Source of the DNA: Rhodospirillales bacterium
GTDB taxonomy: Bacteria; Pseudomonadota; Alphaproteobacteria; ATCC43930; CGMCC-115725
Assembly: GCA_019689675.1 (NCBI GenBank)
Contig: JADGGZ010000007.1
Location: 1 to 44,239, forward strand
Length of the DNA: 44,239 nt
Direction of reading: 5' to 3'
The position numbers and the translations under genes are program-made. Below, in pieces: positions 1 to 44,239 of this stretch. The stretch's first letter is position 1, and every line of letters starts with the position of its first letter. Under the pieces are notes generated by a model. It was given only the letters and a program-made list of their open reading frames with translations. It made no database searches and was not told the origin of the DNA.

Positions 1-1
1 C

Positions 2-1864
2 CTCCTCGCAGAAGGCAGCCATCTGCGGAGCTACGAGAAGCTCGGCGCGCACCCGACCGAGCTGGAGGGTGTCTCGGGAGTCGCCTTCGCGGTCTGGGCG
101 CCGAACGCCCGCCGGGTCAGCGTCATCGGCGATTTCAACGGCTGGGACGGGCGGCGCCATCCGATGCGCTTCCACCCCGCCTGCGGTGTGTGGGAAATCT
201 TTTTGCCCGATGTCGCGCCGGGCGACGTCTACAAATACGAAATCCTCGGCCATCACGGCGCCCTCCTGCCGCTCAAGGCCGATCCGTACGCGGCCCAGGC
301 GGAGCGGCCGCCGCGCACCGCATCGATCGTCGCGGCGCCCACGCGCCATGCCTGGGGCGACGAGGACTGGATGGCGCGGCGCCACGAGCGCAACGATCGG
401 ACGGCGCCGATATCGATCTACGAAGTCCATCTCGGCTCCTGGCGGCGCAAGCCCGAAGAGGGTGGGCGCTATCTCGGCTACCGGGAGCTCGCGCAGGAGC
501 TCGTGCCTTACGTGCGCGATCTCGGCTTCACCCATATCGAGCTTTTGCCGATCACCGAGTTCCCGTTCGACGGGTCGTGGGGCTATCAGCCGATCGGCCT
601 CTTCGCGCCGACGAGCCGCTTCGGCGCCCCCGATGATTTCCGCTTCTTCGTCGATGCTTGCCACCGCGAAGGCATCGCGCTCTTCCTCGACTGGGTCCCC
701 GGACATTTCCCGACAGATCCGCACGGCCTCGCGCGCTTCGACGGCACGGCGCTCTACGAGCACGAAGACTGGCGGCAGGGCTTCCACAAGGATTGGAACA
801 CGCTCATCTACAATTACGGCCGGCGTGAGGTGGCGAACTTTCTCCTCTCCTCGGCGCTGTCCTGGTACGACCGCTATCACATCGACGGAATCCGCGTCGA
901 CGCGGTCGCCTCGATGCTCTATCTCGACTACAGTCGCAAGGAAGGCGAATGGATCCCGAACCGCTACGGCGGGCGGGAGAATCTCGAGGCGATCGACTTC
1001 CTGAAGCGCTTCAACGAGCTCTCGTACGGAATGTACCCTGGCATCGCGACGGCGGCGGAGGAGTCGACCGCCTGGCCGGGCGTGTCGCGGCCCGTCCACC
1101 TCGGCGGACTCGGCTTCGGCTACAAGTGGAACATGGGCTGGATGCACGACACGCTCCGCTACATGTCGAAGGATCCGATACACCGCAAGCACCACCACAA
1201 CGACCTGACCTTCGGCCTCCTCTACGCGTTCAGCGAGAACTTCATCCTGCCCCTCAGTCACGACGAGGTCGTTCACGGCAAGGGCTCGCTTTTGGGCCGC
1301 ATGCCCGGGGACGAGTGGCAGCGCTTCGCCAATCTGCGCGCCTACTACGCCTTCATGTGGACCCACCCCGGCAAGAAGCTGCTCTTCATGGGCGGCGAGT
1401 TCGGGCAGAGCGCGGAGTGGAACCACGACCGGAGTCTCGACTGGCACCTCCTGCAATACCCGGTGCATCGCGGGGTGCAGCTTCTCGTTCGCGACCTCAA
1501 CCGGCTCTATCGCGAGCTGAAGGCGCTGCACGAGCTCGACTGCGAGCCGGACGGCTTCCAGTGGATCGACGCCGCCAACTGGGAGCAGAGCACGCTCTCG
1601 TATCTGCGCCGCGGGCGCGGGCCGCGCGACGTTGCGCTCGTCGTCTGCAACTTCACCCCGGTGCCGCGCGAGAATTACCGCGTCGGCTGCCCCTACGGGG
1701 GCGGCTGGCGCGAGCGCCTCAACACCGACGCGCGCGAATACGGCGGCAGCGGAGTCGGAAACGCCGGCTGGGCCGAGGCCGAGGACGTTCCCTTCCACGG
1801 CCAGCCGCACTCGCTCGCGCTCCGCCTGCCGCCGCTCGGCACGGTGGTGCTGACGCCGGCGTAG
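2..1864 (+). CDS. glgB: 1,4-alpha-glucan branching enzyme, 5' end cut off by window edge
   Basis: Cytoplasmic GH13 enzyme that makes alpha-1,6 branches in glycogen. The frame is open from the first bases of the window, so the start lies upstream. About 620 residues are visible of a family usually 700-750 long. The N-terminal part shows the CBM48-type beta-sandwich ([20 protein letters not shown]). The catalytic barrel follows with the family motifs: DGIRVDAV with the nucleophile Asp codon at 899-901, the acid Glu region TAAEEST, and [13 protein letters not shown]. The C-terminal beta domain ends normally at a TAG stop. No other glycogen gene is in the window; partners, if any, lie upstream. 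Identification is firm. Confidence 0.96.
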
Positions 1865-1968
1865 CCGCAGACGAGACACCAAACCCCGTAATCTGCCTTC
1901 GACCGGGATGGACGCGTTCCACGACCCGGGTATGCTTTCCCGCCTCGCGACGACACCGGGTGGAATCG

Positions 1969-4296
1969 ATGGATTGGAGCGTGCAGAGATTCGGCATCGG
2001 GCAGCCGGTTCCGCGGACCGAGGATCCCGTGCTCGTGCAGGGGCGCGGCCGCTACACCGACGACCTCGCGCTTCCCGGACAAGCCTACGCGGCCATTGTC
2101 CGCAGCCCGGTGGCGCACGGCGTTCTGCGTGGGATCGGCACGACGGCCGCGAGGACGTCGCCCGGCGTGCTCGGCGTCTGGACCGGCGCGGATCTCGAGG
2201 CCGCTGGATACGGCAGCCTCAAATGCGCGGTGAACTTTCCCAATCGCGACGGCTCGCCGATGCGGAAGCCGAGGCGTCCGGCACTCGCCGTCGACAAGGT
2301 TCGCTGGGTCGGCGACCCGGTCGCCATCGTCGTGGCCGAAAGCCCTGCCGCCGCGAAGGACGCGGCCGAGCTCGTCGAGCTCGACATCGACCCTCTTCCG
2401 GCGGTCACGCGCGCACGCGAGGCGGCATCGCCGGGCGCGCCGGTCCTCTACGACGAGGTCCCGGACAACGTCGTTCTCGACTACCACTACGGAGACGCGC
2501 AGAAGGTCGCCGAAGCATTCGCCCGGGCCGCGCACGTGACCCGGCTCGAGCTCGTCAACAACCGGGTCGTCGTCTCGGCGATGGAGCCGCGCGCCGCGAT
2601 CGGCTCGATCGAGAACGGGCGCTGGGTGCTCCGCGTGGGCTGCCAAGGCGTCTTCGGACTTCGGGCAGGCATGGCCGACATCCTCGGCGTTCCGCCCGAG
2701 AAGGTGCGAATTCTCACCGGGAATGTCGGCGGCTCCTTCGGCATGAAGGCGGCGCCTTATCCCGAGTACGTCGCGATCCTCCACGCCGCGAAAATGCTGG
2801 GCCGCCCCGTCAAATGGACCGACGAGCGCTCCGGCAGCTTTCTCTCCGATCAGCACGGGCGCGACCACGAGGCGACAGCCGAGCTCGCGCTCGACGCCGA
2901 AGGACGTTTCCTCGCCGTCCGGATCGTCAACTACGGCAACATGGGCGCCTATCTCGGGACCGTCGCACCGCTGATGCCGACGCTCAACATCGTCAAGAAC
3001 ACGGTCAGCGTCTACGCGACGCCGCTCATCGAGGTCGCGACCAAGTGCCTCCTCACCAACACGACGCCGGTGAGCGCCTATCGCGGAGCCGGGCGCCCCG
3101 AGGGCAATTACTTCATGGAGCGCCTCATCGACGCGGCGGCGCGCGAGATGGGGATCGACCGGCTCGAGCTGCGCCGGCGCAATCACATAAGGCCGGAGCA
3201 GATGCCGTACGCCGCGCCCTCCGGGATGACTTACGACAGCGGTGATTTTCCGGCCGTGTTCGAGGCGGCGGTCGCGGCCGCCGACTGGGACGGGTTTCCG
3301 GCTCGCCGCGAAGCGAGCCGGGCGAAGGGAAAGCTGCGCGGCCGCGGCATCGGCAGCTATCTCGAAGTGACCGCGCCCCCCAACCCCGAGATGGGCGGCA
3401 TCCGGTTCGAGCCGGACGGGACGGTGACGATCCTCACCGGGACGCTCGACTACGGTCAGGGCCACGCGGCGCCGTTCGCCCAGGTTCTGTCCGATCGACT
3501 CGGCATTCCGTTCGAGCGCATTCGTCTGCTGCAGGGCGACAGCGACCAGCTCGTCGCCGGCGGCGGGACGGGCGGCTCGCGGTCGATCACCGCGAGCGGC
3601 CAGGCGATCGACGAGGCGAGCCGCGCGGTGATCGAGAAGGGAAAGCAGGCGGCCGCGCATTTCCTCGAAGCTTCGGTCGCGGACATCGAATTCGCGCATG
3701 GCCGCTTCACGATCGCCGGCACCGACCGGTCGATCGACATCCTGGAGCTTGCCGAACGACTGCGGCGCGCAGGGCCCCTGCCCGAGGGCGTGCCGGCATC
3801 GCTCGACGTCAGCCACGTGACGAAGCCGATCCCCTCCGCATTCCCCAATGGCTGCCATGTCGCCGAGGTCGAGATCGACCCCGAAACCGGCGTGGTGACG
3901 ATCGCGCGCTACGAGTCGGTGAACGACTTTGGGACGATCGTCAACCCGCTCCTGGTCGAAGGCCAGGTGCATGGCGGCATCGTGCAGGGCATAGGGCAGG
4001 CGCTGATGGAGCGTACCGTCTACGACGACGAGGGGCAGCTCCTCACCGGGTCGTACATGGACTACGCGCTGCCGCGCGCCGAAGACGTCATCAATCTCTC
4101 GTTCCGCAGCCATCCGGTGCCGGCGAAGACCAACGCGCTCGGCACCAAGGGATGCGGCGAGGCCGGCTGTGCGGGCTCGCTCTCCTCGGTCATGAATGCC
4201 GTGATCGACGCGCTTTCCGAGCTCGGCGTCACGCATATCGACATGCCGGCGACACCCGCCCGGATCTGGGCAGCGATCGAGGTGGCGCGCCGCTGA
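1969..4296 (+). CDS. Xanthine dehydrogenase family, molybdopterin-binding large subunit (CoxL-like, form II motif)
   Basis: Large catalytic subunit (775 aa) of a molybdenum hydroxylase, which normally acts with a medium FAD subunit and a small 2Fe-2S subunit. The N-terminus (GQPVPRTEDPVLVQGRGRY) is typical of CO-dehydrogenase-like large subunits. At residues 370-376 the motif is AYRGAGR, the signature of the so-called form II group. True CO dehydrogenases have AYxCSFR, so CO oxidation is not predicted. The conserved active-site Glu lies in KGCGEAG (about E731). The frame stays open well upstream into glgB, but homology starts at the ATG at 1969. No medium or small subunit gene is adjacent, so the partners must be elsewhere, or the protein works alone. 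Substrate unknown, probably a heterocycle or aldehyde. Confidence 0.9.
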   Translation: MDWSVQRFGIGQPVPRTEDPVLVQGRGRYTDDLALPGQAYAAIVRSPVAHGVLRGIGTTAARTSPGVLGVWTGADLEAAGYGSLKCAVNFPNRDGSPMRKPRRPALAVDKVRWVGDPVAIVVAESPAAAKDAAELVELDIDPLPAVTRAREAASPGAPVLYDEVPDNVVLDYHYGDAQKVAEAFARAAHVTRLELVNNRVVVSAMEPRAAIGSIENGRWVLRVGCQGVFGLRAGMADILGVPPEKVRILTGNVGGSFGMKAAPYPEYVAILHAAKMLGRPVKWTDERSGSFLSDQHGRDHEATAELALDAEGRFLAVRIVNYGNMGAYLGTVAPLMPTLNIVKNTVSVYATPLIEVATKCLLTNTTPVSAYRGAGRPEGNYFMERLIDAAAREMGIDRLELRRRNHIRPEQMPYAAPSGMTYDSGDFPAVFEAAVAAADWDGFPARREASRAKGKLRGRGIGSYLEVTAPPNPEMGGIRFEPDGTVTILTGTLDYGQGHAAPFAQVLSDRLGIPFERIRLLQGDSDQLVAGGGTGGSRSITASGQAIDEASRAVIEKGKQAAAHFLEASVADIEFAHGRFTIAGTDRSIDILELAERLRRAGPLPEGVPASLDVSHVTKPIPSAFPNGCHVAEVEIDPETGVVTIARYESVNDFGTIVNPLLVEGQVHGGIVQGIGQALMERTVYDDEGQLLTGSYMDYALPRAEDVINLSFRSHPVPAKTNALGTKGCGEAGCAGSLSSVMNAVIDALSELGVTHIDMPATPARIWAAIEVARR

Positions 4297-4330
4297 CGCC
4301 CAAGTCGGGCGCGACCCGCGCGCGTGGTCC

Positions 4331-4361
4331 TTGTCAATCGGCCGTCCGCGGAGTCTAGAAT
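4331..4361 (+). promoter_or_regulatory. Possible sigma70-type promoter for the liv operon
   Basis: TTGTCA at 4331-4336 and TAGAAT at 4356-4361 resemble -35 and -10 hexamers with a 19-bp spacer, slightly longer than ideal. They lie about 60 bp before the livK start, in the 123-bp gap that follows the previous gene. Weak evidence, by eye only. Confidence 0.35.
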
Positions 4362-4419
4362 GTCGGCAAGAAGTCGAGCCGTACGCGGCGCGACAAATGA
4401 TCGGAGGGAAGCCAAGAAG

Positions 4420-5652
4420 ATGAAAAGACGGACCATTCTCGGCGCCGGTCTCGCTGCCGCGCTGCTCGCCGGCGCGGCGCCAAGCGCCTTCGCCCAGGCC
4501 GACAAACCGATCCTCATCGGCGTCAACACCGCGCTGCAGCTTCAGGTAGGGCGCGACGCCGTGAACGCCGTCAAGATGGCGATCGACGAAATCAACGAGA
4601 AGGGCGGCGTCCTCGGACGAAAGCTCGAGATGGTGACGGCCGACGAAGGCGAGGCGGCGACGGAGGGACCCAAGGTGGGAATCGCCGCGGTCAACAAGCT
4701 GACCGGCGACAACAAGGTCGACGTGCTGATCGGCGGCTACGACAGCGGCGTCACTCTCGCCGAGCTGCCGCATATCAGCCGCGCCAAGACGATCTTTCTC
4801 GGGATCGGCTCCGCCTCGCCGGCGATCCAGGCGAAGGTCAAAGAGAACTACGATCAGTACAAGTACATCTTCCGTGTGAACCCGATCAATTCGGCGAAGC
4901 AGGCTCAGGGCCTGCTCGACTTCATCTCGGGAAAGCTCGCCGGCGAGCTCGGCTACAAGAAGATCTCGATTATCGGCGAGAATGCGAAATGGGTCCAGGA
5001 CATGGTCCCGATGCTGAAGAAGGGGGCGATCGATGCCGGGCTCGAGGTGCCGATGGCCGAGTTCTTCGATCCCCAGACGGCAGACTTCTCGCCGATCTTT
5101 TCGAAGGTGAAGGAGAACGGCTCGCAGTACCTTCTCGTGATCCTCAGCCACGCGGCCTCTGACGTGTTCGTCAAGCAGTGGTACGATGCGAAGGTGCCGG
5201 TGCCGATCGGCGGTATCGACGTGAAGAGCCAGGACGCCAATTTCTTCGAGCGCGTCGGCGGCAAGTCGATCAGCGAAGTGACGACCAACTTCGTCCTGCG
5301 CGCGCCGCTCACCCCGAAGACGGTGCCCTGGTGGGACAAGTTCGTGAAGCTCTACGGCACGCCGCCGGTCTACACGGCCTCGGGCGCCTACGATGCGGTC
5401 TACATCTACAAGGAGGCCGTCGAGCGCGCGAAAACCACCAAGACCGATGACGTCATCAAGGCGCTCGAAAAGACCGACTATGTCGGCGTTCGCGGCCGCG
5501 TCGTCTTCGACGAGCTGCACGAGGTGAAGGACGGGCCCGGCTACGTCAACGAGCTCTTCGTCCAATGGCAGGAAGGCGGCAAGCGCGTCGTCGTCTGGCC
5601 GAAGGAGCTCGCGGCCGGCAACAAGATGATCAACCCGCCCTGGCTCCAGTAG
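4420..5652 (+). CDS. livK: ABC transporter periplasmic substrate-binding protein, branched-chain amino acid type
   Basis: A 410-aa periplasmic receptor (Peripla_BP_6/LivK family) for an ABC importer. The start at 4420 is supported by a GGAGGG Shine-Dalgarno sequence at 4403-4408 and gives a clean signal peptide (basic MKRR, hydrophobic core, cleavage after AFA). The mature part begins with the family's ILIGVNTALQLQVGRDAVNAV segment region and contains a long two-lobe fold. First gene of a five-gene cassette with two permeases and two ATPases. Liv-family receptors bind many ligands besides branched-chain amino acids, including amides, urea and aromatic acids, so the substrate is not assigned. 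Confidence 0.93.
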   Translation: MKRRTILGAGLAAALLAGAAPSAFAQADKPILIGVNTALQLQVGRDAVNAVKMAIDEINEKGGVLGRKLEMVTADEGEAATEGPKVGIAAVNKLTGDNKVDVLIGGYDSGVTLAELPHISRAKTIFLGIGSASPAIQAKVKENYDQYKYIFRVNPINSAKQAQGLLDFISGKLAGELGYKKISIIGENAKWVQDMVPMLKKGAIDAGLEVPMAEFFDPQTADFSPIFSKVKENGSQYLLVILSHAASDVFVKQWYDAKVPVPIGGIDVKSQDANFFERVGGKSISEVTTNFVLRAPLTPKTVPWWDKFVKLYGTPPVYTASGAYDAVYIYKEAVERAKTTKTDDVIKALEKTDYVGVRGRVVFDELHEVKDGPGYVNELFVQWQEGGKRVVVWPKELAAGNKMINPPWLQ

Positions 5653-5674
5653 GCGGAGCAAAGCCGCGGTGATG

Positions 5675-5707
5675 GCCCCGCCCCGCCGCTATGACGGCGG
5701 GCGGGGC
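5675..5707 (+). terminator. Strong GC hairpin between livK and livH
   Basis: Arms at 5675-5688 and 5695-5707 pair along about 13 bp of G-C with one bulged C and a 6-nt loop (CTATGA). It starts 23 bp after the livK stop and ends 35 bp before livH. There is no U-tract, so it looks less like a full terminator than a partial terminator or mRNA-stabilising stem. Such a stem would keep receptor mRNA more abundant than permease mRNA, as is known for other ABC operons. Confidence 0.6.
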
Positions 5708-5742
5708 AGCCGCGTCGCCAGACCCCGAACCTTCGTCGGAAC

Positions 5743-6597
5743 GTGATCGAAATCCTCGTCTACGGCGCCGTCATCAGCGCCATTTACGCCATGCTGGCGG
5801 TCGGCTTCACGCTGATCTTCGGCGTCGCCCGCATCCTCAACCTCGCGCACGGCGCGTTCTACGCGCTCGGCGCCTACACGGTCTACGCGCTCACCGCGAA
5901 TTTGCACGTGCCGCTCCTCGTCGCAGCGGCGATCGCGGTCGTCGGCGTCGGATTGTTCGGCGTCGCGGTGGAGCGGGTGCTGGTGCGCCCCCTCCGCCGC
6001 TCGCAGCTCGCCGTGCTGATGATCACCCTCTCGGTCGGCCTCATGGTGGAGCAGGTCCTGCTCCTCACCTTCGGTTCCGAGGCGCGCAACGTGCCTTCGA
6101 TGGTCGAGGGCGCCTACGAGATTCTCGGCGCCGACATCAGCGCGCAGCGACTCCTCGCCCTCGCGGCCAGCATCGTCATCCTCGCCGGGCTCTGGCTCTT
6201 CATGCAGCACACGCGCCTCGGCTCGGCGATCCTCGCCATCTCGCAGGACGCCGAGGCCGCGCGCTACATGGGAATCCCCAGCGACCGCATCTACTCGATC
6301 GTGATGGGCATCTCGGCCGGCATCGCCGCCGCTGCCGGCGTGCTGGTCGCGCCGTTCCAGACCGTCATTCCGTCGATGGGGCTGCTGCCGCTCGTCAAGG
6401 CGTTTTCGATCGTCATCGTTGGCGGGCTCGGCTCGATCCCGGGCAGCATTCTCGGTGCGCTCCTCCTCGGCTACACGGAGACGCTGATCGCCTTCGAAGT
6501 CTCGATCGAGTGGTCGCAGATCGTTTCGGTGGCGGCCGTCCTCCTCACCCTCGTGCTGCGCCCGGCCGGGCTGCTCGGCAAGCGGGCGGCGTTCTGA
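5743..6597 (+). CDS. livH: ABC transporter permease, LivH family
   Basis: Inner-membrane permease of 284 aa with about eight hydrophobic segments. The family's signature start is clear: LAVGFTLIFGVARILNLAHG, followed by GAFYALGAY. The loop motif VGGLGSIPGS (around residues 225-235) is the segment that couples to the ATPases. The start codon is GTG at 5743, fixed by the family N-terminus. It pairs with LivM, which begins 3 bp after its stop. Confidence 0.93.
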   Translation: MIEILVYGAVISAIYAMLAVGFTLIFGVARILNLAHGAFYALGAYTVYALTANLHVPLLVAAAIAVVGVGLFGVAVERVLVRPLRRSQLAVLMITLSVGLMVEQVLLLTFGSEARNVPSMVEGAYEILGADISAQRLLALAASIVILAGLWLFMQHTRLGSAILAISQDAEAARYMGIPSDRIYSIVMGISAGIAAAAGVLVAPFQTVIPSMGLLPLVKAFSIVIVGGLGSIPGSILGALLLGYTETLIAFEVSIEWSQIVSVAAVLLTLVLRPAGLLGKRAAF

Positions 6598-6600
6598 GCG

Positions 6601-7563
6601 ATGCCGAAGATCTCGAAGATCGACCTTGCGGCCGCTTCCATCGTCTTCGCGGTGCTCGCGGCAATCCCGCTTTTCGGCGTCACCACCTACACGATCGGCG
6701 TCCTCACCGTCTGCGTCTGCTTCGCGATCTGGGCGGCGAGCTGGGACTTCATGTCGGGACTGACGGGACGGGAAAATTTCGGCCACTCCCTCTTCATCGG
6801 CATCGGCGGATACACGGCCGGATTCCTCAACGTCGAGTTCGGCTTCGATCCCTGGTGGAGCCTGCCCGCCGCGGCCCTGACCGCGGGCGTGTCGGCGATC
6901 CTCATCGGGTTTCCGACGCTGCGCCTGCGAGGTCCTTATTTCGCCCTCGCGATGCTCTCGGCCTCCACCGTGATGCAATACCTCGTCATCATCTTCTCCC
7001 AGGTGACGGGCGGGCAGGACGGGCTCAACGGGATCTTTCCGATCCTCGACTCGCAGCGCGACTACTACTGGCTGACCCTGTTCTTCCTCCTCGTCACCCT
7101 CATGGTGCTGAAAGCGCTGGCGCTGTCGCCCTGGGGTACGATCCTGCGCGCGATTCGCGGCGACGAGGCGACCTGTCAGGCCGCCGGCATCAACGTCACC
7201 TTCTACAAGATCGCCGCGCTCGTCATCAGCGCGGTCTTCGCCGGCTTGGGCGGTGCGCTCTACGCGCATTACCAGCTTCAGGTCGGGCCGGACCTCTTCG
7301 CCGTCATTCTCTCGATCAACATCATCATCATGGTCTATGTCGGCGGAATGGGGTCGATCTACGGCGCCGTCGGCGGCGCGCTCCTCCTCAACATCCTCAC
7401 CGAGTCGCTTCGTGCCTTCAGCGAGTACCGGCTCTGGATCTACACGCTGCTGCTGATGCTGATCCTCTTCTTCCTGCCGAACGGGCTGATCGCGCCGGCC
7501 TGGACGCGGATCCGCGATCGGCTCGCCCGGCCGCGCGAAAAGAAGCGGCAGGCGATCGCATGA
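6601..7563 (+). CDS. livM: ABC transporter permease, LivM family
   Basis: Second membrane subunit, 320 aa with many hydrophobic helices. LivM hallmarks include WDFMSGLTGRENFGHSLFIG near the start, the PTLRLRGPYFALAML segment, and VGGMGSIYGAVGGA as the coupling loop near residue 245. The C-terminus is basic (RPREKKRQAIA) and cytoplasmic. Its TGA overlaps the livG ATG (ATGA), so the ATPase is translationally coupled. Confidence 0.93.
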   Translation: MPKISKIDLAAASIVFAVLAAIPLFGVTTYTIGVLTVCVCFAIWAASWDFMSGLTGRENFGHSLFIGIGGYTAGFLNVEFGFDPWWSLPAAALTAGVSAILIGFPTLRLRGPYFALAMLSASTVMQYLVIIFSQVTGGQDGLNGIFPILDSQRDYYWLTLFFLLVTLMVLKALALSPWGTILRAIRGDEATCQAAGINVTFYKIAALVISAVFAGLGGALYAHYQLQVGPDLFAVILSINIIIMVYVGGMGSIYGAVGGALLLNILTESLRAFSEYRLWIYTLLLMLILFFLPNGLIAPAWTRIRDRLARPREKKRQAIA

Positions 7564-8303
7564 GCCTCTTGGAGGTAGACAACGTCTCGAAGCGGTTCGG
7601 CGGCCTCGCCGCGCTGAAGAACGTGTCGTTCACCGTCGAGGCCGGCGAGATCACCGGCATCCTCGGCCCCAACGGCGCCGGCAAGACGACGCTTTTCAAT
7701 CTTCTTTCCGGATTCCTGCCCGCCGACACCGGGCGTATCGCCTTCGACGGCCAGTCGATTCGCGGCCTCAAGCCGCACCGCATCGTCAACCGGGGTCTGG
7801 CCCGCACGTTCCAGCTGACGCGGCCGTTCTTCGGCATGACCGTCGTCGAGAACGTCATCGTCGGCTGCCTCGCGCCGCGCGTCAGGGATGTGCACGTTTC
7901 GACCGAGCGCCGCGCGCGTGAGATCCTCGACCAGGTCGGGCTCGGCCATGCCGCCGACGCGCTCGTCGACGTGCTTCCCTACGGCGACCTCCGCCGCCTC
8001 GAGATCGCGCGCGCGCTCGCGACGCGTCCGAAGCTCCTCCTCCTCGACGAGCCGTTCGCCGGACTCGGCACCAGCGAGATCGAGCCGCTCGCGACGCTGA
8101 TCCGGCGCCTGCACGACGAGGAGGGGCTGACGATCCTCATCATCGAGCACAAGCTGAGAGAGTTCATGCAGCTCGTCTCGCGCGTCATCGCGATGGATTT
8201 CGGCGAGATCATCATGACGGGGACGCCCGCCGAGACGGTTCGTCACCCCAGAGTCATCGAGGCCTATATCGGCAAGGCGGAGGCCGACGTTGCCGCTGCT
8301 TGA
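7560..8303 (+). CDS. livG: ABC transporter ATP-binding protein, LivG family
   Basis: Cytoplasmic ATPase of 247 aa. Walker A is GPNGAGKTT (around residues 36-44), Walker B is LLLLDEP, and the switch His is in IIEHKL. The ABC signature has the degenerate LivG form LPYGDLRRLEIARA instead of LSGGQ, which is normal for this subunit. The ATG at 7560 overlaps the livM stop, and its own end overlaps livF by 14 bp. It forms a heterodimer with LivF to drive import. Confidence 0.95.
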   Translation: MSLLEVDNVSKRFGGLAALKNVSFTVEAGEITGILGPNGAGKTTLFNLLSGFLPADTGRIAFDGQSIRGLKPHRIVNRGLARTFQLTRPFFGMTVVENVIVGCLAPRVRDVHVSTERRAREILDQVGLGHAADALVDVLPYGDLRRLEIARALATRPKLLLLDEPFAGLGTSEIEPLATLIRRLHDEEGLTILIIEHKLREFMQLVSRVIAMDFGEIIMTGTPAETVRHPRVIEAYIGKAEADVAAA

Positions 8304-8997
8304 GATCGAAGGGCTGGTCGTCCATTACGGCAAGGCCATCGCGCTCGAGGGCGTGACGCTCACGGTGGAGCCGGGCGAGCTCGTCGGCGTCCTCGGGCCC
8401 AACGGCGCGGGCAAGACCACTCTGCTCAAGGCCGTCTCGCGCGTCGTCCCGGCCTCGGGCCGCCTCTCCTTCAAGAACCGCGACCTCGGGCCGATGCCGG
8501 CACACAAGGTGGTCGGCGAAGGCATCTGCCACTGCCCGGAAGGGCGGCGGCTCTTTCCCGAGCTCACCGTGCTGAAGAACCTGATGCTCGGCGCCTATCT
8601 CCGCGACGACAAGGACGGGATCGCCGCCGACCTCGAGCGTGTCTACGGGCTTTTCCCGGTGCTGCGCGAGCGCCGCACCCAGCAGGCGAGCACGCTTTCG
8701 GGCGGAGAGCAGCAGATGGTTGCGATCGGCCGCGCGCTGATGGGCCGGCCTTCCCTCCTTCTTCTCGACGAGCCCTCGGTCGGGATCGCGCACCGGCTCA
8801 AGAACGAGATATTCCGCGCGATCCGTGACATCCGCGACAGCGGCACCGCGATCCTCCTCGTCGAGCAGGACGCCCGCTCGGCAATGGCTGTCGCCGACCG
8901 GATCTACGTGCTCGAGCACGGGCGGGTGACGCACGAAGGGACCCCCGCCTCGCTCGCCGACGACGACTCGATCCGCCAGGCGTATCTCGGCGTCTAG
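8290..8997 (+). CDS. livF: ABC transporter ATP-binding protein, LivF family
   Basis: Second ATPase of the cassette, 235 aa. It has Walker A GPNGAGKTT, the canonical signature LSGGEQQMVAIGRALM, Walker B LLLLDEPSVGI and the His switch region LLVEQD, where Gln replaces His as is usual in LivF. The start codon is TTG at 8290 inside the end of livG; the homology begins immediately there (MPLLEIEGLVVHYG), so an internal later start is unlikely. It ends 2 bp before the convergent flavoprotein gene. Confidence 0.94.
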   Translation: MPLLEIEGLVVHYGKAIALEGVTLTVEPGELVGVLGPNGAGKTTLLKAVSRVVPASGRLSFKNRDLGPMPAHKVVGEGICHCPEGRRLFPELTVLKNLMLGAYLRDDKDGIAADLERVYGLFPVLRERRTQQASTLSGGEQQMVAIGRALMGRPSLLLLDEPSVGIAHRLKNEIFRAIRDIRDSGTAILLVEQDARSAMAVADRIYVLEHGRVTHEGTPASLADDDSIRQAYLGV

Positions 8998-8999
8998 GA

Positions 9000-10328
9000 T
9001 CAGGCGCGGCCGTCGAGCATCCGGTCGAGGCGGTCGCGGAAGCGGTACCAGCCGCCGACCACGGGGAGGAACCAGGGCGTGCCGGTATAGCCGGGCTGGG
9101 CCGGGAACGGCAGGTCCTCGAACGCGGTCACGCGATTGCCGCCGCCGATGATCTTTCGCGCGGTCTGATAGCCGAGATACGTCATCATCGCGACGCCGCT
9201 TCCGTTGCAGCCGAGCGCGAAATGGATGCCGTCCTCGCGCCCCATGTGCGGCAGGAAGTCGAAGGTGAAGGCGACGTTGCCGGTCCATGCGTGCGTGATC
9301 TTGACGCCGCGAAGCTGCGGGAAGCGGTCCGTCATGAAGCGGTAGAGCACGGGCGCGCTCTTCTCCGGCGTCACGGGGGTGAACCGGGCGCGGCCGCCGA
9401 ACAGCATGCGCCTGCCATCCGGCGACATCCGGTAATAGCAGAGGACGCGCGGCGTATCGCTGATCGTGCGTCCCTTCGGAATGAGGCTTGCCGCCAGCTT
9501 CGGATCCAGCTCCTCGGTCGCGATGATGTGGCTGGCGACGGGGATGAGCTTGCGGCGGAACTGCGGCGTCGCCGCGCCGGTATAGCCGTTGGTCGCGATC
9601 ACGACCTCCTTGGCCTGCAGCGCACCTCTCGAGGTCTCGACACGAAACGCGCCGCGCTCGCCGACGATGCGCTGCACCGGCGTCCTCGGCGAGAGCACGA
9701 TCTCGGCGCGCCGGCACGCGGCGAGAAGGCCGCCATAATAGAGCGATGGGTGCAGCTGGCCCGAACGCTCGACCACCATCCCGCCCTGGTAGTAGTCGGA
9801 AGCGATCTCCTCGCGCTGGCGCTCGCGCGGCACCATCGAAGCGCCCGCGTCTGCCCCCTTGTTGTAGAACTCGACCTTGGCGGCGAGGTCCTCGTAGTGC
9901 TTCTTGGTCGCGCAGCCGATGAACCGCCCGGAACGGCGCCAGAAGCACTCGATCTTCTCGCGCTGGATGATGTCCTCGAGCAACGCGAAGGACGCCGCGC
10001 CGTCGCCGAGGAGCGCGGCGACGAGGGCATCGCGGTCGCCGCCCTTGCGCCCGCCGAGCCCCTTGCCGAGATTGATGCCGCCGCTGACCGCACCGCCGCT
10101 CCGGGTCGATGCGCCGAAGCCGAGATCGTTCGCCTCCAGCACGACCGCCGCGATGCTGTTTCGATGAAGCTCGAGCGCGGCGTTGAGTCCGGCGTAGCCG
10201 CCGCCGACGATCGCCACGTCCGTTGCCTTGGGCAGGTCGGGCGGCGCCGTCTCCCGCGGGCGCCAAGCCTCCCACCAGTAGGGAAGCGCCTTGAAGTCGC
10301 TGGCGTAGATGTCGCGTTCACCTGGCAT
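9000..10328 (-). CDS. FAD-dependent amine oxidase of the DAO family (PuuB-like)
   Basis: A 442-aa flavoenzyme of the D-amino acid/glycine oxidase fold. The N-terminal region DFKALPYWWEAW is typical of the gamma-glutamylputrescine oxidase group, and the dinucleotide fold is VAIVGGGYAGLNAALEL. The start at 10328 rather than 10367 is chosen because GAGGGGGA lies just upstream of that ATG, and because it gives a short overlap with the permease stop. It is the last gene of a polyamine-type ABC operon, so oxidation of the imported amine is the likely role. The true substrate (glutamylputrescine, another amine or an amino acid) is inferred only from context; no glutamylputrescine synthetase is in the window. 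Confidence 0.85.
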   Translation of the reverse strand: MPGERDIYASDFKALPYWWEAWRPRETAPPDLPKATDVAIVGGGYAGLNAALELHRNSIAAVVLEANDLGFGASTRSGGAVSGGINLGKGLGGRKGGDRDALVAALLGDGAASFALLEDIIQREKIECFWRRSGRFIGCATKKHYEDLAAKVEFYNKGADAGASMVPRERQREEIASDYYQGGMVVERSGQLHPSLYYGGLLAACRRAEIVLSPRTPVQRIVGERGAFRVETSRGALQAKEVVIATNGYTGAATPQFRRKLIPVASHIIATEELDPKLAASLIPKGRTISDTPRVLCYYRMSPDGRRMLFGGRARFTPVTPEKSAPVLYRFMTDRFPQLRGVKITHAWTGNVAFTFDFLPHMGREDGIHFALGCNGSGVAMMTYLGYQTARKIIGGGNRVTAFEDLPFPAQPGYTGTPWFLPVVGGWYRFRDRLDRMLDGRA

Positions 10329-11124
10329 TGGCGATCCCCCTCTGGTCTTCTCCGAACCGTCCGGCAAGCACGAGCAGCACCGAGACGAAGACGATCTGCA
10401 GCGCAGAAATGGCGGCGATCGTCGGATCGATCTCCATCCGTATGTTGTCGAACATCTTCTTCGGCAACGTCATGTTCGAGCCGGCGAGAAACATCGCGAT
10501 CACCAGCTCGTCGAACGAAGTGATGAAGGCGAGGAACGCGGCTGTGACGAGGCTCGGCTTGATCTGGGGCAGCGTCACCCGCCGCACCGCTTGTAGACGG
10601 CTCGCGCCGAGCCCGCACGCCGCGAGCTCCTGATTGATGTCGAAGCGCCGCAGCCCCGCGGTGACGACGATGACCACGAACGGCAGGGCGTGGAGCGTGT
10701 GCGCGATCGCGATCCCGTACCATTCGCCGATGAGGCGCAGCTTCGCGAAGAGCCCGTAAACCGCGATCGAGTAGATGATCGTCGGGACGATGATGGGCGT
10801 CGCCGAGAGCTTCTCGATCGCCTCGCGGCCCGGAAAGCGGACCCGCGTCAGCGCGAACGCCAGCGGCACGCCGACGGCCAGCGAGAGTACCGTCGTCGCT
10901 GCCGCGACTTCCAAGCTCAGGATCGTCGCGTCGATCCACACCGGATCGCCGAAGTAGCGCTCGTACCACTGCCAGGAGAAGCCGGGCGGCGGGAACTGCA
11001 GATAGGGCGCAGAGCTGAACGAGATCGGGAAGACGATGAGGAGCGGCAGAACGAGGAAGAAGAAGACGAGCCCGACGAAGAGGTCGAGCGCGATCCGGCC
11101 GGCGGAGATTCGGCGCCGTCTCAT
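10318..11124 (-). CDS. ABC transporter permease, PotC/PotI type
   Basis: Inner-membrane permease of 268 aa (BPD_transp_1 fold). It begins with a basic MRRRR and a long hydrophobic helix, followed by the PotC-type PPPGFSWQWYERYF segment. The cytoplasmic EAA loop is ELAACGLGASRLQAVRRVTLP. The ATG at 11124 overlaps the stop of the preceding permease (ATGA), and its stop overlaps the start of the flavoenzyme. Together with the other permease it forms the channel of a spermidine/putrescine-type importer. Confidence 0.9.
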   Translation of the reverse strand: MRRRRISAGRIALDLFVGLVFFFLVLPLLIVFPISFSSAPYLQFPPPGFSWQWYERYFGDPVWIDATILSLEVAAATTVLSLAVGVPLAFALTRVRFPGREAIEKLSATPIIVPTIIYSIAVYGLFAKLRLIGEWYGIAIAHTLHALPFVVIVVTAGLRRFDINQELAACGLGASRLQAVRRVTLPQIKPSLVTAAFLAFITSFDELVIAMFLAGSNMTLPKKMFDNIRMEIDPTIAAISALQIVFVSVLLVLAGRFGEDQRGIANAR

Positions 11125-12005
11125 CGAACGCCCTCTGCGAAGCGGGGCCGCAGAAGCCGATGCACGAGGCCGTAGACGACGAGGGTCGACGCGAGCAGGA
11201 CGACCGAGAGCGCGCCGGCGAACCCCCAGTTCAAAAACTCCCGGACCTGCTGCTCGATGATGACGGCGATCATCGCGACGCGGCCGCCGCCGAGCAGAGC
11301 CGGCGTTATGAAGAAGCCGAGCGAGAGGATGAAGACGAGCGTCGTCCCGGCGAGCACTCCCTCCATGGTCAAGGGCAGATAGATGCGCCGGAACACGGCA
11401 TAGCCGGGCGCCCCGAGCCCTTCGGCGGCGCGAACGAGATCGGCGTCGACCTTTCGCATCGCGTTGTAGATTGGAAAGATCATGTACGGCAGCAGCACGT
11501 GAACCATGCCGATCAGCACGCCCGTGAAGTTGTGCAGGAGCGGCAGCGGCTCCGTGATGAGTCCGAGATCGAGCAGGGTGCGGTTGACGACGCCGTTGCG
11601 ACCGAGAAGGACCATCCACGCGTAGGTCCGCACGAGGATGCTCGTCCAGAACGGCAGCATCACGAAGGCGAAGCCTACGAACTGCCAGAGCCGCGTCGTG
11701 GTCGCGAGAAAATAGGCGACCGGGTAGCCGAGAAGCAGCGTCAGCACCGTCACCGCGGCCGCGATCTTGAACGTCTCCCAGAAGACGGTGAGGTAGAGCC
11801 GCTCGGTGAGAGCCTTCTCGTAAGGCAGGAACGTCCCGGCATCGACGCTGAGCCAGAAGAGGCGCAGGAGCGGCAGCGCGAAAAAGACGAGAAGCAGAAC
11901 CAACGCCGGCGTCGATAGGGCGAGGGCGCCGAGCACCGAGCGCGCATGCCGCCGCCGGACCCGGTCCCCGGCCGCAAGGGGCAGCGTCGCGACGGCCTCG
12001 GTCAT
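11121..12005 (-). CDS. ABC transporter permease, PotB/PotH type
   Basis: First membrane subunit of the polyamine-type importer, 294 aa with about six transmembrane segments. The EAA-loop signature is LVRAAEGLGAPGYAVFRRIYLP, read here as AAEGLGAPGYAVFRRIYLP around residues 210-230. The start at 12005 gives an ATGA overlap with the ATPase stop. A longer upstream reading frame exists but would run inside the ATPase gene. The context fixes it as part of a four-gene transporter. Confidence 0.9.
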   Translation of the reverse strand: MTEAVATLPLAAGDRVRRRHARSVLGALALSTPALVLLLVFFALPLLRLFWLSVDAGTFLPYEKALTERLYLTVFWETFKIAAAVTVLTLLLGYPVAYFLATTTRLWQFVGFAFVMLPFWTSILVRTYAWMVLLGRNGVVNRTLLDLGLITEPLPLLHNFTGVLIGMVHVLLPYMIFPIYNAMRKVDADLVRAAEGLGAPGYAVFRRIYLPLTMEGVLAGTTLVFILSLGFFITPALLGGGRVAMIAVIIEQQVREFLNWGFAGALSVVLLASTLVVYGLVHRLLRPRFAEGVR

Positions 12006-13093
12006 CCGGCGATGAGGTGGGCGTCGCCGGGAGCGAAGCCGACCGCGACGCTGTCGCCCGGTGCCAGAGGCGCCTCTCCGGCGCGAACGGGCCGCCGTAC
12101 CAGCCATTCCCGGCCGCCGGGCACTCTCAGCCGGTACTTGTACGAGGTGCCGAGATAAACCGTCTCGACGACCGTCCCGGCGACACGGTTGATGGCGGCC
12201 CCGTCGGACGCGAGCTCGAGCCGCTCGGGGCGAACGAGGACGCGCACCTCGGCCCCGGCATCCGGAATGCGATCGCCGGCGACACAGATGCGCGCGCCGT
12301 CCTCGAGCTCGATCTCGACGAGACCGTCCTTCCGCGCCGCTGCACGGCCGGCGATCACGTTCGACTCGCCGACGAAATCGGCCACGAACCCGTTCGCCGG
12401 ACGCTCGTAGATCTCGTCGGGAGCGCCGATCTGCTCGATGCGCCCGTGACTCATGACGGCGATCCTGTCGGAGAGGACGAGGGCTTCCTCCTGGTCGTGG
12501 GTGATGAAGAGCGTCGTGAGGCCGAGCTGGCGCTGCAGACGGCGAACCTCGAGCTGCATCTGCTCGCGCAGCTTGCGGTCGAGCGCGCCGAACGGCTCGT
12601 CGAGGAGCAGGAGAATGGGATCGAAGACGATCGCACGGGCGAGCGCGACGCGCTGCTGCTGCCCGCCCGAGAGCTGCGTCGGCAGCCGCGCCTCGTAGCC
12701 CGTGAGCTCGACCAGCGCGAGCGCGCGCGCCACTTTCTCCTCGATTAGTCGGCGCGGCACGCGCCGCATCTCGAGCGGGAAGGCCACGTTCTCCCGCACC
12801 GTCATATGCGGGAAAAGCGCGTAGTTCTGGAACACCATGCCGATGTTGCGCGCGGCTGGCGGACGCTCGGTGACGTCGCTGCCGCCGAGCATGACGATTC
12901 CGGCCTCCGGAAGCTCGAAGCCGGCGACCACCTTGAGAAGCGTGGTCTTGCCCGAGCCCGAAGGGCCGAGAATCGTCAGGAGTTCGCCGGCCTCGACCGC
13001 GAGCGACACGTCGGTGAGCGCCGACACCGCGCCGTACCGCTTCGTGACGTTGCGGAGCGCGAGATCCGTGCCGGCGCTCCTTCCGCGGCTCAC
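12002..13093 (-). CDS. potA: ABC transporter ATP-binding protein, PotA family
   Basis: A 363-aa ATPase with a C-terminal TOBE regulatory domain. It shows Walker A GPSGSGKTT, the Q-loop region MVFQNYALFPHMTV, signature LSGGQQQRVALARAI, Walker B LLLLDEPFGALD and the switch His in FITHDQEEAL. The TOBE part contains VLVRPERL. The GTG at 13093 is chosen because it overlaps the stop of the binding-protein gene (GTGA), a coupling style seen repeatedly here, and because homology begins about ten residues later. The frame stays open far upstream but only as a shadow of the receptor gene. Confidence 0.92.
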   Translation of the reverse strand: MSRGRSAGTDLALRNVTKRYGAVSALTDVSLAVEAGELLTILGPSGSGKTTLLKVVAGFELPEAGIVMLGGSDVTERPPAARNIGMVFQNYALFPHMTVRENVAFPLEMRRVPRRLIEEKVARALALVELTGYEARLPTQLSGGQQQRVALARAIVFDPILLLLDEPFGALDRKLREQMQLEVRRLQRQLGLTTLFITHDQEEALVLSDRIAVMSHGRIEQIGAPDEIYERPANGFVADFVGESNVIAGRAAARKDGLVEIELEDGARICVAGDRIPDAGAEVRVLVRPERLELASDGAAINRVAGTVVETVYLGTSYKYRLRVPGGREWLVRRPVRAGEAPLAPGDSVAVGFAPGDAHLIAG

Positions 13094-14139
13094 TTCTTCA
13101 AGAGCCACTGGTTCCAGCGCTCGGCGGCCTTCTCGCCGTTCTCGTCCCACCACTGCTTGTTGTTCCAGAACTGCTTTTTCAGGTTCTCCGGATAGTTCGG
13201 CATCTGCGGCGCGACCTTCGGGTCGACGTACTTCGTCGTCTCGAGATGGGGGCCGGGGTAGCCGAGCTCGGTCGCGTAGACCGCCTGTCGCTTCGGATCC
13301 GACATCCAGGCGAGAAGCTTCTGGCCCCAATAAGCGTCCTTGGCGCCCTTCGGGATCGCGAACGTCCCCTCCTTGATGGAGCCGCCGTTCCACTCGATCG
13401 CGATCGGAGCACCCTTCTTGATCACGTCGTAGAAGCGGCCGTTCCAGCCCGTCGCCAGCACCACCTCCTTGTCGACGAGGAGCTGCGCCGGCTGCGCCCC
13501 GGTCGTCCACCACACCGTGACGTGCGGCTTGATCTCGTCGAGCTTCTTGAACGCGCGGTCCATGTCGATCGGATAGATCTTGTCGAGCGGGACGCCGTCG
13601 GCGAGGAGCGCGAACTCGAGATTGTCGACCGGGTGGTTGCGCAGGCTTCGCGCCCCCGGGAACTTCTTCACGTCCCAGAACTCGGCCCAGCTCTTCGGGT
13701 GGCTGCCCGGCTTGAAGACGTCCGTGCGGTACGCGAGGACGGTGGAGTAGAGCGAGGAGGTGTAGACCGTCTCCGAGCGCGCCTGCTCGGGAAAGCCGGA
13801 GCGGTCGACGATCTTCGGATCGATCTTCTCGACGAGGCCCATGCGCGCCACGCGGATCGCGTCCTGCCCGCCGAGCTCCGTGACGGTCCATTCGACGTTG
13901 CCGCTTTCGACCATGGCGCGCAGCTTGCCGAAGTCGGTCGGGCTCGTGTCGACGATCCGGATCCCGTATTCCTTCTCGAAGCTGTCGAAATACGCCTTGC
14001 GCAGCGCGGTCGCCATGGCGCCGCCGGAGGCGTTCACCACGATCTGACGCGGCTTCGGCGGCTCGCTCTGCGCCCGCGCGCGACCGATGCCGCTCAGCGC
14101 GACGCAGCCCAGGCCTGCAATGACGGTACGGCGCTTCAT
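13090..14139 (-). CDS. Periplasmic polyamine-type substrate-binding protein (PotD-like)
   Basis: A 349-aa extracellular solute-binding protein, first gene of the minus-strand operon. The ATG at 14139 follows a GGAGGAAGAG Shine-Dalgarno sequence, and the first 25 residues form a signal peptide ending near RARAQ. Mature features include VVNASGGAMATALRKAYF and VWWTTGAQPAQLLVDKEV, the pattern of PotD/PotF-type receptors. Ligand class is inferred from family and from the amine oxidase at the operon end. It is transcribed divergently from the aminotransferase genes, sharing an 85-bp control region. Confidence 0.9.
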   Translation of the reverse strand: MKRRTVIAGLGCVALSGIGRARAQSEPPKPRQIVVNASGGAMATALRKAYFDSFEKEYGIRIVDTSPTDFGKLRAMVESGNVEWTVTELGGQDAIRVARMGLVEKIDPKIVDRSGFPEQARSETVYTSSLYSTVLAYRTDVFKPGSHPKSWAEFWDVKKFPGARSLRNHPVDNLEFALLADGVPLDKIYPIDMDRAFKKLDEIKPHVTVWWTTGAQPAQLLVDKEVVLATGWNGRFYDVIKKGAPIAIEWNGGSIKEGTFAIPKGAKDAYWGQKLLAWMSDPKRQAVYATELGYPGPHLETTKYVDPKVAPQMPNYPENLKKQFWNNKQWWDENGEKAAERWNQWLLKK

Positions 14140-14168
14140 CTCTTCCTCCCTGTGTTTGTTCTCTCGAT

Positions 14169-14209
14169 CCAAGCTTGTCTCGGCGCGGGCGCGCTTACAA
14201 GATGCTTGG
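14169..14209. promoter_or_regulatory. Inverted repeat in the divergent control region
   Basis: CCAAGC-TTGT at 14169-14178 and ACAA-GAT-GCTTGG at 14197-14209 are inverted copies, matching at ten positions with a 3-base insertion in one arm. They sit in the 85 bp between the divergent transporter operon and the aminotransferase genes, where a shared operator would be expected. No regulator gene is adjacent. The function is inferred from position. Confidence 0.4.
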
Positions 14210-14224
14210 CGGAAGAGGGCCGAG

Positions 14225-15547
14225 ATGACCAAAAGGGCGAATTTCGATCTCGCGGCCGCGCTGGCGGAGGCCGAGCGGCGCTACGTCGAGCGCAATCCGA
14301 AAAGCCGCGCCGCGATCGACCATGCGAGGTCGTACCTCCCCGGCGGCAACACGCGGAGCGTGATCTTCTACCCGCCGTTCCCGATCGTGATCGCGCGGAG
14401 CGAAGGCGCGCGGATCTGGGATCTCGACGGCCACGAGTACGCCGATTTCCTCGGCGAGTACACGGCGGGGCTTTTCGGTCATTCCGATCCGACGATCCGC
14501 GCCGCCATCGAGCGCGCGCTCGCGCGCGGCTGGGTGCACGGCGGGCACATCGAGGACGAGGCGCGCCTCGCCGCCGCGCTCTGCCGGCGCTTCCCCTCGC
14601 TCGAGCGCGTGCGCTTCTGCAACTCCGGGACCGAGGCCAACCTCATGGCGCTCACCACGGCGCGCGCGGTGACCGGGCGCGAGAAGATCATGGCCTTTCC
14701 GGGCGGCTATCACGGCGGCGTGCTTCTGTTCAGGGACGGGCCGTCGCGGCAGAACGCGCCGTTTCCCGTCGTGATGGGCGCCTACAACGACGCCGAGCGC
14801 ACGCTCGCCGCGATCGAGCGCGAGGCGCGCGACCTCGCCGCCGTCATCATCGAGCCGATGCAGGGCTCGGGCGGCTGCATCCCGGCCGAGCGCGCGTTCC
14901 TCGCCGCGCTCCGCGAGGCGTGCACGCGCCATCAGATCCTCCTCGTCTTCGACGAGGTGATGACGTCGCGCCTCGGCGGGGCCGGGCTGCAGGGCATCAC
15001 CGGCGTCACCCCCGACATGACGACGCTCGGCAAATACGTCGGCGGCGGCCTCTCCTTCGGCGCCTTCGGCGGCCGTGCCGACATCATGGACCGGTTCGAT
15101 CCGCTCCGCCCCGACGCGCTCGTCCACGCCGGAACCTTCAACAACAACGCGCTCAGCATGGCGGCCGGCGTCGCGGCGATGACGGAGGTCTACACCTCGG
15201 AGCGGGCCGAGGCGCTCACGAGGACCGGGGAGGCGTTCCGCGAGCGCCTCAATTCGATCGCCCGCGAGCGACGCCTTCCCGTGCAGGCGACCGGGATCGG
15301 CTCGATGATGACCGTCCATTTCGTCGACGGCCCGATCAGGTGCGCCGCCGACCTCGCGCAGAGCAGGGAGGAAGCGAAGGCCCTCTTCCATCTCGAGATG
15401 CTGGCGCGCGGCCAGCACCTCGCCCGACGTGGCATGGTCAATCTTTCGCTGCCGATGACCAGACGCGATCTCGACGGCTTCCTCGACGCGTTCGCCGGGT
15501 TTCTCGACGACTACGGCAATGTGCTAAGGAACGCCGCCTCTCACTGA
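14225..15547 (+). CDS. Class III aminotransferase (glutamate-1-semialdehyde aminomutase-like)
   Basis: PLP enzyme of 440 aa. It has the class III layout: the PGGNTRSV start region, FCNSGTEANLMA, IIEPMQGSGGCIP, VFDEVMTSRLG and the Schiff-base lysine in TLGKYVGGG (K270). The ATG at 14225 follows GGAAGAGGG. It resembles glutamate-1-semialdehyde aminomutase, but genes of this subgroup next to transport and amine-catabolism genes usually act as transaminases on amino compounds, so a role in heme synthesis is not claimed. The class I aminotransferase starts 21 bp after its stop and is probably co-transcribed. Confidence 0.9.
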   Translation: MTKRANFDLAAALAEAERRYVERNPKSRAAIDHARSYLPGGNTRSVIFYPPFPIVIARSEGARIWDLDGHEYADFLGEYTAGLFGHSDPTIRAAIERALARGWVHGGHIEDEARLAAALCRRFPSLERVRFCNSGTEANLMALTTARAVTGREKIMAFPGGYHGGVLLFRDGPSRQNAPFPVVMGAYNDAERTLAAIEREARDLAAVIIEPMQGSGGCIPAERAFLAALREACTRHQILLVFDEVMTSRLGGAGLQGITGVTPDMTTLGKYVGGGLSFGAFGGRADIMDRFDPLRPDALVHAGTFNNNALSMAAGVAAMTEVYTSERAEALTRTGEAFRERLNSIARERRLPVQATGIGSMMTVHFVDGPIRCAADLAQSREEAKALFHLEMLARGQHLARRGMVNLSLPMTRRDLDGFLDAFAGFLDDYGNVLRNAASH

Positions 15548-15568
15548 CCGATCGGGAGTTTTCGCGAG

Positions 15569-16747
15569 ATGCGCTTCTCGCCGCTCGTCGACCGCGTCGC
15601 CGGCAGGGGCGCCGGGGCGTGGCGCATCCATTTCGAGGCCGTGCGCCGCCGTGCCGCCGGCGAGGAGATCATCTTCCTGACGGTCGGAGATCCGGACCAG
15701 GCGCCTCCGGCGGCGCTCATCGACGCGACGATCGACTCGCTTCGAAAGCGCCGCACCGGCTACTCGCCGATCTCGGGAAGTCCCGCGCTGCGGGCGGCGA
15801 TCGCCGCGCGCATCGAGCGCCGGACCGGCCGTCCCTGCACCGCCGACAACGTCACCATCGTTCCGGGGGCGCAGGCCGGGCTCTTCTGCGCGCTGCAGTG
15901 CCTCGCGGGACCCGGCGACGAGGTGATCGTGCCGGAGCCGATGTATGCGACCTACGAGGCCGTGGTCGGCGCGAGCGGCGCGAGCCTCGTCAACGTGCCG
16001 CTGCTGCCCGAGCGCGGCTTCCATCTCGATCTCGACGGACTCGCCGCGGCGGTCACGCCCAGGACGCGCGTCATCTGGGTCAATTCGCCCCACAATCCGA
16101 CGGGCGCGGTCATGACGCGGGAAGAGATGGAGGCCGTAGCGGCGCTCTGTCGCCGCCATGATCTCTGGCTTCTCTCGGACGAGGTCTACGAGGATCTCGC
16201 CTTCGCCCGCCCGCACGCGAGCGCGTGGAGCCTTCCCGACATGGAAGACCGGACGCTCGTCGTCTCGAGCCTCTCGAAGTCGCATGCGGTGCCGGGATTT
16301 CGTCTCGGCTGGATCGCCGGTCCCGCGGCGCTCGGGCCCCATCTCTTCAACCTTCTCCTCTGCATGCTCTACGGCGGCCCGCTTTTCACGCAGGAAGGCG
16401 CGCTCGCGGCGCTGACGAACGAGCTCCCGGAGGTCGCTTCTCTCCGAGAGGACTACCGGCGCCGCTCCCGTCTCCTCGCGGGGATCCTCGCCGCAGCCCC
16501 GCGCTGCCGCGTCGCGCCGCCCGAGGGCGGAATGTTCGTGCTTCTCGACATTCGCGGCACGGGGCTCGCCTCGGAGGCGTTCGCGGAGGGTCTTCTCGAG
16601 CGGCATCGCGTCGCGGTGCTGCCCTGCGACGGCTTCGGGCCGAGCGCCGTCGGCCAGCTCCGCATCTCGCTCACGGCGGACGACGCCGTCCTCGCCGAAG
16701 CCGGCAACCGCATCGTCGCCTACGCGCGCGAGCTCGCCGGCAGCTGA
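15569..16747 (+). CDS. Class I/II PLP-dependent aminotransferase
   Basis: A 392-aa fold-type I aminotransferase. Seen motifs: VGDPDQAPP and YSPISGSPALR at the N-terminus, VNSPHNPTGAV, LLSDEVYEDL and the PLP lysine K237 in SSLSKSHAVPGFRLGW. The arginine that binds the substrate carboxylate lies in QLRIS near the C-terminus. A GGGAG ribosome site precedes the ATG. It resembles arginine:pyruvate and aspartate-type transaminases, but the exact substrate cannot be assigned. Position suggests work on the same imported compound as the neighbouring class III enzyme. Confidence 0.9.
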   Translation: MRFSPLVDRVAGRGAGAWRIHFEAVRRRAAGEEIIFLTVGDPDQAPPAALIDATIDSLRKRRTGYSPISGSPALRAAIAARIERRTGRPCTADNVTIVPGAQAGLFCALQCLAGPGDEVIVPEPMYATYEAVVGASGASLVNVPLLPERGFHLDLDGLAAAVTPRTRVIWVNSPHNPTGAVMTREEMEAVAALCRRHDLWLLSDEVYEDLAFARPHASAWSLPDMEDRTLVVSSLSKSHAVPGFRLGWIAGPAALGPHLFNLLLCMLYGGPLFTQEGALAALTNELPEVASLREDYRRRSRLLAGILAAAPRCRVAPPEGGMFVLLDIRGTGLASEAFAEGLLERHRVAVLPCDGFGPSAVGQLRISLTADDAVLAEAGNRIVAYARELAGS

Positions 16748-16768
16748 GCCCGCCGGCGCCGGCCCCAG

Positions 16769-17644
16769 TCACGCCATCCGGTTCCGGAGGATGCCGATTC
16801 CTTCGATCTCGGCCTCTATCACGTCGCCGGGCGCGAGGAAGCGCGGCGGATCCATGGCGTATCCGACCCCCTCGGGCGTGCCCGTGGCGATCACGTCGCC
16901 CGGCTCGAGCGTCATGCCTCGCGAGAGGTGCTCGATGATCGCAGGAATGTCGTGCACCATCTTCGACGTCCGGCTCTGCTGCCGCGTTTCGCCGTTAACG
17001 CGTAGCGCGATCGCGAGGTCGGCGAAGTTCGGCAGGGCGTCCTTCGTGACGATCCAGGGTCCCATCGGGCAGGAGCCGTCGAGCCCCTTGCCCTTGAACC
17101 ATTGCCCGTGCCGCCGCTGGAGGTCCCTCGCGGTGAGATCGTTGACGATGGTGAACCCGAAGACGTGGTCGAGCGCGCGCTCGCGCGGGATGTTCTTGCC
17201 GCCGGCGCCGATGACGACCGCGAGCTCGACTTCGTAGTCGAACTTCCGGGTCACCTCGGGATCGATCCGCACCTCGGCATCGTGGCCGGTCACCGCGGTC
17301 GGCGGCTTCGTGAAGAACTCGGGAAACTCCGGCACGACCACTTCGCGCCCCTGCGCCCGGGCGCCCTCCGCCGCGTGCGCGGCATAGTTGCGGCCGACGC
17401 AGAAGACGTTCTTGCGCGGCCTCGGAATGGGTGCGAGGAGCCGTACGGAGCCGAGCGGAAGCCGCTCCCCCTCGCGCGAGGCGGCGAGCTCTTCGAGGCG
17501 CGGCAGGAAGCGCGGCGCGGCGGCGATCAGCTCGATCATCGTGTCCGGAAGCTCGCGAGAGCCGAGGGAGGCGAGATCGACGACCTCCTGGCCCACGACG
17601 ATACCGAGGCGCGGTCCGCCGCGCTCGAAGGTGACGAGTTTCAT
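16769..17644 (-). CDS. Fumarylacetoacetate hydrolase family protein
   Basis: A 291-aa enzyme with a C-terminal FAH domain that hydrolyses or decarboxylates 2-oxo or acyl-pyruvate-type compounds using a bound divalent metal. Metal and active-site motifs are FCVGRNYAAHAAE, the acidic FDYEVELAVVIG, and ATGTPEGVGYAMDPP close to the end. AAGGAG precedes the ATG at 17644. Downstream of the carboxymuconolactone-decarboxylase-like gene by 17 bp, so likely the second gene of a catabolic pair. Family members act late in aromatic degradation; the substrate is unknown. Confidence 0.9.
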   Translation of the reverse strand: MKLVTFERGGPRLGIVVGQEVVDLASLGSRELPDTMIELIAAAPRFLPRLEELAASREGERLPLGSVRLLAPIPRPRKNVFCVGRNYAAHAAEGARAQGREVVVPEFPEFFTKPPTAVTGHDAEVRIDPEVTRKFDYEVELAVVIGAGGKNIPRERALDHVFGFTIVNDLTARDLQRRHGQWFKGKGLDGSCPMGPWIVTKDALPNFADLAIALRVNGETRQQSRTSKMVHDIPAIIEHLSRGMTLEPGDVIATGTPEGVGYAMDPPRFLAPGDVIEAEIEGIGILRNRMA

Positions 17645-17661
17645 CGCGGCTTCTCCTTGGC

Positions 17662-18243
17662 TCAATCCGGCAGCTTCTTCAGCCCGGAGCGCGCGCCGGG
17701 CGGCAAGGCGGTGCGGGCGACGTTCATCGTCATCGCGAGGAGCCCGTAATAGCCGCAGATGCCGGCGAGCTCGACGACGCCGGTCTCGCCGAACGCCGCC
17801 ACGGCCCGCGCGTAGGTGGGATCGCTCACGCCCTTGTTGCGCTGGAGCTCGGTGACGAAGTCCCAGGCGGCCGCCTCGTCCTCGGCCATCCGCTCGGGCC
17901 GGCGTCCCTCCGCGACGGCCGCGACGATCGAAGGGTCGAGCCCCGCCTCGAGCGCGATCGGGTGGTGGATGTGCCATTCGACCGGCTGCGACCACTCGCG
18001 GGCGACGAGCAGGATCGCGAACTCGCTGATGCGCAAAGGCAGCGTCGAGTTGTAGCGCAGGTGCAGCCCCATCCGGTTCGCCGCCCGCAGCAGCTCGGGG
18101 CTGCGCAGGAGCGGCACGAAGGGACCGAAGACGGGCGTCCGTCGCAGCTCGAAGAACTCGGCTGCTGCCGCCTTCTGCGCCTCGTCGAGACGCTCCTCGG
18201 GAAGCGCCGGAAGCCGCTCCGCAGGGGTGGCTTCGCTCGTCAT
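17662..18243 (-). CDS. Carboxymuconolactone decarboxylase family protein
   Basis: A 193-aa all-helical protein of the CMD/AhpD superfamily. The fold core is seen in ISEFAILLVAREW followed by EWHIHHPIALEAGL. There is no CxxC pair, so it is not an AhpD-type peroxidase; the His-rich segment is typical of the decarboxylase-like branch. GGAGGAGAG lies directly before the ATG at 18243. Paired with an FAH-family hydrolase, it fits degradation of a ring-cleavage product, though this is inference. Confidence 0.83.
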   Translation of the reverse strand: MTSEATPAERLPALPEERLDEAQKAAAAEFFELRRTPVFGPFVPLLRSPELLRAANRMGLHLRYNSTLPLRISEFAILLVAREWSQPVEWHIHHPIALEAGLDPSIVAAVAEGRRPERMAEDEAAAWDFVTELQRNKGVSDPTYARAVAAFGETGVVELAGICGYYGLLAMTMNVARTALPPGARSGLKKLPD

Positions 18244-18312
18244 CTCCTCTCCTCCCGCATCACCGCGTCGCGTCCTAGCCGTCTGCCGCGCCCCGCGCAA
18301 CCCCGAGGGGGC

Positions 18313-18330
18313 CGGCAACCCTGGGGGTTG
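18313..18330 (-). terminator. Compact hairpin after the small membrane-protein gene
   Basis: CAACCC at 18316-18321 and GGGTTG at 18325-18330 are perfect inverted repeats with a 3-nt loop, 8 bp beyond the stop of the minus-strand gene ending at 18338. An alternative wider pairing uses 18298-18304 with 18324-18330. No U-tract, so only a weak terminator candidate. Confidence 0.3.
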
Positions 18331-18337
18331 AGCCGCC

Positions 18338-18499
18338 TCAGCTCAGCGCTGCGAGCGCGAGCCACATGACGCCGACCCCGGCTGCCGTCTCCGCCGCGGA
18401 GGCGAGCAGGCTCGACGATCCGTCGACGAACTCCACTACGGCGAAGCCGGCGAGAAACGCTCCGGCGATGCCGAGAAGGTGAAAGGCGACGCTCCGCAT
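18338..18499 (-). CDS. Small two-helix membrane protein, unknown function
   Basis: Predicted 53-aa protein. It begins MRSVAFHLLGIAGAFLAGF and has two hydrophobic stretches, about residues 5-24 and 36-53, joined by a short polar turn with an Asp and several Ser. A good ribosome site (GGGGAGAG) lies 4 bp before the ATG at 18499, which is the main reason to accept it. No family recognised. It lies between the metabolic pair and the M48 protease, all on the same strand, but separate promoters cannot be excluded. Confidence 0.6.
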   Translation of the reverse strand: MRSVAFHLLGIAGAFLAGFAVVEFVDGSSSLLASAAETAAGVGVMWLALAALS

Positions 18500-18572
18500 G
18501 TCTCTCCCCTGTCCGTGCTTGCCGCTTTGATGCACCGGGCGGCGGGCGCGGGCAAGTGCCGACAGCGTTAGG

Positions 18573-19424
18573 TTAACGCGCGCCGAGAAGGCGCTCGATG
18601 CGCTCTTCGGAGCTCGGATGCGTGCGCAACCAGGTGGGAATACGGGCGACGTCGAAACCGGGCAGCGTGCGTTCGAGGATTCCCGCCTGTAAGCGGTCGA
18701 GCTTGGCGAGCGCCGAGGCGAGCGCCATAGGGTCGCCGGTGAGGCGGCTCGCGGCAGCGTCGGCGCCGAATTCGCGGCTCCGCGACAGCGCGAGCAGCAC
18801 GAGATTGGCGGCGATCGGCGCCAGGGCCAGCGCGGCGAGCTCCCACCACGACAGGGCGATGCGGTCGAAAAGGCCGAGCGCCAGCTCGATGATCAGCAGC
18901 ATCAGGGCAAACCGCGACACGCTGCCCGTGACCGCCGTCAGCGCACGGCCGAGCTGCATCAGCGGCAAGTCCCCGTTGGCGATGTGCGCGATCTCGTGGG
19001 CCAGGACAGCCCGCAGCTCGCGCGGGGTCAAGACCTGCGGCACCTTGCGGCCGACGACGATCGCCGGTGCTCCCGCGCCGGCGAGGGTCGCCGCGACGAT
19101 GAGCGGGTTTCGAGAGGCGTAGACGGAAGGCGCCGCACCGATGCCCGCGGCTCGCGCGAGCGCATCGAGATCGGCGAAGAACTCCGGTGCGTCCGAACGC
19201 CGGACCGGCCGCGCGCCGAACATCGAGAGGACCCAGTTCGCGGGTGCGAAGCGTAGAGTGGCGAGGAGGAAGAGCGCGACCATGAACGCCGCGACGACGC
19301 CTTCCCACTTCGCGAGCACCCAGCCGCAGAGCGCAAGAAGCGCACCCAGCGTTGCGACGAGGAGAAGGGACTCGCTGCGTCCACGCGAGCGTCGGCCAGA
19401 CCGCGCAAAGCGCGGCGCGTTCAT
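18573..19424 (-). CDS. M48 family membrane zinc metalloprotease (HtpX-like)
   Basis: Integral membrane peptidase of 283 aa, related to HtpX, which removes damaged membrane proteins. Two hydrophobic segments lie at about 19-36 and 42-60. The zinc site HEIAH is at residues 143-147 and the third ligand Glu is in SREFGAD (E218). Two more hydrophobic segments lie between them. The ATG at 19424 overlaps the stop of the CBS-BON gene (ATGA), so the two are co-translated and would share its FixK-type box. A short palindrome (18565-18579) covers the stop codon. Confidence 0.9.
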   Translation of the reverse strand: MNAPRFARSGRRSRGRSESLLLVATLGALLALCGWVLAKWEGVVAAFMVALFLLATLRFAPANWVLSMFGARPVRRSDAPEFFADLDALARAAGIGAAPSVYASRNPLIVAATLAGAGAPAIVVGRKVPQVLTPRELRAVLAHEIAHIANGDLPLMQLGRALTAVTGSVSRFALMLLIIELALGLFDRIALSWWELAALALAPIAANLVLLALSRSREFGADAAASRLTGDPMALASALAKLDRLQAGILERTLPGFDVARIPTWLRTHPSSEERIERLLGAR

Positions 19425-20182
19425 GCTGGCGGCGGCCGAGGCGTCTCGGACGCGAACGCGTCGGACTCCCCCTCCTCTGCGACTGGTTCCACGATCATGC
19501 CGGAGTAGGGCTCGATCCAGACGAGATGATCGCGCACCTCTCTCACTCCGGGAATGTTCTCGGCCATGACCCTGAGGGCCGCACGCTGATCCTCCGAGGT
19601 GACGAGCCCCCAGATATGGACGACTCCGTTCCGCACCACGAAATTCGGCGCCGTCGGCGGCGCCCAGCGCTGCTTTTCGAATTCGGCGACGAGGCGGTCC
19701 CGTATTTCTTCGTCGTCGAGCGAGCCCGGCTTCGACTCGACGATCTCGGCAGCGAGGGCGCGAACGAGGTTCGCGCGGCTGACGATCCCGACGAGCCTGC
19801 CGTCGCGCAGCACCGGGACACGCTTCACCCGCCGCTCCTCCATGATGCGAACGAGCTGCTCGAGCGGCGTCGTCTCGTCCACCGTCACGACATCGCGCGT
19901 CATGACGTCGCCGACCTTGCGACCGTGACTCTGGACGTAATCTGCCGCCAGCCGGCTCGGACCGAGAAGCAGCTCCAGCCAGCGCGGGCGCCGCTTGACG
20001 GTGCCGGTCTCGGCGCGGCGGAGAAGGTCGCCCTCGGTCACGATGCCGACGAGGCGGCCCGCAGCGTCGACCACCGGCAGACCGCTGATGCGATGCTGCA
20101 GCATCAGGCGGACGGCCTGCTCGATGGGAGCTTTCTCCTCGACCGTTATCACGTTCCGGGTCATCGCATCGGCGGCATTCAT
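19421..20182 (-). CDS. CBS-pair and BON domain protein
   Basis: A 253-aa cytoplasmic protein with two CBS motifs (about residues 1-60 and 90-145) and a BON domain (about 155-225). The CBS signatures are RISGLPVVDAAGRLVGIVTEGDLLRR and VKRVPVLRDGRLVGIVSRANLVR, read in part. CBS pairs bind adenine nucleotides and act as energy sensors; BON domains often bind membranes or lipids. GGAGG precedes the ATG at 20182. A perfect TTGAT-N4-ATCAA box lies 52 bp upstream, suggesting induction at low oxygen by a FixK-type activator. Confidence 0.9.
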   Translation of the reverse strand: MNAADAMTRNVITVEEKAPIEQAVRLMLQHRISGLPVVDAAGRLVGIVTEGDLLRRAETGTVKRRPRWLELLLGPSRLAADYVQSHGRKVGDVMTRDVVTVDETTPLEQLVRIMEERRVKRVPVLRDGRLVGIVSRANLVRALAAEIVESKPGSLDDEEIRDRLVAEFEKQRWAPPTAPNFVVRNGVVHIWGLVTSEDQRAALRVMAENIPGVREVRDHLVWIEPYSGMIVEPVAEEGESDAFASETPRPPPA

Positions 20183-20552
20183 TCCGGGAACCTCCGAATG
20201 TTTCCAATCTTGCCGCGCAGGCCGGCCAACGCGTTGATCGGGATCAAGCGCCCCGAGAGGGGCCGGGCTTCCCGCCCCTTTCGCCGAACCGTGGTCCTCG
20301 GAAGCTACCGCGGCGACCGGCGCGCCGCACGGTGAAAACCATCACGTCGCTCGAGCGATTTGACCCTGAGATGCCGCCGTCCCCGCTTCGGAGGAGCCGC
20401 TCGGGCGGAAACACGAGCGTCGCGACCGCCCCCTCGCCGATCGCGCGCATGCGCCGAAGAAGGCTGAGCCGCCTCACGGCGCGAGCCGGCCTCGCGTTTT
20501 CGCCCGATCCGCGGCGTTGCGGTTGGGGGCCGCAGGCGGTAGAGCTGCCGTC
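20183..20552. other. 370-bp intergenic region holding one FixK/FNR box
   Basis: Divergent gap between the CBS-BON gene and the DHOD-like gene. It contains the box at 20234-20247. The remaining 300 bp are GC-rich; the open frames present have no family resemblance and no ribosome site, and read as shadows. The DHOD frame opens at about 20517, so a slightly longer protein is possible. Confidence 0.6.
20234..20247. promoter_or_regulatory. Perfect FNR/FixK-type binding box
   Basis: TTGAT-CGGG-ATCAA matches the FNR/FixK consensus TTGAT-N4-ATCAA at all ten fixed positions. Its centre is 58 bp from the CBS-BON start codon. With the usual class II spacing of -41.5, transcription would begin about 17 bp before that ATG, just leaving room for the GGAGG site. 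No convincing -10 hexamer is visible. The same box could serve the DHOD-like gene on the other side, 306 bp away. The FixK-like regulator at 23342-24043 has matching recognition residues. Confidence 0.8.
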
Positions 20553-21614
20553 GTGGCCACGTACCGCATCGATCGCAGCTACGACTGGAACTACGAGAAC
20601 GGGCCGGTCTTCGACGGCCCCTACCCGGCCGTCCCGGCAACCCCGCGCAAGACGTTCCTCGGCTACGAGGTCGCCTCCCGTCTCGGCATAGCCGCCGGCC
20701 TTCTGCTCAATTCCCGTTGGGTCGAGACATACGCACGGCTCGGCTTCGACATCCTCACCTACAAGACGGTGCGAAGCCGGCACCGCGCCTGCTACCCCGT
20801 GCCCAACTGGGTTTATCTCGACCCCGGCGTGCCGCTCGACGGTTCCGGCGCGCCGCTCGTCGCCTCGGGAAGCGGAGCCGAGCCTCCCGGCTTTCCGACC
20901 AGCTCGGTTTCGTTCGGAATGCCCTCCAAGGAGCCGGCGGAATGGATGGCCGACGTGGCACGCGCCCGAAGCGCGCTCGGCGACGGCCAGGTTCTGGTGG
21001 TTTCGGTCGTCGGCACGCCCGAGCCGGGGGCCGGCCCTGCCGAGCTCGTCGATGATTTCGCGCGGCTCGCGGCAATGGCGCGCGAAGCCGGTGCGCAGAT
21101 CGTCGAGGCCAACCTCTCCTGCCCGAACGTGACCAGCGCCGAGGGGCAGATCTTCCAGGACCCGGCACTCTCGGGCGAGATCGCGCGGGCGATGCGCGCG
21201 AGCGCCGGCACGCTCCCGATCCTCCTCAAGGCCGGCTATTTCGCCGACGACGCAGCGCTCGGCGCGTATCTGCGCGCGGTTGCGGGACACGTGACAGGGG
21301 TGACCCTGGTCAACGGTCTCTCGCGCCGCGTCGTCGATGCCGCCGGGAAGCCTGCATTCGGACCCGGGCGCGAAGGCTCGGGCGTCCTCGGCGCGGGCGT
21401 GTTCCCCTTCTGCCTCGATGTCGTGCGGCGGGCCGTCGCGCTCATCGAGCGGGAGAAGCTGGACCTTGCCGTCGTCGCCGTAGGCGGGGTCGCGGGGCCA
21501 TCCGAGGTCGGAGCTTATTTCTCGGCCGGCGCCGCCGGGGTGACGATGGGCAGCGCGCCGATGTTCGATCCGCTGCTTGCGGTGCGCCTGAAGGAAACCA
21601 ACCCCGGCTGGTGA
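20553..21614 (+). CDS. Dihydroorotate dehydrogenase-like flavoprotein
   Basis: FMN-binding TIM-barrel enzyme of about 353 aa. Seen features: FDILTYKTVRSR near residue 70, IVEANLSCPN with Cys190 in the position of the class 1 catalytic base, a substrate-Asn motif VNGLSRR, and the phosphate-binding VGGVAGPSEVGAYFSAGAAG. The GTG at 20553 is the likely start; the frame opens at 20517 and no strong ribosome site decides between them. No other pyrimidine gene is nearby, so it may be a second DHOD or a relative acting on another substrate. Its place between two FixK-type boxes hints at use in low oxygen. Confidence 0.8.
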   Translation: MATYRIDRSYDWNYENGPVFDGPYPAVPATPRKTFLGYEVASRLGIAAGLLLNSRWVETYARLGFDILTYKTVRSRHRACYPVPNWVYLDPGVPLDGSGAPLVASGSGAEPPGFPTSSVSFGMPSKEPAEWMADVARARSALGDGQVLVVSVVGTPEPGAGPAELVDDFARLAAMAREAGAQIVEANLSCPNVTSAEGQIFQDPALSGEIARAMRASAGTLPILLKAGYFADDAALGAYLRAVAGHVTGVTLVNGLSRRVVDAAGKPAFGPGREGSGVLGAGVFPFCLDVVRRAVALIEREKLDLAVVAVGGVAGPSEVGAYFSAGAAGVTMGSAPMFDPLLAVRLKETNPGW

Positions 21615-21620
21615 GCCGGG
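21603..21620 (+). terminator. Hairpin over the stop of the DHOD-like gene
   Basis: CCCGGCT at 21603-21609 and AGCCGGG at 21614-21620 form a perfect 7-bp stem with a 4-nt loop, spanning the TGA stop at 21612-21614. No U-tract follows. Possible weak terminator or mRNA 3' stabiliser. Confidence 0.4.
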
Positions 21621-21672
21621 CGGCGCGGGAACGCGATCATCGTCAGGGCCGCGCAACGCCTTCCGACACATT

Positions 21673-21686
21673 TTGATACCGGTCAA
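21673..21686 (+). promoter_or_regulatory. FNR/FixK-type binding box, one mismatch
   Basis: TTGAT-ACCG-GTCAA matches nine of ten consensus positions. Its centre is 42 bp before the ATG of the receiver-domain gene at 21722. At -41.5 spacing the transcript would start about at that ATG, so the mRNA would be leaderless; indeed no Shine-Dalgarno sequence is seen there. Confidence 0.6.
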
Positions 21687-21721
21687 GGCTTTACCGACGC
21701 TTCGGGCGCATTGTCGCCGTC

Positions 21722-22135
21722 ATGAGCGGAGGACCGGCAGCAGCGGTCTGCGTTATCGAAGACGATCCGGCGGTCCGCGACTCGATCCGCACGCTGCTCG
21801 AGTGCGAGTTCGACACGGTCCTCGAGTTCGGCTCTTGCGAGGAGTTTCTCGCGAACCGCACTGAGCGGGTCGCTTGCCTCGTTCTGGACGTCAATCTTCC
21901 GTCGATGAACGGGCTCGATTTCCTCGAGGGCCTGCGCGCGCGCGGCTTCACCGTGCCGGTCATCGTCATCACGGGGAACCCCGATTCCGCGGTGCGGCAG
22001 CGTACCGCGGCTGCGGGCGCCACGCTCCTCGCGAAGCCCTTCGACCACCGGGCCCTCCTCGCTCTTGTGAGGGCGGGTGCGCGGCACGGCGACGCAGGGG
22101 CGGGGCCCCCCGCCGTCAGCCCGCCCGCCGCATAG
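21722..22135 (+). CDS. Single-domain response regulator (CheY/FixJ-type receiver)
   Basis: A 137-aa receiver domain with no output domain. Phosphorylation residues are present: the acidic pair in VIEDDPAVRD, phospho-acceptor D56 in LVLDVNLPSMNG, the Thr in VITG and K105 in LLAKPFDH. A 25-residue Ala/Pro-rich tail follows. No ribosome site is visible before the ATG, and a FixK-type box lies at 21673-21686. It converges on the next receiver gene with a 20-bp tail overlap. No histidine kinase is present in the window, so its partner is unknown. Confidence 0.88.
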   Translation: MSGGPAAAVCVIEDDPAVRDSIRTLLECEFDTVLEFGSCEEFLANRTERVACLVLDVNLPSMNGLDFLEGLRARGFTVPVIVITGNPDSAVRQRTAAAGATLLAKPFDHRALLALVRAGARHGDAGAGPPAVSPPAA

Positions 22136-22487
22136 CGTTTCGCACCGCGGCGACGAGCTGGTCGCCCGTGAAGGGCTTCTCCAGGAGAGCGGCCGCGCCG
22201 GCCGAGCGCACCCGCGATTCGGTCGAGCTGTCGGCCCGCGCGGTTATCACGACGACCGGCAACTCCTTCCGCGGGGCGGCGAGCTCCCGCAGGACGGCGA
22301 AGCCGTCGAGGCCCGGCATGTTGATGTCGAGCACGAGGCATCCTTCGACGCGATTCCCGCGACAGCGCTCGAGAAAGGCGTTGCCCGACTCGAAATCCTC
22401 GACCTCGAACAGATGGGATTCGAGCATCGCCCGGGCGGAGTCTCGAACCGCCTCGTCATCGTCCACGATGTATATCGTCTCTTGCAC
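22116..22487 (-). CDS. Single-domain response regulator
   Basis: A 123-aa receiver without output domain. It has the acidic cluster IVDDDEAVRD, phospho-acceptor D54 in LVLDINMPGLDG, Thr in VITARAD and K104 in LLEKPFTG. It is 62 bp downstream of the FixJ-type gene on the same strand and is likely co-transcribed with it. Its 3' end overlaps the convergent receiver gene by 20 bp. It resembles its two neighbours closely in motif wording, suggesting local duplication. It could act as a phosphate sink or as an adaptor. Confidence 0.88.
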   Translation of the reverse strand: MQETIYIVDDDEAVRDSARAMLESHLFEVEDFESGNAFLERCRGNRVEGCLVLDINMPGLDGFAVLRELAAPRKELPVVVITARADSSTESRVRSAGAAALLEKPFTGDQLVAAVRNAMRRAG

Positions 22488-22549
22488 TTCCAGTGTCGCG
22501 CGGACTGGTCCGAAAGTCCGAAGATAGAAAGTCCGCGGGGAGTGCCGAA

Positions 22550-23197
22550 TTACGTATTCTTCCTGACGTGCTGGGCGTCGCGAGGCTTGACGCCGGCGGC
22601 CACCGCCATCCGGATCAGCTCCGGAAGGCTTTTCGCCTGCATCTTGTCCATGAGGCGGGCCCGATAGATCTCGACCGTGCGCGGGCTGATCTCGAGATCG
22701 TAGGCGATCGTCTTGTTCGGCAGCCCGGCAACGAGCCCCTCCAGCACCTCGCGCTCGCGTGTGCTGAGAAGCGCGAGCCGTGCCAGCGATTCATCGCTCT
22801 GCGCCCGTTCGGCAGCGGCCGTCTTCGAGCGCTCCACCGCCTGGCGCACGATCTCGCTCAGCACAGCGCGGTCGAACGGCTTCTCGATGAAATCGACCGC
22901 TCCGGCCTTCATCGCGCGGACCGCCGTCTGGACGTCGGCGTGGCCCGTGACGATCACGACCGCAAGGCCCGGCCAATCCTTGACCACGCGCTCTTGAAGA
23001 GAAAGCCCGTCCATCCCCGGCATGTTGACGTCGAGGAGGAGGCAGCCGATCGCGCGGCGGTCGCAGCCTTCGAGAAAGGCTCGGGCCGACGCGAAGGTTT
23101 TCACATCGTAACCCTCCGACGACAGGAGCGTGTCGAGCGAATCCCGGATCGCCTCGTCGTCATCGACGACGTAGACTTCGCGCGTGCCGGCCGCCAT
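22550..23197 (-). CDS. fixJ: Two-component response regulator, FixJ family
   Basis: A 215-aa transcription regulator with an N-terminal receiver (about 1-125, phospho-acceptor D56 in LLLDVNMPGMDG, Lys in FIEKPFD) and a C-terminal LuxR-type helix-turn-helix (about 142-205: LSTREREVLEGLVAG then NKTIAYDLEISPRTVEIYRA). In rhizobia FixJ, activated by the oxygen-sensing kinase FixL, switches on fixK. Here a FixK-like gene lies directly upstream on the same strand, but no fixL is in the window. The symbol is family-level only; many FixJ relatives answer other signals. Confidence 0.85.
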   Translation of the reverse strand: MAAGTREVYVVDDDEAIRDSLDTLLSSEGYDVKTFASARAFLEGCDRRAIGCLLLDVNMPGMDGLSLQERVVKDWPGLAVVIVTGHADVQTAVRAMKAGAVDFIEKPFDRAVLSEIVRQAVERSKTAAAERAQSDESLARLALLSTREREVLEGLVAGLPNKTIAYDLEISPRTVEIYRARLMDKMQAKSLPELIRMAVAAGVKPRDAQHVRKNT

Positions 23198-23297
23198 AAC
23201 CTGCTTCAGCCCTCCGAAGTTGCGGGCTTCTTGTGGGCGAGAACGCGCCCGCGCGCAAGGGGCGGCTCTGCTTCGATAAGACCAAGCGGCATAGGAC

Positions 23298-23323
23298 GGC
23301 GCCCCGCCTTCCGGCAGGGCGCC
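23298..23323 (-). terminator. GC-rich hairpin between the FixK-like and FixJ genes
   Basis: GGCGCC arms at both ends extend through CTGCC/GGCGG (one G-T wobble) to an 11-bp stem with a GGAA loop, 18 bp past the regulator's stop. No U-tract. It probably separates the two transcripts, at least in part. Confidence 0.5.
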
Positions 23324-23341
23324 GCCCCCGTTACAAGGCCT

Positions 23342-24043
23342 CTAATCGGCCTCTTCGGCGAGCTCCTCCAGAAGCTCGCGGTCGCGGACGACGACGCGCT
23401 GGGGATGCGGAAGCGCGATCGCGTTCAACTGTTTCAGGCGCGCGAAGGTGCGGCTCACCGTTTCGATCGTGAGGCCGAGATAATCGGCGATGTCGGCGCG
23501 CGTCATCGTGAGCGTGAGCGTCGGCCGGTCCGACGCGGCCTGGCCCGTGCGCTCGATAAGCCCCAGCAGAAACGAGGCCAGTCGCTCGGTCGCGTTCTTC
23601 CGGCCGAGCAGGACCATCTGGCTCTGAGCAGCGACGAGCCGCTCGACCGCGAGGGAAAGGAGGGCGCGGCCGAGACGCGGATTTTCGCCGACCAAGGTCT
23701 CGACGCGCTGGCGGGGCAGCTTGAGGACGACGCTGTCGGTGATCGCCTCGGCAGCGAAGGAATGACTGCTGCCGAGATCCAGGCCGACGAGGTCGCCGGG
23801 AAGGAAGAACGCTGCGAGCTGCCGGCGGCCATCCGGCAAGACCTTGCAGAGCCGGATCGCACCGGAGACGACCCGGTAGAGGTGGTCGGCGAGATCGCCT
23901 TCGTAGAAGAGCGTCGCGTCGCGGGCCACGTCGACGAGCGTGCCGAGGCGATCGAGCGGCGCCATGTCACCGGCGGGCAGCCCTCGGCCCACCGCCGGGG
24001 GAAACGATTGGGTCGATCGAGCGACAGCGGCATTGACGAGCAT
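23342..24043 (-). CDS. Crp/Fnr family transcription regulator, FixK-like
   Basis: A 233-aa protein with an N-terminal cyclic-nucleotide-binding-like domain (about 30-145) and a C-terminal winged helix (HTH about 181-208). The recognition helix ETVSR (E194, S197, R198) has the E-xx-SR pattern that in FNR reads TTGAT half-sites. There are no N-terminal cysteines (only C66 overall), so it should not carry an oxygen-sensing iron-sulfur cluster, which is the FixK type. AAGGAGG precedes the ATG at 24043, preferred to the longer frame start at 24073. Boxes of the matching sequence are at 20234 and 21673. Confidence 0.9.
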   Translation of the reverse strand: MLVNAAVARSTQSFPPAVGRGLPAGDMAPLDRLGTLVDVARDATLFYEGDLADHLYRVVSGAIRLCKVLPDGRRQLAAFFLPGDLVGLDLGSSHSFAAEAITDSVVLKLPRQRVETLVGENPRLGRALLSLAVERLVAAQSQMVLLGRKNATERLASFLLGLIERTGQAASDRPTLTLTMTRADIADYLGLTIETVSRTFARLKQLNAIALPHPQRVVVRDRELLEELAEEAD

Positions 24044-24140
24044 TCTGACCTCCTTGGCGGCGCGGAGGATCACTCTTTGCAGCGGCTGCCGAAATTCAGG
24101 TCTGTCGCGTACGGTAAATTCCGGACGTCCGATCGGGGGG

Positions 24141-24314
24141 TCACCGCGGCCGTGGCGGATCCGACCCTTGATAGAGGTCGTCCCAGCAGCTCGGGCAGGT
24201 CTGGCGCGGGAACAGCGGGTAGTCGACGAAGAGGCCGCCGGTGCAGGAGGCCATCGCCAGAACGAGGAACAGAACGGCCGAACGGGCGAGAAAGCGGGAT
24301 GCGGCGACTTTCAC
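24141..24314 (-). CDS. Small lipoprotein with a CxxC pair, coupled to pqqD
   Basis: A 57-aa gene. The GTG at 24314 overlaps the pqqD stop (GTGA). The product starts with a basic VKVAASR segment, has a hydrophobic core (about residues 13-21) and the lipobox LAMASC with the lipidated Cys at residue 24. The 34-residue mature part holds a TCPSC pair (C40, C43), Asp-Asp, and ends in PPRPR. Signal features, coupling and lack of frameshift support a real gene. No family is recognised. It could be an anchored metal- or redox-binding peptide, or a substrate peptide for a process involving the PqqD-like partner. Confidence 0.65.
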   Translation of the reverse strand: MKVAASRFLARSAVLFLVLAMASCTGGLFVDYPLFPRQTCPSCWDDLYQGSDPPRPR

Positions 24315-24613
24315 GGTCCGCGATCACCGTGCCCGAGATAGCCCTTCTCGATGAGATCCTGCAGCATCGCGAGCACGTCGGCCGCGATCTCCTCGCGCGA
24401 CGCCTCGAACTTCTCGGCAAGAAGTCCGACGATCTCGTCGACGCTCCGCTGCCCGTCGACGCGCTGCAGAATTTCGACGGCGATGTGATCGGGAAGAAGG
24501 AGCCGCTCGGGCGCAAGCAGGACCCACTGCTTTCGCGTCTCGTCGAATCGGAACTTAACGTGCCGCGGCAGATGCGGCACCGAACCACCGTCGATCCGCG
24601 CACCTCCCGTCAT
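24311..24613 (-). CDS. pqqD: PqqD-like peptide chaperone (RRE-fold), orphan
   Basis: A 100-aa PqqD family protein. The conserved stretch is easy to see: HLPRHVKFRFDETRKQWVLL, then APERLLLPDHIAVEILQRVDG, SVDEIVGLLAEKF and a final helix with DVLAMLQDLIEKGYL. In PQQ synthesis PqqD binds the PqqA precursor peptide and presents it to the radical-SAM enzyme PqqE. None of pqqA, B, C or E is in the window, so this copy is an orphan. The ATG at 24613 is the family-length start; ribosome site weak. It may still belong to a PQQ pathway encoded elsewhere or serve another modified peptide. Confidence 0.85.
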   Translation of the reverse strand: MTGGARIDGGSVPHLPRHVKFRFDETRKQWVLLAPERLLLPDHIAVEILQRVDGQRSVDEIVGLLAEKFEASREEIAADVLAMLQDLIEKGYLGHGDRGP

Positions 24614-24802
24614 GCCCGTCGCCTCGTACGCCGTTACCGAGAAACTCCGCCGGGAGCGGCGCGCCGCGGGGCCGCCTGCGCCGGTGCGCTCCACCGCGTG
24701 AAGGATAAGTCGCCGTGCCGCGCTCTCCAAGGCGGGTCCGATAGTGCTTTTGTGCAGTCGACAACCGATTGCGTCGAGCGCGGCCGAGAACAAGCCGGAC
24801 TC

Positions 24803-25459
24803 CTAGGCGGGCGTGTGCAGCCGGGCGCGCAGACGCTCGAGCCCTCGGTCGCGCAGCCCGAGGGCGTTGAGGTGATCGACCGTGTTGACGAGGTATTCGG
24901 CGCAGGGCCCCAGGAGGCCTTTGGCACTCCCGACGACCTCGGCGACGGCATCTTCCGGGAGCTTTCCGGCGTAGCGCGGGTGGCGGCGGTTGATCGTGAA
25001 CGCGACCGCGACGACTGGACCCTCTTCCGTCCTGGCGCTGATGAGGCGCGGGCAATACGCGCCCGAAACCATCTCGCGCCGCCAGAGGAGATCCAGCTCG
25101 AGGGAAGCCTCCGCGGCGGCAATGCGGTACGCGACGCCATGGCAGCTTCCGCCTCGCTCCAGCCCCAGCATCAGCCCGGGTCGCTCCGGGGTTCCGCGCC
25201 CCAGCGAGGTCCAAAGGCAGAAGCGGCGATGCCAGCCGCGCAGCACCGCCAGCCTGCGCTCGACGAATCGGAAGGTCGGGTTCCAGATCAGCGAGCCGTA
25301 GGCGAAGACCCAGACGTCTTCGGTCCCCAGTCGGGAACCGAAGAGCGCCTCGATGGAGGCGCACCGCTCGGCATCGGAGAGAAGGCGCGCATTGGGATCG
25401 ACGCGCGCCATCATGGCTAGAAAGGACCCGTCGATCAGCGTTTCGCGCGTTATCGCCAT
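24803..25459 (-). CDS. chaC: ChaC-like gamma-glutamylcyclotransferase
   Basis: A 218-aa cytosolic enzyme that cleaves glutathione to 5-oxoproline and Cys-Gly. Family motifs: WVFAYGSLIWNP (substrate loop), the GWHRRFCLWTSLGRGTPERPG segment (seen around residues 75-97), GVAYRI, and the catalytic Glu region LLWRREMVSGAY. Length fits the family. It diverges from the SCP2-domain gene across 55 bp. Upstream of pqqD by 189 bp on the same strand; co-transcription is uncertain. Confidence 0.9.
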   Translation of the reverse strand: MAITRETLIDGSFLAMMARVDPNARLLSDAERCASIEALFGSRLGTEDVWVFAYGSLIWNPTFRFVERRLAVLRGWHRRFCLWTSLGRGTPERPGLMLGLERGGSCHGVAYRIAAAEASLELDLLWRREMVSGAYCPRLISARTEEGPVVAVAFTINRRHPRYAGKLPEDAVAEVVGSAKGLLGPCAEYLVNTVDHLNALGLRDRGLERLRARLHTPA

Positions 25460-25514
25460 CGCGCCGCATGATCGCCGGTTGCCAGCCCCAAATCAAACCT
25501 GCGATCATGAATCG

Positions 25515-25817
25515 ATGACCCTCGAAGAGCTGACGGAGCGCATTCGGCAGCGCGCGGCCACCAATCCGCCGCTCGGCTATCGCGTCAAGTTCGACCTCGG
25601 CGACGATGGCGTCATCTTCTGGGACGGAACCGAGGCCGCGCCGCAGATCACGAACGAGGGCGATGAGGCCGATACCACGATCGGCATCTCGGCCGACGAC
25701 CTCACGAAACTGATCGAAGGCACCCTCAGCCCCACCCTCGCCTACATGACCGGCCGCCTGAAGGTGAGCGGGTCGATGGGCGTAGCGCTCAAGATCAGCC
25801 AGCTCCTCGAAGACTGA
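25515..25817 (+). CDS. SCP2 sterol-binding domain protein
   Basis: A 100-aa protein that is a single SCP2 domain, a hydrophobic-pocket fold binding lipids or acyl-CoA. Recognisable stretches: [35 protein letters not shown] and the closing [20 protein letters not shown]. The ATG at 25515 is set by homology; the open frame continues upstream without support. Its role in bacteria is not known; lipid carriage or acyl-CoA binding is likely. The DLH gene follows 77 bp later. Confidence 0.85.
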
Positions 25818-25894
25818 TCACCTCTGGGGGCGATTGGCGCCCGCAGCGGCAACTTGTTACCTTTTTAGGCGGCGCAATGATCAGGAGTGTGCCG

Positions 25895-26764
25895 ATGGAC
25901 GGTCTCGACGCTCAGATCCGCAGCCTCGTATCGTCGACCGAGTTTTCCCGACGGCATTTTCTGGCGACCGGCCTCGCGGCCGGCTTCACCCTCGCGACGG
26001 GACCGGTCAATGCGCAAAGCGTCATCACGACCGATACGAACGGGCTCACGGCGGGCGAAGTGGCGGTGCCCCTCGTCGAGGGCCGCATTCCCGCCTACAG
26101 GGCGATGCCGGCCGCGGGCGGCCCGTTTCCGACGGTCCTCGTCGTGCAGGAGATTTTCGGGGTTCACGAATACATCAAGGACGTCTGTCGCCGGTTTGCG
26201 AAGCTCGGATATTACGCGATCGCCCCGGAGCTCTTCGCGCGCGTCGCCGAACCGTCGAGCCTCGTCTCCCTCGACGCGGCCCGGGCCGCGGCCGCCAAGG
26301 TCGCCGACAAGGGCGTCATGACGGATCTCGACGCCGCGGTGCTCTTCGCGAAGAGCGAGAGGGGCGACGTCGCGCGGCTCGGCATCACCGGCTTCTGCTG
26401 GGGCGGACGGATCGTCTGGCTCTACGCTGCGCACAACCCGAAGCTCAAGGCCGGCGTCGCCTGGTACGGGCAGCTTCGGGGCGAGCGGACCCAAACGCGT
26501 CCGGCCCACCCGCTCGACCTCGTCGGGGCTCTCAACGCGCCTGTGCTCGGACTTTACGGCGGTGCCGATCAGGGTATTCCGACAGCCGACGTGGAGAAGA
26601 TGCGCGCGGCTCTCGCGGCCGCGGGCAAGCCGGGCGAAATCGTCGTCTACGATGGTGCCCCGCACGGCTTCCATGCCGATTACCGGCCGAGCTATCGCGA
26701 GGCGGCGGCAAAGGACGGCTGGCAGCGCCTCCAGGCCTGGTTCAAGCGTCACGGCGTCGCCTAG
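25895..26764 (+). CDS. Exported dienelactone hydrolase family protein
   Basis: A 289-aa alpha/beta hydrolase. The nucleophile Cys168 lies in GFCWGG, the activating Glu in [11 protein letters not shown] and the catalytic His in PHGFHADY. This is the Cys-Asp-His triad of dienelactone hydrolase. The N-terminus carries a twin-arginine signal ([14 protein letters not shown]), so it is exported folded. AGGAG lies 8 bp before the ATG at 25895, which is preferred to the ATG at 25877. It precedes a Liv-type importer by 38 bp, suggesting that it processes a lactone or ester before uptake; this link is inferred. Confidence 0.88.
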
Positions 26765-26802
26765 GCCTTGACGCGCGGGCAGCGGCGGGGAAGCCTCCCC
26801 GT

Positions 26803-28659
26803 GTGGAAGCGTTCCTTGCCAACCCGGAGCAGGCGCTCGTTCAGCTCCTGACGGGGCTGGCGGGAGCCTCCTCGCTCTTTCTCGTCGCGTCGGGGCTGTC
26901 GATCATCTTCGGCGTGACGCGAATCGTGAACTTCGCGCACGGCAGCTTCTACATGCTGGGCGCCTTCATCGCCTATTCGGCGCTCGAGCATCTGCCGAGG
27001 ACGCCGCTCGGCTTCTGGGGCGGGGTCCTCGCGGCGGCCCTCGCCGTGGCGGCGATCGGCCTCGTCGTCGAGCTCGTGCTGCTGCGCCGCATCTACCGCG
27101 CCCCGGAGCTTTTCCAGCTGCTCGCGACCTTCGGCGTCGTGCTGGTCGTCCAGGACATCGCCCTCGCGGTCTGGGGCGCGGAGGACCTCCTTGGGCCGCG
27201 CGCGCCGGGGCTTCGCGGCGCCGTGACGATTCTCGGCCAGCCTTTCCCCGCCTACGACCTCGTGCTCGTCTTCATCGGGCCGGCGGTGCTGGGGCTCCTG
27301 ATGCTGCTCTTCCATGCGACGCGATGGGGGGTGCTCGTCCGCGCGGCGACCCAGGACCGCGAGATGGTGCAGGCGCTCGGCGTCAATCAGGCCTGGCTCT
27401 TCACGGGCGTGTTCGCTCTCGGCTCGTTCCTGGCCGGACTCGGCGGCGCGCTTCAGGTTCCGCGCGAGGCGGCGAGCCTTCACATGGACCTCGCGATCAT
27501 AGCCGAGGTCTTCGTCGTCGTCGTGGTCGGCGGGCTCGGCTCGATTCCGGGCGCCTTCCTCGCCGCCCTCCTCATCGCGGTGGTGCACGCCTTCGGGATC
27601 GTGATCTTCCCGAAGATCACGCTCGCGCTCATCTTCCTCGTCATGGCCGTGGTGCTGGTCTTCCGGCCCTACGGCCTCCTCGGCCGGCCGCTCGCGCCGC
27701 AGCGCGCTTCCGGCGACGCGCTCGCCGCGCGCGGCTACGGGAAGAGCGATTACCCGGGGCTCGGCCTCGCCGTCATCGCCGCCCTCGCGCTCCTCGCCTT
27801 CGCCGGCGGGGACTACGCGCTCACGGTGCTGACCGAGATCCTGATCCTCGCCCTCTTCGCCGCCTCCCTTCATTTTATGATGGGCCCCGGCGGAATGGCC
27901 TCGTTCGGGCACGCGGCCTATTTCGGGCTGGGCGCCTACGGGGCGGCCCTACTGGTGAAGTACTGGGCCGCGCCGATGGCGCTCGGTCTCCTCGCCGCGC
28001 CGCTGGCGGCCGGATTCATGGGCGTGGTGTTCGGATGGTTCTGCGTGCGTCTGAGCGGGGTCTATCTCGCGATGCTGACGCTCGCTTTCGCGCAGATCGT
28101 CTGGTCGATCGCGTTTCAATGGGTCGAGGTGACCGGCGGCGACAACGGCGTGCTCGGGGTCTGGCCGTCGGAGTGGGCGCACGCGAAGGAGGCATACTAT
28201 CTCCTCGCGCTCGCGCTCTGCGGCGCCTCGATACTGCTGCTGCGGCGCATGATTTTCGCCCCGTTCGGCTTCGCGCTCCGTGCCGGGCGCGATTCGCCGC
28301 TCCGGGCCGAAGCCACCGGGATCGACCTCGCGCTCGTGCAGCGCGTCGCCTTCTCGATCGCCGCGGCTTTCGCCGGCCTCGCCGGCGGACTCTTCGCCTA
28401 CGCGACTGGAAGCGTCTTTCCCACGTATATCTCGATTTCGCGTTCCGTCGATGCCCTTCTCATGGTGCTTCTCGGCGGCGTCGAGACGCTGACCGGACCC
28501 GTCATCGGCGCGGCGCTCTTCGTCGGCCTCCAGGAGCAGCTCGCGCGGGCCACCGAGCTGTGGCGGCTCCTCCTCGGACTCATCATCATCCTCCTCGTTC
28601 TCGCCTTTCCGCAGGGCATCGCCGGCGCCGCCCAGCGTCTTGTCGCGCGACGCGCATGA
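26803..28659 (+). CDS. Fused LivH-LivM ABC permease
   Basis: A 618-aa membrane protein joining both Liv permeases. The LivH half (about 1-300) shows LVASGLSIIFGVTRIVNFAHG and VVGGLGSIPGAF. The LivM half (about 320-610) shows GPGGMASFGHAAYFGLGAYG and LLGGVETLTGPVIGA. The start is GTG at 26803, where the homology begins. Fusion fixes a 1:1 ratio of the two chains. The livG start overlaps its stop (ATGA). No substrate-binding protein gene lies beside this cassette, so the receptor must be encoded elsewhere or shared. Confidence 0.92.
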   Translation: MEAFLANPEQALVQLLTGLAGASSLFLVASGLSIIFGVTRIVNFAHGSFYMLGAFIAYSALEHLPRTPLGFWGGVLAAALAVAAIGLVVELVLLRRIYRAPELFQLLATFGVVLVVQDIALAVWGAEDLLGPRAPGLRGAVTILGQPFPAYDLVLVFIGPAVLGLLMLLFHATRWGVLVRAATQDREMVQALGVNQAWLFTGVFALGSFLAGLGGALQVPREAASLHMDLAIIAEVFVVVVVGGLGSIPGAFLAALLIAVVHAFGIVIFPKITLALIFLVMAVVLVFRPYGLLGRPLAPQRASGDALAARGYGKSDYPGLGLAVIAALALLAFAGGDYALTVLTEILILALFAASLHFMMGPGGMASFGHAAYFGLGAYGAALLVKYWAAPMALGLLAAPLAAGFMGVVFGWFCVRLSGVYLAMLTLAFAQIVWSIAFQWVEVTGGDNGVLGVWPSEWAHAKEAYYLLALALCGASILLLRRMIFAPFGFALRAGRDSPLRAEATGIDLALVQRVAFSIAAAFAGLAGGLFAYATGSVFPTYISISRSVDALLMVLLGGVETLTGPVIGAALFVGLQEQLARATELWRLLLGLIIILLVLAFPQGIAGAAQRLVARRA

Positions 28660-29408
28660 CGATTCTGGGAGTCGAACATCTCGAAAAGCGCTTCGGTGGC
28701 GTCCACGCCGTGCGCGACGTTTCGTTCGCGGTCGCTGCCGGCGAGCTCGTCGCGCTCATCGGCCCGAACGGCGCGGGAAAGACGACGTGCTTCAACATGC
28801 TGAACGGGCAGCTCCGGCCCGATGCCGGACGGGTTCTCTTCGACGGGCGCGACCTCGCGGGGATGCCGCCGCGCGCGATCGCGCGGCTCGGGATCGCCCG
28901 CACCTTCCAGATCACGCAGGTCTGGAGCTCGATGACCGTGCGCGAGAACGTGCAGACGGCGCTTCTTGCCCGGCATCGGCAAATCTTCTCGTTTTTCGTG
29001 CGCGCCACCGAGCTTCACCGGGACGAAGCCGACGCGCTGCTGCGCGACGTCGGGATGGAGGACCAGGCCGAGCGGCCCTGCGCGGTGCTCGCCTACGGCG
29101 ACTTGAAGCGCGTCGAGCTCGCGATCGCGCTCGCCGGCGCGCCGCGGCTTCTCCTCATGGACGAGCCGACCGCCGGCATGGCGCCGCGCGAGCGTATCGA
29201 GCTCATGGCGCTTACCGCGCGCCTCGTGCGCGAGCGGGGCCTTGGCGTCCTCTTCACCGAGCACGACATGGATGTCGTGTTCGCGCACGCCGACCGTGTG
29301 CTCGTGCTCGACCGCGGCCGCCTCATTGCCGCAGGAACGCCCGCTTCGGTGCGGGACGACGTCAAGGTGCGCGAGGTTTATTTGGGCTCCGGTGCGGTGT
29401 TCGCCTGA
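28656..29408 (+). CDS. ABC transporter ATP-binding protein, LivG family (second cassette)
   Basis: A 250-aa ATPase with Walker A GPNGAGKTT (residues 38-46 or so), the LivG-type degenerate signature LAYGDLKRVELAIAL, Walker B LLLMDEPTAGM and switch His in FTEHDMDVVF. The segment RHRQIFSFFVRATE is a typical LivG insertion. Its start overlaps the fused permease and its TGA overlaps the livF ATG (TGATG). Confidence 0.93.
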   Translation: MTILGVEHLEKRFGGVHAVRDVSFAVAAGELVALIGPNGAGKTTCFNMLNGQLRPDAGRVLFDGRDLAGMPPRAIARLGIARTFQITQVWSSMTVRENVQTALLARHRQIFSFFVRATELHRDEADALLRDVGMEDQAERPCAVLAYGDLKRVELAIALAGAPRLLLMDEPTAGMAPRERIELMALTARLVRERGLGVLFTEHDMDVVFAHADRVLVLDRGRLIAAGTPASVRDDVKVREVYLGSGAVFA

Positions 29409-30109
29409 TGCTGAGCCTCGCCCGCATCGACGCTTTCTACGGCCGCGCGCATATCCTCGCGGGCGTCAGCCTCGCGCTCGCCAAAGGCGAGGTGCTGGCG
29501 CTGCTCGGCCGGAACGGCGCCGGCAAGTCCACGACGCTAAAGACCATCATCGGCCTCGTGCCGCCCGCCTCCGGCGAAATCCTGTTCGAAGGGCGCCGCA
29601 TCGACGGGCTCCCGCCCAATCGCATCGCGCAGCTCGGCATCGGCTGGGTTCCCGAGGATCGGCGCATCTTCACCGATCTCACGGTGACCGAGAACCTCGA
29701 GGTCGGACGGCAGCCGCCGCGCGAGGACACCCCGGCCTGGACGCCGGAGCGCCTCTTCGCGCTCTTTCCCAACCTCGCCGAGCTCCGCAATCGAAGCGGC
29801 GGACGGATCAGCGGCGGCGAGCAGCAGATGCTGACGATCGCCCGGACGCTGATGGGCAACCCGAAGCTCGTCCTCCTCGACGAGCCCTCCGAAGGTCTCG
29901 CGCCGAAAGTGGTGGAGCAGATGGCCGAAACGATCCTCGCGCTGAAGCGCGAAGGGCTTGCCATCCTCCTCTCCGAGCAGAACCTGCATTTCGCCCGGCT
30001 CGTCGCCGACCGCGCCAGCATCATCGAGAAGGGCCGCATCCGGTACGAAGGCACGATGGACGCGCTCGCGCGTGACGCCGACGTGCAGCGGGAGTATCTC
30101 AGCGCATGA
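29408..30109 (+). CDS. ABC transporter ATP-binding protein, LivF family (second cassette)
   Basis: A 233-aa ATPase with Walker A GRNGAGKSTT, the LivF-typical VPEDRRIFTDLTV, signature ISGGEQQMLTIARTLM and Walker B LVLLDEPSEGLAP. The switch region LLSEQN has Gln in place of His, as is usual for LivF. The ATG at 29408 overlaps the livG stop. The TcuA-like gene follows 37 bp later and may be in the same operon. Confidence 0.93.
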   Translation: MLSLARIDAFYGRAHILAGVSLALAKGEVLALLGRNGAGKSTTLKTIIGLVPPASGEILFEGRRIDGLPPNRIAQLGIGWVPEDRRIFTDLTVTENLEVGRQPPREDTPAWTPERLFALFPNLAELRNRSGGRISGGEQQMLTIARTLMGNPKLVLLDEPSEGLAPKVVEQMAETILALKREGLAILLSEQNLHFARLVADRASIIEKGRIRYEGTMDALARDADVQREYLSA

Positions 30110-30146
30110 TGGCGCATCGCCGCCGAGAGCGCGCCCGGCGTTGAAG

Positions 30147-31649
30147 ATGGGGACGAGAGAGAACGTGAGCAGATACGACGTAATCGTCGTCGGAGGCGGG
30201 AATGCCGCCTTCTGCGCAGCGCTCGCGGCCGAGGAGAACGGTGCCAGGGTCCTTGTTCTCGAGCGCGCGCCCGAGGAGGAGGCCGGCGGCAACAGCCGCT
30301 TCACGGCCGGCGGATTCCGCTGCGTCTACGGCGGCGTCGAGGACCTTCGAAAGATCATCCCCGACCTTTCGCCGCAGGAGATCGAGAACACCGACTTCGG
30401 AACCTATACCGAGGAGCAGTTCTTCGACGACATGGCGCGCGTGACCCAGCACCGTGCCGATCCCGACCTCGTCGAGGTCCTCGTCCGGCGCAGCCTCGAT
30501 ACCATGGTGTGGCTTCGCAGCAAGGGCATCGGCTTCGTCCCGATCTACGGCCGGCAGGCCTTCAAGACGCCGAGCGGCAAGTTCCGCTTCTGGGGCGGCC
30601 TCACGGTCGAGGCGCGCGGCGGCGGTCCGGGGCTCGTCGCCGCGCTCACGGCCGCCGCGCGGGCGCGCGGCATCGTCGTTCGCTACGGGCACCGTGCGAC
30701 AGCGCTCCTGATGCAGAACGGGCGGATCGCCGGCGTGAGGGTCCGTGCCGGAGGCGCCGAGGAGGAGGTTCCCGCACGCGCCGTAGTGCTCGCGGCCGGC
30801 GGATTCGAGGCCAACAGCGAGTGGCGCACGCGGTATCTCGGGCCGGGCTGGGAACTCGCGAAAGTCCGCGGCACGCGCTTCAACACCGGCGACGGAATCC
30901 GGATGGCGCTCGAGGCCGGCGCGATGCCGTGGGGGCACTGGTCCGGCTGTCACGCCGTCGGCTGGGAGCGGAACGCGCCCGATTTCGGCGACCTCGCAGT
31001 CGGGGACCAGTTCCAGAAGCACTCCTATCCCTTCGGAATTCTGGTCAATGCGCGCGGCGAGCGCTTCGTCGACGAAGGCGCCGACTTCCGCAACTACACC
31101 TATGCGAAGTACGGCCGCATCATTCTCGAGCAGCCGGGCCAGTTCGCCTGGCAGGTCTTCGACGCCAAGGTGAAGCATCTCCTTCGCGACGAGTACCGCA
31201 TCCGGCAGGTGACGAAAGCGAGCGCCTCGACGCTGGAGGAGTTGGCGCTGAAGCTCACCGACGTCGATCCCGAGGGTTTCCTTAAAACCGTGCGCGCCTT
31301 CAACGGTGCCGTGCGCCGGGACGTGCCGTTCGATCCGACGATCAAGGACGGCCGCGGAACGGTCGGGATCGCGCCGCCGAAGTCCAACTGGGCGAACCCG
31401 CTCGACACGCCGCCCTTCGAGGCCTACGCGGTGACCTGCGGCATCACTTTCACCTTCGGCGGCGTCAAGGTGACGACGTCGGCGCAGGTCGTCGATTCCG
31501 ACGGCGGGCCGATGCCCGGCCTCTATGCGGCCGGCGAGATGGTCGGCGGCCTCTTCTACTTCAATTATCCGGGCGGCACCGGGCTCATGTCGGGCGCCGT
31601 CTTCGGGCGGCTCGCGGGCGCGAGCGCGGCCGCCGAAGCGCGCACATGA
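30147..31649 (+). CDS. FAD-dependent dehydrogenase, TcuA (tricarballylate dehydrogenase)-like
   Basis: A 500-aa flavoprotein of the fumarate reductase/succinate dehydrogenase flavoprotein family. FAD binding is seen in YDVIVVGGGNAAFCAALAA and the C-terminal GLYAAGEMVGGLFYFNYPGG. The GFEANSEWRTRYLG and VTCGITFTFGGVKV stretches match TcuA-type enzymes, which oxidise tricarballylate to cis-aconitate. A GTG at 30165 with GAGAGA upstream is an alternative start. No tcuB or tcuC is present. Position after the importer suggests that it oxidises the imported acid. Confidence 0.83.
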   Translation: MGTRENVSRYDVIVVGGGNAAFCAALAAEENGARVLVLERAPEEEAGGNSRFTAGGFRCVYGGVEDLRKIIPDLSPQEIENTDFGTYTEEQFFDDMARVTQHRADPDLVEVLVRRSLDTMVWLRSKGIGFVPIYGRQAFKTPSGKFRFWGGLTVEARGGGPGLVAALTAAARARGIVVRYGHRATALLMQNGRIAGVRVRAGGAEEEVPARAVVLAAGGFEANSEWRTRYLGPGWELAKVRGTRFNTGDGIRMALEAGAMPWGHWSGCHAVGWERNAPDFGDLAVGDQFQKHSYPFGILVNARGERFVDEGADFRNYTYAKYGRIILEQPGQFAWQVFDAKVKHLLRDEYRIRQVTKASASTLEELALKLTDVDPEGFLKTVRAFNGAVRRDVPFDPTIKDGRGTVGIAPPKSNWANPLDTPPFEAYAVTCGITFTFGGVKVTTSAQVVDSDGGPMPGLYAAGEMVGGLFYFNYPGGTGLMSGAVFGRLAGASAAAEART

Positions 31650-31705
31650 GCATTCGGCTCGATCCACCGGTGCTTATTCATTAAACTCCTCACCATGCAT
31701 GTGAA

Positions 31706-32926
31706 ATGTCGCACGGACCTTCGCCGGTGAAACTTCCGGGTCGGCGCGTCCTGCTTGTGATCTCGGGCGGCATCGCGGCGTATAAGAGCCTCGACCTCAT
31801 TCGCCGCTTTCGCGAGCGCGGCGCCGCCGTGCGCGTCATCATGACGGCGGCCGCGCAGCAATTCGTCACCCCCCTGGCAGCCGCAGCGCTCAGCCACGAG
31901 CGGGTCTACACCGATCTCTGGTCGCTCACCGACGAGAGCGAGATGGGGCATCTTCGGCTCGCCCAGGAGGCCGACCTCGTCGTGGTGGCGCCTGCCACGG
32001 CCGATCTTCTCGCCAAGATGGCGGCGGGGCTCGCCGACGATCTCGCCTCTACTGCCCTCTTGGCGACGGACCGGCCGATCCTCGTCGCGCCGGCGATGAA
32101 TCACCGCATGTGGGCGCACCCCGCGACCCGCGCCAACATCGACATTCTGGAGGCGCGCGGGGTGAGGCGGATCGGCCCCAATGCGGGCGAGCTCGCGGAA
32201 GGCGAGAGCGGCTGGGGACGCATGGCGGAGCCGCTCGAGATCGTCGAAGCCGCGGCGGCGATTCTCGGTGCCGGCGGCCCGCTCGCCGCACGGCGCGCGC
32301 TCGTCACGAGCGGGCCGACACAGGAGCCGATCGACCCCGTGCGCTACATCTCCAATCGTTCGTCGGGCAAGCAGGGCCACGCGATCGCCGCCGCGCTGGC
32401 GCGGCTCGGCGCCGAGACGACTCTGGTCTCGGGACCGGTGCAGGAGCCCGATCCCCCGGGCGTCCGCGTCGTCCGGGTGACGACCGCTGCCGAGATGCTC
32501 GCCGCCTGCGAGGCGGCGCTGCCCGCCGATGTCGCGGTCTGCGCCGCCGCGGTCGCCGACTGGCGCGCGGCAGAGATCGCAGGCGAGAAGATCAAGAAGA
32601 GTGCAGGCGGACCACCGATCCTGCGGATGACCGAGAACCCCGACATTCTCGCGACGCTGAGCCGGCACGCGCAGCGACCGCGGCTCGTCGTCGGCTTCGC
32701 GGCAGAGACCGAAAAGGTGATCGAGCACGCACAGGAGAAGCGCTTGAAGAAGGGCTGCGACTGGATCCTCGCCAACGACGTGTCGCCTGGCACGGGCACG
32801 TTCGGCGGCAGCAGCAACACGGTCCACCTCGTAACCGCGGAGGGCGTCGAGGACTGGCCGCCTCTCGCCAAGACGGAGGTCGCCGAGCGCCTCGCCCGGC
32901 GCATCGCGGAGCGCCTCGCCCCGTGA
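31706..32926 (+). CDS. coaBC: Bifunctional phosphopantothenoylcysteine decarboxylase/synthetase
   Basis: A 406-aa enzyme for two steps of coenzyme A synthesis. The flavin domain CoaC (about 1-190) has [17 protein letters not shown] and the substrate motif PAMNHRMW. The CoaB domain (about 195-400) has [28 protein letters not shown], the Lys-rich EKIKKS and the NDVS loop. At the usual ACGD-type position of CoaC the sequence reads [11 protein letters not shown], with Glu165 where E. coli has its active-site Cys. A GTG at 31727 is an alternative start. Its end overlaps dut (GTGA). Confidence 0.93.
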
Positions 32927-33372
32927 CTTCCGTCCGCATTGCCGTGGAGCGGCTTTCGCAGGCGAGAGACCTGCCGCTCCCCTCCTACGCGACGCCGGGC
33001 AGCGCCGGTGTCGATCTTCTCGCTGCGGTCGAGACGCCGCTCACGCTTGCGCCCGGCGCGCGCGCCGCGGTGCCGACCGGGCTCGCGATCGCGCTGCCGG
33101 AAGGATGGGAGGCGCAGGTGCGCCCGCGCTCCGGCCTCGCGCTCGAGCATGGCCTCACCGTCCTCAACGCGCCCGGTACGGTCGACGCTGACTACCGCGG
33201 CGAAATCAAGGTGATCCTCGTCAATCTCGGCGAGCGCGCCGTGACGGTCGAGCGCGGCCGACGTATCGCGCAGCTCGTGGTCGCCCCCGTGGCGCGGCTC
33301 GAATGGGACGAGGTTTCCTCACTGCCGCCGTCGGCGCGCGGCGCCGGCGGATTCGGGTCTACCGGACGATGA
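32923..33372 (+). CDS. dut: Deoxyuridine 5'-triphosphate nucleotidohydrolase
   Basis: A 149-aa trimeric dUTPase that keeps uracil out of DNA. All five motifs are seen: [47 protein letters not shown] and the C-terminal [12 protein letters not shown]-loop-like arm. Length is standard. The GTG start overlaps the coaBC stop. The coaBC-dut order is common in alphaproteobacteria. Its stop overlaps the Rrf2 gene start. Confidence 0.96.
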
Positions 33373-33827
33373 TTCTTCGCCTCTCCAAGAAGCTTCTTTT
33401 CGCGATCGAGGCGGTCGCCGACATCGCCTACAACGCCAGCGACGCCCCCGTTCCTTCGGCAGAGATCGGGGAGCGGCAGGGCATTCCCCGCCGCTTCCTC
33501 GAGCCGGTTCTGCAGCAGCTCGTCCGCGACGGCATTCTCAAGAGCGAGCGCGGTCCGCGCGGCGGCTACCGGCTCGCCCGCGAGCGGCGCCGCGTCAGCG
33601 TCGGCGACATCGTGCGCTCGGTACGCAAGCTCGAGACGGCGGAGGATCCCATCGCCGACCCGGCCGGGAGCGAGCTCGGGCGCGTGGTCGTTCGCCCGCT
33701 CTGGCTCGAGCTCGAGGAAACGGCGATGCGGCGGCTCGACGAAGTAACGCTGGAGGAGCTCTGCCTCAAAGCCTACAAGGCGGGCGTGCCGGGCGAGTAC
33801 GGCGCGAAGGTAGATTTCACGATCTGA
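33369..33827 (+). CDS. Rrf2 family transcription regulator
   Basis: A 152-aa regulator with an N-terminal winged helix (about 1-85). The family stretch [38 protein letters not shown] and [13 protein letters not shown] are clear. The three cysteines that hold the 2Fe-2S cluster in IscR are absent; only one Cys lies near the C-terminus. It therefore resembles the CymR-type branch rather than an iron-sulfur sensor. The ATG at 33369 overlaps the dut stop, and cysK begins 13 bp after its own end, so control of cysteine synthesis is likely but inferred. Confidence 0.88.
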
Positions 33828-33840
33828 CGGGAGCACCGCG

Positions 33841-34800
33841 ATGACGGAAAGACCCGGCGAGTTCCGCGGCCGTGTGTACGACAGCATCCTGGAGACGATC
33901 GGTGCGACTCCGCTAGTCCGTCTGAAACGCATGTCGCAGGCGCACGGCGCGAAAGCCGACGTGCTGGCGAAATGCGAGTTCTTCAACCCGCTCGCCTCGG
34001 TGAAGGACCGCATCGGCGCCGCGATGATCGAGACGGCGGAGCGCGAAGGCCGGCTCAAGCCCGGCAACGTCATCGTCGAACCGACATCCGGAAACACGGG
34101 CATCGCTCTCGCCTTCGTCTGCGCGGCGAAGGGCTATCGCCTCATCCTGACGATGCCGGAGAGCATGTCGGTGGAGCGGCGTCGAATGCTGAAGCTTCTC
34201 GGCGCCGAGCTCGAGCTGACGCCGGCGGCGCAGGGCATGCGCGGCGCGATCGCCAAGGCCGAAGAGATCCTGAAGCGGTACCCGGGCGCCTTCATGCCGC
34301 AGCAGTTCAAGAACCCGGCCAACCCCGAGATCCACCGCCGGACGACGGCGGAGGAGATCTGGAAGGACACGCACGGCGCGGTCGATGTCGTGGTATCCGG
34401 CGTCGGCACGGGCGGCACCGTCACCGGCGCCGGCGAGGTTCTGAAGAAGCGCAAGCACACGCTGCGCATCGTCGCCGTCGAGCCCGAGGACAGCGCTGTG
34501 CTTTCCGGCGGGCCTCCCGGTCCGCACAAGATCCAGGGCATCGGCGCGGGCTTCGTGCCGGACGTCCTCAACCGTTCCGTCATCGACGAGGTGCTGCGGA
34601 TCGGGAACGAGACCGCCTTCCGCACCGCCCGTGAGGCGGCCCGGCTCGAAGGGCTCGCGGTGGGGATATCCTCAGGGGCGGCGCTCGCAGCGGCCTACGA
34701 GGTCGCGGCGCGCCCCGAGATGAGCGGAAAGACCCTCGTCGTCGTTTTGCCGGACCACGCCGAGCGCTATCTCTCGACGCCACTGTTCGAAGGCTTCTGA
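33841..34800 (+). CDS. cysK: Cysteine synthase A (O-acetylserine sulfhydrylase)
   Basis: A 319-aa PLP enzyme that makes cysteine from O-acetylserine and sulfide. The PLP lysine is K55 in [11 protein letters not shown], followed by [12 protein letters not shown], the PLP-phosphate loop [10 protein letters not shown], and [10 protein letters not shown]. The ATG at 33841 closely follows the Rrf2 gene. Length and motifs match CysK rather than cystathionine beta-synthase. A loose GC-rich inverted repeat follows in the 57-bp gap. Confidence 0.94.
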
Positions 34801-34857
34801 ACCCCGCCCGACGGCCGCGGCGGGAGGAACGCCGGCCGCCGCCGTTAACGCGGAGGC

Positions 34858-35796
34858 ATGCGCGTTCACGTCGTCCTCAACCCACGGGCTGGCGCCCTCC
34901 TTCGCGGAACGCGCGAGGAGTCGATCGACACCGTCGCGCAGGCGTTCGCGGAAGTCGGGTTGAAGCCGAGCGTCGAGTGCACCAACGCGGACGCGCTCCC
35001 GGCGGCAATCGATGCTGCTGCCGCGGCGGCCGATGTCGTGGTCGTCGGCGGCGGCGACGGAACCCTCCGGACCGCCGCTGCGCGCCTCGCAGGCAAGCGT
35101 GCCGCCCTCGGCGTTCTCCCGCTCGGAACCTTCAATCACTTCGCCAAGGATCTCGGGATACCGCTCGATCTCGACGGCGCGGCGCGTGCGGTGGCGGCAG
35201 GAACGCCTCGGCCTCGCGACATCGCCGCAGTCAATGGCCGCGTCTTCATCAATCATGCGGGTGTCGGAATTTACCCGCACATGGTCGCTCACCGAGAGCG
35301 GCTGCGCGGGCAGCGCGGGTTCGGCAAGTTCACGGCGATGGCGGTCGCGACGCTCGAGGCCCTGCGCAGCTACCGCACCTTCGGGCTCCGCATCCGCATC
35401 GCAGGCGAGGCGCGCACGCGCCGCTCGCCCTTTCTCTTCGTCGCCAACAACGGCTACATCCTCGACGCCTACGGCCTCGAGCGGCACGGCGACGCCGAAA
35501 AGCTGACGCTTCTTGTCGCGCACGACGCGGGGCGCTGGACGCTCTTTCGCATGGGGGTCAAAGCCTTTTTCGGGCGCCTCGGCGAGGACGCCTACGACCG
35601 GTTCGTCTTCGAGCGCGCGGTGATCGAGTCGCGCCGCGAGCGGCTTCTTGTCGAGCTCGACGGCGAAGTCGAGGCGCTTCGGCCGCCGCTCGAATTCACT
35701 CTGCTGCCAAACGCGCTTCGCGTGATCCAGCCGGGAGGTATCGATGTGGGAACGGATCGCGGGAAACTGGAAGGAGTGGAAAGGCCGGCTGCGTGA
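34858..35796 (+). CDS. Diacylglycerol kinase-like lipid kinase family protein
   Basis: A 312-aa protein of the DAGK/YegS/LCB5 catalytic family. The nucleotide loop VVVVGGGDGTL is at about residues 60-70; LGVLPLGTFNHFAKDLGIP and the acidic VELDGEVEAL complete the family pattern. GGAGG precedes the ATG at 34858. It probably phosphorylates a lipid, but a substrate cannot be given. Its last 53 bp overlap the csbD gene in a different frame. Confidence 0.9.
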   Translation: MRVHVVLNPRAGALLRGTREESIDTVAQAFAEVGLKPSVECTNADALPAAIDAAAAAADVVVVGGGDGTLRTAAARLAGKRAALGVLPLGTFNHFAKDLGIPLDLDGAARAVAAGTPRPRDIAAVNGRVFINHAGVGIYPHMVAHRERLRGQRGFGKFTAMAVATLEALRSYRTFGLRIRIAGEARTRRSPFLFVANNGYILDAYGLERHGDAEKLTLLVAHDAGRWTLFRMGVKAFFGRLGEDAYDRFVFERAVIESRRERLLVELDGEVEALRPPLEFTLLPNALRVIQPGGIDVGTDRGKLEGVERPAA

Positions 35797-35950
35797 GCGC
35801 TGGGGCAAGGTCACCGAGGACGATTGGAACGTCATCGCGGGCCGGCGCGAGCAGCTCATCGGCCGCCTCCAGCAGCGCTACGGCATCTCGGAGGAGGAAG
35901 CGGCGCGCCAGGTCGACGAGTTCGAGCGCTCGGGCGAGCGCGTTCCGTAG
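35744..35950 (+). CDS. CsbD family stress-response protein
   Basis: A 68-aa CsbD-like protein, a family of abundant small stress proteins in bacteria. The signature is MWERIAGNWKEWKGRLRERW, followed by the second motif GRREQLIGRLQQRYGISEEEA. A GGGAGG ribosome site lies 7 bp before the ATG, inside the end of the lipid-kinase gene. The start overlaps that gene by 53 bp and the last 73 bp overlap the DUF1194 gene antisense. Only about 81 bp are private. Biochemical role unknown. Confidence 0.88.
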   Translation: MWERIAGNWKEWKGRLRERWGKVTEDDWNVIAGRREQLIGRLQQRYGISEEEAARQVDEFERSGERVP

Positions 35951-36618
35951 GCGATCTCCCGGATGAGCTTCGACAGGATCGCGTTCGCGAAGGTCTCGTA
36001 GTCGGCAGTCGCGATCACGAACGAGCCGGGACCGCCGATCACGTTCGACTGGTAGTAGCGGTCGAGGAGCGGCTCGTCGTTGAGGATCGCGAGCCCGTTG
36101 ATCGTGATGCCTTGCGCGACGGCCTCGTCGCGGGCGTAGATAGGAAACCGGCCGTTGTTGTTGCTCCCGTCCCCCGAAATGTCGATGACGCGCCGGACGG
36201 GCTCGGCGGGAACCGAGGCGAGAAGCGAGACGGCGAAGTCGATCGCGCCCGAAATCGACGTGCCGCCGCCGAAGACGGTACGCTCGGACGCCTCGATCGC
36301 GTCTGCGAAGGCTGCGATCTCCGCCGGTTCTCGCAGCACCGTCCACGGCACCGCTACGTACTGCACGCGCGGCCCCGACCATTGGAAGAGGACGGCGGCG
36401 ATGCTCCCGATCTGCCCGCCGCGGATCGCGTCGAGCACCCGAGGGTCGCGGAACGCGCGCGCGTAGCCGATCCGCTGCAGATCGAACTCCTCGGTATCGA
36501 CGCTGCGCGAGGCGTCGACCGCGAGAACGAGCGCGAGGTCGACAGGCGGTCCGGCGGCCCGCGCCGGCACGCCCGAGGAGAGCGCGAGGAGAAGCAAGAG
36601 CCCGGCGAGGCGCCGCAT
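35878..36618 (-). CDS. DUF1194 domain protein with VWA-like fold, exported
   Basis: A 246-aa protein with a signal peptide (MRRLAGLLLLLALSSGVPARA) and a von Willebrand A-like domain. The metal site is seen in LAVDASRSVD (DxSxS) and in VIDISGDGSNN. DUF1194 proteins are common in alphaproteobacteria; function unknown, likely metal-dependent binding in the periplasm. The expected domain end is near KLIREIA. The last 23 or so residues are encoded antisense to csbD and look like a run-on to the next chance stop. Confidence 0.85.
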   Translation of the reverse strand: MRRLAGLLLLLALSSGVPARAAGPPVDLALVLAVDASRSVDTEEFDLQRIGYARAFRDPRVLDAIRGGQIGSIAAVLFQWSGPRVQYVAVPWTVLREPAEIAAFADAIEASERTVFGGGTSISGAIDFAVSLLASVPAEPVRRVIDISGDGSNNNGRFPIYARDEAVAQGITINGLAILNDEPLLDRYYQSNVIGGPGSFVIATADYETFANAILSKLIREIAYGTRSPERSNSSTWRAASSSEMP

Positions 36619-36627
36619 GCACGGAGC

Positions 36628-37635
36628 CTACATCGGGAAGCGGAGCCGTGTCGCGCTCGCAGCGCTCGCGAGAAGCCGCGGCAAGAGGCGCGCCGCCGCG
36701 ACCGCGAGGCGGGGCCGCGCGAGCACCCATCCGAGCATGCGGGCGCGGCGGAACTGCGGCGCGAGCTCGGTCGCGAGCGATGCGTGGATCGTGGCAGGGG
36801 AAGTGCCCGCGACGATCGCCTCGGCGACGCGGCGCGCCGAACGAAGCGCGATTGCGATACCGTCGCCCACGAAAGACGGGATCACCGCGAGTTGGTCGCC
36901 GACGCGATAGGCGGGCCCCTCGCCTCGGTGACGATAGCCGTAAGGGATCGCGGCTACGGCGAGGGGCCGCGGCCAGAGGGGCTCGGCACCCTCCATCCTG
37001 AGCGCGGCAAGAAGCGCCGGCCAGCTCTCGAACCCGTCGCGCTCGAGCGCGACGCAGAGATTGAGGCGACCGTTCTCGAGCGGCGCCAGTCCGGCATAGC
37101 CGCGTGATAGAAGGCGCAGCTCGATCTTGCCCACGAGATCCGCGGGTACCTTCGCGAAGTGCATCTTGAGCCCCAGCATCGTCCCGCGCGGACGCCCTGC
37201 GCCGCGCAAGTCGTGCTTTCCAGTCGCGAGGACGATGCGCTCGGCGCCGAGAACCGAGCCGTCGGCGAGCGCCACGCCGCCCCCTTCAGCGACGGCACGC
37301 ACCATGACGCCGCGCCGAACCTCGGCCCCGAGCGCCTCGGCGCGCATCAAGAGCCGCTCGTCGAGGAGGCGCCGCGAGAATCCGAGCGCGCGGAACGGGA
37401 GCGGCGCGTCCGCCCTTCCGGCACCGGCGCTGAGACGCACATGCTCGATCGGCGCCGCGCCCGTGAGATCGATGCCGAGCTCGGCGAGCATCGCCGAGGC
37501 GTCGGGCGAAATGAACTCGCCGCAGACCTTGTGGACCGGGACTGAAGCTCGCTCGAGGAGGAGCACTCGGATTCCTGCAGCGGCGAGATGCGCCGCTGTC
37601 GCCGCGCCGGCGACCGCGCCGCCGATGACGATCAC
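36628..37635 (-). CDS. FAD-dependent oxidoreductase, geranylgeranyl reductase-like
   Basis: A 335-aa flavoprotein. The FAD-binding start is VIVIGGAVAGAATAAHLAAA, followed by RASVPVHKVCGEFISPDA (the PxxKxCGxG-like motif of this family) and a C-terminal GDGIAIALRSARRVAEA. The GTG at 37635 overlaps the methyltransferase stop (GTGA) and gives the usual tight N-terminus; an ATG at 37671 is an alternative. These flavoenzymes reduce double bonds in isoprenoid or polyketide products. Usually paired, as here, with a methyltransferase, often near a type III polyketide synthase that is not in the window. Confidence 0.85.
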   Translation of the reverse strand: MIVIGGAVAGAATAAHLAAAGIRVLLLERASVPVHKVCGEFISPDASAMLAELGIDLTGAAPIEHVRLSAGAGRADAPLPFRALGFSRRLLDERLLMRAEALGAEVRRGVMVRAVAEGGGVALADGSVLGAERIVLATGKHDLRGAGRPRGTMLGLKMHFAKVPADLVGKIELRLLSRGYAGLAPLENGRLNLCVALERDGFESWPALLAALRMEGAEPLWPRPLAVAAIPYGYRHRGEGPAYRVGDQLAVIPSFVGDGIAIALRSARRVAEAIVAGTSPATIHASLATELAPQFRRARMLGWVLARPRLAVAAARLLPRLLASAASATRLRFPM

Positions 37636-38267
37636 TTCAGCCGTGCCACACCCCAGCGGAAAAGCCACCATCGGATTGCGATCCCGGGAATCCCGGCGAC
37701 CGTCGCGTAGCGCTCCCAGTCGCCGCGCACGAAGCCGCGCTCCACCGAGATGGCGCCGTCGTGCGCGATCACCGGGTCGAGCCGCAGCGCGGCCGCGATG
37801 AGGCCGATGAGACGGTGCGGAACCGGGTGGCGATGGAGATCGCAGATGAACCAGCCCCGCTCGGCATGCGCTTCGAGCCAGCCGAGAAAGCGGATGATGC
37901 CTGCGTCGTCGAGGTGGTGAGCGAATTGCGAGCTGACGATGAGGTCGAAGTTGCGGTCGAGCAGGAAAACGTCGCCCTCGAGGAGCTCGATCGCGGGAGG
38001 GCTCGCGGCGCGAGCCGCCGCGACATGGAGGTCGATCCCGGAGAGGGCGAGCCGGGGAAATCGCCGCGAGAGGGAGCGGAGGAGGTCGCCGTATCCGCAT
38101 GCGACGTCGAGCAGCGTCCCTTCCGCGCCCGCGCGGCGCACGAAGCGCCGAATCGGCACGAAGGCCGAGGTGAGGCTGTTGACCCGAGCGAGATCGCGCA
38201 GCACCGCTCGGCCGACGGGACCATCATCCATCGTCTCGGACTTCGTCGAGCGGTGAGCGAATTCCAT
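37632..38267 (-). CDS. Class I SAM-dependent methyltransferase
   Basis: A 211-aa methyltransferase. Motif I is LLDVACGYGDLLRSL (about residues 52-66), the acidic end of strand 2 is GIDLH, and motif post-I includes FDLIVSSQFAHHL. The stretch ETMDDGPVGRAVLRDLARVN near the N-terminus is typical for the group found beside geranylgeranyl-reductase-like genes. The ATG at 38267 is the longest start; 38231 is possible. Coupled to the flavoenzyme gene by a 4-bp overlap. Substrate unknown. Confidence 0.85.
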   Translation of the reverse strand: MEFAHRSTKSETMDDGPVGRAVLRDLARVNSLTSAFVPIRRFVRRAGAEGTLLDVACGYGDLLRSLSRRFPRLALSGIDLHVAAARAASPPAIELLEGDVFLLDRNFDLIVSSQFAHHLDDAGIIRFLGWLEAHAERGWFICDLHRHPVPHRLIGLIAAALRLDPVIAHDGAISVERGFVRGDWERYATVAGIPGIAIRWWLFRWGVARLK

Positions 38268-38440
38268 GCGCGGGAAACGGTGCGCATCGGGGGTAAGGTG
38301 CGCTCTCCCCTGCGAGGCGCCTGCCGGCGCCGCCGCGGCAACCGTCGGCTGAATACCCGACTCCGCGCCTTGCCTCAGGAACTCTCCCGGTCGGCGACGT
38401 GTAACTGCCGAGGGAGGAGCGAGCGTCGAGGACGGCTGTC

Positions 38441-38638
38441 ATGAAGTCCGCACGACACCCCTGGTCGGTGCTTTGGTACGCCGCGGTGCTGGCCGCAGCC
38501 ATTGCCTGGGGCTATGTCGCGCCGGCCGAGACGGATACCGCAAACGACGACGCTGCAGCGGTCGCCGTCGAACGGATCGCTCCCTTCGTCGACAACGCCG
38601 AGCTCCGCCGGGTCGCGGAGCAGATGATACTCCGCTGA
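38441..38638 (+). CDS. Small membrane-anchored protein, unknown function
   Basis: A 65-aa product with one hydrophobic segment (WSVLWYAAVLAAAIAWGY, about residues 8-25) and a 40-residue polar, acidic tail that would face the periplasm if the basic N-terminus stays inside. A GAGGAC site lies about 8 bp before the ATG. No family recognised. A perfect hairpin follows its stop by 28 bp, supporting an independent transcript. Moderate confidence that it is a gene. Confidence 0.5.
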   Translation: MKSARHPWSVLWYAAVLAAAIAWGYVAPAETDTANDDAAAVAVERIAPFVDNAELRRVAEQMILR

Positions 38639-38665
38639 GCGCCATCTTCAGCGGACGGCGCCCCG

Positions 38666-38689
38666 AGCGGCGGCGCGGGACCCGCCGCT
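38666..38689 (+). terminator. Hairpin between the small membrane gene and the MFS gene
   Basis: AGCGGCGG at 38666-38673 and CCGCCGCT at 38682-38689 form a perfect 8-bp stem with an 8-nt loop, 28 bp after the small gene's stop. No U-tract. A terminator or mRNA end stabiliser is likely. Confidence 0.45.
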
Positions 38690-38754
38690 GCGAAGCTGTG
38701 CTGCGCAATCGGCACAGGAAAGATTCCTCGCGCTACTGTTAGTGTAGCGCCTCG

Positions 38755-39978
38755 ATGCAGCCATCCACCGGCCGCGCCGTGATCGCCTGGACGATCGGCG
38801 CGCTCTTCTTCCTTTACGCTTTCGTGCAGCGCGTCGCCCCGAGCGTCATGATCGACGAGCTGATGCGCGAATTCGCCGTCGGCGCCGCCGCGATCGGACA
38901 TCTCTCGGCCTTCTACTTCTACGCCTATGTCGCGGTTCAGATGCCGGTCGGCGTTCTCATGGACCGGATCGGGCCGCGCCGGTTGATGACGGGAGCCGCG
39001 CTCATCGCCGCAGTCGGGAGCGTCCTCTTCGCGGCGAGCCCCTTCTTCCTCGCGGCCGGAGTGGGCCGCCTTCTCGTCGGGCTCGGCGTCGCCTCCGCCT
39101 GGGTCGGGGTTCTGGTGCTCGCGACGCAGTCGTTCCCGGCGCACCGGTTCTCGCTCCTGACCGGGATCGGACAGGCCCTGGGCATGGCGGGGGCGGTCCT
39201 CGGTCAGGCCCCGCTCGGCGAGCTCGTGACCGCAATCGGCTGGCGGGGCGTCGGCTTCGCCCTTGCCGGGCTCGCTCTTCTCATCGCGATCGGAATTTGG
39301 CTCAGCGCGCGCGACCATGCGCCGTCCGCGCCGTCCGGCCACCTCCTCGCCGGGCTCGGTCGGGTGGCGCGTACAGGGCAGAGCTGGATCGCCGCCGTGA
39401 TCGCACTTTCGCTGACGGCTCCCATGCTGGGCTTCGCCGGTCTCTGGGCGGTTCCGTTCTTCGGGACGCTCTACGGGATGGACCGGGCCGAGGCGGCGGC
39501 GCTCACTTCCACCGTGTTCATAGGATGGGGCCTCGGCGCGCCCGCCGTCGGCTGGTTCGCCGACCGTCTCGGCCGGCGCAAGCCGCTTCTCGTCGCCGGG
39601 GCGGCGGTTCTGGGGATCTCGACCGTGGCGGTGGTCTATCTGCCGCTCCCGCCCTGGGCGGCGGCGGTCGCGCTCTTTCTCGGCGGCGTCGGCGGGGCCT
39701 CCATGATCCTCACCTACGGCGCCGCGCGCGTTCATGTCGCACCCGAGGACGCGGGCGCGACCTACGGCTTCGTCAATACGGCGACCGTCGGCTCGGGGGC
39801 GCTGTTCCAGCCCCTCCTCGGCCTTTTGCTCGATGCGGCCTGGGACGGAACGATGGCGGGCGGAGTCCGCGTTTACGGATTGGAGGCCTATCGGCTCGCC
39901 TTCGCCATGCTCCCGGCGATGAGCGCGGTCGGCCTGATGGCGACGCTGGCGGTACGCGAGGAGGCTGCCCGGCGTTGA
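38755..39978 (+). CDS. Major facilitator superfamily transporter
   Basis: A 407-aa integral membrane protein with about twelve hydrophobic segments. The N-terminus AWTIGALFFLYAFVQRVAPS is typical of the NarK-unrelated, organic-anion type MFS, and the loop 2-3 motif is MPVGVLMDRIGPRRLMTG. The second-half loop has WFADRLGRRKPLLV. It probably moves a small solute by proton coupling; substrate unknown. The rpmH promoter overlaps its stop. Confidence 0.88.
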   Translation: MQPSTGRAVIAWTIGALFFLYAFVQRVAPSVMIDELMREFAVGAAAIGHLSAFYFYAYVAVQMPVGVLMDRIGPRRLMTGAALIAAVGSVLFAASPFFLAAGVGRLLVGLGVASAWVGVLVLATQSFPAHRFSLLTGIGQALGMAGAVLGQAPLGELVTAIGWRGVGFALAGLALLIAIGIWLSARDHAPSAPSGHLLAGLGRVARTGQSWIAAVIALSLTAPMLGFAGLWAVPFFGTLYGMDRAEAAALTSTVFIGWGLGAPAVGWFADRLGRRKPLLVAGAAVLGISTVAVVYLPLPPWAAAVALFLGGVGGASMILTYGAARVHVAPEDAGATYGFVNTATVGSGALFQPLLGLLLDAAWDGTMAGGVRVYGLEAYRLAFAMLPAMSAVGLMATLAVREEAARR

Positions 39979-40003
39979 CTTGCCGGGCAGGCTCCGTTAT
40001 ACG
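39975..40003 (+). promoter_or_regulatory. Sigma70-type promoter of the rpmH-rnpA-yidD-yidC-engB cluster
   Basis: TTGACT at 39975-39980 and TATACG at 39998-40003 with a 17-bp spacer match 5 of 6 and 4 of 6 consensus bases. The -35 overlaps the MFS stop. Transcription would start near 40010, about 26 bp before the rpmH GTG. Confidence 0.6.
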
Positions 40004-40035
40004 GCGCGCTCGTTTTTTCCAAGGGATTTCGCGCC

Positions 40036-40170
40036 GTGAAGCGCACCTATCAGCCAAGCAAGCTCATCCGCAAGCGCCGGCACGGCTTCCGCGCCCGTAT
40101 GGCCACCGTGGGCGGCCGCAAAGTCATCGCCGCGCGCCGCGCCAAGGGGCGCAAGCGCCTCTCGGCCTGA
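40036..40170 (+). CDS. rpmH: 50S ribosomal protein L34
   Basis: A 44-aa, very basic ribosomal protein starting with GTG. The sequence [17 protein letters not shown], then [19 protein letters not shown] and KRLSA, matches L34 end to end. The frame ends in TGA at 40170, and rnpA begins 4 bp later, the near-universal rpmH-rnpA pairing. Confidence 0.97.
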
Positions 40171-40174
40171 CCCG

Positions 40175-40540
40175 GTGAAGGCGCGGCTCACGCGCCTCAA
40201 GCGGCGGGCGGAGTTCCTGCGCGTCGCCGGCGGCCGGCGCAAATGGGCCGCACCCGGTCTCCTGCTCCAGGCATGCCGGCGCGAGGCGGACGATGACGGG
40301 ATAAGGGTCGGGTTCACCGCCAGCCGGAAAGTCGGCGGCGCCGTGATCCGGAACCGTGCGCGTCGGCGCCTGCGCGCCGCGGCCGAGCGCATCCTGCCGT
40401 GCCATGCCGCGCGCGGCACCGATTACGTCCTGATCGCCCGGGCCGACACGCCGACCCGCCCCTTCGCGGCGCTCTTGGCCGATCTGGAGACGGCGCTGAA
40501 GCGCATCGGCGCCTGGGAGGAGGCTTCCTCGTGCCGCTGA
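40175..40540 (+). CDS. rnpA: Ribonuclease P protein component
   Basis: A 121-aa RNase P protein that helps the catalytic RNA trim the 5' ends of pre-tRNAs. The fold markers are [33 protein letters not shown] (the RNR motif that contacts RNA) and YVLIAR. GTG start at 40175. Its stop lies inside the start of yidD. Confidence 0.94.
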
Positions 40541-40830
40541 AGCGCTCGGCCACGCTGCCTTTCGAGGGCCTCATCTGGGGCTACAAGCTGCTGATCCGGC
40601 CGGTCATCGGCCCGCGCTGCCGGTATCTGCCGACCTGCTCGGACTACGCGCTCGAGGCGCTCGCGACGCACGGCCTCGGCCGCGGCGCGTGGCTCGCGCT
40701 GCGCCGCCTCCTTCGCTGCCATCCGTGGGGTGGAAGCGGCTACGATCCGGTGCCGCCGCTTGGCGCCGGGTGCTCAGCATCCCATCTCCACCACGCCTGC
40801 GTCCCCGACGACACGCCAGCGCGACGCTGA
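40531..40830 (+). CDS. yidD: Membrane protein insertion efficiency factor YidD
   Basis: A 99-aa amphipathic protein that helps YidC insert membrane proteins. Conserved text: [24 protein letters not shown] and [17 protein letters not shown], split here around residues 17-40 and 60-78. GGAGGAGG precedes the GTG at 40531, which overlaps rnpA by 10 bp. The C-terminal 20 residues are a non-conserved tail. Confidence 0.93.
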
Positions 40831-40865
40831 CGCGGCACACCCCTTCCGCTCCTTACTCCCGCGAT

Positions 40866-42605
40866 ATGGAACAGCAGCAGCGCAACCTCTTCATCGCCAT
40901 TGCGGTCTCGATCGGGATCCTGCTCGGATTCCAGTTCCTGTTCGAGAAGCCGCGCCTCGAGCGTCAGCAGCAGGCGCAGCAGACGCAGCAGGCGCAGCAG
41001 ACGCAGCCGGGGACGGCGCCGCAGGGCGAAGTGCCGACCACGACCGGGACGCCCTCGGCAACGGCCCCGGTCCCGGGCGCGCCGGGCGCTGCGATGCCGC
41101 CAAGCCGCGAGGCCGCGCTCCGCAGCGCGCCGCGGGTCAAGATCAAGACGCCGAACATCGACGGCTCGTTTGCCCTTCTGGGCGGCCGTATCGACGACAT
41201 TCGCCTTGTCCGCTATCGCGAGTCGGTCGATCCGAAGAGTCCGGAGATCGTGCTCCTTTCCCCGACGGGCAGCGTCGATGCGTATTTTGCGGAGTTCGGC
41301 TGGGTTCCGAGCAGGCCCGGGATTCGTTTGCCCGGTGCGGACACGCTCTGGTCCGCCTCCTCCGACACGCTCACGCCCGAAGCGCCGGTCGTGCTCACCT
41401 GGGATAACGGCGAGGGGCTGAAATTCACGCGCACGATCGCGGTCGACAATAATTTCATGTTCACGGTGACGGAGCGGGTGGAGAATTCCGGCACCGAGCC
41501 CGTCGCGCTTCTGCCGTACGGACTGATACAGCGCACCGGCACCCCGCACACCTCCGGCTACTACATCCTGCACGAAGGCCCAGTCGGCGTCTTCGACGGC
41601 AAGCTCAAAGAGCCCGGCTACGGCGATCTGAAGGACGGCCCGGTCGCGCTGACGACGACAGGCGGCTGGCTCGGCATCACGGACAAGTATTGGCTCACCG
41701 CGCTGGTTCCCGATCAGAAAGAGCCGGTGAAAGGCCGCTTCAGCCATGCGCTGCGCGACAGGGCCGACATCTACCAGGCGGATTTTCTCGGTGCCGAGCG
41801 ACAGATACCGCCCGGCGGCTCGGTTGAGAGCACCACCCGCTTCTTCGCCGGCGCCAAGGAGGTGAAGCTGCTCGAAAGCTACGAAGACGCCGGCGTCGAC
41901 CGCTTCGCCGACGCGGTCGACTGGGGCTGGTTCTTCTTCCTGACGAAGCCGATCTTCCACCTCCTCGACTTCTTCCACCGGCTGCTCGGCAATTTCGGCC
42001 TCGGCATCCTTCTGCTGACCGTCATCATCAAGCTGCTCTTCTTCCCGCTCGCCAACAAATCCTACGCGGCGATGGCGAAGATGAAGACGCTGCAGCCGCA
42101 GATGATGGAGCTGCGCGAGAAGTTCGGCGACGACAAGGCGCGGCTCAATCAGGAGATGATGGCGCTCTACAAGCGCGTCGGCGCCAATCCGCTGGCCGGC
42201 TGCCTGCCGATCGTGATCCAGATCCCGGTCTTCTTCGCGCTCTACAAGGTGCTCTTTGTCACCATCGAGATGCGCCATGCGCCGTTCTTCGGCTGGATTC
42301 GCGACCTCTCGGCGCCCGACCCCACGACGATCTTCAACCTTTTCGGCCTCATTCCGTGGGACCCGCCCTCGATCCTTCACATCGGCGCCTGGCCGATCAT
42401 CATGGGCGTCACCATGTACCTGCAGCAGAAGCTGAACCCGCAACCGCCCGATCCCATTCAGGCGAAGATGTTCATGCTGCTGCCGTTCATCTTCACCTAC
42501 ATGCTGGCGCAGTTCGCGGCAGGACTCGTGATTTACTGGGCATGGAACAACCTTCTGTCGATCGCGCAGCAATGGGTGATCATGCGCAAGAACAAGGCGG
42601 CCTGA
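40866..42605 (+). CDS. yidC: Membrane protein insertase YidC (Oxa1 family)
   Basis: A 579-aa inner-membrane insertase. One N-terminal helix (residues about 6-24) is followed by a Gln/Ala/Thr- and Pro-rich linker, a large periplasmic beta-domain (about 75-345) and the conserved five-helix core (about 360-575). Core motifs include LLTVIIKLLFFPLANKSY, YKRVGANPLAGCLPIVIQIP and the closing WNNLLSIAQQWVIMRK. The ATG at 40866 gives the family N-terminus. The engB start lies 34 bp inside its end. Confidence 0.96.
   Translation: MEQQQRNLFIAIAVSIGILLGFQFLFEKPRLERQQQAQQTQQAQQTQPGTAPQGEVPTTTGTPSATAPVPGAPGAAMPPSREAALRSAPRVKIKTPNIDGSFALLGGRIDDIRLVRYRESVDPKSPEIVLLSPTGSVDAYFAEFGWVPSRPGIRLPGADTLWSASSDTLTPEAPVVLTWDNGEGLKFTRTIAVDNNFMFTVTERVENSGTEPVALLPYGLIQRTGTPHTSGYYILHEGPVGVFDGKLKEPGYGDLKDGPVALTTTGGWLGITDKYWLTALVPDQKEPVKGRFSHALRDRADIYQADFLGAERQIPPGGSVESTTRFFAGAKEVKLLESYEDAGVDRFADAVDWGWFFFLTKPIFHLLDFFHRLLGNFGLGILLLTVIIKLLFFPLANKSYAAMAKMKTLQPQMMELREKFGDDKARLNQEMMALYKRVGANPLAGCLPIVIQIPVFFALYKVLFVTIEMRHAPFFGWIRDLSAPDPTTIFNLFGLIPWDPPSILHIGAWPIIMGVTMYLQQKLNPQPPDPIQAKMFMLLPFIFTYMLAQFAAGLVIYWAWNNLLSIAQQWVIMRKNKAA
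40968..41003 (+). repeat. Two exact 18-bp tandem repeats in yidC
   Basis: The unit CAGCAGGCGCAGCAGACG occurs twice back to back (40968-40985, 40986-41003) and encodes QQAQQT twice. It lies in the flexible linker after the first membrane helix, so copy changes of 18 bp would keep the frame. Confidence 0.9.
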
Positions 42606-43228
42606 CTCCGGAGGAGATCGAGGCCGGCCGCCTTCTCTTCGCGCAGGAGTGCCGGTTCGTCGCGGGTGCCGCGAACGAAGCGGCGCTGCCGCCCGACACG
42701 CTTCCCGAAGTGGCTTTCGCGGGCCGCTCGAACGTCGGCAAGTCGAGTCTCGTCAATGCGCTGACCGGGCGCACGACGCTCGCGCGTACGAGCCACACCC
42801 CCGGGCGCACCCAGCAGCTGAACTTCTTCGATCTCGGCGGCCGGCTGATGCTCGTGGACATGCCGGGCTACGGTTATGCCGAGGCGCCCAAGAACGAGGT
42901 CGCCCGCTGGACGCGGCTCGTGCGCGACTATCTGAAGGGCCGGGTGAGCCTGCGCCGCACGCTGCTCCTCGTCGACGCCCGCCACGGCCTGAAGGAGATC
43001 GACCGGCCGTGGCTCCAGATGTTCGACGAGGCGGCGGTCTCCTACCAAGTGGTGCTGACGAAGTCGGACAAGGTGAAGCCGGTCGATCTGGCGCGCGGCC
43101 TCGAGAAGCTCGGCCGGGAGCTCGCCCGTCACGTCGCCGCCCATCCCGAGGTGGCGGTCACGAGCGCGCATGAGGGGCGCGGGATCGCCGAGCTCCGCGC
43201 GGCGCTCGCCGCCCTCGCCGCTCCCTAG
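42572..43228 (+). CDS. engB: Ribosome-biogenesis GTP-binding protein EngB (YsxC/YihA)
   Basis: A 218-aa GTPase needed for 50S subunit assembly. G1 is AGRSNVGKSSLVNAL, G2 Thr lies in TSHTPGRTQQLNFF, G3 is VDMPGYGYA, G4 is LTKSDKVK and G5 is VTSAHEGRG. The ATG at 42572 overlaps yidC by 34 bp and gives the family length. It ends 10 bp before the convergent ATPase gene. Confidence 0.95.
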   Translation: MGDHAQEQGGLTPEEIEAGRLLFAQECRFVAGAANEAALPPDTLPEVAFAGRSNVGKSSLVNALTGRTTLARTSHTPGRTQQLNFFDLGGRLMLVDMPGYGYAEAPKNEVARWTRLVRDYLKGRVSLRRTLLLVDARHGLKEIDRPWLQMFDEAAVSYQVVLTKSDKVKPVDLARGLEKLGRELARHVAAHPEVAVTSAHEGRGIAELRAALAALAAP

Positions 43229-43238
43229 CCCTCGAACC

Positions 43239-44006
43239 TCAGCCTTCCTCGTTGCTGGTTCGTCCGGCGAGGTAATCTGCGACGTAACCCTGCGGGTCGG
43301 CGAGAAACCGGCGATACCAGCCGATATGCGGCACGTCCTCGAAGCGCGTGCGATGGATGCCGCGATGGTTGAAGAGCAGGATGTCGCTTTCCGGCAGCGC
43401 GACGAGAATGGGCGAGTGCGTCGCGATGATGAACTGTCCGGAACCGCTGCGGCGCTTGGCGTCGAGGATCGCGAGGAACTCCAATTGCCGCTCCGGCGCG
43501 AGCGCCGATTCCGGTTCGTCGAAAAGGTAGAGTGCGAGATCCTTTCGCGCGAGCCGGCTCTCGACGAACGCGAGATAACCCTCGCCGTGGCTGAGCTGAA
43601 GCAGCTCGCGCGCAGCATCCCGCCCGGGAGACACGCTGTCGATGAAGCCTGCGAGATCGAAGAAGGTCTCGCTGCGAAAGAAGAACGCAGGCACCTTCGG
43701 CAGCCAGGAGAGGCGAAGCGCGGCGGCGAGGCTCCAAGCATCGCCCTCGCCGGCGTCGTAAGCGTGATCGCGCGAGCCGCCGCGCGGCGAAAGCCGGCAT
43801 TGCTCCGCGATGGCCTCGATGAGCGTGGACTTGCCGGTCCCGTTGTCGCCGACGAGGAAAGTGACGGCGGAATCGAAGGCGAGCTCCAGCGGACGCACGG
43901 CATAGGGCAGCGTGAAAGGAAAGCGGCCCGGCACAATGCGACCTTCCAGCAATGCCAGTCGCTTCAGGAAGGGCGGCTTCAGCCGGCTCGCGCGCATTTT
44001 CGCCAT
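43239..44006 (-). CDS. AAA family ATPase (AAA_15/21, ABC-ATPase-like fold), unknown function
   Basis: A 255-aa soluble ATPase of the RecF/OLD-like type without a nuclease domain. Walker A is GDNGTGKSTLIEA, the signature region is LLQLSHGEGYLAFV, Walker B is LYLFDEPESALAPERQ and the His switch is FIIATHSPIL. The ATG at 44006 is preferred; a GTG at 44021 overlaps the preceding gene. Such ATPases are often part of small accessory modules. The preceding partial gene ends 5 bp upstream, so the two probably work together. Confidence 0.85.
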   Translation of the reverse strand: MAKMRASRLKPPFLKRLALLEGRIVPGRFPFTLPYAVRPLELAFDSAVTFLVGDNGTGKSTLIEAIAEQCRLSPRGGSRDHAYDAGEGDAWSLAAALRLSWLPKVPAFFFRSETFFDLAGFIDSVSPGRDAARELLQLSHGEGYLAFVESRLARKDLALYLFDEPESALAPERQLEFLAILDAKRRSGSGQFIIATHSPILVALPESDILLFNHRGIHRTRFEDVPHIGWYRRFLADPQGYVADYLAGRTSNEEG

Positions 44007-44011
44007 TCTGC

Positions 44012-44239
44012 TCAGGAGCACCCGCAGCCACGCCTGCGGCGGATCTCGTCAAGCACCGTGTGCTTAGTGCCTCGGCGACTCCCCTTGACGGCATAGCTGA
44101 CATAGTCGTCCGGAACCGCATCGCAGAGCCGCTCCGCCTGATCGAGCTGATCAAGCTGGCAATGGCAATCGGCCTTGAGAAGCGGAATTTCGGATCCGAG
44201 AAATCGCTCTTCGTCCCGGTCCTCTGCCTCGACGAGATC
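44012..44239 (-). CDS. C-terminus of an unknown cysteine-containing protein, cut by window edge
   Basis: The last 75 codons of a minus-strand gene whose start lies beyond the window. The frame is open to the edge. The sequence is acidic and polar, with a CHC pair, a further single Cys and a C-terminal RRRGCGCS. It ends 5 bp before the AAA ATPase ATG. No family recognised. The cysteine spacing could bind a metal, but the fragment is too short to decide. Confidence 0.5.
   Translation of the reverse strand, partial: DLVEAEDRDEERFLGSEIPLLKADCHCQLDQLDQAERLCDAVPDDYVSYAVKGSRRGTKHTVLDEIRRRRGCGCS

Follow-up and report, generated by a model that had tools for sequence, protein, structure and literature searches.

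The palindrome TTGATCGGGATCAA at positions 20234-20247 (minus strand) of the 44 239 nt stretch of Rhodospirillales DNA analysed here (the window) very probably serves as a real binding site for a low-oxygen regulator, which would switch on the genes encoding a CBS-BON protein, a putative stress sensor, and an M48-type protease, a putative membrane enzyme. More precisely, we consider it highly likely, on sequence grounds, that the low-oxygen Crp/Fnr regulators of this alphaproteobacterium use it as a functional class II activator site. The initial annotation had proposed that low oxygen controls the CBS-BON operon, and that proposal is strengthened by the enrichment of such sites in the genome, the nature of the genes behind them, footprinting in homologues and a putative −10 element at class II distance. 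A lone motif call has in this way been turned into a placed regulatory site.

The box, which reads TTGATCCCGATCAA on the gene strand, fits every fixed base of the consensus TTGATNNNNATCAA, as the initial annotation had stated, and is the sole exact match when the window is scanned. It has the TTGAN6TCAA palindrome of FixK/FNR-type sites, i.e. those of E-xx-SR regulators. When up to two mismatches were allowed, the window contained seven boxes against 4.09 expected, a number equalled in 18 of 100 shuffles and so not above chance; the case for the box is therefore built on exact matches. Indeed, in the genome from which the window comes (4.22 Mb in 423 contigs), exact TTGATN4ATCAA sites numbered six, against none for the reversed control pattern, and relaxed TTGAYN4RTCAA sites 25, against one; composition, taking the G+C content of the window, predicts about 0.19 exact and 1.9 relaxed sites in 4.22 Mb. 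Genes near these sites were called with a crude gene caller written for this analysis. By its predictions, 18 of the 25 sites are intergenic and have their box centre 24-94 nt away from a start, five lie inside a gene (three of these with a start 78-106 nt away) and the remaining two have no near start. The excess over chance falls ahead of known low-oxygen genes: behind the sites are ccoN (TIGR00780, 752 bits) and an FnrL-like regulator gene, both on contig C141, two genes for Hsp20, one for Usp, one for a PF10116 protein, two for DUF3775 proteins, and genes for a YgaP-like membrane protein and a short-chain dehydrogenase, while a CBS gene lies 165.5 nt from a site also used by an Hsp20 gene. 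Judged by these predicted products, the set has the make-up of the known alphaproteobacterial low-oxygen regulon. The two DUF3775 genes (loci L025, G000:C422, and L033, G000:C44) start 54.5 and 71.5 nt, respectively, from a TTGAYN4RTCAA box, making this family of unknown function a candidate low-oxygen family. At another locus (L027, G000:C162), a receiver-domain gene and a short ORF on the minus strand are separated by a region with two exact boxes (257-270 and 279-292) spaced 22 nt apart. A pattern scan of the window also revealed a second perfect TTGAN6TCAA box, TTGATACCGGTCAA, at 21673-21686 (plus strand), which was absent from the earlier finding. It is centred 42.5 nt upstream of the ATG of a gene for a stand-alone response-regulator receiver domain (21722-22135, plus strand; PF00072), a spacing that would place a class II start at or next to this ATG, so that the transcript is possibly leaderless.

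Downstream of the box at 20234-20247, on the minus strand, lies a gene (19421-20182) for a 253 aa protein with two CBS domains (PF00571, E=2.6e-37, two stretches) followed by a BON domain (PF04972, E=4.9e-13), the arrangement of the CBS-BON family. The next gene (18573-19424, minus strand) encodes a 283 aa M48-type metalloprotease with PF01435 (E=5.4e-23; 82.2 bits against a cut-off of 20.3) and the HExxH motif of peptidase M48 in the form HEIAH; its ATG and the stop codon of the CBS-BON gene overlap (ATGA). The distance of 58.5 nt from the box centre to the CBS-BON ATG means that a class II start, with the box centred at −41.5, would leave a 17 nt leader (20183-20199, minus strand) with a GGAGG Shine-Dalgarno sequence, and the same model predicts a −10 element, AAGATT, at 20206-20211 (minus strand), 23-28 nt past the box. 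This hexamer is weak, which we count against a functional site. The comparative signal comes from 40 homologous promoters whose box centre is 55-90 nt away from the start. In these, A+T content is raised at 23, 24 and 28 nt past the box (−12, −11 and −7 for a box centred at −41.5). At these three core positions it reaches 75%, whereas 2000 within-leader shuffles averaged 37% and never exceeded 52%. When the same 40 promoters were aligned on the ATG, A+T content was 40%. The class II spacing with a 17 nt leader, proposed in the initial annotation, is thus borne out by the distance and by an A+T-rich −10 region at the expected offset in the homologous promoters, and these data support a class II reading with a predicted start near 20199. 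Our current working model is that, when oxygen drops, a FixK-like protein (probably made under FixJ control) and/or an FnrL-like protein would bind the box at −41.5 and recruit RNA polymerase to the −10 element at 20211-20206, and that the transcript from about 20199 would carry the CBS-BON gene and then, through the ATGA overlap, the M48 protease gene; we infer both regulator binding and the direction of the oxygen response.

The conservation of the box ahead of CBS-BON homologues, a check suggested at the outset, was examined in matches from 61 genomes (62 distinct matches in fetched loci) and from at least 80 named loci. After duplicates and rows shorter than 180 aa had been dropped, 135 of 142 were kept, at least three of which match in the CBS part only. 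Among the matches listed, a perfect TTGAN6TCAA box was present within 400 nt upstream of 50/135 homologues, compared with 1/135 for the reversed pattern; in 100 dinucleotide shuffles of the 135 upstream regions the mean number with a box was 0.49 and the maximum three. Position was equally telling, with 47/135 of these listed matches having a perfect box at 50-110 nt (control, none) and 60-70 nt the commonest bin. The box therefore recurs ahead of homologues, although 85/135 of the matches listed lack a perfect box in this 400 nt interval, which we count against a functional site; some of the 85 have one-mismatch boxes. Perfect boxes were absent from four Azospirillum/Skermanella rows and from a clade of 11 Xanthobacteraceae/Hyphomicrobiales rows, and at one locus (L039) the CBS-BON gene follows another gene in what is likely an operon, with two boxes preceding that first gene. 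All four members of the family group (L042, L047, L053 and L055) have boxes at 57.5-61.5 nt. On a quick tree of the homologues, which included no close orthologue of the CBS-BON gene from the window, the presence of a box was clustered, requiring 30 changes compared with a mean of 39.2 after shuffling, with many gains or losses. The genome of the window encodes two further CBS-BON paralogues. The gene on C125 (L115) is preceded by a box, TTGAGCTGCGTCAA, at a distance of 102.5 nt; the gene on C218 (L092) has none, and this too is counted against a functional site. A 13.5 kb island in another genome (L098, G004:C170) contains two CBS-BON homologues, four perfect TTGAN6TCAA boxes and a gene that reads by eye like Hsp20; its neighbour L097 has three boxes, one of them common to both. 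A family that is poorly understood at the protein level thus appears to have been wired repeatedly to a low-oxygen box in Alphaproteobacteria and at two Paraburkholderia loci.

The window itself encodes, on the minus strand, a FixJ response regulator (22550-23197; NF006900 FixJ, 259.7 bits against a cut-off of 255) and a Crp/Fnr regulator (23342-24043; PF13545 and PF00027) that has no N-terminal cysteine cluster. The latter had been credited with the E-xx-SR recognition pattern, and its product indeed contains it, as TIETVSR. FixK has been defined as an E-xx-SR Crp/Fnr protein in which at least one of the four FNR cysteines is missing (Dufour et al., 2010; PMC2908626, consulted in excerpt), and the window regulator has both features. 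Its score with NCBIfam NF050806 FixK (Caulobacter type) was 188.5 bits, below the cut-off of 300, and it is therefore described as FixK-like and not as that equivalog. Ten proteins of this genome match Pfam HTH_Crp_2 above the cut-off, and of these only the window protein and the FnrL-like protein of contig C141 have E-xx-SR, with a third, on C37, having E-xx-CR. A FixL-like candidate is represented only by a fragment at the end of contig C282 (59% identical to a FixL-resembling kinase of a relative), which is a further point against a functional site. The local regulator is not the sole candidate for the box, and its assignment to the box is one that we infer.

Indeed, there is an appreciable, although less than even, chance that the main activator is the C141 FnrL-like protein and not the local FixK-like one, a variant of the explanation preferred here. 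That protein combines a CAAC...C cysteine cluster with the same ETVSR helix as the window regulator, and its gene, beside ccoN, is itself behind a box. However, the local FixK-like gene neighbours that for FixJ, as in FixJ-FixK cascades, and the published control of blr6074, a CBS protein gene of Bradyrhizobium diazoefficiens discussed below, is by FixK2, as far as the excerpted literature goes. A published comparison, as excerpted, describes FNR, FixK and DNR sites as virtually identical (Dufour et al., 2010; PMC2908626). Sequence cannot separate the C141 protein from the local regulator. The same near-identity could be taken to favour a DNR-type regulator responding to NO or another signal, yet the restriction of E-xx-SR to the window and C141 proteins among the HTH_Crp_2 proteins makes this very unlikely.

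When a palindromic site lies between divergent genes, it is important that the gene on the other side is considered, here a dihydroorotate-dehydrogenase-like gene (20553-21614, plus strand) that the box might serve instead of, or besides, the CBS-BON gene. Its start is 312.5 nt from the box centre, a distance on which a promoter for this gene was rejected, whereas the CBS-BON gene is at class II distance and the box tracks the CBS-BON family in other genomes; we regard this explanation as highly improbable. A palindrome arisen by chance and without function, for which the unexceptional number of two-mismatch boxes in the window might be cited, is more improbable still: the exact-match counts, the position, the homologues and the −10 signal all argue against it, and it was rejected on the counts of 6 versus 0, 25 versus 1 and 50/135 versus 1. 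A low-oxygen activator site serving the CBS-BON and M48 genes is the reading that we retain.

The pairing of the CBS-BON gene with an M48 gene was found in no genome examined other than its own. No M48 match was present in the named CBS-BON loci (at least 80), none of the M48 matches in the 61 genomes (E≤1e-20) adjoined a CBS-BON gene, and a search of 43 genomes of the order (E≤1e-35) gave matches in only three genomes besides its own. In the upstream sequences the box nevertheless follows the CBS-BON family, and it also seems, independently, to go with the closest M48 homologues. Measured from the projected first residue, perfect boxes lie 68.5, 110.5 and 209.5 nt upstream in three of the four closest (37-41% identity), and a one-mismatch box lies 80.5 nt upstream in the fourth. 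Among 13 more distant M48 homologues none has a perfect box within 300 nt, and three have a one-mismatch site, in two cases inside the gene. At one locus (L071/L100, G020:C179) the 14-mer of the window occurs in the interval separating an M48 homologue from a divergent gene resembling, by eye, phosphoenolpyruvate synthase, so that this box may serve the other gene. As four cases are few, we treat the link between the M48 genes and the box as a lead; the close M48 set may share the box wiring, and this is a testable lead on membrane proteolysis under oxygen limitation. The CBS-BON protein may sense adenylates, by analogy with the binding of adenosyl nucleotides by CBS domains in general, and the two genes most likely form what would be an energy- or nucleotide-responsive envelope/stress module. 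A bolder and rather unlikely proposal is that a small subfamily of M48 membrane proteases is an undescribed output of FixK/FNR, here translationally coupled to a CBS-BON protein that gates the protease according to the energy state of the cell; if true, this would be an oxygen-controlled module combining a CBS-BON protein and a protease.

A structure search by sequence with the CBS-BON protein returned CBS-domain relatives, among them Rv2626c of Mycobacterium tuberculosis (1xkf, 1y5h), the likeness being that of a CBS protein matched by sequence. Rv2626c is hypoxia-induced and is under a different regulator; to our knowledge, it has no BON domain. We found no literature joining the CBS domain, the BON domain and FixK; a search for the two domains with anaerobic conditions gave only work that was unrelated, as judged by title, and M48 was absent from the papers listed on FixK2 and the microoxic response. 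The only mention of CBS in the excerpted text of PMC4263372 concerns a target of another regulator, MppG. In excerpts of PMC9104804, the FixK2-dependent gene bll4645 of B. diazoefficiens has the identical 14-mer, TTGATCGGGATCAA, in its promoter, but its product is a host attachment protein and not a CBS-BON protein.

The closest published parallel is with blr6074. According to the excerpts of PMC9104804, this gene has the box TTGAGCTGCATCAA at −143, adjoins phaC2 (bll6073) and is expressed 90.9-fold lower in a fixK2 deletion mutant; it is listed (ID 2256) as FixK2-dependent in the excerpted passages of Dufour et al. (2010; PMC2908626) and appears with a value of 35.6 in the part of PMC6515984 comparing protein and gene expression under microoxia. 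A gene of a Bradyrhizobium relative (L208) encodes a CBS-CBS-BON protein by Pfam and is divergent from a PhaC gene with TTGAGCTGCATCAA in between, together with a second box nearer the start; judged through this relative, blr6074 is very probably of the CBS-BON family. The L208 locus yielded no M48 gene. The excerpted core regulon table of PMC2908626 lists a 'putative signal transduction protein with CBS domains' (ID 2256) and Hsp20 under FixK, and UspA under FNR (Dufour et al., 2010), the same kinds of gene as those behind boxes in the genome studied here, whereas an M48 protease was not seen in this part of it. The CBS-BON box is therefore not new in kind, since blr6074, whose apparent orthologues are CBS-BON genes with the same box, is, in the excerpted reports, a published FixK2 target. 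The box fits as an ordinary component into an oxygen-response gene set known from related bacteria, and the M48 partner is the unusual part.
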